Source: Sphingomonas sp. IC081
GTDB lineage: Bacteria > Pseudomonadota > Alphaproteobacteria > Sphingomonadales > Sphingomonadaceae
Reading direction: 5' to 3'
Assembly: GCF_006874585.1 (NCBI RefSeq)
Contig: NZ_CP029761.1
Coordinates: 3,483,001 to 3,547,000, forward strand
DNA: 64,000 nucleotides
Shown: in pieces, positions 1 to 64,000 of the stretch
Position numbering within the stretch: position 1 is the first letter of the stretch
How the letters are laid out: every line of letters begins with the position of its first letter
The notes under the pieces: generated by a model
Told to the model about the DNA's origin: nothing
Seen by the model: the letters and a program-made list of their open reading frames with translations, nothing else
The model's database searches: none
Made by a program: the position numbers and the translations under genes

Positions 1-422
1 CCGCCGATCTTCACGCGCCAGTCCCTGGCGGCGTTCTCGTTCGGGGCGATCGAATGGCCGAGCCATTCGTATTCGTCGGAATAGACGTCCAGCTCGGTAC
101 CCATCGGGTGCGAGTCGTTCTCGCCCTTCGAGCGGGCATAGACGAGGCTGCGTTCCTCGACGGTGAAGGGGCGGCCTTCGCGGTCACCCTCGACGATATA
201 GGCGCGCAAGTAGGGGCGCAGGTCTTCGAAGAGCCATCGCATGCGGGCGATGAGCGGATAGTTGCGTCGTAATGCGTGGCGTCCCTGCACGAAGTCCCAG
301 AGGGTCAGCAGCAGGATCGGCACCATGAGCCACAAGGCCCCGCGCCACCATGGAAGGAACCAGCAGGCGGCCGTGAGAGACACGACCGCGAGCGGGACGG
401 CGTAGCGCGGGGCAAGGGTCAT
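1..422 (-). CDS. FMN-binding glutamate synthase family protein (N-terminal part, cut by window edge)
   Basis: Reading leftward from an ATG at 422, about 140 codons are open to the window edge. Two hydrophobic stretches near residues 7-21 and 25-42 look like membrane helices. They are followed by text typical of the GltB2-like FMN glutamate synthase family: RRNYP near residue 51, FEDLRPYLR, ERSLVYARSKG, GTELDVYSDEYEW and GHSIAP. The FMN and Fe-S parts would lie outside the window, so activity cannot be judged. The gene starts 6 nt after the stop of the upstream dienelactone hydrolase on the same strand, so the two are probably cotranscribed. Family members are distinct from the large GOGAT subunit, and their substrate is usually unproven. 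Confidence 0.75.
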   Translation of the reverse strand, partial: MTLAPRYAVPLAVVSLTAACWFLPWWRGALWLMVPILLLTLWDFVQGRHALRRNYPLIARMRWLFEDLRPYLRAYIVEGDREGRPFTVEERSLVYARSKGENDSHPMGTELDVYSDEYEWLGHSIAPNENAARDWRVKIG

Positions 423-428
423 CGTCGT

Positions 429-1124
429 TTAGCCGATGTGCTCCGCGAAGAACGCCTCGGTTCGGCCATCGGCAAGCGCGGCGCCGGCTTCGTCGCGGCG
501 GGCGCCGATCTCGGCGGCAAAGCCGTGGTCGAGCCCTTCGTAGTCCCAGAGGGTGACGCGGGCATGATCGTCCAGCCCGTCGTGGATTGCCTTCTGCGCG
601 GCGGCATCGACGAAGTGATCGGCGGTGGGAATGTGCAGCATCAGCGGACGGGCGATCGCGTGCTTCTCGTTGAGCATCTGGTCGATCATCACGCCGTAGT
701 ACCCGACCGAGGCATCGATGTCGGTACGCGCGGCGACCATGTAGGCGATGCGGCCGCCCATGCAGAAGCCGACGAGGCCGACCTTGGCGACATCCTGTTC
801 CCGGCGGATCCAGTGAATCACCGCTTCGAGATCGCGAATGCCGAGATCGAAGTCATGGCCCATCATGTAGTCGATCGCCTGCTTGAACTCGCCTTCGTCA
901 TAAGGGCTGAGTTCGACGCCGGGCTTCTGGCGCCAGAAGCTGTCGGGCGCGACCGCGAGATAACCCTTGGCGGCCCAGCCATCGGCCTTCTGGCGAATAC
1001 CGGCATCGACGCCGAAGATCTCCTGCTGGACAATGATTGCGCCCCGCGGGGTGCCTTCGGGGCGGGCGACGTAAGCGGGAATCAGGCCCTCGCCGTCGAG
1101 CGTGGGGATTTCGGTGTTGGTCAT
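429..1124 (-). CDS. dienelactone hydrolase family protein
   Basis: A 231-residue alpha/beta hydrolase of the carboxymethylenebutenolidase (DLH) family, matching the usual length. The catalytic residues are visible: Glu35 in QQEIFGVD, the nucleophile Cys121 in GFCMGG, Asp169 in TADHFVD and His200 in LDHGF. DLH proteins hydrolyse dienelactone in chlorocatechol breakdown, but chromosomal paralogues without catechol genes nearby, as here, often act on other esters or lactones. The substrate is therefore unknown. It is cytoplasmic, with no signal peptide. It is the first gene of a likely two-gene minus-strand unit with the FMN glutamate synthase-like gene. Confidence 0.88.
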   Translation of the reverse strand: MTNTEIPTLDGEGLIPAYVARPEGTPRGAIIVQQEIFGVDAGIRQKADGWAAKGYLAVAPDSFWRQKPGVELSPYDEGEFKQAIDYMMGHDFDLGIRDLEAVIHWIRREQDVAKVGLVGFCMGGRIAYMVAARTDIDASVGYYGVMIDQMLNEKHAIARPLMLHIPTADHFVDAAAQKAIHDGLDDHARVTLWDYEGLDHGFAAEIGARRDEAGAALADGRTEAFFAEHIG

Positions 1125-1245
1125 GGGGAGTCTCCTGAGAACCTTCGGGTCTTTGGAACCGTTTGTCGGAGGTAGGCCCGGGCGATGGACTTTGCCAGCG
1201 CACTGTGCCAGCTATGATACAGAAATTCCAAGCGGGAGCGCGGTG

Positions 1246-1524
1246 ATGAAGGTCAATGTCGAGGTAGAATGCTCGCCCGAAGAGGCCCGCCGCTTCCTTG
1301 GCCTGCCCGATGTGACCAAGGCCAACGAGGTCTATGTCGATGCGCTCAGCAAGGCGATGCAGGGTGTCGGCAGCGTCGATCAGCTTCAGGAACTGACCAA
1401 GCAGGTCGCGCCAATGGGCGAATTCGGGCTGAAGCTGTTCCAGCAGCTGATGGAAAGCGGTGCCGCCATGGCGCTTAGCGGCGTGCTCAATCCGCAAGGC
1501 GGCAAGCCCAAGAAGGACAACTGA
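1246..1524 (+). CDS. DUF6489 family small protein
   Basis: A 92-residue protein starting at ATG 1246, preceded by a GGGAG ribosome-binding site. The frame is open further upstream to 1102, but that part overlaps the divergent hydrolase start and reads as non-coding. The text MKVNVEVECSPEEARRFLGL and the helical VDQLQELTKQV region match the small family DUF6489 found in sphingomonads and other alphaproteobacteria. It is charged and soluble with no signal. Function is unknown. It stands 38 nt upstream of mnmE and may share its transcript. The family name is from memory. Confidence 0.75.
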   Translation: MKVNVEVECSPEEARRFLGLPDVTKANEVYVDALSKAMQGVGSVDQLQELTKQVAPMGEFGLKLFQQLMESGAAMALSGVLNPQGGKPKKDN

Positions 1525-1562
1525 GCCTTCACGGACGAACCCGCTCGGGCTAGGCGGGGTCC

Positions 1563-2855
1563 ATGTCCGAAACCGTTTCCGCTTCCACCATCTTTGCCTT
1601 GTCGAGCGGTGCGCCGCCGGCTGCCATTGCCATCATTCGTGTGAGCGGCCCCGAGGCCGGGGCTGCGCTTTGCGCTCTGGCGGGTTCGCTGCCCGAACCG
1701 CGCCGGGCGCACTACCGCGTGCTGCGGGACCGCGAAGGGTCCGTGCTGGATCAGGCGCTGGTGCTGTGGTTCCCGGGACCGACGACGGCCACCGGCGAGG
1801 ACCTGGCCGAGTTCCATCTTCATGGGGGCAGGGCGGTGGTCAACGCCGTCGAGGCGGAACTGGCCCGGCTGCCGAAGTTGCGCCGCGCAACTCCCGGGGA
1901 ATTCACCCGCCGCGCCTTTGCCAACGGCCGGATCGATCTCGCCGAGGCCGAAGGGCTGGCGGACCTGCTCTCCGCCGAGACCGAACTGCAGCGTCGTTCG
2001 GCGCTGGCGATGGCGGGCGGTGCCTTCTCGCGGCAGGTCGAACAGTGGCGCGACCGGGTGCTGAGGGCTTCGGCTTCGGTCGAGGCAGTGCTCGACTTTG
2101 GCGACGAGGATGACGTTGCCGATCTTCCCGCGGACTTCATCGCCCAGCTTGCCGAGTTGCGCGAAGAGCTTTCGGACTGGCTCGATCGTCCGCGTGCCGA
2201 GGCGCTGCGCGAGGGCTACCGGGTGGTTCTGGCGGGACCGCCCAATGCCGGCAAGAGCACGCTGTTCAATGCGCTGGTGGAGGATGAGGCGGCGATCACG
2301 TCTCCGCTCGCCGGGACCACACGCGATGTGCTGACGCGCGCCGTCTCGATTGGCGGGGTGCCGTTCCTGTTCGGGGATACGGCCGGGCTGCGGGACGAGA
2401 CCGGTGACGTGATCGAGGCCATCGGCATCTCGCGCGCCCGCGATGCGCTGGACCGGGCGGACCTCGTACTCTGGCTTGGCCCGGAAGGAGAGGGGCCGGA
2501 AGCGGCGTGGGAAATCGCGGCGCAGGCCGATGTGTTCCACGTGGAACACAAGGCCGAGGCGCGCCACCGGATCTCGGCGGTGACCGGTGAGGGCATGGAC
2601 GGCCTGCGCAGCGATCTTATCGAGACGGCGCGGGGGGCGATGCCGCGTCCGGGCGACGCGGCTTTGAATGCGCGTCAGCACGCTCTTGTCGGCGAAGCGG
2701 AAAGGGCGCTTGCCGCAGCGGGACGGGAGAGTGATCCGCTGCTGGTGGCCGAGGCGCTGCGTCTTGCGCGTGTGGCGTTCGATGCGCTGATCGGCCGGGC
2801 GACCACCGAGGACATGCTCGATGCCCTGTTCGGACGGTTCTGCATCGGCAAGTGA
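1563..2855 (+). CDS. mnmE: tRNA uridine-5-carboxymethylaminomethyl(34) synthesis GTPase MnmE
   Basis: With MnmG it makes the cmnm5 modification of U34 in several tRNAs. It has 430 residues: an N-terminal formyl-THF-binding domain (about 1-120), a helical domain, an inserted G domain and the C-terminal FCIGK ending whose cysteine is conserved. G1 is GPPNAGKS at 225-232, G2 TTRDV near 262, and G3 DTAG at 272-275. The expected G4 NKxD is degenerate: the region reads DVFHVEHKAEA, and the underlying DNA is a perfect parS palindrome (2533-2548). mnmG follows after a short gap that carries another parS site. Confidence 0.95.
   Translation: MSETVSASTIFALSSGAPPAAIAIIRVSGPEAGAALCALAGSLPEPRRAHYRVLRDREGSVLDQALVLWFPGPTTATGEDLAEFHLHGGRAVVNAVEAELARLPKLRRATPGEFTRRAFANGRIDLAEAEGLADLLSAETELQRRSALAMAGGAFSRQVEQWRDRVLRASASVEAVLDFGDEDDVADLPADFIAQLAELREELSDWLDRPRAEALREGYRVVLAGPPNAGKSTLFNALVEDEAAITSPLAGTTRDVLTRAVSIGGVPFLFGDTAGLRDETGDVIEAIGISRARDALDRADLVLWLGPEGEGPEAAWEIAAQADVFHVEHKAEARHRISAVTGEGMDGLRSDLIETARGAMPRPGDAALNARQHALVGEAERALAAAGRESDPLLVAEALRLARVAFDALIGRATTEDMLDALFGRFCIGK
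2533..2548. promoter_or_regulatory. parS centromere site 1 (perfect palindrome, inside mnmE)
   Basis: The sequence TGTTCCACGTGGAACA is a perfect 16-bp palindrome identical to the bacterial parS consensus TGTTNCACGTGNAACA. It lies within the mnmE reading frame and encodes the residues VFHVEH. ParB, encoded about 3.6 kb downstream, is expected to load here. Identification is by sequence identity and proximity to parAB. Confidence 0.93.
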
Positions 2856-2863
2856 ATAGAGTG

Positions 2864-2879
2864 TGTTCCACGTGGAACA
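2864..2879. promoter_or_regulatory. parS centromere site 2 (mnmE-mnmG gap)
   Basis: A second perfect TGTTCCACGTGGAACA palindrome, located in the 64-nt gap between the mnmE stop and the mnmG start. It is the only site of the proximal group outside coding sequence. Confidence 0.94.
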
Positions 2880-2919
2880 CACCTTTGACGCGATTCACGC
2901 TTTCGAGTAAGCGCGTCGG

Positions 2920-4767
2920 ATGCATTCCTTCGACGTGATCGTGATCGGCGGCGGCCATGCCGGCTGCGAGGCGGCGGCCGTGGCCGCCCGCATGGGCGCG
3001 CGCGTGGCGCTTGTCAGCTTCGACATCGACGCCGTGGGCGCCATGAGCTGCAATCCCGCCATCGGCGGATTGGGCAAAGGCCACCTCGTGCGCGAGGTTG
3101 ATGCCTTTGACGGACTCATCGGCCGGGCCGCCGATGCGGCGGCGATTCACTATCGCATGCTCAATCGCTCGAAGGGCAGCGCGGTGCAGGGCCCGCGTGT
3201 CCAGGCCGACCGCAATCTGTTCAAGGCCGCGATCCATCGCATGCTGAAAGAGCAGGGCGATCTGACTCTGGTTGCGGGCGAAGCCGCCGCGCTGGTGATG
3301 GAGCAGGGCAGGGTGGTCGGCATCGATCTGGCCGATGGCTCTCGTCTCGATGCGCGCGCGGTCGTGCTCTGCACCGGCACGTTCCTGGGCGGAACTCTGT
3401 TCCGGGGCGAGGAACGCATGGTCGGCGGCCGGATCGGCGAAAGCTCGGCGCAAAAGCTGGCGGCGCAATTGCGCGAAGCCAAGCTGCCGATGGCCCGTCT
3501 CAAGACCGGCACCCCGCCGCGTCTCGACGGCCGCACCATCGATTGGGCGCGGCTGGGCGAGCAGCCCTCCGATGTCGAGCCCTGGACGATGTCGGCCATG
3601 GGGCAGCGCCGCGAAGTGCCGCAGGTGTTCTGTGCCATCACGCGGACGAACCCGCGCACGCATGAGGTGATCCGCTCCAACCTCCATCGCTCACCGCTGT
3701 TCTCGGGCGCGATCGGGGCGCAGGGGCCGCGTTATTGCCCTTCGATCGAAGACAAGATTCACCGCTTTGCCGACCGTGACGGGCACCAGATTTTCCTTGA
3801 GCCCGAGGGCCTCGACAATCCGCTGGTCTATCCGAACGGCGTGAGCACCTCGCTGCCCGCCGATGTCCAGCTGGACATGCTGCGGACCATGGAAGGGCTG
3901 GAGCGCGTGGAGATGGTCGTGCCGGGTTATGCGGTCGAGTACGATCACATCGATCCCAGGGCGCTGCGCACGAGTCTGGAACTGCGCGAGATGGCCGGTC
4001 TCTATTGCGCCGGGCAGATCAATGGCACGACCGGATACGAGGAAGCCGCCGCACAAGGGCTGGTCGCCGGCATGCATGCGGCTGCTGCGGTACTGGGCCG
4101 GGAGCCGGCGCCGCTGGACCGGGCCAACAGCTACATGGCGGTGATGATCGACGATCTCACCCTGCACGGCGTGAGTGAGCCCTATCGCATGCTCACCGCG
4201 CGTGCCGAGTACCGTCTGCGCCTTCGCGCCAACAATGCGACCACGCGGCTGACTCCGCTGGCTATCGACGCGGGCGCGGTCGGCCCGGCTCGGCGGGAAT
4301 GGTTCGCGCGCCGATTGGAAGCGCGTGCGGAACTGGAAGCGGCTTTCGACGTGCCGGTGGCGTCCGCCGAGATGGCGCAGGCTAGGCTTCCTGTGCGCGC
4401 CGACGCAGGCCGTCTCCCTATCCGGGAGTGGCTGCGGTTTGGCGGTGTCGATCTGGCGGGACTCTCGCCATGGATCGCCAGCGAGCATCTCGCCGATTCC
4501 GCGCTGGCGGAAGAACTGGCCGAAGATGCGGCCTATGCGCCTTATCTTGATCGGCAGGAACGCGAACTGCGCGATCTGCGCGCGAGCGAGTCCCTGCCGC
4601 TCCCCGACGATTTTCCCTATGCCGAGATTCCCGGCCTCTCGCGTGAGATGGTCGAGCGATTGACCAGGGCGCGACCGGAAACGCTCGCCGCCGCCGGTCG
4701 GATTCCCGGTATCACTCCCGCAGCGCTTGCGGCGCTGCTTGTCCATGCCCGCAAGGAAGCAGCGTGA
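2920..4767 (+). CDS. mnmG: tRNA uridine-5-carboxymethylaminomethyl(34) synthesis enzyme MnmG
   Basis: The FAD-dependent partner of MnmE (formerly GidA), 615 residues, normal length. The dinucleotide-binding motif [11 protein letters not shown] is at residues 9-19. Further family marks are [25 protein letters not shown], the [21 protein letters not shown] block and the C-terminal LSREMVERL / [13 protein letters not shown] helical domain that contacts MnmE. It uses FAD, NADH and 5,10-methylene-THF in the cytoplasm. The stop overlaps the rsmG GTG start (GTGA), implying translational coupling. Confidence 0.97.
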
Positions 4768-5405
4768 TTTCCACTGAAGACGAAGCGCGCGACTGGCTGC
4801 GCGCTCTGCCCGAATACGACCAGGCCGCGCAGGAGCGGCTGGAGATTCTGGTCCGCATGCTGGCCGACGAGAACACCCGGCAGAATCTGGTTTCGGCGGC
4901 CAGTCTCGATCAGGTTTGGCTGCGGCATATCGTCGACAGTGCCCAGCTGCTCCCGCATGTTCCACGTGGAACATCCTCGCCCTGGATGGACCTTGGCACC
5001 GGCGCGGGTTTCCCCGGTCTGGTGATCGCGGCGCTGCGTCCCGAGTGTGACGTGCTGATGGTCGAATCGCGGGCGCGGCGAATCGAGTGGCTCGATCGCG
5101 CCCGACTGGCGATGGGGCTCGACAAGGCGAGGGTGCTTGGTCAGCGTCTGGAACTGGTAGAAACACGTGAGGCGCGCGTGATCTCGGCGCGCGCTTTTGC
5201 GCCGCTGGAAAAACTCCTCACCTTATCCGCGCGGTTTTCCACAAGCGACACGGTCTGGCTGTTGCCCAAAGGGCGGTCCGCACAGCAAGAATTGGATGAC
5301 CTTCGCAAATGGCGGCATGTGTTCCACGTGGAACAGTCCCTGACGGATCCGCAAGCGGGCATCATTGTCGGCACGCTGGCCGGCGGGAAGGGTAAGACCA
5401 AGTGA
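4764..5405 (+). CDS. rsmG: 16S rRNA (guanine(527)-N(7))-methyltransferase RsmG
   Basis: A SAM-dependent methyltransferase of 213 residues that methylates G527 of 16S rRNA. The SAM motif [11 protein letters not shown] is at 75-85. NLVSAASL...RHIVDSAQL is the typical N-terminal signature, and the [14 protein letters not shown] motif sits near 150-170. A GTG start at 4764 overlaps the mnmG stop and the gene end overlaps the parA GTG start. Two perfect parS palindromes lie inside it (4958-4973 and 5320-5335), encoding HVPRGT and VFHVEQ. Confidence 0.95.
4958..4973. promoter_or_regulatory. parS centromere site 3 (inside rsmG)
   Basis: A perfect TGTTCCACGTGGAACA palindrome inside rsmG. Here it is read in a different frame from sites 1 and 4 and encodes HVPRGT, just before the SAM-binding motif. 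Confidence 0.93.
5320..5335. promoter_or_regulatory. parS centromere site 4 (inside rsmG 3' end)
   Basis: A perfect TGTTCCACGTGGAACA palindrome 67 nt upstream of the parA start, encoding VFHVEQ near the C terminus of RsmG. It could also let ParB influence parAB expression, which is inference. Confidence 0.93.
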
Positions 5406-6178
5406 TCCGTATCGCGATTGCCAACCAGAAGGGCGGTGTCGGAAAGACCACGACGGCGATCAACATCGCTACCGCGCTCGCCGCCACTGGCTGGAAAACG
5501 CTGCTGATCGACCTCGACCCGCAAGGCAACGCCTCGACCGGGATCGGCATTTCCGCAGCGGAACGAACCGCCTCGTCCTATGACGTGCTGGTCGATCGCG
5601 CCCGGGTTGCCGAATGCGTGATGGAAACCAAGATTCCCGGCCTCGACCTGTTGCCGGCGACGGTGGACCTTTCAGGCGCCGAGATTGAACTGGTCAACGC
5701 CGAGGACCGCGCCAATCGCCTGCGCACGCAGTTGCGCCCCGATCTGGGCTATGACGTCTGCCTGATCGATTGCCCGCCCTCGCTGGGCCTGCTGACGCTC
5801 AATGCGCTGACGGCGGCGGATACCTTGCTGGTGCCGCTGCAGTGCGAGTTCTTTGCGCTCGAAGGCCTCAGCCAGCTTCTGCAGACGGTCGAGCGGGTGC
5901 AGCAGCGGTTCAATCCCGATCTCGGCATCATCGGCATTGCGCTGACCATGTTCGACCGCCGCAACCGCCTGACCGACCAGGTCTCCGAAGACGTGCGTTC
6001 GGTGCTGGGATCGCTGGTGTTCGAAACCACGATCCCGCGCAACGTGCGCCTGTCGGAAGCGCCGAGCCACGGCGTGCCGGCTCTTATCTATGACCACACC
6101 TGCGCAGGCAGCCGCGCCTACATGGCGCTTGCCCGCGAACTGATCACCCGACTGCCCGAGAAGAGGAAAGCGGCATGA
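5402..6178 (+). CDS. parA: chromosome partitioning ATPase ParA
   Basis: A Walker-type ATPase of 258 residues that drives origin segregation with ParB-parS. The deviant Walker A motif KGGVGKTTT is at residues 10-18, DLDPQGNAS gives the A' motif, CLIDCPPSLGLL the Walker B, and the LVPLQCEFFALEGLSQL block is typical of chromosomal ParA/Soj. There is no N-terminal DNA-binding domain, as expected for type Ib chromosomal proteins. GTG start 5402 overlaps the rsmG stop, and its own stop overlaps the parB ATG, so rsmG-parA-parB is tightly coupled. Confidence 0.97.
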   Translation: MIRIAIANQKGGVGKTTTAINIATALAATGWKTLLIDLDPQGNASTGIGISAAERTASSYDVLVDRARVAECVMETKIPGLDLLPATVDLSGAEIELVNAEDRANRLRTQLRPDLGYDVCLIDCPPSLGLLTLNALTAADTLLVPLQCEFFALEGLSQLLQTVERVQQRFNPDLGIIGIALTMFDRRNRLTDQVSEDVRSVLGSLVFETTIPRNVRLSEAPSHGVPALIYDHTCAGSRAYMALARELITRLPEKRKAA

Positions 6179-7155
6179 GCGAAGAATCCATTGTCGGCGT
6201 CCCCCAGCAGGACGCTGTAGCTGCGGAAAAGCCATCGCCGGTACGCCAGAAGCCCAAGGGGCTGGGGCGCGGTCTGGGGGCGTTGCTCGGTGAAACCCGA
6301 CGCGAGGAGCCGCTCTCTGCCGGGGGAGAAAGCACCGGTGCGCCGTCGACGCGCGCGGGCGGTCTTGCGGTTCTGGCGATTTCCGACATCACCCCGCATC
6401 CCGATCAGCCGCGCCGGATCTTCGACGAGGAAGCGCTGGAGGAACTTGCCGCCTCGATCGCGCATCGCGGGGTGATTCAGCCGATCATCGTGCGGCCGAT
6501 GCCGCGGGGCGGCTATCAGCTGGTTGCCGGTGAACGCCGCTGGCGTGCGGCGCAAAAGGCGCAGCTGCACGAGATTCCGGCGCTGGTGCGCGAGCTCACC
6601 GAGCGTGAGGTCATGGCGCTGGCGCTGATCGAGAACCTCCAGCGCGAGGATCTCAATCCCATCGAAGAGGCGCGCGCCTATAACCGCCTGGCCGAATTCG
6701 AGGGCATGACCCAGGCCGAGATCGCCCGCATGGTCGACAAGAGCCGTAGCCATATCGCCAACTTCCAGCGCCTGCTGGCACTGCCCGACGGCGTGATCGC
6801 CAAGGTCGAGAACGGCAGCCTGTCGATGGGGCACGCGCGTGCGCTGATTGGCTGCGACGATGCCGAGGAAATCGCCGAGGCCGCGATCGGCAAGCAGATG
6901 TCGGTGCGCGATGTCGAGAAGCTGGTGCGCAAGAAGCTGCGCGGTGATGTGGCACCGCGCCGGGCGCGTACGGCCCGCAACGCGACGGAAGATGCCGACA
7001 TCGCCGCCGTGCAGAACCACCTCGAGGAATTCCTCGGCATGCCGGTGAAGATCAGCGCGGATGCCGATCCCAAGTCGGGGACGGTGACGATCCGGTATGC
7101 GACGCTCGATCAGCTCGATCTGGTGTGTCAGCGTCTGACGGGCGGAGCCATTTAA
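6175..7155 (+). CDS. parB: chromosome partitioning protein ParB
   Basis: A parS-binding CTPase of 326 residues. The N terminus carries the conserved KGLGRGLGALL motif (28-38) that stimulates ParA. The ParB/sulfiredoxin-like domain follows, with GERRWRAAQKA at 119-129. Next come the ENLQREDLNPIEEA motif, a helix-turn-helix region (MTQAEIARMVDKSRSHIAN) and a C-terminal dimerisation domain ending GTVTIRY. Six parS or parS-like sites occur in this window. The ATG overlaps the parA stop. Confidence 0.97.
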   Translation: MSEESIVGVPQQDAVAAEKPSPVRQKPKGLGRGLGALLGETRREEPLSAGGESTGAPSTRAGGLAVLAISDITPHPDQPRRIFDEEALEELAASIAHRGVIQPIIVRPMPRGGYQLVAGERRWRAAQKAQLHEIPALVRELTEREVMALALIENLQREDLNPIEEARAYNRLAEFEGMTQAEIARMVDKSRSHIANFQRLLALPDGVIAKVENGSLSMGHARALIGCDDAEEIAEAAIGKQMSVRDVEKLVRKKLRGDVAPRRARTARNATEDADIAAVQNHLEEFLGMPVKISADADPKSGTVTIRYATLDQLDLVCQRLTGGAI

Positions 7156-7170
7156 GAAAAGAGGATGATT

Positions 7171-7189
7171 CTGGGGCCATGGGCCCCAG
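7171..7189 (+). terminator. possible hairpin after parB
   Basis: CTGGGGCC and GGCCCCAG form a perfect 8-bp stem with loop ATG, 15 nt after the parB stop. There is no clear U tract, so this may be a weak or factor-dependent terminator or an mRNA-stabilising hairpin. The rest of 7190-7411 shows no gene or motif that I can support. Confidence 0.4.
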
Positions 7190-7411
7190 ACCCCGTTACC
7201 GTCTTCGTCGCGTCTCGCACGATTGGTTGAGCTTGAACTGCAGCGTTTGAGTCGTTGAATGCCCTGGGGGCGGCCAGTCTCCGCAATGAGTGCGCATCGG
7301 TCAGGCGAGGCGGCGACGGAGACAGAATTGGGGGGGCAGGGGGGCGAAGTCTATCCCGAGCTTCGCCGATGGGCTCCCCTGCGTTATTCTTAAATTCTTG
7401 ACAGAACTGAA

Positions 7412-7894
7412 TTAAATCGCCCCGGCAACCGCCGCCGCGAAGCGCTCGATCCCCGCAGCATCCTCGTCGTCGAAACGGCCGGGCAGGGGGCTGTCGAGGT
7501 CTATCACCGCGATCACCTTGCCATCGCGCAGCACCGGCACCACCAGTTCCGAGCGGCTCGCCGCGTCGCAGGCGATATGGCCGGGGAAGGCGTGGACGTC
7601 GGGCACGACCTGGGTCTCGCCGCTTTGTGCCGCCGTGCCGCAGACGCCCTGGCCGAAGGGGATGCGGATGCAGGCGGGCTTGCCGATGAAGGGCCCCAGC
7701 ACCAGTTCGTCTGCCACGTTGCGGTAGAAGCCGGACCAGTTGAGGTCGGGCAGGTACTGCCAGAGCAGCGCGGCGAGGTTGGCCATGTTGGCAACCGGGT
7801 CGGGCTCGCCGGCGATCAGCGCCTGCGCGGCCTCGACAAGTTCGCCATAGAGTTCGGGCTTGGGCGTGTCGCCCTTGGGTGCGAAGTCGTACAT
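7412..7894 (-). CDS. GAF-domain free methionine-(R)-sulfoxide reductase
   Basis: A single GAF domain of 160 residues, cytoplasmic. It resembles E. coli MsrC (YebR): the WSGFYRNV motif, FGQGVCGTAA, and all three cysteines of the fRMsr active site (Cys75, Cys85, Cys109) are present, along with DLDSP near the C terminus. The enzyme reduces free methionine-R-sulfoxide with thioredoxin. The presence of all three cysteines makes a purely sensory GAF protein unlikely. The gene is divergent from the sorbosone dehydrogenase gene with a 62-nt gap. Confidence 0.88.
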   Translation of the reverse strand: MYDFAPKGDTPKPELYGELVEAAQALIAGEPDPVANMANLAALLWQYLPDLNWSGFYRNVADELVLGPFIGKPACIRIPFGQGVCGTAAQSGETQVVPDVHAFPGHIACDAASRSELVVPVLRDGKVIAVIDLDSPLPGRFDDEDAAGIERFAAAVAGAI

Positions 7895-7956
7895 GGCGGA
7901 GGGGTTACTCCAAGTCCTTGTTGCCGCCTAGCCGGTGCGCGCTTATTCCATGCGGC

Positions 7957-9438
7957 ATGCGCTCGATACTCATCAAAGTCGCCGTCGTCCTGCTGCTGAT
8001 CGTCCTCGCCATTGTCGGGGTGATTGCCTGGGCGCAGTATTCCAACACGTCCGACCTGCCGCTCGATGCGACGACGGGCAAGGACCCGAAGCTGGTCGAG
8101 GCCGATCCGCAGACCATTCCCAGCGTCAAGCTGGTGAGCACGGTGGGCTGGGCCCAGGGCGAGAAGCCCGCGGCGGCGCCGGGGCTGGCCGTCAGCCGCT
8201 TCGCCGAAGGCCTGGACCATCCCCGCACGATGCTCACCCTGCCTAATGGCGACGTGCTGGTGGCCGAAGCCAATGCGCCTGCCGGCAACAAGCCCGGCGG
8301 CCTCACCGGCATGGTCATGGGCTGGATGTTCAGCCAGGTCGGCGCCGACGTGCCATCGCCGGACAAGATCGTGCTGCTGCGCGATGCCGATGGCGACGGC
8401 AAGGCGGAAACCCGTTCGGACTTCCGCACCGCGGACATGCATTCGCCTTCGGGCATGGCCTATCGTGACGGCAAGCTCTACATCGCCAACCACGATGCCG
8501 TGCTTGAATTCGCATTCACGCCCGGCGAGACCAAGCTGGTCGGCAAGCCGCTGCGCAAGATGATGGACCTGCCGGCTGCCGGCAATCACTGGATGCGCAA
8601 CCTGCTCATGAGCGAGGACGGCGAGCATCTCTATGTCGCGGTGGGGTCAGCCACCAATATCGCCGACAACGGCATGGAAGCGGAATCGGGCCGCGCGGCG
8701 ATCTGGGAGATCGACGTCGCGACCGCCAAGGTCCGCCAGTTCGCGGCCGGTATGCGCAATCCCAACGGCATGGGCTGGAATCCCTCGACCGGGGAACTCT
8801 GGGCCACCGTGCAGGAGCGTGACATGCTCGGCCCCGATCTGGTGCCGGACTATCTGACCAGCGTGCCGGTCGGCTCGCAGTATGGCTGGCCGTGGATCTA
8901 CTGGAAGACGACTTTCGACGACCGCGTCCAGTGGCCGATGCAGACCTACATGCTCGAATATACCCGCAAGCCCGAATACGCGATGGGGGCCCATGCGGCC
9001 GTGCTGGGCATGGTCTTTGCCAAGGGCGGCATCGTGCTGGGCGACAAGTATGCCAACGGTGCCTTCGTGGCGCGCCACGGTTCGTGGAACCGCCGCCCGG
9101 CGGTGGGCTACGACGTGGTCTTCGTGCCCTTCGACAAGAACGGCAATCCCCGGGACGTGAAGCCGATTCCGGTGCTCTCGGGCTTCCTCAAGGACGCTTC
9201 GCATACGCGTGGCCGCCCGACCTGGCTGGCCTTCGACAAGACCGGCAGCCTGCTGGTCAGCGACGATACGGCGGGCATGATCTGGCGCGTCAATGCGCCG
9301 GGGGCCAAGCCGGCCGCCGCGATCACGGCGGTGGAGACCGAGCACATGAAGCCGCTCAAGGAACTGAAGGATCCCACGGTTCCGGGTGTCGATACGATCG
9401 CCGGTTTCAAGAAGGGACCGGACCGCCTGTTGCCCTGA
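7957..9438 (+). CDS. membrane-anchored PQQ-type sorbosone dehydrogenase family protein
   Basis: A 493-residue protein with an uncleaved N-terminal membrane segment (residues 4-25, rich in V, L and I) and a six-bladed beta-propeller of the glucose/sorbosone dehydrogenase family. Visible blade motifs include GLDHPRTMLTLPNGDVLVAE, the DADGDGKAE loop, HSPSGMAYRDGKLYIANHD, MRNPNGMGWNP and HGSWNRRPAVGYDVVFV. Family members oxidise aldoses or sorbosone in the periplasm with PQQ, but the real substrate here is unknown. The frame is open upstream to 7879, overlapping the divergent gene. ATG 7957 is chosen because the membrane anchor begins there. A strong terminator follows. Confidence 0.87.
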   Translation: MRSILIKVAVVLLLIVLAIVGVIAWAQYSNTSDLPLDATTGKDPKLVEADPQTIPSVKLVSTVGWAQGEKPAAAPGLAVSRFAEGLDHPRTMLTLPNGDVLVAEANAPAGNKPGGLTGMVMGWMFSQVGADVPSPDKIVLLRDADGDGKAETRSDFRTADMHSPSGMAYRDGKLYIANHDAVLEFAFTPGETKLVGKPLRKMMDLPAAGNHWMRNLLMSEDGEHLYVAVGSATNIADNGMEAESGRAAIWEIDVATAKVRQFAAGMRNPNGMGWNPSTGELWATVQERDMLGPDLVPDYLTSVPVGSQYGWPWIYWKTTFDDRVQWPMQTYMLEYTRKPEYAMGAHAAVLGMVFAKGGIVLGDKYANGAFVARHGSWNRRPAVGYDVVFVPFDKNGNPRDVKPIPVLSGFLKDASHTRGRPTWLAFDKTGSLLVSDDTAGMIWRVNAPGAKPAAAITAVETEHMKPLKELKDPTVPGVDTIAGFKKGPDRLLP

Positions 9439-9463
9439 CGGGCAGACCTGCGTGGAAACGAGA

Positions 9464-9490
9464 ACGGGGGGCCATCGGCCCCCCGTTTTT
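9464..9490 (+). terminator. Rho-independent terminator after sorbosone dehydrogenase
   Basis: ACGGGGGGCC and GGCCCCCCGT form a perfect 10-bp GC-rich stem with loop ATC, followed by a T run. It sits between convergent genes, and its complement carries few Ts, so it mainly serves the plus-strand gene. Confidence 0.85.
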
Positions 9491-9493
9491 GGT

Positions 9494-10321
9494 TCAGACG
9501 ACCTTGCCCATGCGCCCGGCCAGTTCGGTGACATATTGCCAGGCCACGCGCCCCGAGCGGGCCCCGCGCCGACGTGACCATTCCAGCGCGTCGCTTTCCT
9601 CGAATTCCAGCCCGTACTGTTCGGCATAGCCGTGGATGATCGCGAGGTAGGATGGCTGGTCGCAGTTGTGATAACCGATCGACAGGCCGAAGCGGTCGGC
9701 CAGGGCGAGGCGGTCGTCCACCACGTCGCGGGTGTTGATCGGATCGTCCTGCTCGCTCATCGCGCGGCCGACGATGGCGCGGCGGTTCGAGGTCACGGCA
9801 AGGCGGACATTGGCCGGACGGGCCTCGACGCCGCCTTCCAGCCACGAACGCAGCAGGCGCGGGCCGGTGCCGTCGCCTTCCTCGAAACCGAGATCGTCGA
9901 TGTAGACCAGGAACTGGCGGTCGACCCGTCCGAGCAGCGCAAACAGCGCGGTGACGCCGTGGAGCGCTTCCTGCGCGACCTGCACCAGAGCGATGCGGCC
10001 CGGATGCAGGTCCTGCGCCGCGCGGATGGCGGCGCGGATCACCGCCGACTTGCCCATCCCGCGTGAGCCCCAGAGCAGCATGTCGTGGGCGGCGTGGCCT
10101 TGGGCGAGCCGCTCGACATTGGTGACGACACGTTCCTTCTGGGCATCGATGCCGCGCAGCATGGCGAGCTTCGGCGCTTCCAGAGTCGTCACCGCGCGGG
10201 CTTCGCTGCCGGTCCAGACATAGGCGGGGTGGGCCAGCCAGTTGACGGCCGGGGCGGGCGGCGGGGCCAGGCGTTCGAGAGCGGCGGCAATACGGGTCAG
10301 GACGTCGATCTGGTCGGTCAC
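9494..10321 (-). CDS. DUF815 family AAA+ ATP-binding protein
   Basis: A 275-residue predicted AAA ATPase. The Walker A motif LLWGSRGMGKS lies near residues 83-93, and the Walker B-like stretch FLVYIDDLGFEEGD and TSNRRAIVGR arginine motif follow. The C terminus has the WSRRRGARSGRVAWQYV motif typical of the family. Function is not established. GTG start 10321 overlaps the stop of the acyl-CoA dehydrogenase (GTGA), so it is coupled to that gene, which gives no clear functional hint. Confidence 0.85.
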   Translation of the reverse strand: MTDQIDVLTRIAAALERLAPPPAPAVNWLAHPAYVWTGSEARAVTTLEAPKLAMLRGIDAQKERVVTNVERLAQGHAAHDMLLWGSRGMGKSAVIRAAIRAAQDLHPGRIALVQVAQEALHGVTALFALLGRVDRQFLVYIDDLGFEEGDGTGPRLLRSWLEGGVEARPANVRLAVTSNRRAIVGRAMSEQDDPINTRDVVDDRLALADRFGLSIGYHNCDQPSYLAIIHGYAEQYGLEFEESDALEWSRRRGARSGRVAWQYVTELAGRMGKVV

Positions 10322-12051
10322 GCAGTCAGTTCCTCGCTGGTGAGATCATAGAGCAGGTCCGCGCCCTTGGCGGCCTGTGCGAGTGCAGCCATGGCTTCGG
10401 GCACGATGTGCTGGGCAAGATAGCGGGCCACCACCTGCTTGCGCTTGGCGAAGCTGGCGGAGAGGTCCAGCGCGGGAAGGGCCGCGACCTGCCGTTCGAG
10501 CTGCCAGCCCGCCACCGCCACGGCGCAGGCTTCGAGGAAGGGCACGCTGGCGGCCAGGCGGTCGTCGAGCGAACCGGCGATGAAGCGTTCGGCCATGGCC
10601 TTGCAGCCGCGGGCGAGGTCCTGCAGCGCTTCGGAGGATTCGGCGGCGATCTCGTCCATCAGGGCGAACAGCACGCCGCCCTGTTCCATGCCCAGCTTGC
10701 GGGTCACGAGATCGGCGGCCTGGATGCCGTTGGTGCCTTCGTAGATCGGGGCGATGCGGGCATCGCGGTAGTGCTGCGCGGCGCCGGTCTCCTCGATGAA
10801 GCCCATGCCGCCGTGGACCTGGATGCCGAGGCTGGCCACGTCCACGCCGATGTCGGTGCACCAGGCCTTGACCAGCGGCACCAGCAGTTCGGCGCGCTGC
10901 TGGGCGGCACTATCCCCCATGCCGCCACGATCGAGCTGGCCGGTGGCGTAGTAGAGCAGGGCGCGGCCGCCTTCGGTCAGCGCGCGCATGCGCAGCAGGG
11001 TGCGGCGCACGTCGGGATGCTCGACGATGGCGACGGGGGCCTTGTCGGCCGAACCCGCGCGGGCGGACTGCACGCGGTCGTTCGCGTAAGCCATCGCCTG
11101 CTGCATCGCCCGCTCGGCGATCTGCACGCCTTGCGCGCCGACATTGATGCGGGCGTTGTTCATCATCGTGAACATGCAGCGCAGGCCCTCGTTTTCCGCG
11201 CCGACCAGTTCGCCGATACATTCGCCGTTGTCGCCGTAACTCATCACGCAAGTCGGCGAGGCGTGGATGCCGAGCTTGTGTTCGAGGCTGACGACCTTGA
11301 GGTCGTTGCGCGCGCCGGGCGTGCCGTCGGCCTCGACATGGTACTTGGGCACCACGAAAAGCGAGATCCCGCGTGATCCCGCGGGGGCGCCGGGCGTGCG
11401 GGCCAGCACGAGGTGGACGATGTTTTCGGCAAGGTCATGCTCGCCCCAGGTGATGAAGATCTTCTGCCCGGCAATGCGGTACTTGCCGGTGTGCGGGCCT
11501 TCGGTGACCGGCACGGCGGTGCTGCGCAGCGCGCCGACGTCGGAACCGGCCTGCGGTTCGGTGAGATTCATCGTGCCGGACCATTCGCCGCTGACGATCT
11601 TCGCCAGGTACCGGGCCTGCTGGCTTTCGCTGCCGTGGTGAATCAGCGCCTCGATGGCGCCCACGGTCAGCATCGGCAGCAGCGAGAAGGCCATGTTGGC
11701 GGTGCCCATGCATTCCAGCACGGCAACCGCGAGCGACTGGGGCAGGGCCTGTCCGCCGAATTCCTCCGGTGCGGAAATCGCATTCCATCCCGCTTCCACG
11801 AAGTCGCTGTACGCCTTGGCGAAGCCTTGCGGCAGCACCACCTTGCCATCGACGAGGCGGGCGCCTTCGCTGTCCCCCAGGCGATTGAGCGGGGCCCATT
11901 CGCCTGCCGCGAACTGTCCGGCGCCTTCGACCACGGCTTCGACCACGTCGGGGCTGGCGGCGGCAAAGCGCTCGGTTTCGGCAAGCGCGTCGAGCCCGGC
12001 GTTGACGCGCAGGGCAAGAACCTGATCGATGCTGGGGGGATTAAAGCTCAT
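10318..12051 (-). CDS. acyl-CoA dehydrogenase (DmdC-like, long C-terminal form)
   Basis: A flavoprotein of 577 residues, longer than the roughly 380 of classical acyl-CoA dehydrogenases. It matches the 3-methylmercaptopropionyl-CoA/long-chain group with an extra C-terminal domain. Visible marks are MNLTEPQAGSDVGAL (substrate and FAD binding), KIFITWGEHD, QVHGGMGFIEETGAAQHYRDARI and the catalytic-region text PIYEGTNGIQAADLV. ATG 12051 is chosen because residues upstream of it have no family match. Its substrate cannot be read from sequence, and no DMSP genes are nearby. It is divergent from the Sua5 gene with a 49-nt gap. Confidence 0.92.
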   Translation of the reverse strand: MSFNPPSIDQVLALRVNAGLDALAETERFAAASPDVVEAVVEGAGQFAAGEWAPLNRLGDSEGARLVDGKVVLPQGFAKAYSDFVEAGWNAISAPEEFGGQALPQSLAVAVLECMGTANMAFSLLPMLTVGAIEALIHHGSESQQARYLAKIVSGEWSGTMNLTEPQAGSDVGALRSTAVPVTEGPHTGKYRIAGQKIFITWGEHDLAENIVHLVLARTPGAPAGSRGISLFVVPKYHVEADGTPGARNDLKVVSLEHKLGIHASPTCVMSYGDNGECIGELVGAENEGLRCMFTMMNNARINVGAQGVQIAERAMQQAMAYANDRVQSARAGSADKAPVAIVEHPDVRRTLLRMRALTEGGRALLYYATGQLDRGGMGDSAAQQRAELLVPLVKAWCTDIGVDVASLGIQVHGGMGFIEETGAAQHYRDARIAPIYEGTNGIQAADLVTRKLGMEQGGVLFALMDEIAAESSEALQDLARGCKAMAERFIAGSLDDRLAASVPFLEACAVAVAGWQLERQVAALPALDLSASFAKRKQVVARYLAQHIVPEAMAALAQAAKGADLLYDLTSEELTA

Positions 12052-12100
12052 TTTCGCGGTTTTCCTTGGCTTTCCTCGCGACGCGCTATAGCGCCGGGGC

Positions 12101-13048
12101 ATGGAGCGCACCAGTCGACCCGAACGCCTCGCCGCCGATTCCGCCGGGATTGCCCGCGCCGCCGAACTGCTGCGCGCGAATGGGCTTGTCGCGATTCCGA
12201 CCGAGACCGTCTACGGCCTGGCCGCCAGGGCCGACCGCGACGAATCGGTTGCCGCGATCTACCGGGCCAAGGGGCGGCCGAGTTTCAATCCGCTGATTGT
12301 CCATGTCGCCGACCTTGCTTGCGCGCGGCGGATCGCCCGGTTCGACGACCGTGCCGAGGCACTTGCCGCCGCATTCTGGCCCGGCGCGCTGACCATGGTG
12401 CTGCCGCTCGCCGAAGGCGCCGAGATCGCGCCCGCCGTGACCGCCGGATTGCCGACCGTGGCGCTGCGCTGCCCCGCGCATCCGGTGATGCGCGACATCA
12501 TCGCTCAGGCCGGACTGGCGCTGGCGGCACCGTCCGCCAACCGCAGCGGCGGGGTGAGTCCGACAACCGCAGAGCACGTCGTCGCCTCGCTGGGCGAGCG
12601 GGTCGACGCGGTGGTGGACGGCGGGGCCTGCGAGGCGGGGGTGGAATCGACGATCGTGGCCTTGCGCGGGGATGGGCGCTGGCAGGTGCTGCGCCCCGGT
12701 CCGATCGCGGAGTCGCGGATTCGTGCGGTTCTCGGCACCGATGCCGACGCCGTGACGTCACGGGAGATCGAGGCACCCGGGCAACTCGCCAGCCACTATG
12801 CGCCGGGAAAGCCGGTACGCCTCGGCGCATGCGAGGCTGCGGCGGACGAGTTCCACATCGGTTTCGGCGCGGTGGCCGGCCATGCCTCGCTCTCACCTGC
12901 GGGCGACCTCGCCGAAGCGGCCTCGCGGCTCTATGCGCTGCTGCACGAAGGCGCCGCCGCCGATTTCCCGCGCATCGCGGTGGCTCCGGTGCCGGAAGGC
13001 GGAATCGGTGCCGCGATCAACGACCGCCTGCGCCGCGCCGCGGCCTGA
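12101..13048 (+). CDS. L-threonylcarbamoyladenylate synthase (Sua5/TsaC)
   Basis: A 315-residue protein with the YrdC-like domain (about 10-200) and a C-terminal Sua5 domain, so it is the longer Sua5 form. IPTETVYGLAARAD, KGRPSFNPLIVHV, LAAPSANRSGGVSPT and ESTIV are the ATP, threonine and bicarbonate binding signatures. PGQLASHYAPGKPVRL begins the Sua5 domain. It makes threonylcarbamoyl-AMP for t6A37 tRNA modification. The ATG is directly downstream of the divergent acyl-CoA dehydrogenase promoter region. Confidence 0.95.
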   Translation: MERTSRPERLAADSAGIARAAELLRANGLVAIPTETVYGLAARADRDESVAAIYRAKGRPSFNPLIVHVADLACARRIARFDDRAEALAAAFWPGALTMVLPLAEGAEIAPAVTAGLPTVALRCPAHPVMRDIIAQAGLALAAPSANRSGGVSPTTAEHVVASLGERVDAVVDGGACEAGVESTIVALRGDGRWQVLRPGPIAESRIRAVLGTDADAVTSREIEAPGQLASHYAPGKPVRLGACEAAADEFHIGFGAVAGHASLSPAGDLAEAASRLYALLHEGAAADFPRIAVAPVPEGGIGAAINDRLRRAAA

Positions 13049-13054
13049 ATCCGG

Positions 13055-13441
13055 TCAACGCGGCGGTGTGGTGCCCGGCGTGATGCGCGGCGTGGTGCCC
13101 GGTGTGATGCGCGGTGTGGCGGCTGGCGTCAGATACTGGATTTCGGCGTAGTCGTCGCGGGCCTTGGTGCAGGCATCGCGGTCGCCGCGATCACAGTCCT
13201 TGAGGTGGCGCTGGTACTGGCGCTGCAGCTTGCCAAGCTTCTCGTCCCGCTTGCGTATGGCGCGGCCGCGTTTCTCGTCGGCCTCGGACTGGCTGGTGGT
13301 GGCCATGTCGACCGCCGACCCGGCAATGCGCACCGGTGCCGTCACCACTGCGCCCACGGTGCTGACGCAGCCGCCCACCGCCAGCGGCAGCGCGAGGAGG
13401 GCGAGCGGGATCAACGGCGGGGTGCGCAATGAGCGGGTCAT
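13055..13441 (-). CDS. small predicted lipoprotein with C-terminal TPGTTPRI repeats
   Basis: A 128-residue product with a signal peptide ending in a lipobox (AVGGC, Cys25). A hydrophilic helical part rich in K, R and D follows (residues 50-100), with two further cysteines (Cys83 and Cys91). The tail is made of RITPGTTP repeats encoded by a 24-bp tandem DNA repeat (13065-13112). I recognise no family. The stop lies 6 nt from the convergent Sua5 stop. Start ATG 13441 is chosen because the signal peptide begins there. Confidence 0.7.
   Translation of the reverse strand: MTRSLRTPPLIPLALLALPLAVGGCVSTVGAVVTAPVRIAGSAVDMATTSQSEADEKRGRAIRKRDEKLGKLQRQYQRHLKDCDRGDRDACTKARDDYAEIQYLTPAATPRITPGTTPRITPGTTPPR
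13065..13112. repeat. 24-bp tandem repeat, two copies plus partial third
   Basis: Units 13065-13088 and 13089-13112 differ at two positions. A partial, more diverged third unit follows. The unit length is a multiple of three and lies in the lipoprotein reading frame, giving the RITPGTTP repeat. Confidence 0.85.
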
Positions 13442-13515
13442 GGCCGCGAAACTGTCACGTCGCGGCTGACAGGACAATGAATGGCAGCGCTTGGACTGGA
13501 ACTGGGGGCTGGGGG

Positions 13516-13554
13516 TAAAAGGAAGGGCCGCCCCCTTGCGGGAGCGGCCCTTCC
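13516..13554 (-). terminator. Rho-independent terminator of carD
   Basis: GGAAGGGCCGC (13521-13531) pairs with GCGGCCCTTCC (13544-13554). On the minus strand the hairpin is followed by TTTTA. It is 33 nt past the carD stop. Confidence 0.85.
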
Positions 13555-13587
13555 TGAAATCGAGCGATGGCCCGTTCCGATCGAGGA

Positions 13588-14121
13588 TCAGACGGCTTCG
13601 GCGCTCTCGTAGTACTTGGGAGCGTACTCGTTGAGGATCGCGAGGATCTTCTTGAGCGCGCCCTGTTCGTCGGTCTTTTCCATGGCCGCCAGTTCGCGGG
13701 CGAGGCGCGAAGAAGCGGCCTCGAAGATCTGGCGTTCGGAATAGCTCTGCTCGGGCTGGTCGTCGGCACGGAACAGGTCGCGGGTCACTTCGGCGATCGA
13801 CACGAGGTCGCCCGAATTGATCTTGGCTTCGTATTCCTGGGCGCGGCGCGACCACATGGTGCGCTTGACCTTGGGTTTACCCTTGAGCGTGTCGAGTGCT
13901 TCGCGCAGAGTCTTGTCCGAAGACAGCTTGCGCATCCCGATGGCTTCGACCTTGTTCATCGGAACGCGCAGAGTCATGCGTTCCTTTTCGAACCGAAGCA
14001 CATAAAGTTCGAGCTGCATCCCGGCAATTTCCTGCTTCTGGAGCTCGATAACACGGCCCACGCCGTGCTTGGGATAAACGACGTAATCTCCAACATCGAA
14101 GGCATCGGCCTTGGTTGCCAT
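13588..14121 (-). CDS. carD: CarD family transcription factor
   Basis: A 177-residue RNA polymerase-binding factor. The N-terminal RNAP-interaction domain (FDVGDYVVYPKHGVGRV, residues 8-24; LRFEKERMTLRVPMNKVEAIGMR) is followed by the helical DNA-contacting domain with the conserved tryptophan in RTMWSRRAQEYEAKI (near residue 90). CarD stabilises open complexes at rRNA and other promoters. The gene follows helicase, S4 and fdxA genes on the same strand but has a 350-nt leader region with its own consensus -10 box and a terminator, so it is probably a separate unit. Confidence 0.95.
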   Translation of the reverse strand: MATKADAFDVGDYVVYPKHGVGRVIELQKQEIAGMQLELYVLRFEKERMTLRVPMNKVEAIGMRKLSSDKTLREALDTLKGKPKVKRTMWSRRAQEYEAKINSGDLVSIAEVTRDLFRADDQPEQSYSERQIFEAASSRLARELAAMEKTDEQGALKKILAILNEYAPKYYESAEAV

Positions 14122-14471
14122 TTATCGTCCTTTCACCTGCAGGTTCTTTGCCTTACCTACGGCCTGGGAGAAACCCGGGGGGTGCGACAATGGAGACAAT
14201 AGTCTCCGCCGCCCGGTCAGATCACTCTCCCAACCGTCTGCTTTCGAACCCTGCCTCGCAATGAAAACGGCTGCCAAAACGGGCGGGGAGCCCGGGCAGT
14301 CGACCGATTATATAGCACCGATGTGATAAAATTACCAGAGCCGTACGCAGAATTAACCCTGCACCACGCGGGGATACCCATGCGCGGTACAGGATCTGGT
14401 CGCAAGTGCCTCTGGTCAGAAGGAAACCGCGAGGATTCCGGTCCCCTCCAGAACGCCAGAGCGGGGTAAGA
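14122..14471. other. 350-bp gene-free region between fdxA and carD
   Basis: No credible gene. The only clear signal is a TATAAT box on the minus strand at 14307-14312, which would give carD a leader of roughly 180 nt. The AT-rich patch at 14305-14355 contrasts with the GC-rich surroundings. I find no recognisable riboswitch or small RNA. Confidence 0.6.
14307..14312 (-). promoter_or_regulatory. putative carD promoter -10 box
   Basis: The minus strand reads TATAAT, a perfect consensus -10, in an AT-rich island. The hexamer 17 nt upstream (TAATTT) is a poor -35. Assignment to carD is by position only. Confidence 0.5.
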
Positions 14472-14810
14472 TCAGTCGCCTTCGCCGGGTTCGGGCGAAA
14501 AATACTTTTCGAGCTTGTTCTCTTCGCCGCGCATGGCGTCGGCATCGGCCGGCGCGTCCTTCTTGGTGGTCAGGTTCGGCCACTCGGCGGAATACTTGGC
14601 GTTGAGTTCGAGCCACTGCTCGAGGCCGCTCTCGGTGTCGGGCAGGATCGCTTCGGCGGGGCACTCAGGCTCGCAGACGCCGCAGTCGATGCACTCGCTG
14701 GGATTGATCACCAGCATGTTCTCGCCCTCGTAGAAGCAGTCCACCGGACAGACTTCGACGCAATCCATGTACTTGCACCGGATGCAATTGTCGGTGACGA
14801 CATAGGTCAT
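14472..14810 (-). CDS. fdxA: seven-iron ferredoxin FdxA
   Basis: A 112-residue ferredoxin. The N-terminal half holds cysteine motifs [19 protein letters not shown] and [13 protein letters not shown], which bind one 3Fe-4S and one 4Fe-4S cluster. The C-terminal tail [16 protein letters not shown] is typical of FdxA. It is a soluble electron carrier. It is commonly found beside carD in alphaproteobacteria, as here. It follows the S4-domain gene by only 15 nt and is probably cotranscribed with it and the helicase. Confidence 0.95.
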
Positions 14811-14825
14811 GGCTGCGTATTCCTC

Positions 14826-15122
14826 TTAGACGGCCTCGTTGCGGTTGGCCGCTGCTATGGGATCAGCGGGCCCCGCGTCAAGCACTCTATAGCAGGACTG
14901 CGCCTCGGGGGCAGGGCCGCGGCGCTCGGGAAGGGATAGGATTTCTATCACCCTTGCACCCTGCGCTGTCGGCAGGGTGAGGATATCGCCGCAGACGACC
15001 TTCTGGTGGGCCCGCTCGATCCGTTTGCCGTTGATTCGCAGATGGCCGGATTCGGCGAGGCTCTGGGCAAGCGGCCGGGTCTTGGTGAGGCGCAGGAACC
15101 AGAGCAGCTTGTCGATCCTCAA
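14826..15122 (-). CDS. S4 domain RNA-binding protein (HslR-like)
   Basis: A 98-residue protein beginning with an S4 domain: MRIDKLLWFLRLTKTR, LAESGHLRINGKRI, VVCGDILTLP. The closest well-known relative is the heat-shock protein Hsp15/HslR, which binds stalled 50S subunits, but the C-terminal basic tail is short, so this is family-level assignment. TTG start 15122 is required because no in-frame ATG precedes the S4 domain. The start lies 34 nt after the helicase stop. Confidence 0.85.
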   Translation of the reverse strand: MRIDKLLWFLRLTKTRPLAQSLAESGHLRINGKRIERAHQKVVCGDILTLPTAQGARVIEILSLPERRGPAPEAQSCYRVLDAGPADPIAAANRNEAV

Positions 15123-15156
15123 GCGCTTGCCTCCGTTCCCGTGCCCGCGGTGTCCA

Positions 15157-17712
15157 TCAGCGGGAGATCAGTTCGCCCAGCGCCGCGAAGGCGCTGTCCT
15201 TGCGGATCGGCTGGGGGCGCTGTTCCTCGGCCTGCCGCCGTGGCGGCCGCCAGCGCCAGCGCACCGGGGCCGGGGGACCGTGGGCATCCTCGGCCAGCGG
15301 GCGGGGCATGACCGGCTGGAAACCGGCCATGCGCAGCAGGCGGGCATAACTGGCGGTGGTCAGCCCCATCGACACGGCGCGCGCCGGATCGAGCGCGAAA
15401 TCGCGCGATGCGGGGCCGCTGCCGCGGGCCTCGTGGGCTTCGCGCAGCAGCTTCTCGGCCATGTCGAGGCGGATCAGCTGCTTGCCGAGATTGCGGTAGC
15501 CGGGCGCGCGCTGGCGCTTGGCGGCATCCATGGCGGGCGGCATTGCGGCGCCGGGCTCGCCGCCCGGGGCCTGTTTTCCGGCGATCCGGGCAAGCTGGCG
15601 CCACAGCGCGATCGGGCCGGGTTTCAGCATGGCGGGAACGAACAGGTCGAGCGCGCCGACCCGCACGCCGAGCCTGGCGAGCATAGTACGGCGCTGCTTG
15701 TCGAGCCGGTCGACCCCGGTTTCCTCCCGCGCGCAAAGGCCGCCGCATTCGACCAGCGCGATCAGCAGGGCGCGCAGGTCCGGTCCGGCATCCTCGCTGC
15801 GGCTGGCCTCGTCGAGTTTTGCCAGCGGCGCGAGCGGCGCCAGCGCGGTGTCCAGCCAGGCTTCGAGCGCGGCCACCAGGGCCTTGCGCGAAGGGCCGGG
15901 CACGGCATCGAGCACGCGGTCGGGCACCAGGGAGGGCGTCAGCAGCGACCGGCCGGGCCCGAGCGCGGCGATTTTCTCGCCTTCCCAGCGGAGCTGGCCC
16001 GCATTCAGGGTGAGCTCCGCGCTGCCGTCGTGAATCGCGGCGGCCAGGGCATCGGCGCGGCGCTGGAGCAAGGCGGGCAAGTGGCGCTCGGCCGCCGCCA
16101 GCAGCAGCTTGCGATCGGTGAGGCGGGTGCCGGGATCGACCTGGAAGGCAAAACCGCGCAGCGAGCCGATATGCTCGCCTTCGACCAGCACTTCCTCGTC
16201 TTCGAGGCGGACCGAGAGCAGTCCGGCGTCGGGGCCGAGTTTCTTCATGAGCAAGGCAGTCCTGCGATTGATGAAACGTTCGGTAAGCTTGCCGTGAAGC
16301 GCGTCGGAAAGCCGCGCCTCGACCGCCCGGGCGCGCGCCGCCATTTCCTCGCGGGCGAGCACCCAGTCGGGGCGCTGGGCGATATAGGCCCAGGACCGGA
16401 TCGCGGCAATCCGCCCCTGCAGCGTGTCGATATCGCCGCCGGTACGGTCGAGCTGGGCAATCTGCTGGGCCATGTAGTCGGCGCCGAGCTGGCCGTGGCT
16501 GAGGTCCTGCCAGAGCCGGGCGACAAAACGCGAATGAGTCTCCGCGCCCTGCTGGCGGAAATCGGGCAGGCGGCAGACGTCCCAGAACCGGGCGACCTGG
16601 GCATGGCCGCGCACCGACGCGGCGATCTCGCCGTCCTCGGACAGGCGCTTGAGCACGGCAAGGTCGATGGCTTCGGGGGCCGGGGCCAGTTCGGCGCGGT
16701 CGGGCGGGGATTCGAGATCGCCGATCAGCGCGGCGATGCTGTCGAAACGCGGTTCGGGTTCGCGCCAGAACAGCTTGGTCAGCGGCGGGAAGCGGTGCTC
16801 CTCGATCGCGTAGATCTCTTCCGGCTCGAATTCGGAATCGTGCCCGCCCGATCCGGTCAGCGTGCCGAAGCTGCCGTCGGTCTGGTGACGTCCGGCGCGT
16901 CCGGCGATCTGGGCCATTTCCGAGGTGGTCAGGCGGCGATGGCGGCGCCCGTCGTATTTCGAGAGCCCGGCAAAGGCGACATGCTGGACATCGAGGTTGA
17001 GGCCCATGCCGATGGCATCGGTGGCGACAAGATAGTCGACTTCGCCCGACTGGTAGAGCTCGACCTGCGCATTGCGTGTCTGCGGGCTCAGCGCGCCCAT
17101 GACCACGGCGGCGCCGCCGCGAAAGCGCCGCAGCATTTCGGCGATGGCGTAGACCTGCTCGGTCGAGAAGGCGACGATGGCGCTGCGCGGCGGGATCCGG
17201 CTGAGTTTTTTCGCGCCGATATGCGAGAGCGTGGAAAAGCGCGGGCGGGTGATCACCTCGACGCCGGGGACCAGAGCCTTCACCAGCGGCTCGATGGTGG
17301 AAGAGCCGAGGATCATCGTCTCCTCGCGCCCGCGGGCGTGGAGCAGGCGGTCGGTGAAGACATGGCCGCGCTCGCGGTCGGCACCGATCTGGGCCTCGTC
17401 GATGGCCACGAAGGCAAGGCTGCGGTCGGTCACCGGCATCGCTTCGGCGGTGCAGAGCAGGTAGCGCGCGTTTTTTGGTTCGATCCGCTCCTCGCCGGTA
17501 ATCAGCGCGACGTTGGCCTCGCCCTTGATCTTGCAGACGCGGTCGTAGACCTCGCGGGCGAGCAGGCGCAGCGGGAAGCCGATGGCGCCGCTGGAATGGG
17601 CGCAGAGCCGCTCGATGGCGAGGTGGGTCTTGCCGGTGTTCGTTGGTCCGAGCACCGCCTTGACCCCGCTGGGAGCGTCGTTTCGCGACGAAGCATGCGG
17701 CTTGTAAGGCAT
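15157..17712 (-). CDS. SUV3-like DEAD/DEAH RNA helicase
   Basis: An 851-residue superfamily 2 helicase. Walker A GPTNTGKTH is at 22-30, motif II DEAQIG at 105-110, then SAIVAFSTEQVY, ATDAIGMGLNLDV (motif V) and QIAGRAGRHQTDGSFGTL (motif VI). This order is that of mitochondrial SUV3 helicases and their alphaproteobacterial relatives. A long C-terminal region of about 450 residues follows, of which the last 200 are rich in A and R. It is likely to act on structured RNA. A long overlapping open frame on the same strand (15119-17731) is a shadow. First gene of the helicase-S4-fdxA unit. Confidence 0.88.
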   Translation of the reverse strand: MPYKPHASSRNDAPSGVKAVLGPTNTGKTHLAIERLCAHSSGAIGFPLRLLAREVYDRVCKIKGEANVALITGEERIEPKNARYLLCTAEAMPVTDRSLAFVAIDEAQIGADRERGHVFTDRLLHARGREETMILGSSTIEPLVKALVPGVEVITRPRFSTLSHIGAKKLSRIPPRSAIVAFSTEQVYAIAEMLRRFRGGAAVVMGALSPQTRNAQVELYQSGEVDYLVATDAIGMGLNLDVQHVAFAGLSKYDGRRHRRLTTSEMAQIAGRAGRHQTDGSFGTLTGSGGHDSEFEPEEIYAIEEHRFPPLTKLFWREPEPRFDSIAALIGDLESPPDRAELAPAPEAIDLAVLKRLSEDGEIAASVRGHAQVARFWDVCRLPDFRQQGAETHSRFVARLWQDLSHGQLGADYMAQQIAQLDRTGGDIDTLQGRIAAIRSWAYIAQRPDWVLAREEMAARARAVEARLSDALHGKLTERFINRRTALLMKKLGPDAGLLSVRLEDEEVLVEGEHIGSLRGFAFQVDPGTRLTDRKLLLAAAERHLPALLQRRADALAAAIHDGSAELTLNAGQLRWEGEKIAALGPGRSLLTPSLVPDRVLDAVPGPSRKALVAALEAWLDTALAPLAPLAKLDEASRSEDAGPDLRALLIALVECGGLCAREETGVDRLDKQRRTMLARLGVRVGALDLFVPAMLKPGPIALWRQLARIAGKQAPGGEPGAAMPPAMDAAKRQRAPGYRNLGKQLIRLDMAEKLLREAHEARGSGPASRDFALDPARAVSMGLTTASYARLLRMAGFQPVMPRPLAEDAHGPPAPVRWRWRPPRRQAEEQRPQPIRKDSAFAALGELISR

Positions 17713-17963
17713 TACCCGCCTGATTTGGCATTGGCGCCGGGCGCCCGCAAGACTCGGTCCGCCGAAAAACGGGTCAGAAATCCACAGCGTTAGGTGGCAA
17801 TTAACCTTGTTGGCGCAGAAGGCAGGGCCAAGCCCTTCGTCGGGCGCGCGATTTTTGAAGCCGCTGGCTTCGCAACAAGGACGGGCATCTGTTCAAGGAT
17901 CTTGGACATGGCGGGGGGCTGGAAGGGAGCCTCGAAGCGGGGCAGGGCAGCGCCGGGGTTGCC

Positions 17964-19529
17964 GTGCTGTCGCATGCGCAAGTCGTGCCCGAATCCCTGG
18001 CTGCACCGTCTCCCGCATCCCCGCCGGACGCCGCCGCCAGACCGCGTCTGGCGCAGCGGATCGGCGCCTGGAAGCATGGCATCGAGCATTGGTGCCAGCG
18101 CATCGAGATCGCCCCCGACCTTGCCTGCGACATCGGCAGCCGCCGCTGGCTGCGCGGCATGGCGACGATGCTGGGCCTTTCGGTGGCCGCGATCGCGCTG
18201 TGGCCCGATGTCTCGTCGGTCGAGGCGGCCACCACGGTGCCGCTCAAGGCGCGCGAGCGCGACGAGTTCCGCAGCCAGACGATCGCTCCGCTGGCCCTCG
18301 GCGCCGATGCCGGGCGGCACATGGGCGCCAGCCCGCTGGTCCGCCCGCTCGGCAGCGTGCCGGAACGGCCGAGTGTCGATCTGGTCGCCACCCTGGGCCA
18401 GGGTGACAGTTTTGCCCGGATGCTCGAACGGGTCGGGGTCAGCGATGACGATGCCGGGCGCATCGGTGCGCTGGTCGGGCAGGCGGTGCCGCTCGACCAG
18501 ATCGAGCCGGGCACGCAGTTCGATGTGACGCTGGGCGCCCGTCCTGCCCCCGGCGCGCCGCGGGCGCTGACCGCGATGAACTTCCGGGCGCGTTTCGACA
18601 TGGACCTGACGGTCCAGCGCGGCGGTGGCGGCCTGTCGCTGGTGCGCCATCCGATTCATGTGGACGAGACGCCGCTGCGCATTCGCGGCACGGTCGGCTC
18701 CAGTCTCTATCGTTCGGCGCGCAACGCCGGGGCGCCGATCGCGGCGATTCAGGCCTACCTTCAGGCCATCGACAAATACGTCAGCCTCGAAAACGACATC
18801 CGCGGCAACGACGAATTCGATATCGTCATGGCCTACAAGCGGTCGGCCAAGGGCGAGCGGCAGGTGGGCAACCTGCTCTATGCGGGGCTGGAACATGACG
18901 GCAAACCGCGTCTGCAATTGCTGCGCTGGGGACAGGATGGCGAGATGGTCGCCGCCGCCGGCCTTGCGGAATCGCGCAGCACGGCGGCGGGCATGCCGGT
19001 GGCCGGGCACCAGACTTCGCCCTACGGCATGCGCCGCCACCCGATTCTGGGCTACGTGCGCATGCACGCCGGGATCGATTATGGCGCGGCTTATGGCTCG
19101 CCGATCTATGCCGTTGCCGACGGTGTGGTGAGTTTCTCGGGCCGCCACGGCGGGCACGGCAACTATGTCCGCATCGAGCATGGCGGCGGCCTTGGCACCG
19201 GCTATGGCCACATGAGCCGCATCGCCGTTTCCGCCGGAACCCGCGTCCGGGCCGGGCAGGTGATCGGTTATGTCGGGTCCTCGGGGCTTTCGACCGGGCC
19301 GCATCTCCACTTCGAAGCCTATCGCGGCGGCCAGACGATCAATCCGGCGGGCCTGCGCTTCGTGTCGGGCCCGCGTATCGACGGCAAGGAAAAGAACGCC
19401 TTCGATGCGCGCATGAAGGCGCTGCTCAACGTGCAACCGGGCGAGGCGCTGAGTTCGGTTGCGCCGGCGCTCAATGCATCACCCGGCGCCCGGCGCGAGA
19501 TCGATCGGCTGGAGCCCAAGACCTTCTGA
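17964..19529 (+). CDS. M23 family metallopeptidase (membrane-anchored)
   Basis: A 521-residue predicted cell-wall endopeptidase. It has a cytoplasmic proline-rich N terminus, one membrane segment near residues 68-80 (MLGLSVAAIALW) and a long linker. The C-terminal LytM/M23 domain reads PYGMRRHPILGYVRMHAGIDYG, then HGGGLGTGYGHMSR and GPHLHFE, so the zinc ligands (H-x3-D and HLH) are all present. GTG 17964 is the first acceptable start. The frame is open 36 codons further upstream with no good start codon, so the true start is uncertain. Confidence 0.85.
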   Translation: MLSHAQVVPESLAAPSPASPPDAAARPRLAQRIGAWKHGIEHWCQRIEIAPDLACDIGSRRWLRGMATMLGLSVAAIALWPDVSSVEAATTVPLKARERDEFRSQTIAPLALGADAGRHMGASPLVRPLGSVPERPSVDLVATLGQGDSFARMLERVGVSDDDAGRIGALVGQAVPLDQIEPGTQFDVTLGARPAPGAPRALTAMNFRARFDMDLTVQRGGGGLSLVRHPIHVDETPLRIRGTVGSSLYRSARNAGAPIAAIQAYLQAIDKYVSLENDIRGNDEFDIVMAYKRSAKGERQVGNLLYAGLEHDGKPRLQLLRWGQDGEMVAAAGLAESRSTAAGMPVAGHQTSPYGMRRHPILGYVRMHAGIDYGAAYGSPIYAVADGVVSFSGRHGGHGNYVRIEHGGGLGTGYGHMSRIAVSAGTRVRAGQVIGYVGSSGLSTGPHLHFEAYRGGQTINPAGLRFVSGPRIDGKEKNAFDARMKALLNVQPGEALSSVAPALNASPGARREIDRLEPKTF

Positions 19530-19596
19530 TCTGCTCGCTTTCCGGCATGCGCGCGGCGCAAGCGGGTTTGCGGCCTTGGACAGTCCGTCTCATTGA

Positions 19597-20625
<1,029 letters not shown>

Positions 20626-20629
20626 CGTC

Positions 20630-21205
20630 ATGACGGATTTCCGCCTCGAAACCGACCGGCTGGTGCTGCGGAGCTGGCAGCGCGGCGACATGGCGCGTTT
20701 TGCCGAGGTGACCAACAATCCCGAGGTCATGCGCTGGCTGGGCGGGGTGATGGATGCGGAGCGGCTGGCCCAGTCGGAAGCCCGCATGATCGGCTTTCAC
20801 GAGAGCTATGGGCACACGTTCTGGCTGGTCGAGCGCAAGGCCGATCATGGCGATCTCTCGGGCGAGTTGCTGGGATTCTGCGGGCTCAAGAAGATCGACG
20901 CGCCGGGGGCTTCGTTCCCCGGCGAATTCGAGATCGGCTGGCGCCTGCGCAGCGATGCCCATGGCAAGGGCTATGCGAAGGAAGCCGCGATTGCCTCGCT
21001 CGATGCCGGTTTCGGACGGTTCGGGGCGGCGGAGATCTATGCCATCACCGTGATCGAGAACGAGGCCAGTTGGGGCCTGATGCGACGGCTGGGGATGCGC
21101 CGGCGCGAGGAGCTCGATTACGACGATCCGCGTTTCGAGCCTCCCTTGCGCCATACGATCGTCTATTCGATCACCCGCGACGAATGGGCCGCGCAGCCGC
21201 GCTGA
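20630..21205 (+). CDS. GNAT family N-acetyltransferase (RimJ/RimL-like)
   Basis: A 191-residue acetyltransferase: LETDRLVLRSW at the N terminus, LLGFCGL, EIGWRLRSDAHGKGYAKEAA (acetyl-CoA-binding loop) and ASWGLMRRLGMRRREE. This is the RimJ/RimL subgroup, whose substrates range from ribosomal protein N termini to small molecules. The substrate here is unknown. ATG 20630 is 4 nt after the hemB stop, and residues upstream of it do not match the family. Confidence 0.88.
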   Translation: MTDFRLETDRLVLRSWQRGDMARFAEVTNNPEVMRWLGGVMDAERLAQSEARMIGFHESYGHTFWLVERKADHGDLSGELLGFCGLKKIDAPGASFPGEFEIGWRLRSDAHGKGYAKEAAIASLDAGFGRFGAAEIYAITVIENEASWGLMRRLGMRRREELDYDDPRFEPPLRHTIVYSITRDEWAAQPR

Positions 21206-21227
21206 TCGCGGCGGGGGAGGAACGACA

Positions 21228-21785
21228 ATGAATCGCACCGACGTGACTGTGGCCGCCTTCAATGGCAAGGCGCCGCGCATCCATTCCAGCGCCTTCATCG
21301 CGCCCGGTTGCCGGATCATCGGCGATGTCGAGATCGGGCCGGACGTCAGCATCTGGTACAACTGCGTGATCCGCGCCGACGTGAACCGGGTGGTGATCGG
21401 TGCGCGGACCAATGTGCAGGACGGAACGGTGATTCACTGCGACAGCCCCAAGCCCGCGCGGCCTGAAGGGTATCCGACGCTGATCGGCGAGGACGTGCTG
21501 ATCGGGCACATGGCGATGGTTCATGGCTGCACGCTGGAAGACCGTGCCTTTGTGGGCCTTGGCGCCATCGTCATGGACGGCAGCCATATCGAATCCGACG
21601 GGATGCTGGCGGCGGGCGCGCAGCTTACCGGCAAGCGCATCGGCGCGCGGCAGCTCTGGATGGGGCGTCCGGCCAAGTATCTGCGCGATCTGGACGAGGC
21701 GGCGATTGCCGGCAATCAGGCGGGTGTGCAGGCCTATGTCGAGCGTGGGCGCCAGCATGCCGAGGCGCTTGGTCTCCTGCGCTGA
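21228..21785 (+). CDS. gamma carbonic anhydrase family protein
   Basis: A 185-residue left-handed beta-helix protein of the YrdA/PaaY group. Hexapeptide repeats run through the middle. Metal-ligand histidines are visible in VIHCDSP and IGHMAMVHGC, and RQLWMGRPAKYLRDL marks the C-terminal helix. Family members bind zinc or iron; some are carbonic anhydrases and others hydrolyse CoA thioesters. Its stop overlaps the DUF167 ATG by one base. Confidence 0.92.
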   Translation: MNRTDVTVAAFNGKAPRIHSSAFIAPGCRIIGDVEIGPDVSIWYNCVIRADVNRVVIGARTNVQDGTVIHCDSPKPARPEGYPTLIGEDVLIGHMAMVHGCTLEDRAFVGLGAIVMDGSHIESDGMLAAGAQLTGKRIGARQLWMGRPAKYLRDLDEAAIAGNQAGVQAYVERGRQHAEALGLLR

Positions 21786-22066
21786 TGGCAAAACCAAAGC
21801 TGGCTCTTCCTTCTGCCGAGGCGGTGCGGGCCCTGATCGATTCCGAGCAGCGGCTGGCCGTGCGCGTGACCCCCGGTGCCAAGGTCGAGGCGTTGGAGAT
21901 CGCCGAGGGGCGGCTTCACGTGAAAGTCCGCGCCAAGCCCGAAGACGGCAAGGCGAACGAGGCGGTGCGCGCGATTCTGGCGGCGGCGCTGGATCTGGCA
22001 CCCTCGCGTATTGCCTTGTTGCGCGGCGCAACTTCGCGCGAGAAGCAGTTTTCTATCGCGCTGTAG
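21785..22066 (+). CDS. DUF167 (YggU) family protein
   Basis: A 93-residue protein with RVTPGAKVEAL, VRAKPEDGKANEAV and LLRGATSREKQFSI, the YggU signature. Function is unknown. It is translationally coupled to the gamma carbonic anhydrase gene (shared base in TGATG) and its 3' end overlaps the convergent DUF1275 gene by 14 nt. Confidence 0.9.
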   Translation: MAKPKLALPSAEAVRALIDSEQRLAVRVTPGAKVEALEIAEGRLHVKVRAKPEDGKANEAVRAILAAALDLAPSRIALLRGATSREKQFSIAL

Positions 22067-22694
22067 CCTGCGCGATGCGGTAGCCGGCGAAAGTCATCGC
22101 GGCGGCGCAGGCCACCGCCAGCAGCAGGCAGGCGGGTCCATAGGCAAGGAACAGGCTTGCACCGATGGCCGCTCCGCAGGCGAGCGCCAGCCACAAGGCA
22201 ATGAACGAAACCAGCCCTTCTTCGCGCCGACCGGTGACGATGCCGCCAAGCCCCTGTCCAATCCGCACCAGGGCGCCGGTCAGATAGGTGAGGGCGATCG
22301 GCGTCTCTCCCTGACGCAGCGCGGTGTTGAGCGCGCCCATCGCCAGCACCAGCATGGCCATCATCGCCGCTTTTTGTCCAAAAACCGCCAGCAGCGCGCC
22401 GAACAGCAGCAGGCTGGTGACCAGCCCCAGCACCACCGGCTTGCGCCAGATACCTGCCCTTTCGGCGGCCACATGACCGAGCGCCACTCCCAGCACGAAA
22501 CCAACGATCAGCAAGGCGGGTATTGCCGCGCGCGGAGTGTCGGCGATCAGTTCGGTCGCCAGTCGGGTCGTGTTGCCCGACATGAACGAGACGAAATAAC
22601 GGTCGGCAGAGAGGAATCCCACGGCGTCGACATAACCGGCCAGCCCGGCAAGGGCGGCGGCCAACAGGCGGCGGGGACGATCGAGCCGGTTCAC
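22053..22694 (-). CDS. DUF1275 (YoaK-like) integral membrane protein
   Basis: A 213-residue protein with about six hydrophobic segments. The N-terminal GYVDAVGFLSADRYFVSFMSGNTTRL motif is the family hallmark. Members are inner-membrane proteins of unknown transport role. GTG start 22694 is followed by a basic stretch before the first helix. It lies 28 nt downstream of the truncated hemoglobin gene and may be cotranscribed with it. Confidence 0.9.
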   Translation of the reverse strand: MNRLDRPRRLLAAALAGLAGYVDAVGFLSADRYFVSFMSGNTTRLATELIADTPRAAIPALLIVGFVLGVALGHVAAERAGIWRKPVVLGLVTSLLLFGALLAVFGQKAAMMAMLVLAMGALNTALRQGETPIALTYLTGALVRIGQGLGGIVTGRREEGLVSFIALWLALACGAAIGASLFLAYGPACLLLAVACAAAMTFAGYRIAQATAR

Positions 22695-22722
22695 ATCGCG
22701 ACGATAGCGGCAGGTTTGCGCT

Positions 22723-23112
22723 TTAGCGACCCATGCCGCGCGCCATGCGGGACAGCACGTCGGTCATGGCCTGCGCGATGCTTTCGGGCTGCGGCGCGAC
22801 ATCGGCGATGGCCCGGGTCATGGCATCGGCCCATTGCCCGGCCGTCTGGCGGTCGATGGGGAACTCGCGGTGCATGCTCATCATGCATTTGCCGGGGTTG
22901 GCCTCGAACCAGTCGCGCGGACCGCCTGCCCAGCCGGCGAGGAAGCGCGGCAGGCTCCGGCGCATCGGTTCGAGGTCCGGGGCATGCATCGCGCGCAGTT
23001 CGGCATAGGCCGGGTCCTGCTCCATCAGGTCGTAGAAGCGGTTGGCGATGGCGTCGAACACGGGCGCGCCGCCAATCTGGTCGTGCGGGGATTGGGTCGT
23101 TTCGGTGGTCAC
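22723..23112 (-). CDS. group II truncated hemoglobin
   Basis: A 129-residue globin. The B10 tyrosine lies in RFYDLMEQDP, FLAGWAGGP and WFEANPG form the CD region, the proximal histidine is in MMSMHREFPI, and tryptophan G8 is in GQWADAM. This is the group II (GlbO-type) pattern, implicated in oxygen or NO chemistry and peroxide handling. GTG 23112 has a GGAGAG ribosome-binding site; an in-frame TTG at 23136 is an alternative giving 137 residues. Confidence 0.9.
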   Translation of the reverse strand: MTTETTQSPHDQIGGAPVFDAIANRFYDLMEQDPAYAELRAMHAPDLEPMRRSLPRFLAGWAGGPRDWFEANPGKCMMSMHREFPIDRQTAGQWADAMTRAIADVAPQPESIAQAMTDVLSRMARGMGR

Positions 23113-23163
23113 GGGGCAGGTCTCTCCGGCGCGCAAGTGGTGATGCTGACGGAATAGACCAGA

Positions 23164-23179
23164 GGTTCCACGTGGAACT
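23164..23179. promoter_or_regulatory. parS-like site 5 (14 of 16 bases)
   Basis: GGTTCCACGTGGAACT keeps the inner 14-bp palindrome of the four perfect parS sites but has lost the outer T and A. It lies in the gap between the ligase stop and the hemoglobin start, 16 kb from parB. ParB binding is plausible but probably weaker. Confidence 0.6.
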
Positions 23180-23188
23180 TGATTCGCG

Positions 23189-24793
23189 TCAATCGCGCAC
23201 CAATGCTCGCAAGGTTTCGATGCGATCTGCCTCGTGCGCGGGCTTGTCGGCGCGAATGCGGTGGATGCGGGGGAAGCGCATGGCGAGGCCCGACTTGTGG
23301 CGCTTGCTGGGGTGGACCGAATCGAAGGCGACTTCCAGCACCAGCGACTTGTCGGTCTCCCGCACCGGGCCGAAGCGATTCACCGTGTGACCCCGCACAT
23401 GGCGATCCAGCCATTTCAGTTCCTCATCGGTGAATCCGAAATAGGCCTTGCCCACCGGCAACAGCTCGGCGCCCCCATTCGTCAGATCATCCGGGTCTCC
23501 GTCCCAGCAGCCGAACGTGTAGTCGGAATAGAACGAGGACCGCTTGCCGCTGCCACGCTGGGCATACATCAGCACGCAGTCGATCAGCAGCGGATCACGC
23601 TTCCACTTGTACCAGAGCCCGGTCTTGCGCCCGGCGACATAGGCACTGTCGCGGCGCTTGAGCATGACTCCCTCGATCGCATCCTCGCGCGCCTTTTCGC
23701 GGATGGTGGCGAGCTCGGCGAAGGTCGCGGCTGGAATCACCATGCTGAGGTCGAAATGGTCGGGATCGAGGCGCCGGATCAGCGCTTCCAGTCGGGCGCG
23801 GCGTTCGCTCCAGGGCAGGGGGCGCAGGTCCTCGCGCTCCAGAATCAGCACATCGTAGAGGCGCACGAAAGCCGGGTATTCGGCGAGCATCGTCTTCGAG
23901 ACGGTCTTGCGGCCAAGGCGCTGCTGCAAGGCGTTGAAGCTGGCGGCGCCGCCTTCCTCGCGCCCCTGATGCGAGCCGCGCACCAGCAGTTCGCCATCCA
24001 GCACGGCATCGACATGGAGTGCTTGGGCGATTTCCGGAAAGCTCCCCGAGATATCGTCGCCCGAGCGCGAATAGACGCGGGTTTCGCCGTTTACCCGCAC
24101 CACCTGTACGCGAATGCCGTCCCACTTCCATTCGGCGGCATAGTCGGAAAGATCGAGTTCGGCCGCTTCCAGCGGATGCGCCAGCATGAAGGGACGGAAC
24201 AGCGGCAGGTCTTCGGTGGAGGGCGCCTGCGCCCCGTGCGCGGCCCAATCGAACAGTGCGGCATAAGGCGGTTGCTGGCCGTGCCAGTGCTCCTCCACGT
24301 CCTCCACCGCCACGTCGAAAGCCTGTGCGAAGGCGGTCTTGGCCAGCCTTGCGGAAATGCCGATCCGCATGGCGCCGGTCGCCAGCTTGAGCAGGGCATA
24401 GCGCTGGTCGGCATCGAGCCGGTCGAGCAGGGGCGGCAGTTCGGTCATGACATTGGCACGAGTCATGCGGGACAGCGTGTCGACGGCTTCACTGACCGTT
24501 GGCGGGTCTTCGGCGCTTTCCGGGCCCGGCCAGAGCAGGCTGGCGGTTTCCGCCGTATCGCCCACGTAGTCGCGGCTGAGCGACCAGAGTATCGGATCGA
24601 CGCGCTCGGTCATCAGGTTGCGGATCGTCGAACTTTTCACGGCCGGAAAGTCGAGCCCGTCGGTCAGTGCCGCCAGCGCCCAGCCGCGATCGGGATCAGG
24701 CGTGTCGCGCAAGTAGTCCGCCAGAAGCTTCAGCTTCGCGTTGCGGCTGCGGGTATAGACCAGCGCATCGAGCAGGGCGGCGAAGCGCTTCAC
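23189..24793 (-). CDS. ATP-dependent DNA ligase, damage-response type
   Basis: A 534-residue ATP-dependent ligase. The catalytic lysine is Lys223 in EWKWDGIRVQ. VYSRSGDDISGSFPEI, DGELLVR, EGVMLKRRDSAYVAGRKTGLWYKWKR and the OB-fold follow. It matches the bacterial cisplatin damage-response ligase family that is encoded beside an MBL-fold nuclease. GTG start 24793 immediately abuts the nuclease stop. In other genomes the set also includes an Lhr-type helicase and a phosphoesterase, which are absent next to it here. Confidence 0.93.
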   Translation of the reverse strand: MKRFAALLDALVYTRSRNAKLKLLADYLRDTPDPDRGWALAALTDGLDFPAVKSSTIRNLMTERVDPILWSLSRDYVGDTAETASLLWPGPESAEDPPTVSEAVDTLSRMTRANVMTELPPLLDRLDADQRYALLKLATGAMRIGISARLAKTAFAQAFDVAVEDVEEHWHGQQPPYAALFDWAAHGAQAPSTEDLPLFRPFMLAHPLEAAELDLSDYAAEWKWDGIRVQVVRVNGETRVYSRSGDDISGSFPEIAQALHVDAVLDGELLVRGSHQGREEGGAASFNALQQRLGRKTVSKTMLAEYPAFVRLYDVLILEREDLRPLPWSERRARLEALIRRLDPDHFDLSMVIPAATFAELATIREKAREDAIEGVMLKRRDSAYVAGRKTGLWYKWKRDPLLIDCVLMYAQRGSGKRSSFYSDYTFGCWDGDPDDLTNGGAELLPVGKAYFGFTDEELKWLDRHVRGHTVNRFGPVRETDKSLVLEVAFDSVHPSKRHKSGLAMRFPRIHRIRADKPAHEADRIETLRALVRD

Positions 24794-25798
24794 TCAATCG
24801 TCCTCGTCTTCATAGCCGACAAGGGCGAGCGCCCGCGCACGGCGCTGGTTCAGTTCGCACCAGCGCAGCATCGCATCCTCGCGCCCGTGGGTGATCCAGG
24901 TCTCGCCGGGATTCACCTCGGTCACGGTCTGCGTGAGTTCGTCCCAATCGGCGTGGTCGGAGATGACCAGCGGCAGTTCCACCATCCGCTGTCGTGCCCG
25001 CTGGCGCACGCGCATCCAGCCGGAGGCCATGGCGGTGATCGGATCGGGCAGGCGGCGGCTCCAGCGGTCGTTCAGCGCGGAGGGCGGGGCGAGTACGATT
25101 CTGCCCGCCAGATCCGGCGTCTTGACGTCACTCACGCGTCGCACGTCGCCGAGATCGACGCCGAAACGTTCGTAGAGCCGGCACATCGCCTCCATTGCGC
25201 CGTGCAGATAGATCGGCTCCAGATGCCCGGCCCGGCGCAATTCGGCGATCAGGCGCTGCGCCTTGCCGAGTGCATAGGCACCGACCAGAACGCAGCGTTC
25301 GGGATTGGCGCAAAGCGCGGAAAGAAGCTTGGCGATCTCGTGCTCGACCGGCGGGTGGCGGAACACGGGGAGCGCGAAAGTCGCCTCGGTCACCAGTACG
25401 TCGCAGGGGACAACTTCGAAGGGCAGGCAGGTCGGATCGGGACGCCGCTTGAAATCGCCGGTGACCACGACGCGCTCGCCCGCATGTTCAAGCAGGATCT
25501 GCGCCGATCCCAGCACGTGCCCGGCCGGAATGAAGGTGACGCAAACGCCTCCGGCCAGGCGCAGGGTTTCGCCGTAAGCCACCGGCACCGCGCCTTCGCG
25601 GGTGGCGTAACGCAGTTCCATGATCGCCAGCGTCTCGCGGGTGGCCACCGTCTCGCCGTGCCCACCGCGCGCGTGATCGGAATGGCCATGAGTCACCAAG
25701 GCGCGGGCGACCGGATGCGAAGGATCGATCCAGCAGTCGGCGGGGACGACATGGATGCCGTGGGGTTCGGGTCTGATCCAGGCAAAATCGCGGGCCAT
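24794..25798 (-). CDS. ligase-associated DNA damage response exonuclease (MBL fold)
   Basis: A 334-residue metallo-beta-lactamase fold protein related to SNM1/artemis-type nucleases. The metal motif THGHSDHARGG gives His37, His39, Asp41 and His42. FIPAGHVLGSAQI, VVVTGDFKRRPDPT and VTEATFALPVF are further family marks. It probably trims damaged DNA ends before the adjacent ligase acts. ATG 25798 begins the family-conserved N terminus; an in-frame start 36 nt upstream is less likely. Nuclease and ligase genes have no gap between them. Confidence 0.9.
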   Translation of the reverse strand: MARDFAWIRPEPHGIHVVPADCWIDPSHPVARALVTHGHSDHARGGHGETVATRETLAIMELRYATREGAVPVAYGETLRLAGGVCVTFIPAGHVLGSAQILLEHAGERVVVTGDFKRRPDPTCLPFEVVPCDVLVTEATFALPVFRHPPVEHEIAKLLSALCANPERCVLVGAYALGKAQRLIAELRRAGHLEPIYLHGAMEAMCRLYERFGVDLGDVRRVSDVKTPDLAGRIVLAPPSALNDRWSRRLPDPITAMASGWMRVRQRARQRMVELPLVISDHADWDELTQTVTEVNPGETWITHGREDAMLRWCELNQRRARALALVGYEDEDD

Positions 25799-25804
25799 GA
25801 AAGG

Positions 25805-25842
25805 AAAATGGGGCGGAAACCGCGTGGTTCCCACCCCATTTC
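25805..25842. terminator. hairpin terminator after clpA
   Basis: AAATGGGG(C)GGAAACC pairs with GGTTCCCACCCCATTT across a short loop. On the minus strand the stem is followed by TTCC with a T-rich stem end. It sits just beyond the clpA stop and overlaps the upstream edge of the exonuclease gene leader. Confidence 0.65.
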
Positions 25843-25865
25843 TTCTTGGGTCGGATCAGGCCCGA

Positions 25866-28235
25866 TCAGTCGTCGGCATTGGCTTCCGGATGGGTACCGG
25901 GTTTCTTGGCCGTCTTCTTCGCGGGGGCCTTCTTCTTGGCCTTGACCACCTTCGGCGCGGCGGGCGTCAGTTCGAAGCTGAGCGCGTCCTCCTTGACCGA
26001 GACATGGACTTCGCCGCCCTGCGCCAGCTTGCCGAACAGCAGTTCTTCCGCCAGCGGCTGCTTGACCTTCTCCTGGATGACGCGGGCCATCGGCCGCGCC
26101 CCGTAGAGCTTGTCGTAGCCGCGATGGCCCAGCCATTCGCGGGCGTCGGAGTCGAACTGGATGTGGACGTTCTGGTCGGCCAGCTGCAGTTCCAGCTGGA
26201 GGATGAACTTGTCCACCACCCGGCTGATCGTTTCCTTGGCGAGGTAGGCGAAGGGCACGATGGCATCGAGACGGTTGCGGAACTCCGGCGTGAAGAGCTG
26301 CTTCACCGCCTCGTCGCCGGCATCCTGCTTGGAGACGTCACCAAAGCCGATGCCCTGGCGGGCCATGTCCGAAGCGCCCGCATTGGTGGTCATGATCAGC
26401 ACCACGTTGCGGAAGTCCACGGTCTTGCCGTGGTGGTCGGTCAGCTTGCCGTTGTCCATCACCTGCAGGAGGATGTTGAACAGGTCCGGGTGCGCCTTCT
26501 CGATCTCGTCGAGCAGGAGCACGCAGTGCGGCTGCTGGTCCACCGCATCGGTGAGCAACCCGCCCTGGTCGAAGCCGACATAGCCCGGAGGGGCACCGAT
26601 CAGGCGGCTGACCGAATGGCGCTCCATGTATTCGGACATGTCGAAGCGCTGCATCGGGATGCCCATGATCTGGGCCAGCTGCTTGGCGACTTCGGTCTTG
26701 CCGACGCCGGTGGGGCCGGAGAACAGGAACGAACCGATCGGCTTGTCCGGATCGCGCAGGCCGGCACGGCTCAGCTTCATCGCGGTGGAAAGCACCTCGA
26801 TGGCCTTGTCCTGACCGAAGACCACGCGCTTGAGGTCGCGCTCGAGATTCTCGAGCGCCTTCTTGTCGTCCGAACTGACCGACTTGGGCGGTATGCGCGC
26901 CATCGTCGCGATCACCTGCTCGATCTCGCGGGCGGTGATCGTCTTCTTGCGGCGGCTGGGGGGCACCAGCATCTGCATCGCGCCCACTTCGTCGATCACG
27001 TCGATCGCCTTGTCGGGCAGCTTGCGGTCATTGATGTAGCGCGCCGAAAGCTCGACCGCGGTCTTGATCGCGTCCGGCGTGTACTTGACCTTGTGGTGTT
27101 CCTCGAAGGCCGAGCGCAGGCCCCGCAGGATCTTGATGGTATCTTCCACGGTGGGTTCGTTGACGTCGATCTTCTGGAACCGGCGCAGCAGCGCGCGGTC
27201 CTTCTCGAAGTGGTTGCGGAACTCCTTGTAGGTGGTCGAACCGATGCAGCGGATGGTGCCGCCCGACAGTGCGGGCTTGAGCAGGTTCGAGGCATCCATC
27301 GCGCCGCCGCTGGTGGCGCCGGCACCGATCACCGTGTGGATCTCGTCGATGAACAGGATCGCGTGCGGCATCTTCTCGAGTTCGGAGACGACCTGCTTCA
27401 ACCGTTCCTCGAAGTCGCCGCGATAGCGTGTGCCCGCCAGCAGCGAGCCCATGTCGAGCGAGTAGATCACCGCCTCGTTGAGCACCTCGGGCACTTCGCC
27501 CTCGACGATCTTGCGCGCGAGACCCTCGGCGATGGCGGTCTTGCCGACGCCGGGATCGCCCACGTAGAGCGGGTTGTTCTTCGAACGGCGGCAGAGGATC
27601 TGGATCGTGCGGTCCACTTCGGGGCCACGGCCGATCAGCGGGTCGACCTTGCCCAGCAGCGCCTTCTCGTTGAGATTGACGGTGAACTGGTCAAGCGCCG
27701 AATCCTTCTTGCTGGCGCTCTTGGTCTCGGTCTTCTCTTCGGGCGTCGGGGCCTGGTCCTCGGCCCCCTTGGGCGACCGTTCCTCGACACGCTTGCCGCC
27801 CTTGCCGATGCCGTGGCTGATGTAGCTGACGGCGTCGAGGCGGCTCATGTCCTGCTGCTGCAGGAAATAGACGGCATAGGAATCGCGCTCGGAGAACAGC
27901 GCGACCAGCACGTTGGCGCCGGTGACGGTGTCCTTGCCCGAGGACTGGACGTGCAGGATCGCACGCTGGATCACCCGCTGGAAACCGGCGGTGGGGGCAG
28001 GGTCGCCCTTTTCCTCGGTCTTCAGCGACTGGTATTCCTGATCGAGATACTGGCGCACGACGTCGCCAAGGTCGCCGAGATCCACGCCGCATGCCTGCAT
28101 GACCTGTGCCGCGTCCGGATCGTCGATCAGGGCGAGCAGCAGGTGCTCGAGCGTGGCGTACTCGTGGCTGCGCTCCGATGCGTGCGAGAGCGCGGCGTGA
28201 AGGGTCTTTTCTAGGCTTTGCGCGAAGCTGGGCAT
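25866..28235 (-). CDS. clpA: ATP-dependent Clp protease ATP-binding subunit ClpA
   Basis: A 789-residue AAA+ unfoldase that feeds substrates to ClpP. The N domain (1-140) starts MPSFAQSLEKTLHAALSHA. Walker A1 GDPGVGKT is at 226-233, and Walker A2 GPTGVGKT is at 507-514. RNRLDAIVPF and FGKLAQGGEVHV follow in the D2 region. The C-terminal tail is lysine and alanine rich. In many alphaproteobacteria clpS lies directly upstream of clpA, but no clpS is visible here; the upstream gene is DUF1192. Confidence 0.96.
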   Translation of the reverse strand: MPSFAQSLEKTLHAALSHASERSHEYATLEHLLLALIDDPDAAQVMQACGVDLGDLGDVVRQYLDQEYQSLKTEEKGDPAPTAGFQRVIQRAILHVQSSGKDTVTGANVLVALFSERDSYAVYFLQQQDMSRLDAVSYISHGIGKGGKRVEERSPKGAEDQAPTPEEKTETKSASKKDSALDQFTVNLNEKALLGKVDPLIGRGPEVDRTIQILCRRSKNNPLYVGDPGVGKTAIAEGLARKIVEGEVPEVLNEAVIYSLDMGSLLAGTRYRGDFEERLKQVVSELEKMPHAILFIDEIHTVIGAGATSGGAMDASNLLKPALSGGTIRCIGSTTYKEFRNHFEKDRALLRRFQKIDVNEPTVEDTIKILRGLRSAFEEHHKVKYTPDAIKTAVELSARYINDRKLPDKAIDVIDEVGAMQMLVPPSRRKKTITAREIEQVIATMARIPPKSVSSDDKKALENLERDLKRVVFGQDKAIEVLSTAMKLSRAGLRDPDKPIGSFLFSGPTGVGKTEVAKQLAQIMGIPMQRFDMSEYMERHSVSRLIGAPPGYVGFDQGGLLTDAVDQQPHCVLLLDEIEKAHPDLFNILLQVMDNGKLTDHHGKTVDFRNVVLIMTTNAGASDMARQGIGFGDVSKQDAGDEAVKQLFTPEFRNRLDAIVPFAYLAKETISRVVDKFILQLELQLADQNVHIQFDSDAREWLGHRGYDKLYGARPMARVIQEKVKQPLAEELLFGKLAQGGEVHVSVKEDALSFELTPAAPKVVKAKKKAPAKKTAKKPGTHPEANADD

Positions 28236-28448
28236 CTAGGAAACTTCCTTGTGGGAGGGAAACGCCCTTTTTGGGACCTTGTCAGGGTGTCCGGGGCGTT
28301 CGGGGCGGGAGAGCTTGGAGCGGCGGCGCTGGAGGGAAGGGAGGGGCGGAAAGAAAATATGCGGCCAAGCGGGTTTCGTGTTCCATATAGGCACACTCAG
28401 GACGGTTGCGAGGGTCTGGATTCAAACTGGATCCTGTCCCCCCGCCGA

Positions 28449-28667
28449 TCATGAGGTTTTTGGCCGGAACAGGGCGTCGGCGGCGAGCCGGTGGGCCTGG
28501 GCCGCGCGGTGATGGGCGCGGATTCGCTCGATTTCAGCTTCAAGGAGTGCGACGCGTGCGCCAAGTTCATCCAGAGAAAAGCGCTCCAGGCTTTCGCTGG
28601 CGAGAAGGCTGGCGGCTCCGAGGGAACCCTCGGGCGACCGCCGCCGCGGTCGATCATCATCGTCCAT
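28449..28667 (-). CDS. DUF1192 family small protein
   Basis: A 72-residue acidic-to-helical protein: MDDDDRPRRR, then the LERFSLDELGARVALLEAEIER coiled-coil region and AADALF at the end. This is the DUF1192 pattern, often next to a quinone oxidoreductase gene as here. Function is unknown. ATG 28667 is preferred to one 24 nt upstream because family members begin with the acidic stretch. The 213 nt between it and clpA show no gene. Confidence 0.8.
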   Translation of the reverse strand: MDDDDRPRRRSPEGSLGAASLLASESLERFSLDELGARVALLEAEIERIRAHHRAAQAHRLAADALFRPKTS

Positions 28668-28750
28668 TGCGTCGCAGCATCGGACTGTCATTGCGCGCTG
28701 TCAATGGCCTCAAAGTATGTTCCCTTGTATAGGCCGTCTGTGGCATCAGG

Positions 28751-29758
28751 ATGGATATGTTAGTTAACGCAGTTAAGCAGATGACCGCGGTCGGCTTCGA
28801 TGCGCCCGGCGGTCCCGATGTGCTCACGCCCGTGACCGTCCCGGTTCCCCAGCCGGGGCCGGGCGAAGTGCTGGTCAAGGTCGCCTTCGCCGGGGTCAAT
28901 CGTCCCGACGTCGTGCAGCGCCAAGGCAAGTATCCGCCGCCGCCGGGCGCCTCGCCGATCCCGGGCCTGGAGATTTCCGGGCGTATCGCCGTGCTGGGCG
29001 AGGGGGTGACCGAGTTTCTCCCGGGTCAGGCGGTCTGCGCACTGGTCAGCGGCGGCGGCTATGCCGAATATTGCCTTGCCAAGGCGGCGCACTGCCTGCC
29101 GGTGCCCGAGGGCCTGGGGCTCGACGAAGCGGCGGCGCTGCCCGAGACCCTGTTCACCGTGTGGCACAACGTGTTCGAGCGCGGTTATGCCCGCGATGGC
29201 GAGACGCTGCTGGTCCATGGCGGCACCAGCGGCATCGGCACGATGGCGGCGATGCTTGGCAAGTATTTCGGGCTCACCGTGATCGTCACCTGCGGCTCGG
29301 CCGAGAAGTGCGCGCGGGCGCTCGAGATCGGCGCGGCCCATGCGATCGACTACAAGGCCTGCGACTTTGTCGAGGAAGTGGCGCGGATCACCGGCGGCCG
29401 CGGCGTCGACATCGTGCTCGACATGGTCGGCGGCGACTATGTGGCGCGCAATCTGAAGTGCCTCGCCCCCGATGGCCGGCACGTGACCATCGCCGTGCAG
29501 GGCGGCGCAAAGGCCGAAATCAACATGGCGGTGGTGATGACCCGCCGCTATACCCTGACCGGATCGACCCTGAGGGCCCGCTCCGACGCGTTCAAGGGCC
29601 TGCTGGCGCAGGAGATCCTCGCCAATGCCTGGCCGCTGGTCGAGGAAGGCGAACTGCGGCCGGTGATGGACGCGCGCTTTGCGCTCGGCGAGGCGGCCGC
29701 CGCCCATGCGCGCATGGAAGCGGGCGACCACGTCGGCAAGATCGTGCTGGAGATCTGA
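28751..29758 (+). CDS. NAD(P)H-quinone oxidoreductase (zinc-less MDR family)
   Basis: A 335-residue medium-chain reductase of the quinone oxidoreductase (QorA/PIG3-like) group. PGEVLVKVAFAGVNRPDVVQRQG forms the N-terminal fold, and HGGTSGIGTMAAMLGKYFG is the NADPH-binding motif (near 154-172). GRGVDIVLDMVGGDY and RYTLTGSTLRARS follow. Zinc ligands are absent, as expected. The product starts MDMLVNAVKQMTAVGF; an internal ATG at 28781 would also give a typical N terminus, so the start is uncertain. Confidence 0.9.
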   Translation: MDMLVNAVKQMTAVGFDAPGGPDVLTPVTVPVPQPGPGEVLVKVAFAGVNRPDVVQRQGKYPPPPGASPIPGLEISGRIAVLGEGVTEFLPGQAVCALVSGGGYAEYCLAKAAHCLPVPEGLGLDEAAALPETLFTVWHNVFERGYARDGETLLVHGGTSGIGTMAAMLGKYFGLTVIVTCGSAEKCARALEIGAAHAIDYKACDFVEEVARITGGRGVDIVLDMVGGDYVARNLKCLAPDGRHVTIAVQGGAKAEINMAVVMTRRYTLTGSTLRARSDAFKGLLAQEILANAWPLVEEGELRPVMDARFALGEAAAAHARMEAGDHVGKIVLEI

Positions 29759-29786
29759 TCGCTGCAGGGCGGGCCGGTCTTGCGCG

Positions 29787-29810
29787 GAAAATGCGCGGCG
29801 GCGCATTTTC
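29787..29810 (+). terminator. hairpin after quinone oxidoreductase
   Basis: GAAAATGCGC and GCGCATTTTC form a perfect 10-bp stem with loop GGCG, 28 nt past the stop. It is followed by ATTACG with few Ts, so a moderate terminator at best. Confidence 0.5.
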
Positions 29811-29947
29811 ATTACGCAAGCCGGCAAGTCTTCCGGTGATTGTGGCCCGCTTTTGCCAAGTCGTTTCAAATTCGCGCGCGATCGAAGGGATGAAACCGAG
29901 CCTTTTGCTTGCCCAAAGCGCAAAGTTTCCCTAAATCGGGCCCGTAC

Positions 29948-29970
29948 GGCCGCTCCGCAAAGGGGCGGCC
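29948..29970 (+). promoter_or_regulatory. hairpin in the trcR leader
   Basis: GGCCGCTCC and GGGGCGGCC can pair around a GCAAA-type loop, followed by CTTATTGTTT, 28 nt before the trcR start. The hairpin with a T-rich tail could be a leader terminator or attenuator, or the end of an upstream transcript. Function is inference. Confidence 0.35.
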
Positions 29971-29997
29971 CTTATTGTTTCCGCCGGAGATAGAGAC

Positions 29998-30705
29998 ATG
30001 AGCCAGCCCACTCCGCTGATGCCGCACGCGACCGCCTCTTGGCTGGTCGACAGCACCGCGTTGACCTTTGAGCAGATCGCCGAGTTCTGCGGCCTGCACA
30101 TGCTCGAAGTGCAGGCGATGGCCGACGATCTGGCATCCAGCAAGTATACCGGACGCGATCCCGTGCGTTCGGGCGAACTGACCATGGAAGAGATCGAGAA
30201 GGGTCAGGCAAACCCGGAGTACAAGCTCCGCATGCACAAGATCCCGGTCACGTCCAATCGTACCAAGGGCCCGCGCTATACGCCGGTGTCGAAGCGCCAG
30301 GACAAGCCGGACGGCATCGCCTGGATCCTGCGCAACCACCCCGAGGTGTCGGACGCGCAGATCGGCAAGCTGATCGGCACGACCCGCAACACCATCGCCG
30401 CGATCCGCGACCGTTCGCACTGGAACATCGCCAACATCACGCCGAAGGACCCGGTCACACTGGGCTTGTGCTCGCAGCGCGAGCTCGACTTCATCGTGTT
30501 CAAGGCCGCCAAGAAGGCCGGTATCGAGGACGATGGCCGCAACGACGAGCGTCTGACCGACGACCGCGAAGCGCTGATCGAGGAACTGCGCGCCGAGCGT
30601 GACGCCGCCTCGCGCGCCGCTTCGGAAGCCGCGCAGGAAGCCGAAGTGGCCGCTTGGCTCCAGGCCAAGCGCGCTGCCGAAGCCGCGGAAGAGCAGGGCG
30701 AGTAA
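29998..30705 (+). CDS. trcR: cell cycle transcriptional regulator TrcR (DUF1013)
   Basis: A 235-residue protein of the alphaproteobacteria-specific DUF1013 family. LMPHATASWLVDSTALTFEQIA, MADDLASSKYTGRDPVR, KIPVTSNRTKGPRYTPVSKRQ and PDGIAWILRNHPEVSDAQI...GTTRNTIAAIRDRSHWN are the conserved blocks. The last is helix-turn-helix-like. The Caulobacter member is reported as a cell-cycle transcription cofactor. The C terminus (about 180-235) is an alanine and glutamate-rich coiled coil. A strong terminator lies directly downstream. Confidence 0.92.
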   Translation: MSQPTPLMPHATASWLVDSTALTFEQIAEFCGLHMLEVQAMADDLASSKYTGRDPVRSGELTMEEIEKGQANPEYKLRMHKIPVTSNRTKGPRYTPVSKRQDKPDGIAWILRNHPEVSDAQIGKLIGTTRNTIAAIRDRSHWNIANITPKDPVTLGLCSQRELDFIVFKAAKKAGIEDDGRNDERLTDDREALIEELRAERDAASRAASEAAQEAEVAAWLQAKRAAEAAEEQGE

Positions 30706-30738
30706 CCTCGTCCCGCCATCCGCAAGGCCATCGGGCCG

Positions 30739-30796
30739 CCGGACAAACAAAAAGCCCCGCGACGATCACTCGTCGCGGGGCTTTTTGTTTGTCCGG
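30739..30796. terminator. very long bidirectional terminator after trcR
   Basis: A perfect 27-bp inverted repeat (30739-30765 and 30770-30796) with a four-base loop TCAC. The core GCCCCGCGACGA is flanked by an A5 run on one side and a T5 run on the other, so it can terminate transcription from both strands. trcR ends at 30705, and the bactofilin gene converges from the right. Confidence 0.9.
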
Positions 30797-30797
30797 C

Positions 30798-30827
30798 CTG
30801 GAGCAGTTTTCGATCCGATTGCATCGG
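30798..30827. repeat. intergenic palindromic repeat, copy A
   Basis: A 30-bp element beginning CTGGAGCAGTTTT and containing the palindrome CCGATTGCATCGG. It matches copy B at 39946-39975 in 24 of 30 positions. It abuts the trcR terminator. Both copies are in intergenic DNA downstream of a gene, as is typical of REP-like elements. Confidence 0.65.
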
Positions 30828-30904
30828 ATCAACTACTCCAAGATTTTGGTTTTACGCGCTTTCGGAGTCATCAGGTGATTCCACCTGCTCTCGGCCGGGA
30901 AGAA

Positions 30905-31342
30905 TTACTCCGCCGGTTCCAGCGCGCTCTTGTCGGTGATCTGCGGGATGGCCGGCGGGGTGTGCCCGCCGTTCGGGTTGAGCCGGCCTTCGAGCCGGGC
31001 GCCCTGCTCGATGGTGAGCGCGTCGTAGGCGACGTCGCCCTCGATGCGGGCCGTGCGCAGGATCACCACCTCGCGGGCGGTGATGGTGCCGCGCACGGTA
31101 CCGGCGATGCGCACGCTTTCGGCGCTGATGCCGCCGGCGATCTCGCTGGCGTCACCCTGGATGAGCGCCTTGCAGGCGATGTCGCCGGTGACACGGCCCT
31201 CGACGTGAAGGTCGACGGTGGCTTCGATGTTGCCGGTGATGGCGGTATCCGCGCCGAGCACCGAAAAGCTGCTGGAGCCGGTGCGGGCGGTCGTGGTCGA
31301 AAAGGTCTTGGCCATGGCGTTATCGGGCTTCTTGCTGAACAT
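30905..31342 (-). CDS. bactofilin (polymer-forming cytoskeletal protein)
   Basis: A 145-residue bactofilin. The short N-terminal tail is followed by the beta-helix domain: SVLGADTAITGNIEATVDLHVEGRVTGDI, ASEIAGGISAESVRIAGTVRGTITAREVVI, TARIEGDVAYDALTIEQGARLEGRL. Bactofilins self-assemble without nucleotide and localise cell-wall enzymes at the membrane. The ATG lies inside the end of the upstream M23 peptidase gene (23-nt overlap), the usual alphaproteobacterial partner arrangement. Confidence 0.94.
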   Translation of the reverse strand: MFSKKPDNAMAKTFSTTTARTGSSSFSVLGADTAITGNIEATVDLHVEGRVTGDIACKALIQGDASEIAGGISAESVRIAGTVRGTITAREVVILRTARIEGDVAYDALTIEQGARLEGRLNPNGGHTPPAIPQITDKSALEPAE

Positions 31343-32453
31343 TATGGGCGGCCTCGAGGAATGTGCGCGGGTTCATGGGCCGGTTGTTGTTGCGCACCTC
31401 GAAGTGGAGATGCGGTCCGGTTGACCGGCCGGTCGAGCCCATTGCGGCGATGCGGGTTCCGCCGTCGACGAGCTGGCCGGGGCGGACGTTGAAGCCGGAG
31501 AGATGGCCGTAGCGGGTCATCAGACCGTTGCCGTGGCTGATCTCCACGCAGTTGCCGTAACCCTGGCGCTGACCGACAAAGGTCACGCGCCCCTTGGCGG
31601 CGGCATAGATCGGCGAGCCCATCGGGCCGGGGAAGTCCAGCCCGGCGTGGAAGGCGGCGCCGCCGGTGAAGGGATCGGCGCGGTAGCCGAAGCTCGACGA
31701 GACATAGGCGACGTGGGCGGGGCTGACTTGCGGGATCGAGGCGAGGCCGTTCTCCAGCGAATCCATGCGCGCCAGGCTCTGGCCGAGGCGCTGGAAACGC
31801 GGATCGATCGAACCGTCGGCAGCGGTTGTCAGCTTTTCGAGCGGACCACCTTCGCCGCCGCGGGCATTCGCCATGGCGTTGGGATTGAGGCCGAGCTTGC
31901 GGATGGTCTGGGCGGCGCTGGCGGCGCGGCGGTCGGCATAGCGGGTCAGGCGTTCGACAAAGGCCAGCTGTTCGGCTTCCACCCCGGCCAGCTTGCCGGC
32001 CTCGGGCACGGCGGCGCTGACCTTCTTTACCGTCGCGGCGGCTTCGCTGGCGCTGTCGGTCACGGTTTCGCCGGCCTGCTTGTCATCGGGCAGTTCGCCG
32101 ATGTGGGCTTCGACCACCGTCTCGATGAACTTCTGGCGGCGGGCAAGGTCATCCGCGGTGCCGTCGAGATTGTCGCGGTACTGCTGCACCCGGCTCTCGG
32201 CCGTGGCGACCTTGGCTTCGCGCAGGCGCAGCAGGGCATGGTCGCTGGTCGCGCTGAACTGCGACACGGCGACCGCGCCCATCGACACGCACCATGCGCC
32301 GAGCAGCGCGGCACAAGTGCCGGCAGCCACTTTCTGCATGCGCGACGAAATACGGATGAAGCGGACCTGTCCCTGCGAGCGCATGATGAACTCGCGTTCG
32401 GGAAAGGCCGCCTGGAGACGCGATTTCAGCGTCCCGGCAGAGATGAACTTCAA
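31320..32453 (-). CDS. M23 family metallopeptidase, bactofilin partner
   Basis: A 377-residue membrane-anchored cell-wall endopeptidase. It has a cytoplasmic N terminus (LQAAFPEREFIMRSQGQVRFIRIS), a membrane segment near residues 44-62, a periplasmic coiled coil (about 70-190), and a C-terminal M23 domain: FGYRADPFTGGAAFHAGLDFPGP, GLMTRYGHLSGF and GPHLHFEVRNN, with all zinc ligands. TTG 32453 is chosen because homologues share the LQAWFPER-type N terminus. Coupled to bactofilin, it probably sets cell shape. Confidence 0.9.
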   Translation of the reverse strand: MKFISAGTLKSRLQAAFPEREFIMRSQGQVRFIRISSRMQKVAAGTCAALLGAWCVSMGAVAVSQFSATSDHALLRLREAKVATAESRVQQYRDNLDGTADDLARRQKFIETVVEAHIGELPDDKQAGETVTDSASEAAATVKKVSAAVPEAGKLAGVEAEQLAFVERLTRYADRRAASAAQTIRKLGLNPNAMANARGGEGGPLEKLTTAADGSIDPRFQRLGQSLARMDSLENGLASIPQVSPAHVAYVSSSFGYRADPFTGGAAFHAGLDFPGPMGSPIYAAAKGRVTFVGQRQGYGNCVEISHGNGLMTRYGHLSGFNVRPGQLVDGGTRIAAMGSTGRSTGPHLHFEVRNNNRPMNPRTFLEAAHNVQQEAR

Positions 32454-32800
32454 AACGACCCCGCTTTGGAAATTTTTTTCTGACCCCGGGCGGCCGGGTA
32501 GCAGGGGAGGGGGGCAAAGGCGAATCGACTCGCCCCGATTGGTTGCAAAAACAGGATGAGTCGGACCTTCCCTGCGATGAACCGAGGGAACGAATTTGAT
32601 TCCGAGAGTGGCGGGTCTGTGGAAATCGCCCCGATTCGCAGGCGCAACAGGCTGATCTCATACGGAAGTTTGAATGAATCCAGGCTGAATGCATTGACGG
32701 GCTTTGCCGTGACGGTTGCGTGACATGCATCGAAACCGCCTCCGGCGCATCGATCGGTCCGGTCGGTGACAGCATGGCGCAACAATGCTAGGCGGCTGCC
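32454..32800. other. 347-bp divergent intergenic region
   Basis: The promoter-bearing region between the divergent M23/bactofilin unit and the proA unit. I see no gene, RNA or clear promoter pair in it. It is somewhat less GC-rich around 32530-32700 than the genes. Confidence 0.5.
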
Positions 32801-34102
32801 ATGACCGAGCAGACTATTCTTGCCGCCGACCAGATCGGCGAGCGTGCCGCCGAGACGCCCGAGGCCCTTGTCGCCCGGCTCGCGCGGGCCGGCCGGGCTG
32901 CCCAGCGCGCACTGGCCAAGACCAGCGACGTGCAGAAGGCCGATGCCCTGCGTGCCGCCGCTGCCGAACTGCGCAAGGCGGAACCGGCGATTCTTGCCGC
33001 CAACGCGCTCGACATCGCCGCAGGTGAGGCGAAGGGTCTGAGCGGGGCGATGCTCGACCGACTGCGGCTCGATTCCGGCCGCCTTGCCGGGATCGCCGAT
33101 GCGGTGGAACAGGTCGCCGGTCTCGCCGACCCGGTGGGCGAGGTGATCTCCACCAGCGAGCGGCCCAACGGCCTCCAGCTCTCGCGCGTGCGCATTCCCA
33201 TCGGGCTGATCGGCATCATCTACGAGAGCCGCCCGAATGTGACGGCCGATGCCGCCGCGCTCTGCCTGCGCTCGGGCAATGCCGCGCTGCTGCGGGGCGG
33301 CACCGAGGCGCTCCATTCGAACCGGGCGATCATGGCGGCGATGACCGCGGGGCTGACCTCGGCAGGGATTCCCGCAGCGGCGATCCAGCTCCTGCCGACC
33401 CAGGACCGCGCCGCGGTGGGGGCGATGCTGACTGCGGCGGGGCTGATCGACATGATCGTGCCGCGCGGTGGCAAGAGCCTGGTCGCGCGCGTGCAAGCCG
33501 ATGCGCGGGTGCCGGTGCTCGCTCACCTCGACGGCATCTGCCATACTTATGTCCATGCTGCGGCCGATCCCGCGATGGCGGCACGGCTGGCGCTCAATGC
33601 CAAGATGCGGCGCACCGGCGTCTGCGGCTCGATGGAGACGCTGCTGCTCGATACCCAGTTCCCGGCCTCTGCCGAGGTCGTGCGCGGCCTGCTCGATGCC
33701 GGGTGCGAACTGCGCGGCGATGCCCGTGCGCGGGCGCTCGATCCGCGAGTCCTGATCGCCAGCGACGAGGACTGGGATACCGAGTACCTTGACGCGGTGC
33801 TGTCGGTGGCCGTGGTTGACGGGCTTGATGCCGCGCTCGATCACATCGCGGCGCATTCCTCGCACCATACCGACGCCATCGTCACCGAAGATGCGACGGC
33901 GGCCGAGCGGTTCCTCGCCGAAGTCGACAGCGCGATCGTGATGGTCAATGCCTCCAGCCAGTTCGCCGATGGCGGCGAGTTCGGGCTCGGCGCCGAGATC
34001 GGCATCGCCACGGGTCGGCTCCACGCGCGCGGTCCGGTCGCGCTGGAAGGGCTGACCACCTACAAGTGGCTGGTGCGCGGTACCGGGCAGGCGCGGCCCT
34101 GA
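32801..34102 (+). CDS. proA: glutamate-5-semialdehyde dehydrogenase (gamma-glutamyl phosphate reductase)
   Basis: Second step of proline synthesis: NADPH-dependent reduction of gamma-glutamyl phosphate. It has 433 residues. [37 protein letters not shown] is the cofactor region, and the catalytic cysteine lies in [30 protein letters not shown] and [19 protein letters not shown] complete the signature. proB is not adjacent in the window. nadD follows at once. Confidence 0.97.
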   Translation: [433 protein letters not shown]

Positions 34103-34113
34103 CGGGACACGTC

Positions 34114-34782
34114 GTGCGCGGTTCGGGCCCGATCACCGGGCTGCTGGGGGGCAGTTTCAATCCGGCCCACGGCGGCCACCGGCGCATCAGCCTGTTCACG
34201 GCCGAGGCGCTGGGGCTGGACGAGGTCTGGTGGCTGGTTTCCCCCGGCAATCCGTTGAAGCCGAAAGCGGGCATGGCGCCGCTCGCCGCGCGGGTCGCTT
34301 CGGCGAAGCGGCAGGCGCGGCGCGCACGAATCCGGGTCACCGCGATCGAGCGGGAACTGGGGACCCGCTACACCGTCGATACCCTGCGCGCACTGGTCCG
34401 GCGCTATCCGCACAGGCGCTTCGTGTGGCTGATGGGGGCCGACAATCTGGCGCAATTCCACCGCTGGAAGGACTGGCGGACGATCGCCCGACTCATGCCG
34501 ATTGCGGTAATTGCCCGTCCGGGGTATGATGGCGCCGCTGTCGCGAGCCCCGCGATGGCCTGGCTGGGGAGATTCCGGAGGTCCCAGTCCAGCTTTCGCA
34601 GTCCGGAAAGGTGGAGCGCACCTGCGCTGGTGACATTGCGATTCGACCCCGATGCGCGGTCGGCCACGGCTATTCGCCAGGCCGATCCGGAGTGGGCCCG
34701 CAAGTCGATGGAACGACTTTCGCGAGCTGACTTCATTCGAGATGGTGTCACGTACCACCGCATCCCCGGACATGCAGCGTGA
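34114..34782 (+). CDS. nadD: nicotinate-nucleotide adenylyltransferase
   Basis: NAD biosynthesis enzyme of 222 residues. GLLGGSFNPAHGGHRRIS is the nucleotidyltransferase HxGH motif, and RYTVDTLRALVRRYPHRRFVWLMGADNLAQF follows. ISTTAIR is replaced by SATAIRQ near the C terminus. GTG 34114 starts 11 nt after the proA stop and gives a family-typical N terminus; the frame extends upstream to another GTG inside proA (34066), which is less likely. Part of proA-nadD-rsfS-rlmH. Confidence 0.93.
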   Translation: MRGSGPITGLLGGSFNPAHGGHRRISLFTAEALGLDEVWWLVSPGNPLKPKAGMAPLAARVASAKRQARRARIRVTAIERELGTRYTVDTLRALVRRYPHRRFVWLMGADNLAQFHRWKDWRTIARLMPIAVIARPGYDGAAVASPAMAWLGRFRRSQSSFRSPERWSAPALVTLRFDPDARSATAIRQADPEWARKSMERLSRADFIRDGVTYHRIPGHAA

Positions 34783-34895
34783 GCAGGCGTTTCGCCCTTC
34801 TCTCGCACGTCCGCACATCAAAAGTGAGATTGCAACTGACGGGGTGCCCGCACCCTGTCATGCGTGATCGTGAGAAAGGAGCAGTAACCCTCTAG

Positions 34896-35294
34896 ATGCC
34901 ACAGGCACAGATACAGCCGGAACAAACCGGCGCTACGCCCCCGGCCACTGTCGAGTCCGATGACCCGCAATTGGCCCTCGTCCTGCAGAGCCTTGACGAC
35001 GATCAGGCGCAGGACATCGTGACCATCGACCTCGAAGGCAAGTCGAGCATCGCCGAATACATGGTGATCGCCTCGGGCCGCTCGACCCGCCAGGTGGCGG
35101 CGATGGCGCAGAAACTTGGCGAACGTCTCAAGCACGGCGGTTTCGGCCATGCCCGTGTCGAAGGCCTGCCGGCTGCCGACTGGGTGCTGGTGGATGCCGG
35201 CGGCGTCGTCGTGCACCTGTTCCGCCCGGAAGTGCGCAGCTTCTACAACCTCGAGCGCATGTGGGGCTTCGACGGTCCTTCGGGCGCGGCCTGA
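34896..35294 (+). CDS. rsfS: ribosome silencing factor RsfS
   Basis: A 132-residue RsfS/Iojap protein that binds uL14 and keeps ribosomal subunits apart in poor nutrients. The core reads AQDIVTIDLEGKSSIAEYMVIASGRSTRQV, KHGGFGHARVEGLPAADWVLVDAGGVVVHLFRPEVRSFYNLERMW. The N-terminal 28 residues are an extra unstructured P/T/Q-rich stretch. It lies between nadD and rlmH, the conserved order. Confidence 0.95.
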   Translation: MPQAQIQPEQTGATPPATVESDDPQLALVLQSLDDDQAQDIVTIDLEGKSSIAEYMVIASGRSTRQVAAMAQKLGERLKHGGFGHARVEGLPAADWVLVDAGGVVVHLFRPEVRSFYNLERMWGFDGPSGAA

Positions 35295-35447
35295 TTCGTC
35301 GTCCGGATCTGTTCCGGCGGTGAATCCGCAACTCGGCCGCGACGGTGGCCGGGGCATTGAAACGGTACTGGCGCACCTGCTCCGCGCCAGCCGGTCGCGC
35401 GCCGGGAAGGGCTTGCGCGACCCGCTTCGGAGGGCGATGGAGGAGAG

Positions 35448-35873
35448 ATGCTTCTCCATGTCATCGCCCGCGGCAAGATCGCCCGCTCGCCCGAGGCCGA
35501 GCTGCTCGATCGTTATGCCAAGCGCATCACCTGGCCTTTCAAGCACAGCGAACTGCCCGACGTCGGCGGCAAGGTGCCGCCGCCCGTGCAGACGCCGGTG
35601 CGCGAGGTCCTGCTCGACGAACGCGGCAAGCTGATGAGTTCGGAGGAATTTGCCGGACTGCTCGGCCGCTGGCGCGATGAAGGCGTGCGCGAATGCCGCT
35701 TCCTGATCGGCGCGGCGGACGGCCACGGCGACGAGGCCCGCGCCAGGGCCGATCATTTGCTCTGTTTCGGCCGCATGACCTGGCCGCACCTGATGGTGCG
35801 CGCGATGCTGGCCGAGCAGCTCTGGCGCGCCACCGCGATCCTGGCGGGCCATCCCTATCATCGTTCCGGCTGA
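35448..35873 (+). CDS. rlmH: 23S rRNA (pseudouridine(1915)-N(3))-methyltransferase RlmH
   Basis: A 141-residue SPOUT-class methyltransferase. The N terminus MLLHVIARGKIARSPEAELLDRYAKRI, the SAM-binding knot FLIGAADGHGDEARARAD and the ending LWRATAILAGHPYHRSG match the family (knot plus HPYHR). The start is preceded by GGAGAG. In many alphaproteobacteria envC and ctpA follow directly; here they are about 20 kb away on the other strand. Confidence 0.95.
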   Translation: MLLHVIARGKIARSPEAELLDRYAKRITWPFKHSELPDVGGKVPPPVQTPVREVLLDERGKLMSSEEFAGLLGRWRDEGVRECRFLIGAADGHGDEARARADHLLCFGRMTWPHLMVRAMLAEQLWRATAILAGHPYHRSG

Positions 35874-35885
35874 GGCGGCGGGCAC

Positions 35886-36629
35886 GTGATCTCCGGTCCC
35901 GGTCTCTGGGCTCTGTGCGGTTCGGCGCTCGTCATGACCGCGATCGTCGGCCTGCGCTATCTGGCGACCTCGGGGCTGTTCGCCTGGATCACCGCCAGAA
36001 TGCGGCCGGGTCTCTATGACGGCATGACGCGCCAGATCCGCGCCGAGATCGGCTGGTCGCTGGCGTCGAGCGCGATCTACGGGATTCCTTCGGGCGTGGT
36101 CGCCTGGGGCTGGCAGGCCCACGGCTGGACGCGGATCTACGGCGATGCCGGGCACGGAAATGCGGCGACTTATCCGCTCTGGTGGATGCCGGTCTCGCTG
36201 TTCCTCTATCTGTTCCTGCACGACACCTGGTTCTACTGGACCCACCGCTGGATGCACCGTCCCGGCGTGTTTCGCCTCATGCATGCGGTCCACCACGCCA
36301 GCCGTCCGCCGACCGCCTGGGCGGCGATGAGCTTTCATCCGCTGGAGGCGGTGAGCGGTGCTTTCGTGATCCCGGTGCTGGTGTTCCTCATCCCGATTCA
36401 CGTCGCCATTCTGGCCATGGTGCTGACGATCATGACCGTCATGGGAATCGCCAATCACATGGGCTGGGAGATGTTCCCCCGCCGCCTGGTCGAATCCCGC
36501 CTCGGCCACTGGCTCATCACCGCCAGCCACCACCACCGCCATCACGAGAACTATCGATGCAATTACGGTCTCTACTTCCGCTTCTGGGATCATCTGTGCG
36601 GAACCGACCGGGGGCTGTCGCGGCCCTGA
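35886..36629 (+). CDS. sterol desaturase family / carotene hydroxylase-like di-iron membrane oxygenase
   Basis: A 247-residue integral membrane protein of the fatty acid hydroxylase superfamily. The histidine clusters that bind two irons are present: HDTWFYWTHRWMH, HAVHHASRP and SHHHRHHENY, with an additional NHMGWEMF. At least four hydrophobic segments flank them. Substrates in the family include sterols, carotenoids and lipid A or acyl chains; none can be assigned here. GTG start 35886 is 12 nt after the rlmH stop. The downstream DUF2141 gene starts inside its 3' end. Confidence 0.88.
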   Translation: MISGPGLWALCGSALVMTAIVGLRYLATSGLFAWITARMRPGLYDGMTRQIRAEIGWSLASSAIYGIPSGVVAWGWQAHGWTRIYGDAGHGNAATYPLWWMPVSLFLYLFLHDTWFYWTHRWMHRPGVFRLMHAVHHASRPPTAWAAMSFHPLEAVSGAFVIPVLVFLIPIHVAILAMVLTIMTVMGIANHMGWEMFPRRLVESRLGHWLITASHHHRHHENYRCNYGLYFRFWDHLCGTDRGLSRP

Positions 36630-37054
36630 TCGGCGGCGCGGTGCTGGCCTGCGGGGCAGCGGAGGGACCGGCGCAAGTCGGCGTCACGGTGACCGGGCTG
36701 CGTTCGCACAAGGGGCAGATCCTGGCCTGCCTCACCACCAACCCGCGCGCCTTTCCCGACTGCAGCAAGGATCCGCAGGCTCGAAAGCTGACTGTAGCCC
36801 TGTCGGGTAGCCGGGAGACGGGACCGGTTCGCCTCGATTTCGGCGCGGTGCCGCAGGGACGCTACGCCATTTCGCTGATTCACGACGAGAATGCCAATGG
36901 CCGCCTCGACACCACGATGGCTATCCCGCGCGAGGGCTACGGGTTTTCGCGCGATGCGCCGGTGCGGATGGGGCCGCCGCGATTCGACAAGGCGGCCTTC
37001 GATCTCGGCGCGGCGGCCCAGCACCTGGATATCCGCATGCGATATCTGCTGTGA
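36596..37054 (+). CDS. DUF2141 domain secreted protein
   Basis: A 152-residue exported protein: an N-terminal signal-like hydrophobic segment (AVAALIGGAVLACGAA), then VGVTVTGLRSHKGQILACL, CSKDPQARKLTVAL, GRYAISLIHDENANGRLDT and GYGFSRDAPVRMGPP, the DUF2141 signature with its D-N-x-G loop. GTG 36596 overlaps the hydroxylase gene by 34 nt; an ATG at 36557 would add 13 residues. Function is unknown, but the pairing with a lipid or carotenoid hydroxylase suggests a cell-envelope role (inference). Confidence 0.8.
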   Translation: MRNRPGAVAALIGGAVLACGAAEGPAQVGVTVTGLRSHKGQILACLTTNPRAFPDCSKDPQARKLTVALSGSRETGPVRLDFGAVPQGRYAISLIHDENANGRLDTTMAIPREGYGFSRDAPVRMGPPRFDKAAFDLGAAAQHLDIRMRYLL

Positions 37055-37105
37055 TCCACCGCGCCGCTCTTGTCGTCCCTGTCCACGCCGCCTAGCGCTG
37101 GAGCC

Positions 37106-38407
37106 GTGACCAAGGCGCACGACACCATCGAGGAACGGATCGAGGAGGTCGTCGATTCGGCGACCGCCGGATTGGTGCCGCCCCCTGCAAACGGTACGTT
37201 TTCGCCGTTCCGCTACCCGGTTTTCCGCGCGATCTGGATCGCCAACCTGTTCTCGAACCTCGGCTCCACCCTGCAGAGTGTCGGTGCGGCCTGGTTGATG
37301 ACCGAACTGACGCCCTCGCACCAGTTGGTCGCGCTGGTCCAGGCCTCGGCGACGGTTCCGATCATGCTGCTGGGCGTCTTTGCCGGAGCGATTGCCGACA
37401 ACTACGACCGCCGGGTGGTCATGCTGGTGTCGCAGGTGGCGATGCTGGTGGTTTCCGCGCTGCTGGCGGTCATGGCCTATGCCGGGTGGCTGACGCCGCT
37501 GCTGCTGCTGACCTTCACGCTGGGGGTGGGCACCGGTACCGCGCTCAATTCGCCCGCCTGGCAGGCCTCGGTGCGCCAGCAGGTCGATCACCAGCAACTG
37601 CCGCAGGCGATCGCGCTCAACTCGATCTCGTTCAACATCGCCCGCTCGATCGGCCCGGCGCTGGGCGGGCTGCTGATCTCGATCTGGAATCCGGCCTTTG
37701 CCTTTGCGATCAACGCGGTGAGTTACGTCGGCTTGATCGCGGTGCTGCTGTGGTGGCGGCCCGAGCCGCGCAAGATCGATGCCCGGCCGATCCTGCCCGC
37801 AGTCGCTGCGGGCATGGCGTTCTGCGCGCGTTCGGTGCCCTTGCGGCGCATCCTCATCCGCGGTTTTGCCCTGGGCTTCTGCCTGGCGACCTTCCAGTCG
37901 CTGCTGCCCGGCGTGGTCCACGAATCGCTGCACGGGCGCGAGGTCGACTATGGCATCATGCTGGGCCTGTTCGGCATCGGTTCGATCCTGGCGGCACCGT
38001 CGATCGGACCGATCCGGCGAAGGCTGGGGCTGGAGGGCATCCTCATGCTGGGATCGGCGCTCTACATCACCGCCCTGCTGATCGCCGCAGCCGCTCAGAG
38101 CCTGGTCGCGGCCATGCCTTCGGCGTTCCTCGCCGGAATCAGCTGGGTGCTGATCCTGACGACGATCAACACGGCCGTGCAGATGCGTTCGCCCGACGCG
38201 GTGCTGGGACGCTGCCTGTCGATCTACCAGGCGGTGACGTTTGGCGGCATGGCGCTGGGCGCCTGGACCTGGGGCTCGCTGGCCGATGGCAGGGGCATTG
38301 CCTTTGCTCTCCACGGCGGCGCCGCGACGCTGTTCGTCTCGTTCGTGCTCCTGCGCTTCCTGGCGCCGATGCCACGCCCCGGCGAGGGGGTCTTGCGCCC
38401 GCGTTGA
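37106..38407 (+). CDS. MFS transporter (EntS-like, MFS_3 family)
   Basis: A 433-residue twelve-helix major facilitator. FRAIWIANLFSNLGSTLQSVGAAWLMTEL and the FAGAIADNYDRRVVMLVSQ loop between helices 2 and 3 are the family motif. AWQASVRQQVDHQQLPQAIALNSISFNIARSIGPALGG matches enterobactin-exporter-like MFS_3 proteins. The substrate is unknown. GTG 37106 has GGAG 5 nt upstream; a TTG at 37070 is in frame but less likely. Probably cotranscribed with the DUF2141 gene (51-nt gap). Confidence 0.88.
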   Translation: MTKAHDTIEERIEEVVDSATAGLVPPPANGTFSPFRYPVFRAIWIANLFSNLGSTLQSVGAAWLMTELTPSHQLVALVQASATVPIMLLGVFAGAIADNYDRRVVMLVSQVAMLVVSALLAVMAYAGWLTPLLLLTFTLGVGTGTALNSPAWQASVRQQVDHQQLPQAIALNSISFNIARSIGPALGGLLISIWNPAFAFAINAVSYVGLIAVLLWWRPEPRKIDARPILPAVAAGMAFCARSVPLRRILIRGFALGFCLATFQSLLPGVVHESLHGREVDYGIMLGLFGIGSILAAPSIGPIRRRLGLEGILMLGSALYITALLIAAAAQSLVAAMPSAFLAGISWVLILTTINTAVQMRSPDAVLGRCLSIYQAVTFGGMALGAWTWGSLADGRGIAFALHGGAATLFVSFVLLRFLAPMPRPGEGVLRPR

Positions 38408-38506
38408 GGCGGAAGGAATCGACCTCCATGTCCCGGGTGCCATCTTAAATATTGATTCACCACGTTGAGGCACAATCGGAAGCCTTGGAAATGGGGTATT
38501 CCGACG

Positions 38507-39940
38507 ATGGACACGTTGCGTGGCGATTTCGCCACTTCGGACGGAGCGGACAGCGCCTACGGTTCGGTGGGGCCGGACAGCGGCTATGAAACCCGCTCGG
38601 CGGTGGTGCCGGGGGATGAGCGGCGCATGCAGGTGCGGGCCTACAATTTCTGGGCCAGCCTGCTGGGCGAGCGCCAGTTCCCCGACGTTTCCAGCCTGCG
38701 TCCCGAGCAGCACCCCGATTTTGGTCCCTACAGCGTCCTGCTGGATTTCTCGGCCGGCATCGACAATCCGAAGATCGGCTGGCTCGGGGGGCTGCTCGCC
38801 GAGGAATGCGGGGTCGAACAGTCGATTCGCAGTCTGGCCGAGGTGCCCAGCCGCTCGCTGCTGTCGCGCATCACCGACCATTACATGCAGATTCTCGCCA
38901 ATCAGGCACCGATCGGATTCGAGGCGGAATTCGTCAACTTGCGCGGGGTGACGATCCTCTATCGCGGCATCCTGTTGCCGTTCTCGCACGATGATGCGCA
39001 GATCGACTGCATCTACGGCGTCATCAACTGGAAGGAGATGGCGGACCAGGCCAGCACCGATGCGCTGCTGCGCCAGGTCGACGAGACTCTCGGCCTGCGC
39101 ATGCCGCTGCGGGCGCCGCCGCCGCGGGGGGCCTGGGCGGACGGTCCGGCCAATGGCCGGGGCGCGGAACGATCGCTCGCGGAATCGGCCGGGTTGCCGG
39201 CGGTGGCTTTTGGCGAGGCGGAAACCGCGTTCGACACCGATGCCACGATCGATGCCGGAATCATGCCGCTCGATGCCTACATGGTCACTGAAGACCAGGA
39301 CGCCCGTTTCGACGAATCGGACATCTTCGAACTGACCGCCGACATGGAACTGGCCGACTGGCTCGCGTCCGCGCGCGAACTGGCGCAGGCGGCGGTGGGC
39401 TGCGAGGACCGGTCGCGCCAGGCGCTCTACGCCGCGATCGGCCGGGCCTACGACTTCGTGCTGGCGGCGGCCGAGGCGCCCGAGGAACTGGCCGAACTGC
39501 TGGAGGATGCCGGCCTCAAGGTGCAGGAACGCGCGCCGCTGGTGCCGCTGATGAAGCTGGTGTTCGGCGCCGATTACGACAAGACGCGGCTCACCGAGTT
39601 TGCCTCGGTGATTGCCCATGGCCAGCGGCTGGGGCTGGAGCGCGGCGCCTTGACGTCATTTCTCACCGCGCAGCCCGGCGGAATCAAGGCGGTGGTGCGC
39701 GACGAGCGCCGCCAGCGCCGCGAGGAGACCGAGCGCGGCGAGCAAGGCGAGACGCGCCGCGAGCGCATGGCCAAGGGGCTGCGTGCGCTTTCGCCCAAGG
39801 CCTTGAGCGAAGTCGGCAAGGACAGCGAGTTCAGCATTCTTGTCGCCCGCCGGGACGAGGCGGGGCAAGTCATCCTGCTCGGCGAAGTCACGGACGACGA
39901 AGTGCTGCTGGACCGCGCCGCCCGCCACCTGCTGGGCTGA
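38507..39940 (+). CDS. PAS-domain-like protein of unknown function
   Basis: A 477-residue soluble protein. Residues about 40-180 (RMQVRAYNFWASLLGERQFPDV, DFGPYSVLLDFSAGIDNPKI, SRITDHYMQILANQAPIGFEAEF, YRGILLPFSHDD, CIYGVINWKEM) look like the PAS_5 fold seen in alphaproteobacterial sensory proteins. No kinase, GGDEF, EAL or HTH domain follows. Instead there is an acidic linker, a helical region around residues 285-375, and a very charged coil (REETERGEQGETRRERM) near 405-425. ATG 38507 is chosen over an upstream in-frame TTG. Output and ligand are unknown. Confidence 0.65.
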   Translation: MDTLRGDFATSDGADSAYGSVGPDSGYETRSAVVPGDERRMQVRAYNFWASLLGERQFPDVSSLRPEQHPDFGPYSVLLDFSAGIDNPKIGWLGGLLAEECGVEQSIRSLAEVPSRSLLSRITDHYMQILANQAPIGFEAEFVNLRGVTILYRGILLPFSHDDAQIDCIYGVINWKEMADQASTDALLRQVDETLGLRMPLRAPPPRGAWADGPANGRGAERSLAESAGLPAVAFGEAETAFDTDATIDAGIMPLDAYMVTEDQDARFDESDIFELTADMELADWLASARELAQAAVGCEDRSRQALYAAIGRAYDFVLAAAEAPEELAELLEDAGLKVQERAPLVPLMKLVFGADYDKTRLTEFASVIAHGQRLGLERGALTSFLTAQPGGIKAVVRDERRQRREETERGEQGETRRERMAKGLRALSPKALSEVGKDSEFSILVARRDEAGQVILLGEVTDDEVLLDRAARHLLG

Positions 39941-39945
39941 TCCGG

Positions 39946-39975
39946 CTGGAGCGGCTTTTGCACCGATCGCATCGG
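39946..39975. repeat. intergenic palindromic repeat, copy B
   Basis: Begins CTGGAGCGGCTTTT and contains the palindrome CCGATCGCATCGG. It matches copy A at 30798-30827 in 24 of 30 bases and starts 6 nt after the PAS-protein stop. Confidence 0.65.
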
Positions 39976-40023
39976 CAAGGCGGCTTCGGGGCGCTGGTCT
40001 TCGCGTTCCGGTAACTTCCCGGT

Positions 40024-40071
40024 CCAAGAAAACGGGCGGCCATCCCGCTGGATGGCCGCCCGTTTTCCTTG
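40024..40071. terminator. bidirectional terminator between convergent genes
   Basis: AAAACGGGCGGCCATCC (40029-40045) pairs perfectly with GGATGGCCGCCCGTTTT (40050-40066), loop CGCT, with T or A runs on both sides and imperfect CCAAG/CTTGG extensions. Confidence 0.9.
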
Positions 40072-40086
40072 GAAGGGTCAAGCGGA

Positions 40087-40317
40087 TCAGTACGTCGCCG
40101 GGGGATCGCTGGCCGGGAAGCTTTCGTCGATGGCCTCGTCGGTCTTCGACCAGCGCTTGGGCTGCGTCTTCATGCTTTCCGGGCCGGCATCGCGTACCGG
40201 ATGGGCGGCATCCTGCGTGCCGGCGGTGGTTGCCAGCGGGTCTTCCTGATCGCGCGTCGCGTACTTGTAGAGCGCGTAGCCGGCGGCACCGGCGACGGCC
40301 ATCTTGATGAGTCCCAT
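40087..40317 (-). CDS. small membrane-tethered protein with ESFPASDPPA motif
   Basis: A 76-residue product. The N terminus MGLIKMAVAGAAGYALYKYA is a short hydrophobic anchor. A polar middle leads to the C-terminal motif DEAIDESFPASDPPATY, a short conserved tail found on many small alphaproteobacterial proteins of unknown function. It has a terminator just beyond its stop and a parS-like site 52 bp upstream of its start. The role is unknown. Confidence 0.75.
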   Translation of the reverse strand: MGLIKMAVAGAAGYALYKYATRDQEDPLATTAGTQDAAHPVRDAGPESMKTQPKRWSKTDEAIDESFPASDPPATY

Positions 40318-40368
40318 CGGTCCTGCTCCTCTTGGTGGCGGCGCGCCTGCCGGAGGGGCGGCGCGCCA

Positions 40369-40384
40369 TGTTCCACGTGGAGCA
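40369..40384. promoter_or_regulatory. parS-like site 6 (15 of 16 bases)
   Basis: TGTTCCACGTGGAGCA differs from the perfect sites at one base. It lies in the 92-bp gap between the small ESFPASDPPA gene and the murA stop, 33 kb from parB. ParB binding is likely though perhaps weaker. Confidence 0.75.
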
Positions 40385-40409
40385 ACGTCAAGAGCCGGGG
40401 ACGGTTGCC

Positions 40410-41693
40410 TCAGTCTCCGCCGACCCGTTCGATCTGCGCGCCGACCAGAGCCAGCTTTTCCTCAAGGCGCTCATAACCACGGTCGAGGTGGTAGAGGCGG
40501 TGGACCTGGGTTTCGCCTTCGGCGGCAAGCCCGGCAATCACCAGGCTCATCGAGGCGCGCAGGTCGGTCGCCATGACTTCGGCGCCGGTCAGCTTGGGAA
40601 CGCCGTGAACGATCGCGGTGCGGCCCTTGGTCTCGATATGCGCGCCCATGCGGTTGAGTTCGGGAACGTGCATGTAGCGGTTCTCGAAGATCGTCTCGGT
40701 CAGCACGCTGGAACCTTCGGCGCGGCACAGCAGGGCCATGAGCTGGGCCTGCATGTCGGTGGCGAAGCCGGGGTAGGGCGCGGTCGAGAGGGTGACGGGC
40801 TTCAGCGGGCCATCGGCGGCGACGTGAAGACCGGCAGCGGTCGCCTCGACGTGGACACCGGCGTCGCGCAGTGCCTGTACGGTGGCTTCCATGTCCTCGA
40901 TGCGGGCACCCTTGAGCGTGACTTCACCGCCGGTGATGGCCGCCGCGCAGGCATAGGAGCCCGCCTCGATGCGGTCGGGCATGACCATGTAGGTAGCGCC
41001 GTGCAGGCGCTCGACCCCGTGGATGGTGATGTCCGAGGTGCCGATGCCCTCGATCTGGGCGCCCATGGCGACCAGCAGGTTGCACAAGTCGACGATCTCG
41101 GGCTCGCGCGCGGCGTTGTGCAGGGTGGACTTGCCCTTGCACAGCACGGCGGTCATCAGCGCGTTCTCGGTCGCGCCGACGGAGACCACCGGGAACGAAT
41201 AACGCCCGCCGGGCAGGCCGCCGTCAGGGGCAATGGCGCGGACGTAGCCGGCGGCCAGTTCGATCTGCGCGCCGAGCGCTTCGAGCGCCTTCAGGTGCAG
41301 GTCGATCGGGCGGTTGCCGATCGCGCAGCCGCCGGGCAGCGAGACGGTTGCCTCGCCCATGCGGGCGAGCATGGGGCCCAGCACGAGGATCGAGGCGCGC
41401 ATCTTGCGCACCAGGTCGTAGGGCGCGACGGAACTGGTGATGCGGGTCGCCTGCAGCGTCATCACCCGGCCGAAGTCTTCGGGGCGGCTGCCGGCGATCA
41501 TCGTCGAGATGCCGAACTGGTTCATCAGGTGCTGGAACCCGTCGATGTCTGCCAGGCGCGGCAGGTTGCGCAGCGTCAGCGGCTCTTCGGTGAGCAGCGC
41601 GCAGGGCAGCAGCGTCAGCGCCGCGTTCTTGGCGCCGGAAACGGGGATGGTGCCGGAGAGGCGCTTGCCGCCTTCGATGATGATCTTGTCCAT
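40410..41693 (-). CDS. murA: UDP-N-acetylglucosamine 1-carboxyvinyltransferase
   Basis: First committed step of peptidoglycan synthesis: transfer of enolpyruvate from PEP to UDP-GlcNAc. It has 427 residues. [27 protein letters not shown] is the N terminus. The catalytic and fosfomycin-target cysteine is in [37 protein letters not shown] and [18 protein letters not shown] are conserved. ATG 41693 has a GAGCAGG ribosome-binding site. Divergent from galU. Confidence 0.97.
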
Positions 41694-41820
41694 TGCCTGC
41701 TCTTTAAAGGGATTTGGCCGCGCAGCAAGCACGGCTCGGAGAAAGCAGGATGGACTGTTGCGCTGCAACTGCGAAGCGGCTTTAATAGCAATGTAACCAA
41801 ATGGAGTCAGACCATAAACC

Positions 41821-42702
41821 ATGTCTGCGCCTCAGTTTAAAAAACCCGTCCGCAAAGCCGTGTTTCCGGTTGCCGGTCTCGGCACGCGCTTTCTTCCTGC
41901 AACCAAGGCCATTCCGAAGGAACTTCTGCCGGTCGTCGACCGTCCGCTGATTCAATACGCGGTGGACGAAGCGCGCGAGGCGGGAATCGAGGAGTTCGTC
42001 TTCGTGACGGGGCGCGGCAAGACCGCGATAGTCGAACATTTCGATACGGCTTACGAACTCGAGGCAACGATGACCTCGCGCGGCAAGTCGCTCGATCCGC
42101 TCGAACCGACCCGGATTCAGCCGGGCAATCTGGTGACCGTGCGCCAGCAGGTGCCGCTCGGCCTTGGCCATGCGGTCTGGTGCGCGCGGGCGGTCATCGG
42201 GGACGAGCCTTTCGCGATCTTCCTTCCCGATGAACTCATGTACGGCTCGCCCGGTTGCATGGCGCAAATGGTCGAGGCTTACAACGAAGTGGGCGGCAAC
42301 CTTGTCTCGGTGCTGGAAGTGCCGATGGAGGAAGTGTCGAGCTACGGCGTGATCGCGCCGGGCGAAAGCCGCGGTGCGCTGACCGAAGTGAAGGGGCTGG
42401 TCGAAAAACCCAAGGTGGCGGAAGCCCCCTCGAACAAGATCGTCTCGGGCCGCTACATCCTCCAGCCGGAAGTGATGGACCTGCTCGCCAGCCAGGGCAA
42501 GGGCGCGGGCGGCGAGATCCAGCTGACCGATTCGATGGCCAAGCTGATCGGCGTCCAGCCGTTCCATGCCGTCACCTTCCAGGGCCAGCGTTTCGACTGC
42601 GGTTCGAAGGTCGGATTTGTCGAAGCCACGCTCGCCATCGCGCTCGATCGTGCCGACATGGGTGAGGACGTGCGCAAGATCGCCAGCCGGTTGCTGGCCT
42701 GA
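41821..42702 (+). CDS. galU: UTP-glucose-1-phosphate uridylyltransferase
   Basis: Makes UDP-glucose for surface polysaccharides. It has 293 residues. The nucleotidyltransferase signature [29 protein letters not shown] is at 12-40. [39 protein letters not shown], and [11 protein letters not shown] are conserved blocks. It is transcribed away from murA across a 127-bp divergent promoter region. Confidence 0.96.
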
Positions 42703-42747
42703 TTGCCGCAGTTCGAGGCGCCCTGCCGTGGGCGCCTCGAACGCCAA

Positions 42748-42807
42748 TTGCTCAAGCCAGTTGCTCAAGCCAGTTTCTGGCGCCAGCTACTGAGGCCAGC
42801 TACTGGC
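42748..42807. repeat. two adjacent 13-bp direct duplications
   Basis: TTGCTCAAGCCAG occurs twice in tandem (42748-42760, 42761-42773). A GCCAGCTACTG-type 13-bp unit occurs twice (42782-42794, 42795-42807). The second pair spans the stop codon of the lytic transglycosylase gene, so it has duplicated the gene end. The region can also fold with TGGCGCCA-type symmetry. Confidence 0.7.
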
Positions 42808-43570
42808 GCACGGGGTCTGCGAGCCGGGCCATGATCGAGGCGACATAGGCCCGGGTTTCGCGGATGTTCGGAATACCGCCGGCTTTCTGGACGCGGCCGG
42901 GCCCGGCATTGTAGGCGGCCAGCGCCTTTTCGATATCACCGCCAAAGGCATCGAGCTGCATGCGCAGGTACCGCGCGCCGCCCTCGAGATTGGCCATCGG
43001 ATCGCCGGCATTGACCCCCATCTGCGCTGCGGTGCCGGGCATGAGCTGGGCAAGCCCCCGCGCGCCGACCGGCGACACCGCCAGTTCGTTCCAGCGGCTT
43101 TCCTGCCAGACGACTGCTTCGAGCAGGCTCGGGCTGATGTCGTACTTGGCGGCAAGCTGGGCGACCCGCAGGCGCCAGCGGGTAGGGCCTGCGGCATCGA
43201 GTGCATCGGTGATCGAGAGCGGGTGGAGCGTGGCGGCTTCCATCTCGGTCGGCGGGGCGGCGTTGGCGGACGTGCCATCGGCAAATTCCACCGTCGTGAC
43301 GCCATCCGGATTCGCGGCGGAAGCGGCCCCTGAGCCGAGGGGCGCACCGGGATTGAGCGGATCGGCGGAGCTGCGGGCGGGGCCGCCGGCAACCCACTGG
43401 TAATCGCCACCGGAGCCGATCTGCAGGACGTCGGCCCGGGCAAGGCCGGGCATGCCCGTCGCGCCGAAGAGCAGCACGGTCGGGACCAGCGCAGCCAAGA
43501 CCAGCGCGTTTGGGGCCAGCGCGGTTGGGCCCGAAGCCCGATTCGTACGATTCGATTTCCGCACCATCAT
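42800..43570 (-). CDS. lytic transglycosylase domain protein
   Basis: A 256-residue exported muramidase-like enzyme. It has an N-terminal signal segment (LVLAALVPTVLLFGATGMPGLARA) and a polar linker. The SLT domain reads LLEAVVWQESRWNELAVSPVGARGLAQLMPGTA, with catalytic Glu in QESRW, and NLEGGARYLRMQLDAFGG, KALAAYNAGPGRVQ, ETRAYVASIM. It cleaves peptidoglycan to 1,6-anhydro products in the periplasm. ATG 43570 is preferred; an in-frame GTG at 43591 adds seven residues. Confidence 0.92.
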   Translation of the reverse strand: MMVRKSNRTNRASGPTALAPNALVLAALVPTVLLFGATGMPGLARADVLQIGSGGDYQWVAGGPARSSADPLNPGAPLGSGAASAANPDGVTTVEFADGTSANAAPPTEMEAATLHPLSITDALDAAGPTRWRLRVAQLAAKYDISPSLLEAVVWQESRWNELAVSPVGARGLAQLMPGTAAQMGVNAGDPMANLEGGARYLRMQLDAFGGDIEKALAAYNAGPGRVQKAGGIPNIRETRAYVASIMARLADPVRQ

Positions 43571-43649
43571 TTGCCGTTTACCCCGGATCACCGCCGAGTC
43601 TCAAGCCGGTCGCGCGGCTTGCACGCGACCGGCCAGGATCGAACAGGGG

Positions 43650-44765
43650 TCAGTCGAGCCCCAGGGCGCTGCGGATCGCGCGCCAGGAGAGCAGCTTGAA
43701 GTTCTGCGCATAGGGGGCGTTGTCGCCGTCCTGCGCCACCATCAGGCCCTCGGGATAGGCAGGGCCGAAGTCGCCGAGCACGACCTCGATGCCGTCGGTA
43801 TCGCTGGTGCCGCCGATGCTGCCGCCATCGATGCGGAACCGTCCGGCAGGCTTGCCGGTGCCAAGGTCGAACAGGGCATAGGCATTGTCGCCCTGGCTGG
43901 ATGCGACCAGCCATGCCCGCCCGCCGTCTTCGCGGGCAACCGCAAGACCTTCCACGTCGGCGACGAGGCCGTCCGCTGCCCCGACTTTGGCGAAGGCTTC
44001 GGCGACCAGCCTGTCCCCGGCGAGGGGGACCTTCCAGATCCCGACGTCCTCCTCGGCAACAAACAGCACCTTGCCGGCATCGTCGACCACGCAGCCTTCG
44101 GATTGCGTCGCGAACTTCACGAGGCGCAGGTAGTCGGGCACTATCCGGCCCTCGCGCTCGATCAGGCGGCTTTCCGCCACCGAACCGTCCTTGAGCACGA
44201 CATAGGCGCGGGCGAGTTCGCCCGAAGCCAGGGCGCTGCCCATGCAGAAGCCATAGGCCTCGGCGGGAGCGTGACCGGCGGGCAGGAAGGTTTCCGCGCC
44301 CAATGAGGTGAGCTTGCCGCTGGCGCCATCAAGCGCGAACAAGGCGATGCGCGGTTCGGCCCGGTCGGTGCGGTCGCTGGCGCCAACGAGGATCGTCGTT
44401 TTGCCGCCGCGGCGCACTTCTCGCAGGTCCACGTTGTTGAGCGCCCCTGCTGCGGCAAAATCGCGCACCTTGCCGTCGAGCCCGTAGACATAGAGCCCGG
44501 CCTTCTTGTCGGTGCCGAGAACGAGGCTGGCGGCGGGATTCGCGGCATTGCGCCAGATCGCCGGATCGTCGGCGGCATCGACATTGGCGGTGCCGACCGG
44601 GGTGGTTTCACCCGCAGCGGCAACATCGACAGCGGGAAGGCGGATCGCGGGAGCCGTGGCGGTGGTGGCGCAGCCGGCCAGCAGGGCCGAAAGCACGAGG
44701 GCCGGGAGCAATGCTCCCGACCCACATGTCACGACACTGGCGATGTGCGTGAGCGCGGCCTTCAT
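43650..44765 (-). CDS. beta-propeller phytase lipoprotein
   Basis: A 371-residue 3-phytase that releases phosphate from inositol hexakisphosphate. It has a signal peptide and lipobox LLAGC (Cys32), so it is probably outer-membrane anchored. The propeller text ANVDAADDPAIWRNAANPAASLVLGTDKKAGLYVYGLDGK, VDLREVRRGGK, YGFCMG, EGCVVDDAGKVLFVAEEDVGIWKVPL, VADVEGLAVAR and GTSDTDGIEVVLGDFG with its acidic calcium and phosphate ligands is diagnostic. Its ATG overlaps the TonB receptor stop by one base (TGATG), so the two are one operon, probably Pho-controlled. Confidence 0.95.
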   Translation of the reverse strand: MKAALTHIASVVTCGSGALLPALVLSALLAGCATTATAPAIRLPAVDVAAAGETTPVGTANVDAADDPAIWRNAANPAASLVLGTDKKAGLYVYGLDGKVRDFAAAGALNNVDLREVRRGGKTTILVGASDRTDRAEPRIALFALDGASGKLTSLGAETFLPAGHAPAEAYGFCMGSALASGELARAYVVLKDGSVAESRLIEREGRIVPDYLRLVKFATQSEGCVVDDAGKVLFVAEEDVGIWKVPLAGDRLVAEAFAKVGAADGLVADVEGLAVAREDGGRAWLVASSQGDNAYALFDLGTGKPAGRFRIDGGSIGGTSDTDGIEVVLGDFGPAYPEGLMVAQDGDNAPYAQNFKLLSWRAIRSALGLD

Positions 44766-47554
44766 CAGAAGGTCACCCGCGCGCCGAACTTCACGGTCGA
44801 GCCATATTCCTCGTACTGCAGCACGCGCTTGGCGCCGGCGAGGTTCTGGTAGGCGAAGTACTTGGCGTTGTTGACGTTCACCCAGTCCGCGAAGAGGCGG
44901 ATGTTGTCGGTGAGCTTGTACTTGGCCGAAAGATCCAGCTGGAAGTGCTGGTTGACGGTACGGTCGGTGTCGAACGAATCGCCGACCTCGTCGAGGTACT
45001 TGTCGCGGAAGGTACCGGCAGCGCGCAGGCTGATCGGGCCCTTCTCGTACCCCAGCACCGCGTTGAAGGTGTTCTTCGATGCGTTGGGCAGCGAGATGCG
45101 GCGGGCGACCTGCACGCCGTCGTCATCCGAGAACACCGTGCCGCGGGCGTAAGTGTAGGTGTAGTTGAGCTGCGTCAGCAGGCCATCGAAGGGCGAGGGC
45201 AGCATCGTGAAGGCCTGGCTGAAGCTGACTTCCACACCGGCGATCTCGGCGGTGTCGCCGTTCATCGGAATGGTGATCTCCTCGTAGGCGATGCCGTTGT
45301 AGGTGCCGCTTTCCTTGGAGTTCAGCGAGTAGGTGTAGTCCTTGATCGACTTGTAGAAGCCGCCGACCGAGAACGCACCGTTGTTCGCGAAGTAGTATTC
45401 GAACCCGGCGTCGAAGTTCCAGGCCTGGTAGGGCTTGAGTTCGGGGTTGCCGACTTCCAGTTCGAGGTCGTCGTTGATCGTGTTGCGCGGCGCCATCTGC
45501 GACAGCTTGGGACGCACCACGGTCTTGTAACCGGCGAGGCGGGCAACGAGGCTGGGCTGCGGGCTGTAGCGCACCGTCAGGCTGGGCAGCCAGTTGGTGT
45601 AGTTGCGCTTGTAGGTCTGCGGATCGATGGTGAAGGTATCGTCGCCGTTGTCGGTGACGAGGCTGCCGTTGAGTTCGTTGTGGGTGTGCTCCATGCGCAC
45701 GCCGCCGATGACGCGCAGGGTGGCGCTGTCCCAGCGGGCAAGGGCATAGCCGGCCGCGATGTCCTCACGCACCGAATAGTCGCTGATCGCCGAATTGTAG
45801 CCGCTCTCGAAATCGTTGACCACGAACGCGCCCGGGTTGGACAGCAGGTAGGCGGCAGGGCCGCCCTTGCTGGCGACCGGGCCCATGTCGGTCAGGCGGT
45901 AGGTCTGCTTGCCCAGCACGTCGGCCAGCGTGTAGTCGGCATCGTCGGCCAGGTCGTAGTAGGTCATGTTGAAGTCGTAGGACTTCTTGCGCCAGCGGGC
46001 CTTGCCGCCGGCCTGCACGGTGAAGTCGCCATTGTCGCCGGCGAAAGTGCGGGCGAGATCGGCCTTGATCGCCCATTCCTGGTCCTGGCTGTCGGACAGG
46101 GTGGTCAGTTCGGTCTTGTTGAACGCGTACTCCGAAGCGTCGTTGAACGTATCGGCGCCTTCGGTGACCGAGTAGGTCGGGTAGTAGGTGTTCGAGTAGT
46201 CCATATCGACCACGGTGCCGCTCTTGAAGCGGGCGCGGAAACGGGTCGGATCGACCGAGAAGGTCTCCTTCTCGGTGGACTTGGCGTAGCTCGCCATCCA
46301 GTTGAACTTCCACACGCCGGTGTCGGTGTCGCTGCCGATCGAGACCGAGCGGATGCGCTGGCGTTCGAAGCGATCCTTGAGGTCGCGCTGGACGGTGATG
46401 CGCTCGTCCGAACCATCGAAAGTGGCGCTGCTGTCGGTGCTGGCGCTGGGGCTATCGAAATCGCCGAAGTCCAGCGTGGTGCGGCGGCGGTACTCGTGGT
46501 CGTCGAACTGTGCCCAGTTGCCGCGGATATAGGCCTTGGTCGTGTCCGACACCCGCCAGTCGGCCGAGAGCGCCGCGTTGATGCGGGTGCGCTCGACGTC
46601 ATAGTCACGGTATTCCACCGATTCGGCCCAGGCGTTGCCGTTGTCGTCGACGTTCCAGCCGCCGGTCTCGACGTTGTCGGTCTCGAACTTGCGCTTGTAG
46701 TAGCTGACCGAGCCGGCGATGCCGAAATCGTCGCCCAGCTTCTGTGTGAAGTCGAAGGCGCCCTTGGGGGTGACCTTGCCCGAATAGTCGTTCCAGCTGC
46801 CCTCGGCGCTCAGCGAGTAGCGGTTCTTTTTCGAATCGAAGGCGCTGGTGGTGTTCACCTCGATCGAGGCGCCGATGAAGTCGCCGTCCATGTCGGGGGT
46901 GAAGCTCTTTTTCACTTCGATCGACTGGATGGTGTCCGACGAGATCACGTCGAGCGCGACCGAGCGGACGTCCGATTCGGGCGCGGGCAGGCGCACGCCG
47001 TTGACCGAGGTGCCGTTGAGTTCGGGGTCGAGGCCGCGCACCGAAACGTAGCGGCCTTCACCCTGGTCGTTGAGGATGTTGACGCCGGGCAGGCGGCGCA
47101 GCGATTCGGCGACGTTCTGGTCAGGGAACTGGCCGACCGCGTCGCGGGTGAGGACCGAGACGACACCGTCGGCGGCCTTCTGGCGCGACAGGGCGCTGGT
47201 CATGTTGGCGGTGAGGCCGGTGACCAGAATGTCGCCGCCGCCGATCGCGGCGAGGTCGAAGTTGCCGTCCACGCGGCCGGTGGCGGGCACGGTGACCGAC
47301 CGGGTCGTCACTTCCGCGCCGACGTAGCGGGCTTCCAGGGTGTAGGTGCCGGCGGGAACGTCGCCAAAGATGTACTGGCCCGAACGGTCGGTCTCGACGC
47401 TGCGGTCGAGCTCGACGATGCGCACGCTGGCCGACTGCAGGGCACGGACACCGGTGGCGTCATGAACGCTACCGGCAACTTCGCCTGCGTGAGCGATCGT
47501 GGCGAAGGAGGCCGAGGCGAGCAGCCCCGCGAGGAGGCGCATGGAGGACGTCAT
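44765..47554 (-). CDS. TonB-dependent receptor with N-terminal carboxypeptidase-like domain, phytase-coupled
   Basis: A 929-residue outer-membrane transporter. Signal peptide 1-23 (ends TIAHA). A CarboxypepD-regulatory-like beta-sandwich (about 24-105) is followed by the TonB box region DILVTG, the plug (QFPDQNVAESLRRLPGVNI, GRYVSVRGLDPELNGTSVNGVRL) and a beta-barrel ending TVKFGARVTF. The terminal phenylalanine is the outer-membrane signal. It is translationally coupled to a phytase, so phytate or a lower inositol phosphate, or a metal complex of it, is the probable substrate (inference). An upstream Pho-like box supports this. Confidence 0.94.
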   Translation of the reverse strand: MTSSMRLLAGLLASASFATIAHAGEVAGSVHDATGVRALQSASVRIVELDRSVETDRSGQYIFGDVPAGTYTLEARYVGAEVTTRSVTVPATGRVDGNFDLAAIGGGDILVTGLTANMTSALSRQKAADGVVSVLTRDAVGQFPDQNVAESLRRLPGVNILNDQGEGRYVSVRGLDPELNGTSVNGVRLPAPESDVRSVALDVISSDTIQSIEVKKSFTPDMDGDFIGASIEVNTTSAFDSKKNRYSLSAEGSWNDYSGKVTPKGAFDFTQKLGDDFGIAGSVSYYKRKFETDNVETGGWNVDDNGNAWAESVEYRDYDVERTRINAALSADWRVSDTTKAYIRGNWAQFDDHEYRRRTTLDFGDFDSPSASTDSSATFDGSDERITVQRDLKDRFERQRIRSVSIGSDTDTGVWKFNWMASYAKSTEKETFSVDPTRFRARFKSGTVVDMDYSNTYYPTYSVTEGADTFNDASEYAFNKTELTTLSDSQDQEWAIKADLARTFAGDNGDFTVQAGGKARWRKKSYDFNMTYYDLADDADYTLADVLGKQTYRLTDMGPVASKGGPAAYLLSNPGAFVVNDFESGYNSAISDYSVREDIAAGYALARWDSATLRVIGGVRMEHTHNELNGSLVTDNGDDTFTIDPQTYKRNYTNWLPSLTVRYSPQPSLVARLAGYKTVVRPKLSQMAPRNTINDDLELEVGNPELKPYQAWNFDAGFEYYFANNGAFSVGGFYKSIKDYTYSLNSKESGTYNGIAYEEITIPMNGDTAEIAGVEVSFSQAFTMLPSPFDGLLTQLNYTYTYARGTVFSDDDGVQVARRISLPNASKNTFNAVLGYEKGPISLRAAGTFRDKYLDEVGDSFDTDRTVNQHFQLDLSAKYKLTDNIRLFADWVNVNNAKYFAYQNLAGAKRVLQYEEYGSTVKFGARVTF

Positions 47555-47610
47555 TTTGAGGCAAACCCCTGTTGCTTCGAAGAAGTTGGGGCGGCCTCTA
47601 AGTCCGTTCG

Positions 47611-47650
47611 ATGACAGTTTTGTGCTGATGGAATGGCAGTTTTATGACCC
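47611..47650 (-). promoter_or_regulatory. putative PhoB box array upstream of TonB receptor-phytase operon
   Basis: On the minus strand, three repeats are spaced in multiples of 11 bp: GGGTCAT, AAAA, CTGCCAT, then an intermediate weak unit, AAAA, CTGTCAT. The last is a perfect match to the PhoB half-site CTGTCAT, the middle 6 of 7 and the first 5 of 7. The array ends 57 nt before the receptor ATG. PhoB regulation is inferred from the motif and the phosphate-scavenging genes. Confidence 0.65.
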
Positions 47651-47743
47651 TGCCGCGGTGCAGCAATTCGGCCACAGTATACGATCGGCAATCGCTGACC
47701 TGCCTGAAGAGGCACCAGTTCCGCCGATGTAAGGAGAGGGGAA

Positions 47744-47818
47744 TGGTGCTGCTGGGGAGGATTGAACTCCCGACCTCGTCATTACCAATGACGCGCTCTA
47801 CCACTGAGCTACAGCAGC
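47744..47818 (-). tRNA. tRNA-Thr (anticodon GGT)
   Basis: A complete cloverleaf on the minus strand: acceptor GCTGCTG/CAGCAGC, D arm GCTC/GAGC, anticodon stem CGTCA/TGACG with loop TTGGTAA, T arm GGGAG-TTCAATC-CTCCC, and an encoded CCA end. The anticodon GGT reads threonine codons ACC and ACT. A consensus -35 box precedes it. Confidence 0.97.
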
Positions 47819-47885
47819 GCCTGATCCGAAGGCCTTGCGGCCAGCGCTTCAGCGCTTGCCCACGGTCACCCGGGGCAGGGGCGCG

Positions 47886-47914
47886 CTAATGTCCGTGACC
47901 GAAGCAATTGTCAA
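47886..47914 (-). promoter_or_regulatory. promoter of tRNA-Thr
   Basis: The minus strand has a perfect TTGACA -35 (47909-47914), a 17-bp spacer and a CATTAG -10-like hexamer (47886-47891). Transcription would start about 60 nt before the mature tRNA. Confidence 0.6.
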
Positions 47915-47987
47915 GCGGTGCTTGCGCATTCTTTTTCGCAAGGCCATTCCGAGGGGGACGGAACGGCCCCCGAAAGACCCATTTACC

Positions 47988-48224
47988 ATGACGCAGACCC
48001 AGCAATCACGCGAGGAACGGCTCGCTGCCAAGCTTCGCGAAAATCTTCGTCGCCGCAAGGTGCAGGCGCGTGCTTTCGATGCTGCGGCGCAGGATGAGCA
48101 GGAGGCGATGGCCGAATCCGATTCGCCGGATGTAGGGGGCGATACGACGGCTGCCGAAAAAGTCGTTGCCGCTGGAGGTGAAATCGAATCGGGCGCTCTT
48201 TCCAAATCGCCCCCGGAAAGCTAG
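47988..48224 (+). CDS. small charged hypothetical protein
   Basis: A 78-residue protein starting MTQTQQSREERLAAKLRENLRRRKVQAR, a basic helical segment, followed by an acidic, disordered tail. It sits 77 nt upstream of gpmA on the same strand. Its composition and place before gpmA match small conserved sphingomonad proteins, but I recognise no domain. The frame is open upstream to 47835, overlapping the tRNA; ATG 47988 starts the protein-like part. Confidence 0.6.
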   Translation: MTQTQQSREERLAAKLRENLRRRKVQARAFDAAAQDEQEAMAESDSPDVGGDTTAAEKVVAAGGEIESGALSKSPPES

Positions 48225-48301
48225 GGGCTGCGCCCAGACATATCGTCAGTCTGCCAAGAGGCGTTCCCCGCCGGAGCGCCGATGAGACCCGGGAGTATGC
48301 C

Positions 48302-48988
48302 TTGCCTCGCCTGATCCTCGTCCGCCACGGCCAGAGCCAATGGAACCTTGAAAACCGCTTCACCGGCTGGTGGGATGTCGACCTGACCCCGCTGGGCGAG
48401 GATGAAGCCCGCGCCGCCGGCGCGCTGCTCAAGGAAAAGGGCATTGCCCCCACCGTTGCTTTCACCTCGCTGCAGACCCGGGCGATCCGCACCCTGCACC
48501 TGGCGCTGGAAGCGGCCGGGCTGCTGTGGATTCCCGAGACCAAGGACTGGCGCCTCAACGAGCGTCACTATGGCGGCCTTACCGGCCTCAACAAGGCGGA
48601 GACCGCTGCCAAGCACGGCGAGGAGCAGGTGAAGATCTGGCGCCGCAGCTTCGACACGCCGCCGCCGGTGCTGGAAAAGGGCAGCGAGTTCGATCTCTCG
48701 ACCGACGCACGCTACGCCGGGATCGACGTGCCGCAGACCGAAAGCCTCAAGGACACCATCGCACGCGTCCTGCCGTATTACGAAGGCTCGATCGTGCCGC
48801 ACCTCAAGGCCGGTGCCGACGTGCTGGTCTCGGCCCACGGAAATTCGCTGCGCGCGCTGGTGAAGCATCTCTCCAACATCTCGGACGACGAGATCACCGG
48901 TCTGGAAATCCCGACCGGCCAGCCGATCGTCTACGAGCTGTCGGACGATCTCGCGGTTCTCGACCGCTATTATCTCTCGGAGCGTTGA
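48302..48988 (+). CDS. gpmA: 2,3-bisphosphoglycerate-dependent phosphoglycerate mutase
   Basis: A glycolytic mutase of 228 residues. The phosphohistidine His9 lies in [43 protein letters not shown], and [18 protein letters not shown] with the second catalytic histidine, are diagnostic. TTG 48302 is the only start that gives the usual short N terminus before RHG. purE begins one base after the stop. Confidence 0.96.
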
Positions 48989-48989
48989 G

Positions 48990-49475
48990 ATGAGCGCCGT
49001 GGTGCCGGTCGCCATCATCATGGGCAGCCAGTCCGACTGGCCGACCATGGGCAAGGCTGCCGAGATGCTCGACAAGCTGGGCGTCGCCTATGACGCCCGC
49101 ATCGTCTCCGCCCACCGCACGCCCGAGCGCATGGTGGATTTCGCCAAGGGCGCGGCCGACGAAGGCTTCAAGGTGGTGATCGCCGGTGCCGGCGGCGCCG
49201 CGCATCTGCCGGGTATGGTCGCCGCGCTCACGCACTTGCCGGTGCTGGGCGTGCCGGTGCAGTCCAAGGCGCTGTCGGGACAGGACAGCCTGCTCTCGAT
49301 CGTGCAGATGCCGGCCGGCATTCCGGTCGGCACGCTGGCCATCGGCGAAGCGGGGGCGGCCAACGCCGGTTTGCTGGCCGCCGCGATCCTGGCCACCACC
49401 GACGAGGCGCTGGCGCAGCGGCTCAAGGCTTTCCGGGCCGCGCAGACCGACAGCGTGGCAATCCGTCCTTCCTGA
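48990..49475 (+). CDS. purE: 5-(carboxyamino)imidazole ribonucleotide mutase PurE
   Basis: A class I PurE of 161 residues: [33 protein letters not shown] (active-site histidine), [28 protein letters not shown]. It converts N5-CAIR to CAIR in purine synthesis. purK follows after 19 nt. Confidence 0.97.
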
Positions 49476-49494
49476 TAGATCGAGTAACGGCGTC

Positions 49495-50559
49495 ATGATT
49501 CCCCCCGGCGAAACCATCGGCATTCTCGGCGGCGGCCAGCTTGGCCGGATGATCGCGATGGCGGCAGCGCAGCTGGGCTACCGCTGCCATATCTATGCGC
49601 CTGAGGCCGATTCGATCGCCGCCGAAGTCAGCGCGGCCTTCACTTGCGCTGCCTGGGACGATGGCGAGGCGATGGCGAAGTTCGCCGCCGACTGCGCCGT
49701 CGTCACGTACGAGTTCGAGAACGTGCCGGTCGCCCCACTGGCGGCGCTGGGGGCGACTCCGCTGCTGGCGGGGCCCCTCGCACTGGAAACCGCGCAGGAC
49801 CGGCTGAACGAGAAGCGCTTCGTCACCGAGCTTGGCGGCACGCCTGCCCCGTTCTTTGCGGTCGACAATGCCGCTGATCTGGCCGCGGCGATGGCCGAGA
49901 TCGGCACCCCCGGCATCCTCAAGACCCGGCGCGACGGCTACGATGGCAAGGGCCAGTGGCGGATCATGACGCCGGAAGATGCCGAAGGCCTCGAGCTTCC
50001 GGCCCAGGCGCTGATCTACGAAGGATTCGTCACCTTCTTCGCCGAATTCTCGGTGATCCTGTGCCGGGGCGCCGATGGCGACATCCGCTATTTCGATTCG
50101 GCCGAGAATGTCCACGAGAGCGGTATCCTTGCGGTCAGCACGGTTCCCGCACCGGCCGCGATTCTGGAACAGGTTCCCGCCGCCCGCGCACTGGCCGCGA
50201 AAGTGGCCGAGGCGCTGGGCTACGTCGGTGTGCTCACGCTCGAATTCTTCGCCACCGCAAACGGCCCGGTGTTCAACGAGATGGCGCCCCGCGTGCACAA
50301 TTCGGGGCACTGGACCATCGAGGGCGCGGTGACCTCGCAGTTCGAGAACCACGTGCGTGCGATCTGCGGGCTGCCGCTGGGCAGCACCGCGCTGGCAGCC
50401 GACGCGGTCGAAATGCGCAACCTGATCGGCGACGAGGCCGATGCCTGGCCGGCGATCCTGGCCGATCCCGCCAATCACCTCCACCTCTACGGCAAGGGTG
50501 CGGCGCGCCCCGGCCGCAAGATGGGGCACGTGACGCGCCTCTCCTTCTCGCAGGACTGA
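49495..50559 (+). CDS. purK: 5-(carboxyamino)imidazole ribonucleotide synthase PurK
   Basis: An ATP-grasp enzyme of 354 residues that makes N5-CAIR from AIR, bicarbonate and ATP. GETIGILGGGQLGRMIAMAAAQLGY starts the N-terminal Rossmann-like domain. KTRRDGYDGKGQW is the ATP-binding loop, and NEMAPRVHNSGHWTIEGAVTSQFENH is the family signature. ATG 49495 is chosen because the longer upstream frame overlaps purE and has no match. Confidence 0.96.
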   Translation: MIPPGETIGILGGGQLGRMIAMAAAQLGYRCHIYAPEADSIAAEVSAAFTCAAWDDGEAMAKFAADCAVVTYEFENVPVAPLAALGATPLLAGPLALETAQDRLNEKRFVTELGGTPAPFFAVDNAADLAAAMAEIGTPGILKTRRDGYDGKGQWRIMTPEDAEGLELPAQALIYEGFVTFFAEFSVILCRGADGDIRYFDSAENVHESGILAVSTVPAPAAILEQVPAARALAAKVAEALGYVGVLTLEFFATANGPVFNEMAPRVHNSGHWTIEGAVTSQFENHVRAICGLPLGSTALAADAVEMRNLIGDEADAWPAILADPANHLHLYGKGAARPGRKMGHVTRLSFSQD

Positions 50560-50567
50560 ACGGCGAC

Positions 50568-51053
50568 TTGGCTCAGGACATCTTCCTTGTCTATGCGCGC
50601 GCCGCAAACGGCACGATCGGGCGCGACGGGGCTCTGCCCTGGCACCTGCCGGCCGACCTCAGGCGGTTCAAGGCGCTGACGATGGGAAAACCCATGATCA
50701 TGGGCCGCAAGACCTTCGACAGCTTCCCTTCGCCGCTGCCCGGCCGCCGTCACATCGTGCTGACGCGCGACGAAGCTTGGCAGGCTGAAGGCGCCGAAGT
50801 TGCCCATAGCGTCGACGAAGCGCTGGAACTGGCAGGCGAGGGCGAGGTCGCGGTGATCGGCGGCGCGGAAATCTACGGCCTCTTTGCAGGCCTGGCGAAC
50901 CGCATCGAACTGACCGAGATCCACGGGGACTATGAAGGCGATACCTTCATGCCCCGTCCCGGCAGCGAATGGCGCGAGATCGCGCGCGAAGAGCATAGGG
51001 CGGACGGTAACCGCCCCGCCCATGCTTTCGTGACGCTCGAGCGCGACTTATAG
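50568..51053 (+). CDS. folA: dihydrofolate reductase
   Basis: A 161-residue NADPH-dependent reductase of dihydrofolate. Substrate-site text is IGRDGALPWHLPADLRRFKALTMGKPMIMGRKTFDS, with Asp in the P-W-H-L-P-x-D context, followed by LPGRRHIVLTRD, VIGGAEIYGLF and the ending RPAHAFVTLER. TTG 50568 starts 9 nt after the purK stop and gives the standard N terminus. Confidence 0.95.
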   Translation: MAQDIFLVYARAANGTIGRDGALPWHLPADLRRFKALTMGKPMIMGRKTFDSFPSPLPGRRHIVLTRDEAWQAEGAEVAHSVDEALELAGEGEVAVIGGAEIYGLFAGLANRIELTEIHGDYEGDTFMPRPGSEWREIAREEHRADGNRPAHAFVTLERDL

Positions 51054-51065
51054 GCCCGAAACGAC

Positions 51066-51998
51066 ATGATTCGCCTCGACAACCGTGAGCCCTTTCCCGA
51101 AGACATGCGCGGCGCCGTGCTGGCGCTGGGCAATTTTGACGGATTCCACCTCGGCCATCAGGCCGTTGTCGGCGAGGCGATCCGCTGGGCGCGCGCCGAA
51201 GGCCGCAAGGCGATCGTCGCCACGTTCGATCCGCATCCGGTGCGCCATTTCCAGCCCGAGGCCGAACCGTTTCGCCTGACCACGCTGGACCAGCGGCAGG
51301 AACTCTTCGGCGAAGCGGGCGCGGACGCCATGCTGGTGTTCCATTTCGACGGCGCCATGGCCGGCATGCATGCCGAGCAGTGGATCGAGCAGATCCTTGC
51401 CGGGCAGCTTGGCGTCGCCGGTGTCGTCACCGGCGACGATTTCACCTTCGGCAAGGCGCGTAGCGGCAATCCCGGCGTGCTCGAGGACGTCGGCGGCACG
51501 TTCGGAATCGCCGCGCGTGCGGTCGGCGCGGTACTCGACGGCGGCCTGCCGGTCTCGTCCAGCCGCATTCGCGAGGCGCTGCAGGCGGGTGACTGCGAAA
51601 CCGCCGCGCGCCTGCTGACACGGCCCTTTGCCATTCGCGGCCATGTCCAGCATGGCGACAAGCGCGGCCGGGTGATCGGATTCCCGACCGCCAATCTCGA
51701 CATGGCGAACTACTTGCGCCCGCGTTACGGCATTTATGCCATCACCGGCCATCTGCCCGGCGGCCGCACGGTGATCGGCGCCGCGAACATGGGCATCCGC
51801 CCGACCTTCGATCCGCCCAAGGAACTGCTGGAGCCGCATTTCTTCGATTTTTCCGGCGATCTCTACGATCAGGAAATCGAGGTGGCCTTCCACCACTATC
51901 TGCGCGGCGAAGCCAAGTTCGATTCCATCGAGGCGCTCAAGGCGCAGATGGCGCTCGACTGCGACAGGGCCCGCGAACTGCTCGCCGATCGGGCCTGA
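51066..51998 (+). CDS. ribF: bifunctional riboflavin kinase/FAD synthetase
   Basis: A 310-residue enzyme making FMN and FAD. The N-terminal adenylyltransferase has LGNFDGFHLGHQAVV, TFDPHPVRHFQPEAEPFRLTT, VTGDDFTFGKARSGN and VSSSRIREAL. The C-terminal flavokinase has GHVQHGDKRGRVIGFPTANLD and GAANMGIRPTF. It lies 12 nt after folA. No FMN riboswitch is visible. Confidence 0.97.
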   Translation: MIRLDNREPFPEDMRGAVLALGNFDGFHLGHQAVVGEAIRWARAEGRKAIVATFDPHPVRHFQPEAEPFRLTTLDQRQELFGEAGADAMLVFHFDGAMAGMHAEQWIEQILAGQLGVAGVVTGDDFTFGKARSGNPGVLEDVGGTFGIAARAVGAVLDGGLPVSSSRIREALQAGDCETAARLLTRPFAIRGHVQHGDKRGRVIGFPTANLDMANYLRPRYGIYAITGHLPGGRTVIGAANMGIRPTFDPPKELLEPHFFDFSGDLYDQEIEVAFHHYLRGEAKFDSIEALKAQMALDCDRARELLADRA

Positions 51999-52018
51999 GA
52001 ACGCGCGGGTCGCGGCGC

Positions 52019-52035
52019 AAATCCTTATCGGATTT
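52019..52035 (+). terminator. weak hairpin after ribF
   Basis: AAATCC and GGATTT pair around loop TTATC, 21 nt past the ribF stop. It is short and lacks a T run. Confidence 0.35.
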
Positions 52036-52068
52036 GAATAACCCGGCTCGAACGACTATCTCGAAGCG

Positions 52069-53160
52069 GTGCAGGTCGATCCGCCGAACCCGCCCCCGAC
52101 GGCGATTTCCGTGACGTCTCGAATGACGTCCCCCGAGACGTCTCCAATGACGTCCCCCGTGACGTTCCCGACAACACCGGAAGCGCGACGGCGGGCTGCC
52201 TTGCTCTGGCGCGAAGGGCGTGGTCCGCGTTTCCCGCGTCCCAACCTGACCGCGCGTCCGTTCGTCATCATGCGCCGGGTGATCGAGGGGACCTGGGAGG
52301 ACGGGTTCATCCACGCCGGCAACCTTGCCTACATGACCATCGTCGCGCTGTTTCCCTTCTGCATCGCGGTTGCCGCGATCTATTCGGCACTGGGCGAGCA
52401 GGGTCAGCTCGATCGTTCGATTTCGGCACTGCTGGCGGCGCTGCCGCTGCGCGTGCGCGAGGCACTCGCCCCGGTTGCGCACGATGCGGTGCGGGCGCGG
52501 CACGGCTGGCTGCTCTGGGTCGGTGGCGCGCTGGGGGTATGGACCGCGACCAGCCTGATCGAGACGATCCGCGACATTCTCTACCGCGCCTATGGCATTA
52601 CCAAGAAGCGGGGGTTCTGGCGCAACCGGCTGGTGTCCAGCGGCGTGATCTTCGGCGCGGTGCTGCTGATGTTGCTTTCTTTGTCCTCGCAAGTGCTGAT
52701 TTCGCTGATCGAGGACATGCTGCTCGACCTGTTTCCCGGCCTCGGGCGTTTCGATTACCAGCTGGCCCTGTCGCGGGGGGTGACCGCGGGCACGCTGTTC
52801 GGTTCGCTTTATGCGCTGTTTTACCTGCTCACGCCCTCCCAATACCAAGGGAAGGGCTTCCCGAAATGGCCGGGAGCGCTATTGGTGGTCCTGTGGTGGC
52901 TCACTACCGCCTGGGTCCTGCCCAGAGTGTTGCGCAATTTCATCGCTTACGATCTGACTTACGGAAGTCTGGCCGGAGTGATGATCGCGCTTTTCTTTTT
53001 CTGGTTTGTCGGACTAGGGATGGTTGCGGGCGCCGAACTCAACGCGGCCCTCACCGTCAGTCGCGAGGAGCAGGAGATGCTCGCGGGGCAAAAGGGCGGC
53101 AACGGCGGAATCCTGGACAGGGCCGCCGAGAACAACGAAGCACAGGAAGAACACGAATGA
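52069..53160 (+). CDS. YihY/BrkB family inner membrane protein
   Basis: A 363-residue multi-spanning membrane protein of the YihY (formerly called ribonuclease BN) family. ARPFVIMRRVIEGTWEDGFIHAGNLAYMTIVALFPFCIAVAA is the signature region. Several helices follow, then FPKWPGALLVVLWWLTTAWVLP and GMVAGAELNAALTVS. Transport role is unproven. The first 45 residues are a Pro/Thr/Ser-rich extension partly encoded by five 12-bp tandem repeats (52111-52170) that supply several possible starts. Its stop overlaps the fabI start. Confidence 0.88.
   Translation: MQVDPPNPPPTAISVTSRMTSPETSPMTSPVTFPTTPEARRRAALLWREGRGPRFPRPNLTARPFVIMRRVIEGTWEDGFIHAGNLAYMTIVALFPFCIAVAAIYSALGEQGQLDRSISALLAALPLRVREALAPVAHDAVRARHGWLLWVGGALGVWTATSLIETIRDILYRAYGITKKRGFWRNRLVSSGVIFGAVLLMLLSLSSQVLISLIEDMLLDLFPGLGRFDYQLALSRGVTAGTLFGSLYALFYLLTPSQYQGKGFPKWPGALLVVLWWLTTAWVLPRVLRNFIAYDLTYGSLAGVMIALFFFWFVGLGMVAGAELNAALTVSREEQEMLAGQKGGNGGILDRAAENNEAQEEHE
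52111..52170. repeat. 12-bp tandem repeat, five units, at the brkB-like 5' end
   Basis: Five contiguous 12-bp units sharing the GACGT core, from GTGACGTCTCGA to GTGACGTTCCCG. Units 2 and 4 are identical through their first 12 bases (ATGACGTCCCCC). Four units begin with in-frame GTG or ATG. The repeat preserves the reading frame. Confidence 0.85.
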
Positions 53161-53960
53161 CCGGTCTGATGCAGGGAAAACGCGGCCTGATCATGGGCCT
53201 TGCCAATGACAAGTCCCTGGCCTGGGGCATCGCGAAGAAACTGCACGAACAGGGCGCCGAGCTGGCTTTCTCCTATCAGGGTGATGCGCTGGCCAAGCGC
53301 GTGAAGCCGCTGGCGGAAAGCCTCGGCAGCGATTTCCTCATCGATTGCGACGTTTCGGACATGGCGGCGCTCGACGCCGCGTTCGAGACGCTGAAGGCCC
53401 GCTGGGAGACGATCGACTTCGTCGTCCACGCCATCGGCTTCTCGGACAAGAACGAACTGCGCGGCAAGTATGTCGATACCAGTCTCGACAACTTCCTGAT
53501 GACGATGAACATCTCGGCTTACAGCCTCGTTGCCGTCACCAAGCGCGCGGAGCCGATGATGCGCGAGGGTGGCTCGATCCTGACGCTGACGTATTACGGC
53601 GCCGAGAAGGTCGTGCCGCACTACAACGTCATGGGCGTTGCCAAGGCGGCGCTGGAAACCTCGGTGAAGTATCTGGCCAATGACCTTGGCCCGCAGAACA
53701 TCCGCGTCAACGCCATCTCGGCAGGTCCGGTGAAGACGCTGGCCGCCAGCGGCATCGGCGACTTCCGCTACATCCTCAAGTGGAACGAGCTCAACTCGCC
53801 GCTGCGCCGCAACACCACGATCGAGGATGTCGGCGGTTCGGCCCTCTACTTCCTCTCGGAGCTGTCCGCGGGCGTGACCGGCGAAGTCCACCATGTCGAT
53901 TCGGGCTATCACCTCGTCGGCATGAAGCAGGAAGACGCGCCGGACATCGCGCTGAGCTGA
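53157..53960 (+). CDS. fabI: enoyl-[acyl-carrier-protein] reductase FabI
   Basis: Last reduction of the fatty acid elongation cycle, NADH-dependent, 267 residues. GKRGLIMGLANDKSLAWGIAK is the cofactor-binding N terminus. VVHAIGFSDKNEL, TLTYYGAEKVVPHYNVMGVAKAALE with the Tyr-x6-Lys active site, and RVNAISAGPVKTLAASGI are diagnostic. ATG 53157 overlaps the BrkB-family stop (ATGA), so its translation may be coupled to that gene. This is an unusual partner. Confidence 0.97.
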   Translation: MTGLMQGKRGLIMGLANDKSLAWGIAKKLHEQGAELAFSYQGDALAKRVKPLAESLGSDFLIDCDVSDMAALDAAFETLKARWETIDFVVHAIGFSDKNELRGKYVDTSLDNFLMTMNISAYSLVAVTKRAEPMMREGGSILTLTYYGAEKVVPHYNVMGVAKAALETSVKYLANDLGPQNIRVNAISAGPVKTLAASGIGDFRYILKWNELNSPLRRNTTIEDVGGSALYFLSELSAGVTGEVHHVDSGYHLVGMKQEDAPDIALS

Positions 53961-53973
53961 GCGCGATCCGGGC

Positions 53974-54015
53974 ATGAAAAGGGCCGGAAGGAGCGATCCT
54001 TCCGGCCCTTTTCAT
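53974..54015. terminator. bidirectional terminator after fabI
   Basis: ATGAAAAGGGCCGGAAGGA pairs perfectly (19 bp) with the downstream copy ending CCCTTTTCAT, loop GCGA. T and A runs on the two sides serve fabI and the convergent exported-protein gene. Confidence 0.92.
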
Positions 54016-54032
54016 TTGGGGGCAGCTGCCGA

Positions 54033-54623
54033 TTACTTGGGCCGGGGCAGCGGGGTGTCGGTCTTGGCCGCGTCGGCGGCGGCATCGGCCTGGGCCTGCT
54101 GGCGGCGCTGCTGCTCGAAGTAGGCCTTTTCGGCTTCCTCGACGCGCTTCTGCTCGTCGGCGGCGGTGGCGTCGATGGTCGAGAGGCGCTTCTGGCGTTC
54201 CGCGGCGATCAGTTCGCCGAACTTGACGTCGGTGCCGTTGGCCTTTTCCGCATAAGCCTTGTCGATCAGTTTCTGGGTGCAGCCCGAAGCGCCGCCAGGG
54301 CCGACCGGCGAGCAGCTCATGTTGCCGAAAGCGCCAACGGTTTCATAAGCCTGCACCTTGTTGGTCCAGGCATCGGACTTGGGCGAATCGATGCCGCGCA
54401 GCGGTTCGGGAATGCGGTAACGCTCCGATTCGGCCTTGCGTGCGCAGACCGTGATCTCGTGGTCGGAGGAGACCGGGCAGGGATCGTCGCCGTAGATGAT
54501 CAGCTGGTTGACCTTCTCGTCACCGGCGGAAGCTTCCTGCGCCGAGGCTGGCGCGGCGCCCAGGGCAAGGCCGAGCCCGATTGCGGTGGCCAGCGTGGCG
54601 GCGGAGGTCAGGAGGCGCGTCAT
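54033..54623 (-). CDS. exported hypothetical protein with paired cysteines and coiled-coil tail
   Basis: A 196-residue protein with a signal peptide ending APASAQ (near residue 29). The mature N-terminal half has the distinctive text NQLIIYGDDPCPVSSDHEITVCARK and later MSCSPVGPGGASGCTQKL, so four cysteines could form two disulphides. The C-terminal half is a Q/A/E-rich coiled coil (AADEQKRVEEAEKAYFEQQRRQQ). I do not recognise a named family, though the cysteine block looks conserved in sphingomonads from memory. Periplasmic, perhaps dependent on the nearby DsbB system. Confidence 0.7.
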   Translation of the reverse strand: MTRLLTSAATLATAIGLGLALGAAPASAQEASAGDEKVNQLIIYGDDPCPVSSDHEITVCARKAESERYRIPEPLRGIDSPKSDAWTNKVQAYETVGAFGNMSCSPVGPGGASGCTQKLIDKAYAEKANGTDVKFGELIAAERQKRLSTIDATAADEQKRVEEAEKAYFEQQRRQQAQADAAADAAKTDTPLPRPK

Positions 54624-54750
54624 CGAAAATTGCTCCAGTCAGAGAGTATGTCGCAGCCCGGATATAGGGGCGGCGACCCTTGAACGGTAGCTTAAGCGTG
54701 CCGCCGTACCATGGCCTGTATCAACAAGGGCTTCAAGCAGCGCTGGAAAA

Positions 54751-55263
54751 TCAGATCCTTTCCGAGAGCTTGATGGCTGCCTTGCAGCCCAGGCGGATGG
54801 CGTGGAACAGCAGCGGATAGGCGGGCGCACGCTCGGCCCCCGCCGCCAGCGCGGCATCGCGGTGTTCGCGTTCCTCGTCGCGGAACTGCGCGATCACTTC
54901 GCCGAGTTCGGGGTCTTCGTCACCCAGATCTTCGAGCTGTTCGGTGTAGTGGCGGTCGATCTCGGTCTCGATCGCGGCGGTGCAGGCCATGGCGGCTTCC
55001 GGGCCGATCAGCGCGGTGGCCGCGCCCAGCGCGAAACCGGCAACCGACCAGACCGGCTGCAACAGGGTCGGGCGCACCCCGCGCTCGGCGATCAGGCGGT
55101 CGAAGCGCGCCTTGTGCTCGGCTTCCTGCTCGGCCATGCCGGCGATCTCGGTCGAATGCGGCGCACGGGCACCCATCACCGCCATCTGCCCGGCATAGAT
55201 ACGCACCGCGCCATATTCGCCGGCGTGGTCGACACGGATCATGCGGTCGGTCTTCGAAGTCAT
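54751..55263 (-). CDS. coq7: demethoxyubiquinone hydroxylase Coq7
   Basis: A 170-residue di-iron monooxygenase of ubiquinone synthesis. Iron ligands are visible in RVDHAGEYGAVRIYAGQ, MAEQEAEHKARFD, AIETEIDRHYTEQL and FRDEEREHRDAAL. It is a membrane-associated four-helix bundle. It follows dsbB by 4 nt and likely shares its transcript. Confidence 0.95.
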   Translation of the reverse strand: MTSKTDRMIRVDHAGEYGAVRIYAGQMAVMGARAPHSTEIAGMAEQEAEHKARFDRLIAERGVRPTLLQPVWSVAGFALGAATALIGPEAAMACTAAIETEIDRHYTEQLEDLGDEDPELGEVIAQFRDEEREHRDAALAAGAERAPAYPLLFHAIRLGCKAAIKLSERI

Positions 55264-55267
55264 GACG

Positions 55268-55774
55268 TCAGCCTTTTGCGGCCGGGGCGCTGCGGCCGAG
55301 AAGCGTAAAGATCGTGAGCGCGCCCAGCGTGGAGAGCAGGAAGTTGAAACCGGCCAGCGACACCCCGCCCAGCGTCCAGGGGGCGACGTCGCAGCGGATC
55401 AGCGGGGCGGCCATGATCGCGTCCATCGGGTTGACGCCCGGCGCGAAGGTGCTGGAGGTGCAAGCGGTGAACCCGCTCCACCAGCCGTATTCGACGCCGG
55501 CGTGGAATCCGCCGATGAGGCCCGAACTGAGAATGCCGAGGGCTGCCACGGCCACCAGCGGGCGCACCGGCCGCCAGAAGAACGCGAGCAGGGCAAAGGG
55601 CAGTGCGAACATCTGGCCGTAGCGCTGCCACCAGCACATCTCGCAAGGGTGCAGGCCGAAGCCGTACTGGCTGATGTAGGCACCGCCGAGGGCGATCACC
55701 GGAATTGCCAGCGCAAGCAGGCGGGCACTGCGCAGGGAGGTGCCGGGCAGGGCGGCTGCGACGGATACGGTCAT
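55268..55774 (-). CDS. dsbB: disulfide bond formation protein B
   Basis: A 168-residue inner-membrane protein that reoxidises DsbA using quinone. Four hydrophobic helices are visible. The first redox pair is CEMCWWQRYGQM, and the second pair of cysteines is in the second periplasmic loop (ACTSSTFAPG and IRCDVAPW). It sits between ctpA and coq7, so quinone synthesis and a quinone-using enzyme are adjacent. Confidence 0.92.
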   Translation of the reverse strand: MTVSVAAALPGTSLRSARLLALAIPVIALGGAYISQYGFGLHPCEMCWWQRYGQMFALPFALLAFFWRPVRPLVAVAALGILSSGLIGGFHAGVEYGWWSGFTACTSSTFAPGVNPMDAIMAAPLIRCDVAPWTLGGVSLAGFNFLLSTLGALTIFTLLGRSAPAAKG

Positions 55775-55783
55775 GTCGGGTCT

Positions 55784-57196
55784 TCAGTCCTTGCGGGCGA
55801 CGGAGCCGGGGGTTGCCGGAGTGGCGGCGGTGGCCAGCGCGGGCTTGCCGGCGGTGCGGCGCAGCGTGTCGATCGCGTAGCTGAGCTGGAAGTCGGTGAC
55901 GCCGCGCTTCTTGAGTTCCTCGGCGCTGACCTTGAAGCGCGGATCGTCCGCCTTGTCGGTCTCGAGTTCCTTGTCGTCGATCGACGCCTCGTTGATGAGG
56001 TGGCTGCGCAGATCGGATTCGCGCACGGCCCGCTCGGCCCTGGCGCGGGCGTCGGGGTCGGACAGCTGCGGCACCTTGATGTCCGGCAGGATGCCGCCTT
56101 CCTGCACCGAGTGGCCCGAGGGCGTGAAGTAGCGTGCGGTGGTGAGCTTGACCGCACTGTTCTTGTCGAGCGGAATGTAGGACTGCACCGATCCCTTGCC
56201 GAAGGTGCGGTCGCCCATGATCACCGCGCGGTGCAGGTCCTGCAGCGCGCCGGCGACGATCTCGGAGGCCGAGGCCGAGCCCGCATCGACCAGCACGACT
56301 AGCGGCATGCCCTTGACGACATCGCCCTTGAACACGGTTTCGGCGCGGTAATACTGGTTCTCGCTGGCGATGCGGCCGCGCTGCGAGACGATCGTGCCAT
56401 GGTCGAGGAACAGGTCCGACAGCGCTACCGCCTCGTCGAGCGAACCGCCCGGATTGGAGCGCAAGTCGAGCACGAGGCCGTCCAGCCTGGTCCCCTTCCT
56501 GGCCGCCTGCATCTTGAGGTCGGCAATGCCCTTGTTCACGAAGTTGCCGACATCGCGCGAGAATTCGTTGACCGAGATGACGCCGACGTCGTCCTTGAGT
56601 TCCCAGGTCACGGGTTCAAGCTCGATGACGCCGCGTGCCACCGTCACGTCGAACGGTTCGGTGCGGCCGGGGCGGAAGATCGTCAGCTTGATCGAGGTGC
56701 CGGCGGGGCCGCGCATCTTCTCGACCGCCTCGTCGAGATCGCGCTCGTAATAGAGCACGCCGTCGAGATGGGTGATGTAGTCACCCGCCTTGATCCCCGC
56801 CTTGTCGGCCGGGCTGCCCTTGAACGGCGAGACCACCTTCACGGCGCCGTCATCCTCGACCACGGACAGCCCGAGGCCGGTGTAATTGCCGTCGATCATC
56901 GTCTCGAGCCGCTGCTTGGCGGGGCCGTCGAGATAGTTCGAATGGGGGTCGAGGCTGGCGAGCATGCCGTCGATCGCCCCCTTGAGCAGCTTGTTGTCGT
57001 CCACCGGGTCGACGTAGTTGGCCTTGATCAGCTCGTAGATGGTGAAGAGCTTCTGGAATTCGCGGCCCGCATTGCTGTCGACGGCGGCAAGGCCGGAGGT
57101 GGCGGCGGGCAGGACGGCGACGGCGGAAACCAGCAGGGTCGCGCGGAGAAGGGAAACGAACTTGGTAGGGCCAAACTTCATCGGGCTATATTTCAT
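55784..57196 (-). CDS. ctpA: S41 family C-terminal processing peptidase (CtpA)
   Basis: A 470-residue periplasmic serine protease. It has a signal segment (LLRATLLVSAVAVLPAATSGLA) followed by a helical part and a PDZ domain (about 105-185, GLGLSVVEDDGAVKVVSPFKGSPADKAGIKAGDYI). The protease core reads GLVLDLRSNPGGSLDEAVALSDLFL and VVLVDAGSASASEIVAGALQD, with the catalytic Ser in GSASASE and Lys in TFGKGSVQ. ATG 57196 or 57181 are both possible. It follows envC, the usual pairing. Confidence 0.95.
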   Translation of the reverse strand: MKYSPMKFGPTKFVSLLRATLLVSAVAVLPAATSGLAAVDSNAGREFQKLFTIYELIKANYVDPVDDNKLLKGAIDGMLASLDPHSNYLDGPAKQRLETMIDGNYTGLGLSVVEDDGAVKVVSPFKGSPADKAGIKAGDYITHLDGVLYYERDLDEAVEKMRGPAGTSIKLTIFRPGRTEPFDVTVARGVIELEPVTWELKDDVGVISVNEFSRDVGNFVNKGIADLKMQAARKGTRLDGLVLDLRSNPGGSLDEAVALSDLFLDHGTIVSQRGRIASENQYYRAETVFKGDVVKGMPLVVLVDAGSASASEIVAGALQDLHRAVIMGDRTFGKGSVQSYIPLDKNSAVKLTTARYFTPSGHSVQEGGILPDIKVPQLSDPDARARAERAVRESDLRSHLINEASIDDKELETDKADDPRFKVSAEELKKRGVTDFQLSYAIDTLRRTAGKPALATAATPATPGSVARKD

Positions 57197-57365
57197 CCGG
57201 CTGGGTCGCCTCTCGTGAATCGCATCCGGCAGGGACCGTGGTCGTCGACTGTCGCATCGCACGTGTCAGTCAGCCGTGCATACTATCGGGGCGCTGCGGC
57301 AATTGCCAGCGGGGACATCTGTCCGCGCATGTTTAGGGCGATTCGCGCAAGGGGGCTCCGGCGGG

Positions 57366-58622
57366 TCAGAGCGAGCGCACATATTGCAGCGGGTTCACCG
57401 GGGTGCCGCCGCGGCGCAGTTCCACCTGCACACGCGGATCGCCGGGGCCGGTCTCGCCAAGCGGCGCGCCGGTGACGACGCTGTCGCCGACCGCCACGTC
57501 GAGCCGGGCAAGGCCGGTGACCAGTGAGGTCCAGCCGCCGTCGTGCTCGATGATGACGATCCGGCCGTAGCCGTTGTAGGCCCCCGCATAGGCGATCCGC
57601 CCCGGCGCCGGTGCCACGATCTGGGCATTGCCGCGGGTGGCGAGCGACAACCCGCGCGCGGGGCTTTGCCCCGGCAGCACTTCGCCGAAGCCGGTGACCA
57701 GCCGTCCGGCGACCGGCAGGATGTAGCTGGGCAGGCCTTCGGGCGGGGCGTCGAACCGCGAGGCCTCGATCACCCTGGCGGATTCGGGCCGGTCGGGGCG
57801 CATGACCGGGCCGGGCAGGGCGGAAAGCTGCGCGCGCAGCGCGCCCTGCCTGCCCACCGCGTCGACCAGGTCGGACAGGTCGCGGGCCTTTTCGGCCAGC
57901 GCCAGGGCATGTTCGCTCTCGCGCGCGGCATTGCCGCTGGCCTGCCGTCCGGCGAGGCGCTGGCGGGTCTCCAGCACCGCGAGGCGATTGCGCTGATCCT
58001 TCATCTGCACCTGCGAGGCGGCCAGTTCGCTGCGTGCCGCCCGCGCCTGCCGTTCGAGCGCGCGGCCGCGTTCGATCTCGGCGCGCAGGCCGGCGGTGCG
58101 GCGCTGCACTTCGGGCAGCATCGTGTCGAGCAGGGCGCGCATATAGACCGCGTCCTGCAGCGAGCCGGGGCGGAACATCGCCAGCACCGGCGGGCGGCGG
58201 GTGAGGCGCTGGAGTGAGCCGGTCAGCCGCACGAGCGGGGCCTGGCGCCGCGCCAGCCGCTCGCGCAGGGCGGTCCGCTGGAAGCCGAGCAGCTGGATCT
58301 TTGCTTGCTGGGCCGTGATCCCGGCTTCGGTTTCCTGGATGCGGGCGGCCAGCGCCGCGGCATCGCGGGCGGTCTTTTCGGCCTGCTCGGTAACGCCCCG
58401 GGCCTTGCGTTCGAGCAATTCGGCGCGCCGGCGGGCGCGTTCGCCGTCCTGGCGGGCGGCGATCATCTCCTGTTGGGTCCGGGTGGCGTCAACCGCGGGG
58501 TCGAGCACGGCGAAGGCGCCGGTCTGGCTGAGTCCGGAACCGGCAAGCAGCCCGCAAAGCACGACAGCACCCGCCGCAAGAGCGGTGGATGCTGCCAGGA
58601 TCGTGCGTTTTTTCGGGCTCAC
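57366..58622 (-). CDS. EnvC-like murein hydrolase activator (coiled coil plus LytM domain)
   Basis: A 418-residue exported protein. It has a signal segment near residues 9-27, two long coiled coils (about 45-230) and a degenerate LytM/M23 domain with LVTGFGEVLPGQSPARGLSLATRG, APGRIAYAGAYNGYGRIVIIEHDGGW, and LGETGPGDPRVQVELRRGG. The canonical H-x3-D and HLH zinc ligands are missing, so like EnvC it should activate amidases instead of cutting peptidoglycan itself. GTG start. ctpA lies downstream. Confidence 0.9.
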   Translation of the reverse strand: MSPKKRTILAASTALAAGAVVLCGLLAGSGLSQTGAFAVLDPAVDATRTQQEMIAARQDGERARRRAELLERKARGVTEQAEKTARDAAALAARIQETEAGITAQQAKIQLLGFQRTALRERLARRQAPLVRLTGSLQRLTRRPPVLAMFRPGSLQDAVYMRALLDTMLPEVQRRTAGLRAEIERGRALERQARAARSELAASQVQMKDQRNRLAVLETRQRLAGRQASGNAARESEHALALAEKARDLSDLVDAVGRQGALRAQLSALPGPVMRPDRPESARVIEASRFDAPPEGLPSYILPVAGRLVTGFGEVLPGQSPARGLSLATRGNAQIVAPAPGRIAYAGAYNGYGRIVIIEHDGGWTSLVTGLARLDVAVGDSVVTGAPLGETGPGDPRVQVELRRGGTPVNPLQYVRSL

Positions 58623-58724
58623 GCGCGTCTGACTAGATCAGCGCGAGTCCGGCGGGAAGGGGGCGGAGCAAGAACCGGAGGAAACTGGCTCCGCAACTCG
58701 CTCGGCGACCCTTCTTGCATTTGT

Positions 58725-60299
58725 TCAGCCGGTGCGGCGAACGGCGCCCTTGTGCGAGCCGACGCTCTTGGGGCCGCGCGGACGGAAGTTGCGCTTGCGC
58801 TCACCCTGTTCCTCGCCGCCTTCGCGGCGTTCTCCATGATGGGCACCGCGCGGAGCGTCCTGGCGCGGACGATCGTCGCGGCGGCGCTCGTCACGGCGGC
58901 CGTCATGGCGCCCGTCATGGCGATGGCCGCCATCGCGCTGGCCTTCACTGCGCTGACCGTCACGACGGGTGTCACCGTCGCGGCGCTCGCCACGCGGCTG
59001 CTGGCTGCGGTTGCCGCCATTGCCGCGGCCGTTGCCGTTGCCGCGGCCACCCTGACCGCCGCTGCGGCCATTGCCCTGCGGCGCGGAAGGCGCGCTGCGG
59101 GCAGGCGCGGGCAGGCGCGAGGCCTGCTTCTGGAAGTCTTCGGGCAGGCCGAGCGTGGTCAGCTTGACGCGGGTCAGCTTCTCGATGTCGCGGATATAGG
59201 GCTTCTCGTCCGGCGCGACGTAGCTGACCGCGACACCGTCGGCACCCGCACGCGCAGTGCGGCCGATGCGGTGGACGTACTGTTCGGCCACGTTCGGGAT
59301 TTCGAAGTTATAGACATGGCTCACGCCCGAGACGTCGATGCCGCGCGCGGCGATGTCGGTCGCCACGAGGATGCGGATCGTGCCCTGCCGGAAGCCGCCG
59401 AGCGCGGCGGTGCGCTGGGCCTGGCTCTTGTTGCCGTGAATCGCGGCGGCCGGGATGCCGGCAGCGACGAGGTGGCGGACCACGCGGTCAGCGCCGTGCT
59501 TGGTGCGGGTGAACACCAGCGCACGGTCGATGGCGCCGTGTTCGGCCTTCTCGGCGGCGTCTTCGGCAAGGCCGGCGCGCAGGCTGAGCGTCAGCAGTGC
59601 CTGCTTTTCGGCCTGGTTGATGAAGGTGGCGTACTGTTCGACACGTTCGGCCGTGGTCGACTGCGGCGCCACTTCGACGCGTACCGGATCATTGATGAAC
59701 TGGCGGCCGAGTTCGGCGATCGCCTGCGGCATCGTGGCCGAGAAGAACAGGCTCTGGCGCGACTTGGGCAGCAGCGCGGCGACGCGCTTGAGCGGCTGGA
59801 TGAAGCCGAGGTCCATCATCTGGTCGGCTTCGTCGAGCACGAAGATCTCGACATGGCGCAGCGTCAGCGCGCGGCTGTCGATGAGGTCGAGCAGGCGACC
59901 GGGGGTGGCGACAAGGATGTCGGTCCCGCGTTCGAGTGCGCGCGCCTGCTTGCCGGCGGGCACGCCGCCGAAGATGCACTGGACCGAGAGGTTCAGGAAC
60001 TTGGCGTAGCCGCGCATGTTCTCGGCGATCTGGGCCGCGAGTTCGCGGGTCGGCGACAGCACGAGCATCCGGCAGCCGGCATTCTGGCGCGGCTTGGGAT
60101 CACCCGCGAGCCGGTGCAGCGACGGCAGCGAGAAAGCGGCGGTCTTGCCGGTGCCGGTCTGGGCGATGCCAAGCAGGTCACGGCCTTCGAGCAGTGCCGG
60201 AATCGACTGGCGCTGGATCGGCGAGGGATCGGTGTAGCCCTTGGCGGTGAGCGCACGGAGAATCGGCTCGGCCAGACCAAGTTCGGAGAAATAGGACAT
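58725..60299 (-). CDS. DEAD-box RNA helicase with RGG/GN-rich C-terminal tail
   Basis: A 524-residue RhlE-like helicase. The Q motif is DPSPIQRQSIPALLEG, Walker A AQTGTGKT is at 46-53, DEAD at 156-159, SAT in FFSATMP, and motif VI HRIGRTARAG. The last 125 residues are low complexity, first GN/GG/GR-rich, then R/D/H/G-rich, a typical RNA-binding and possibly condensate-forming tail. ATG 60299 begins MSYFSELGL; the longer upstream frame has no match. Confidence 0.94.
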   Translation of the reverse strand: MSYFSELGLAEPILRALTAKGYTDPSPIQRQSIPALLEGRDLLGIAQTGTGKTAAFSLPSLHRLAGDPKPRQNAGCRMLVLSPTRELAAQIAENMRGYAKFLNLSVQCIFGGVPAGKQARALERGTDILVATPGRLLDLIDSRALTLRHVEIFVLDEADQMMDLGFIQPLKRVAALLPKSRQSLFFSATMPQAIAELGRQFINDPVRVEVAPQSTTAERVEQYATFINQAEKQALLTLSLRAGLAEDAAEKAEHGAIDRALVFTRTKHGADRVVRHLVAAGIPAAAIHGNKSQAQRTAALGGFRQGTIRILVATDIAARGIDVSGVSHVYNFEIPNVAEQYVHRIGRTARAGADGVAVSYVAPDEKPYIRDIEKLTRVKLTTLGLPEDFQKQASRLPAPARSAPSAPQGNGRSGGQGGRGNGNGRGNGGNRSQQPRGERRDGDTRRDGQRSEGQRDGGHRHDGRHDGRRDERRRDDRPRQDAPRGAHHGERREGGEEQGERKRNFRPRGPKSVGSHKGAVRRTG

Positions 60300-60614
60300 C
60301 AAGTCACTTTCACAAGCAGCCCGGGCGCGCCGACAGAAAGGGGCGCGCGGAGCTAGGTGTCGTTTCGGGCGACCCTGCGTGAAGAAGGAAGCTGGTTCAG
60401 GGGCAACCGCTCGTCCGGGCCGGTTCTGGCGATGGACGCCGGAAACCTCACGCTGCTCTCGGATTGCGGTGGGAAATGGAGCCCACACGCCGGTTGCTTG
60501 GCGTGCATTTAGGACAGGGCTGGGGAAAACGCAAGAAAATTGCGTTTTCGGGGAATGCGGTCTGGCGCAAATCGCTGATTCGCCTCGACGTGCTCCTGCG
60601 GATTCGCGAAGATC
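60300..60614. other. 315-bp gene-free region upstream of the DEAD-box gene
   Basis: It holds the mmcB terminator at 60526-60548 and then about 225 bp of leader or promoter DNA for the DEAD-box helicase. I see no gene or small RNA motif. Long leaders with autoregulation are known for some DEAD-box genes, but nothing here proves it. Confidence 0.5.
60526..60548 (-). terminator. hairpin terminator after mmcB
   Basis: AAAACGCAA pairs with TTGCGTTTT around loop GAAAA. On the minus strand the stem ends in TTTT. It is 66 nt past the mmcB stop. Confidence 0.7.
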
Positions 60615-61175
60615 TTATCCGTCCTTGCCCCATTGCAGGGTCTGCGGATCGCCCTGGGTGACCAGCCGCCGCAAGGCGGCGCGGGCGAGGCGTTCGGTTT
60701 CCACCTTGCGGCGAGCGGCGGCCAGCTGGTGCAGCGGGGCGGGCCGCAGGATCTCGGCATCGTAGCCGTCGGCCGCGATCACGCCGCAGCGTTCGGGCAG
60801 AAATGCGTCGGATTCCAGCGGTGCGCGGTCCAGCGTAGGCGGCAGGGCCCAGTAGAACCGGTCGCAATAGTCCAGATAGTCGGTCCACTTGCCGTCACCC
60901 AGCAGGTCGGCCCGGCTCACCTTGATCTCGACGATGATGACGTGGCCTTTGGCATCGACGCCCATCAGGTCCGCCCGCCGTCCACAGCGCAGCGGCATCT
61001 CCGGCAGGCACCAGATGTCATTGCGTGCAAACAGCCGTCCAACCCCGCGGGCGACGTCCAGGGCGGTGATCGACGCTGGCGTGCTCGAAATCGGACTGGT
61101 CGAAATCGGACTGCTCGAAATCGGACTGCTCGGAACCGGATTGATTGGCGAAAAGGGAGAATCGATGTCGGCCAT
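60615..61175 (-). CDS. mmcB: MmcB family DNA repair protein
   Basis: A 186-residue protein of the MmcB family, linked to mitomycin C resistance in Caulobacter. The core has GVGRLFARNDIWCLPEMPLRCGRRADLMGVDAKGHVIIVEIKVSRADLLGDGKWTDYLDYCDRFYWALPP. The D-x(n)-E-x-K arrangement (RADLMG ... IVEIKVS) is that of PD-(D/E)xK nucleases, so it is probably a nuclease. The first 35 residues are a P/I/S repeat tail from a 15-bp tandem DNA repeat. A LexA-type box lies 13 nt before the ATG. Confidence 0.9.
   Translation of the reverse strand: MADIDSPFSPINPVPSSPISSSPISTSPISSTPASITALDVARGVGRLFARNDIWCLPEMPLRCGRRADLMGVDAKGHVIIVEIKVSRADLLGDGKWTDYLDYCDRFYWALPPTLDRAPLESDAFLPERCGVIAADGYDAEILRPAPLHQLAAARRKVETERLARAALRRLVTQGDPQTLQWGKDG
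61084..61143. repeat. 15-bp tandem repeat, four units, in the mmcB 5' end
   Basis: Units CTCGAAATCGGACTG, then GTCGAAATCGGACTG, then the first again, then the more diverged CTCGGAACCGGATTG. In frame, they encode a Pro-Ile/Val-Ser-Ser/Thr-Ser repeat near the MmcB N terminus. Confidence 0.88.
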
Positions 61176-61187
61176 GCCGCATCATAG

Positions 61188-61202
61188 GAACATAATGGGA
61201 AC
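61188..61202. promoter_or_regulatory. LexA box upstream of mmcB
   Basis: GAACATAATGGGAAC fits the alphaproteobacterial LexA operator GAAC-N7-GAAC (GTTC-N7-GTTC on the other strand) exactly. It ends 13 nt before the mmcB ATG. mmcB is an SOS gene in Caulobacter, which supports the assignment, though the 8 fixed bases alone could occur by chance about once in a window this size. Confidence 0.75.
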
Positions 61203-61204
61203 TT

Positions 61205-61768
61205 TCAACCCGCCAGGCGGCGTGATTCGCCGAGGGAATGTTCGGTCAGAGGAAGCGATTCGCTCGGAACCAGCGCGACCACGGCATCGCGTGCGGTTAT
61301 GAATTCTTCCCAGAGCGAGCGCGCCGCGGCGTGCGGGTCGGCCCCGCGGTCGAGCGCGCAGAGCAGGGCACAGAGGCCGGGTTCCATGATTGCGGTGAGG
61401 TCGTCGATGCCCTGTTCGGCAAGACGGCATTGCCAGCCGCCGACTTCCCGGATGATCGCGGGAAAGGCGCGGACTTCGAGGCCGGTGTTGTGGTCATCGG
61501 TTCCGGCGATCGCGGCGACGACCTGTGCGGCCTGGTGGAGGGCGGCCCACTTGATGGCGATCGATCCCATGGCCGTGGGCGCGGCCGCCTGCGAGGGCTG
61601 CGGCCAGGAGGCGATGTAGTCGTTAGCGCAGTTGTCAGCGCCGCCGTGGGCGCAGTCGCCAACCGTGCCATTGCCATTGGGGCGATGATGGGGATTGACG
61701 ATATCGGTCACGACCCAGCCGTCGGCTGTCGTCCAGTCATTGTCCGAGGGAAAACCGGTTGCGTCCAT
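61205..61768 (-). CDS. hypothetical protein, helical core with acidic N terminus
   Basis: A 187-residue soluble protein. Residues 1-65 are polar and probably disordered (DDWTT-like, HHRPNGNG). The rest is helical: [83 protein letters not shown] do not recognise the family. The arrangement suggests a small sphingomonad-specific helical protein. It is upstream of mmcB on the same strand, with the LexA box in the 29-nt gap. An internal ATG before GSIAIKW could be the true start. Confidence 0.6.
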
Positions 61769-61904
61769 GGGCGAATCGATAGCCCAGAGGCGGTTGCGAA
61801 TTTGCTAACCCGGCATCCGCATCACATTTTCCGGTGGACTGCGGGGCGATAGCGATATTTGTCTCTGGCAAGGCGGCTCGTGCTCTGCTAGTCGCCCCGG
61901 CACT

Positions 61905-61981
<77 letters not shown>

Positions 61982-62030
61982 TTTCTCCTAAATCGTCGAC
62001 GGTTGTTCCCGGCCGCTTTAGGTTGGTGGC

Positions 62031-63035
62031 TCAGGCTGCTACCGCCAGTTCGGCCCCGCTGTGGAAGCGGGCGCGGTAGTCGCCCGGCGTCAGGCCCAGC
62101 ACGCGGTGGAAGCTGCGGCGAAACGCGGTGGTGTCCTCGTAGCCGACCGACCAGGCGATCTGGTCGATCGGGCGGCGGGTGAATTCCAGCAGTTCGCGCG
62201 CCTTGCCGATCCTGAGGTGCTGCACGTACTCGCTCGGTTTGAGGCCGGTGGCAGCCTTGAAGCGGCGTTGCAGGGTGCGCTCCTCGAGCCCGGCCTGAAG
62301 TGCCATTTCGGCGAGCGTGGTGGCGCGGCCGGCGCGTGCCTGCAGCCAGTGCTGGAGCTTCAGGATCGCCTCGTCGCCGTGGGTGAGGCGCGGGGCGAAA
62401 CTGGAATAGTGCCGCTGTTCGCGCCCGGCCGGGTCGATCAGCAGGAACTTGGCGGTCTCGATGGTGACAGTGGGGCCGAGCAGGCGGTCCACCAGCCGCA
62501 GGCCGAGGTCCGTCCAGGCCATCAGTCCGCCGGCGGTGATGAGGTCGCCGTCCTCGATGACGATGCGGTCCGAATCGACCTGCACCTCGGGAAACCGCTC
62601 CTGCAGATCCTGCGCGAAAAGCCAGTGGGTGGTGGCGGGGCGTCCGTCGAGCAATCCGGTGGCCGCGAGGATGAAAGCGCCGCCGCAGGTCGAGGCGAGG
62701 GTGGTGCCGCGCGCATGGCGATCGAGTAGCCAGCGCGCATAAGGCGCCGCCTCGTCGCGGCCCGCTGGACCGGAGAGGCGGCCGGGCACGATCAGGACGG
62801 CCGGTTCGCCCGGCTGGGCGGGGGCGGTGTCGTGGCAGCGGTGGAAGGTGCCGTCTTCGCCTTGCGCCCAGTGGCTGACGCGCAAGGCCAGGCCGCCATT
62901 GCGGACGGAGAAGTGCGAGGCGATCGCAAAGAGGTCGGTGATGCCGTGGACCATGGCGGTCTGGCAACCCGGGTAGAGCATCAGGCCCACTTCATGTCCC
63001 CCGGACCCTGACCGTGTCGAAGCTGTCGGTTTCAT
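62031..63035 (-). CDS. GlxA family transcriptional regulator (DJ-1/PfpI plus AraC HTH)
   Basis: A 334-residue regulator. The N-terminal amidotransferase-like domain (about 15-190; VGLMLYPGCQTAMVHGITDLFAIAS, and STCGGAFILAATGLLDGRPATTHW) probably senses a small molecule. The C-terminal AraC DNA-binding domain has TLAEMALQAGLEERTLQRRFKAATGLKPSEYVQ and IDQIAWSVGYEDTTAFRRSFHRVLGLTPGDYRARF. It is divergent from a chloroperoxidase-like hydrolase gene 154 bp away, a likely target. ATG 63035 begins the domain; the longer upstream frame overlaps the promoter region. Confidence 0.93.
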   Translation of the reverse strand: MKPTASTRSGSGGHEVGLMLYPGCQTAMVHGITDLFAIASHFSVRNGGLALRVSHWAQGEDGTFHRCHDTAPAQPGEPAVLIVPGRLSGPAGRDEAAPYARWLLDRHARGTTLASTCGGAFILAATGLLDGRPATTHWLFAQDLQERFPEVQVDSDRIVIEDGDLITAGGLMAWTDLGLRLVDRLLGPTVTIETAKFLLIDPAGREQRHYSSFAPRLTHGDEAILKLQHWLQARAGRATTLAEMALQAGLEERTLQRRFKAATGLKPSEYVQHLRIGKARELLEFTRRPIDQIAWSVGYEDTTAFRRSFHRVLGLTPGDYRARFHSGAELAVAA

Positions 63036-63189
63036 CGTCGCGCCCACTCCATCCAGATCGAATGTCGGAATCGGCCTGCTCAATGTCGCCTGCGACAATC
63101 CCGGGTCTCGGAGCGGCAGCGTATCTCCTGTCTCACCCAAGGCAAAGAGGGCGCGCAAGGGGCGCTCTTCCGGGAAAAGGAGATAGACG

Positions 63190-64000
63190 ATGACCACGAT
63201 CACCACCAGGGACGGAACCCGCATCTTCTACAAGGACTGGGGCGACAGGAACGCCCGGCCGATCGTCTTCTCGCACGGCTGGCCGCTGTCCGCCGATGCC
63301 TGGGACGCGCAGATGGTGTTTTTCGCCGAGCAGGGTTTCCGCACGATCGCGCACGACCGCCGCAGCCATGGCCGCTCGGACCAGGTCTGGAACGACAATA
63401 CCATGGACCAGTATGCCGACGACCTGGCTCAGCTGATCGAGACGCTGGACCTTCATGACGTCATCCTTGTCGGCCATTCGACCGGCGGCGGAGAAGTGAC
63501 CCGCTATATCGGCCGCCACGGCACGGCACGCGTGGCCAAGGTCGCGCTGATCGGCGCGGTGCCGCCGCTCATGCTCCGGACCGAGGCCCATCCCGGCGGC
63601 TTGCCGATCGCTGTCTTCGACGCGATCCGTAAGGGCACTTACGAGGATCGTAGCCGGTTCTTCCATGATCTCACCATCCCCTTCTATGGCTACAACCGCG
63701 AGGGCGCGCAGATCTCCGAGGGGGTGCGCCGGGAATTCTGGCGCGAGGGGATGATGGGCGGCCTCAAGGGCCAGCTCGACTCGATCCGGGCCTTCTCGGA
63801 AAGCGACTTCCATGCCGACCTCATGAAGTTCGACGTGCCCACGCTGGTCCTGCATGGAGACGACGACCAGATCGTGCCGATCGGTGCCGCCGCCCTGGAA
63901 ACGGTCAAGATCGTCAAGCAGGCCGTTCTCAAGGTATACGAGGGCAGCAGCCATGGTCTTACCCAGATCGAGGCGGACCGCTTCAACGGCGATCTTCTCG
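63190..64000 (+). CDS. alpha/beta hydrolase, non-haem chloroperoxidase type (3' end beyond window)
   Basis: 270 codons are visible before the window ends. [42 protein letters not shown] and [14 protein letters not shown] (nucleophile Ser97) match the cofactor-free haloperoxidase/esterase group. The acid lies in GDDDQIVPI and the histidine in SSHGLTQIE. Family members are probably esterases that form peracids, so haloperoxidase activity may be secondary. An AGGAG site precedes the ATG. Expected full length is near 275, so only a few residues are missing. Confidence 0.92.

Follow-up and report, generated by a model that had tools for sequence, protein, structure and literature searches.

TonB receptors near phytases were reportedly noted by Lim in 2007 (ISME J). 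Phytic acid was then proposed, in 2012, as the substrate of a phytase-adjacent TonB-dependent receptor (TBDT) of Citromicrobium bathyomarinum JL354 (PMC3400609). In Flavobacterium johnsoniae, a study of 2020 describes the TBDT Fjoh_1368 and the phytase Fjoh_1367 as induced by phosphate depletion, and argues for uptake of organic phosphorus (PMC8115612). In Caulobacter crescentus, the PhoB regulon includes several TonB-dependent receptors, a phytase and the type II secretion system (T2SS); the passages on this regulon do not call the receptor and the phytase a pair (PMC11208175). Phytase is not mentioned by Blanvillain 2007 (PMC1790865). In the literature searched, we found neither a demonstration that a TBDT transports phytate nor a report of a TBDT paired with a purple acid phosphatase (PAP).

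Here we analyse a window of 64,000 nucleotides from Sphingomonas sp. IC081, in which a receptor gene preceded by Pho boxes adjoins a phytase gene. The best explanation, to which we give a probability of roughly 60%, is a Pho-regulon operon for phytate scavenging, with a PhoB switch, import of inositol phosphate by the receptor, and cleavage by the phytase. The original prediction had presented such import as a new idea, but the Citromicrobium and Flavobacterium reports precede it (PMC3400609, PMC8115612). In the C. bathyomarinum compared here (IOP_28, L244; not strain JL354), the receptor is orthologous, with 54% identity, and a phytase lies directly downstream; the passages on the JL354 receptor mention neither Pho boxes nor coupling, both of which are noted below. 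In two Caulobacter MAGs (L239 and L241), a phytase lies about 300 bp downstream of an ortholog of the receptor. F. johnsoniae, unlike the source genome, belongs to the Bacteroidetes; its TBDT combines pf07715 and pf13715, and the neighbouring pf02333 phytase is predicted to reside at the outer membrane.

The receptor and the adjoining phytase

The receptor (44765..47554, minus strand; 929 aa) was assigned with Pfam and TIGR profiles to the TIGR01782 (TonB-Xanth-Caul) subfamily, on the basis of a plug, a barrel and a score of 565 bits for a cut-off of 310. All of its features lie on the minus strand. A likely signal peptide, read by eye from the translation, covers residues 1-23 (47486..47554; AHA/G). 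The expected N-terminal carboxypeptidase-like domain was recovered at residues 26-101 (47252..47479; PF13620, 47.3 bits; PF13715, 40.2 bits), and since this stretch aligns in 10/10 orthologs, it is a trait of the receptor lineage. It is followed by ILVTG (residues 109-113, 47216..47230), by the plug domain (residues 126-218, 46901..47179; PF07715, 57.4 bits) and by a beta-barrel match (residues 451-892, 44879..46204; PF00593, 117.3 bits). From its resemblance to known examples, we take ILVTG to be a likely TonB box: I109, L110, V111 and G113 are invariant across a 10-row ortholog alignment, and V111 and G113 only in a 28-row receptor alignment. This conserved stretch is the one feature bearing on the predicted TonB-driven transport of a ligand.

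The AlphaFold model of the receptor (mean pLDDT 84.5) matches solved TBDTs, scoring about equally well against receptors for heme, siderophores, B12, copper and PQQ, so that the ligand cannot be deduced from the structure. When solved structures were searched by sequence, the plug region of Cir was the only match, and no clue to the ligand emerged from inspection of the conserved basic residues. As receptors for heme and siderophores make up most of the best structural matches, and as phytate chelates metals, the receptor might instead import a metal, iron or other, bound to or freed from phytate, the phytase serving to destroy the chelator. However, the structural ranking mirrors which TBDTs have been solved, the promoter has a Pho box, and a PAP takes the place of the phytase in some relatives; we therefore consider metal uptake improbable.

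The downstream gene (43650..44765, minus strand) encodes a protein of 371 aa matching PF02333 over residues 19-369 (225 bits, cut-off 21), the single match to this family in the whole genome. It is homologous to the Bacillus phytase PDB 3amr over residues 48-369 (E=6e-56), and thus belongs to the same enzyme family as the Bacillus beta-propeller phytases (PDB 3amr, 1poo and 1cvm). The motif DAADDPAIW (residues 63-71, 44553..44579, minus strand) aligns letter for letter with 3amr, and NNVDLR (residues 110-115, 44421..44438, minus strand) corresponds to NNVDIR in that structure; they contain D-A-x-D-D-P-A-x-W and N-N-x-D-x-R, the signature motifs of beta-propeller phytases. By family, the protein is therefore a beta-propeller phytase, predicted to hydrolyse phytate. 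The Bacillus enzyme is a secreted enzyme of a Gram-positive bacterium; unlike it, the present phytase is probably a lipoprotein, as had been proposed, in view of a signal and of a lipobox, LAGC (residues 29-32, 44670..44681, minus strand), both read by eye from the translation and suggesting a lipid anchor.

The receptor stop overlaps the phytase start (TGATG), with one base common to both reading frames, which bears out a receptor-phytase operon. The interval first assigned to it contains the receptor, but the phytase lies outside save for the shared base. A Pfam scan of chosen neighbouring ORFs assigned them to MurA, to a histidine phosphatase or to no family; it did not reveal, beside the TBDT, a SusD-like lipoprotein such as defines SusCD or PusCD systems.

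Pho boxes upstream of the receptor

A tandem Pho-box array occupies 47611..47650 on the minus strand. It consists of four 7-bp half-sites whose starts are 11 bp apart: GGGTCAT (47650-47644, score 4.0) and an AAAA spacer, CTGCCAT (47639-47633, score 6.4) and a TCCA spacer, TCAGCAC (47628-47622) and another AAAA, then CTGTCAT (47617-47611, score 11.0). The third half-site is rated poor because of its score of -3.5. The repeats in 11-bp phase announced by the original prediction are thus real, the four 7-mers being exactly in register.

The array is far above chance. Its score of 17.9 is the top four-half-site score in the window, the runners-up (8.1 and 8.0) being shifted or reverse readings of the array itself and the best independent place reaching 7.9 (24485, minus strand); when the upstream region was shuffled 5000 times with its dinucleotides preserved, 17.9 was never attained. 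The best single box of the array scores 14.4 bits (shuffle p = 0.015). Matches to the 18-mer consensus with at most three mismatches are not rare (8 in the window, 9.84 expected), so that one box alone would be unconvincing. A chance origin of the boxes was ruled out by the four-half-site array together with its conservation in relatives.

The matrix used for these scores was trained without a seed on 30 pstS-like upstream regions of relatives and yielded TGTCATGAAACTGTCATA; it superseded an earlier consensus scan of relatives, which had given mixed scores. As it was trained on pstS-like promoters, the motif is not fitted to the receptor operon. Since the curated cut-off of TIGR02136 was reached in 0/119 genomes, the training genes are pstS-like by a weaker score only; several training rows have no good box, and one (L134) has a shortened flank, cut at the wrong place.

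Among receptor orthologs, a site with p<=0.05 lies upstream in 59/80, against 12/199 control promoters of the same loci, and is missed in 21/80. On the coding strand at -140..-60, a site is present for 62/80 orthologs and 33/199 controls. Such sites (p<=0.05) precede 35 of the 43 same-strand receptor-phytase loci, the window counted in, and are lacking in the other 8; divergent loci have one in 10/15 cases and miss it in 5/15. The source genome encodes PhoB (TIGR02154, 326 bits, cut-off 296) and has a Pho box of 21.2 bits before its own pstS-like gene. The operon's single box, at 14.4 bits, is weaker than the latter, which counts against the best explanation, as do the poor third half-site and the promoters of relatives in which a site is missed. 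Taken together, the array, its conservation in relatives, PhoB above cut-off and the boxed pstS-like gene make the regulatory reading of the operon well supported at the sequence level; induction as such we infer.

Conservation of the pair and exchange of the enzyme

A receptor ortholog is present in 59/249 genomes of the family. Phytase was found in 57 of these 59 and in 52/190 of the others (p=4.5e-23, in a test that ignores kinship), and lies directly downstream of the receptor ortholog in 48/59. Of 80 named orthologs, 67 have a phytase and/or a PAP downstream on the same strand: phytase alone in 54 cases, PAP alone in 5, and both in 8. Seven of the 80 have neither enzyme in the DNA examined around them, which counts against the best explanation. 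On the receptor tree, built by a quick method with SH-aLRT support only, the partner type changed at least 10 times, counting 68 rows and leaving out 13 'other' rows.

PAPs are often broad phosphomonoesterases, and their occurrence at 13 of the 80 orthologs, alone or with phytase, could mean that the receptor imports a wider range of phosphomonoesters, phytate being one among them. This seems very unlikely, as phytase alone is the partner in 54/80 orthologs and as some plant PAPs are, by published accounts, themselves phytases.

A soluble PAP belongs to the operon in 9/59 receptor genomes; Blastomonas aquatica (L249) is a relative with this variant. GspE, the T2SS ATPase, was found in all nine and in 10/50 of the other receptor genomes; by genus, the figures are 6/6 and 7/29. 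None of 14 operon PAPs has a lipobox recognised by regular expression. The PAP variant of the operon and its link to type II secretion are new here, and the association suggests that in this variant cleavage occurs outside.

Import or surface cleavage

The question arises as to on which side of the outer membrane phytate is cleaved in the source genome. A phytase anchored outside could strip phytate at the surface, the receptor capturing and importing only the products (lower inositol phosphates) or holding the substrate near the enzyme, and phosphate entering via porins and Pst. The PAPs devoid of lipobox and associated with GspE speak for such a scheme, as does the Caulobacter lipoprotein ElpS, a surface-exposed lipoprotein of an alphaproteobacterium for which, according to the passages concerned, T2SS acts in release and not in reaching the outer membrane (PMC2996285). 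By this precedent, a phytase that is a lipoprotein could be exposed on the outside even in the absence of T2SS, which weakens that absence as proof of a periplasmic phytase. However, GspE was not found in the source genome (best match 50 bits, compared with 331-675 bits in 119 positive relatives), which leaves no apparent T2SS path to the cell surface. Among the 50 receptor genomes that have no PAP in the operon, GspE was not found in 40, the source genome being one of them. Moreover, a TonB receptor would be superfluous if phytate were only cleaved at the surface, and yet the receptor and phytase genes are tightly linked. We regard surface cleavage as rather unlikely, and import is favoured, on genomic grounds, for the source genome.

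Under the favoured import reading, PhoB~P would bind 47611-47650 when phosphate is scarce and activate a single mRNA for receptor and phytase, whose translation would be coupled by the overlapping stop and start. The TonB-driven receptor would let an inositol phosphate cross the outer membrane, be it intact phytate or a derivative that has lost some of its phosphates, and probably together with metal. Phosphate would then be freed by the lipid-anchored phytase, which in the source genome most likely faces the periplasm, and would enter the cell via PstSCAB.

A large share of the organic phosphorus in soils is phytic acid, 60-80% by one account (PMC9414882), and access of Gram-negative bacteria to phytate across the outer membrane is unsettled as far as the literature searched shows. 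With a conserved Pho-boxed receptor-enzyme pair, deleting two genes would suffice to test import against surface cleavage, and the exchange between phytase and PAP, tied to type II secretion, offers natural variants for comparison. We tentatively propose that the receptors form one lineage of true inositol phosphate importers, served by two unrelated phosphatases matched to the export machinery: a lipid-anchored phytase where T2SS is lacking, as here, and a soluble PAP, alone or added, where it is present. If this is true, the operon shows the cell's choice, with the same receptor, between digesting phytate inside the envelope and digesting it outside.

The receptor-phytase operon and its Pho-box array

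The TonB-dependent receptor (TBDR) gene (44765-47554, minus strand, 929 aa) is followed by that of a beta-propeller phytase (43650-44765, minus strand, 371 aa), and in the sequence TGATG one base is common to the receptor stop and the phytase start. The receptor has a signal-like N-terminus, read by eye, then CarboxypepD_reg (residues 26-101), plug and barrel domains, and falls in subfamily TIGR01782 (565 bits, cut-off 310); Novosphingobium is the source of its closest relatives among the matches listed (75-77%), and the window probably derives from this genus or a neighbouring one. The phytase, sole PF02333 match in the genome, carries a lipobox, LAGC (also read by eye), and its residues 48-369 align with the Bacillus phytase 3amr (E=6e-56). 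The overlapping operon, the lipoprotein signal of the phytase and the carboxypeptidase-like receptor domain of the original prediction are supported. Upstream lie tRNA-Thr (47744-47818, minus strand) and, on its far side and on the opposite strand, a histidine phosphatase branch 1 gene (48302-48988, plus strand; PF00300, 118.7 bits).

Four 7-mers, starting 11 bp apart at 47650, 47639, 47628 and 47617, form a 40-bp array on the minus strand (47611-47650), with 56 bases between its end and the receptor start codon. With up to three mismatches allowed, the plain consensus is no rarity in the window (8 sites for 9.84 expected). A matrix was therefore learned, without a seed, from the regions upstream of 30 pstS-like genes in genomes of the family, each of these genes being a match under the curated cut-off of TIGR02136. 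Genome-wide, the consensus with up to two mismatches gives 107 sites and the reversed pattern 33; the window site, with a single mismatch, is among 10 such genome sites listed. The learned motif is TGTCATGAAACTGTCATA, and at a matrix width of 29 bp a third half-site emerged. The best single box of the window reaches 14.4 bits (p=0.015). The array, one of whose four half-sites is poor (-3.5), scores 17.9; no independent position in the 64-kb window exceeds 7.9, and when the upstream region was shuffled 5000 times, none of the shuffles came up to the score of the array.

G000, the genome that holds the window, has a PhoB gene over the cut-off at C1:114726. It lies some 4 kb downstream from the pstS-like gene at C1:109854; the Pho box of the latter scores 21.2 bits and begins 66 bp before the gene's start. 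Of 12 Pho-box-like sites scored in this genome, the strongest, with 22.9 bits, belongs to locus L158 (G000:C1:622919-627574). Here a likely lipoprotein of 533 aa with no Pfam match is encoded ahead of an ORF of 896 aa at the position of a TBDR match, a gene arrangement similar to that of Caulobacter elpS/cc0171. The genome has a second receptor-phosphatase pair (L160, G000:C2:629765-634249): a TBDR of 1071 aa, which has an STN domain, then directly a purple acid phosphatase (PAP; 42% to the operon PAP of relatives). Upstream of this pair there is a Pho-box-like site of 14.2 bits, and the preceding gene looks FecR-like by eye. Finally, the gene of an OmpR-type response regulator (L169, G000:C2:962442-963266) is preceded, at a distance of about 160 bp, by a Pho-box-like site of 21.7 bits; the PhoB family model does not accept this regulator (144 bits, cut-off 296).

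Conservation in relatives

Phytase is present in 109 of 249 family genomes, from which 60 phytase loci were hand-picked, hence non-randomly. The fetched DNA of 57 contains a match to the window receptor (E<=1e-5), and that of L067, L084 and L104 none at this threshold. The match is close (>600 bits) in 30 of the 57; most of the rest are distant, at about 23-36% identity, and lie either upstream in the same orientation or divergently. Distant TBDRs are frequent neighbours of phytases that lack the close receptor (L062-L121), which points to more than one origin of the pairing.

With the window included, a site at p<=0.05 was found in 35 of 43 same-strand and 10 of 15 divergent receptor-phytase loci, and the best site was on the coding strand in 37 of the 43. 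A partly overlapping set (for example L214/G056 and L249/G157) comprises the best 80 of at least 586 confirmed stretches with receptor orthologs from named records. Here 59 have such a site upstream, against 12 of 199 control promoters, taken from other ORFs of the ortholog loci, and in 62 the highest-scoring site falls on the coding strand between -140 and -60, against 33 controls. A Pho-box site before the receptor is conserved in relatives, and Pho control of a phytate-related operon is very probable.

A receptor ortholog (E<=1e-150) occurs in 59 of the 249 genomes, 57 of which have phytase, against 52 of the 190 others (p=4.5e-23, no phylogenetic correction). The phytase lies directly downstream (<150 bp) in 48, beyond a gap of 662-1979 bp in eight and on another contig in one; two lack it. 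At the level of sequence, regulation and receptor-phytase pairing are both strongly supported. In five family genomes (L002-L006), the phytase lies in a 668-709 aa open frame with two successive PF02333 matches.

Phytase, purple acid phosphatase and secretion

Where a receptor genome lacks phytase, as G157 and G206 do, the gene that follows the receptor encodes a PAP (PF16656 and PF00149). Judged by coordinates, with a family scan on L164 only, seven of the eight gaps contain a PAP homolog; that of G017 contains none. Of the best 80 named orthologs, 54 have phytase as their downstream partner on the same strand, 8 have both PAP and phytase, 5 have PAP alone and 13 fall into a class of other partners. 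This last class includes three divergent phytases (L189, L240, L242), a PAP just upstream (L236), two phytase matches about 5 kb upstream of the receptor start, at the locus edge (L207, L227), and seven loci with neither enzyme in the fetched DNA (L202, L214, L234, L235, L238, L243, L246); L243 and L246 are from Steroidobacter and Peristeroidobacter. The receptor tree requires at least 10 changes of partner type.

By regular expression, 58 of 63 phytases (matches >100 bits on the receptor's strand in the 80 named-ortholog loci, leaving out L245 and the three divergent phytases) have a lipobox. The misses are a near-lipobox (L174), two seemingly wrong starts (L175, L185) and two partial sequences (L207, L227). 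In the phytase-locus set 50 of 61 passed, the misses including the window phytase, whose lipobox is evident to the eye; among PAPs none of 14 passed. At E<=1e-40, 119 of 249 genomes have GspE, the type II secretion system (T2SS) ATPase. It is present in 9 of 9 receptor genomes with an operon PAP against 10 of 50 other receptor genomes (p=7e-6; by genus, 6/6 against 7/29, p=0.001), and in 15 of 17 genomes with a close PAP anywhere against 104 of 232 without (p=6e-4). It was not found in G000 at this threshold (best match 50 bits), whose two secretin matches, 132 and 114 bits, are below the cut-off of 351. Soluble PAP thus accompanies a machinery capable of exporting it, and anchored phytase mostly occurs without that machinery. 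These patterns favour digestion outside the cell in the PAP variant and in the envelope in the window genome. ElpS of Caulobacter speaks against a periplasmic phytase: it is a surface lipoprotein, and the T2SS has a part in its release but not in its arrival at the outer membrane (excerpts of PMC2996285). Our literature search, which covered few subscription journals, found no report of phytase/PAP exchange behind one receptor or of its T2SS link.

Proposed mechanism and known systems

Under low phosphate, PhoB~P would occupy the two tandem boxes, and one coupled transcript would carry receptor and phytase; the receptor, driven by TonB, would take up an inositol phosphate, which the lipid-anchored phytase would dephosphorylate, the Pi passing to PstSCAB. 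We give this whole chain, import included, a probability of about 0.6; the receptor's ligand, the direction of transport and the membrane side of cleavage are what we infer. Within the same coverage of journals, no paper was found that directly proves that a TBDR transports phytate.

That a receptor of this kind might import an inositol phosphate, which the original prediction presented as new, had already been proposed: in excerpts of PMC3400609, a TBDR of Citromicrobium bathyomarinum JL354 adjoins a phytase, with phytic acid as proposed substrate. Another strain of this species (L244) has an orthologous receptor and the gene order of the window. Phosphate depletion induces both the TBDR Fjoh_1368 and the phytase Fjoh_1367, for which organic P uptake is argued (excerpts of PMC8115612), and Caulobacter PhoB governs TonB receptors and a phytase (excerpts of PMC11208175). 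Given these earlier reports, the window operon adds to an already known type.
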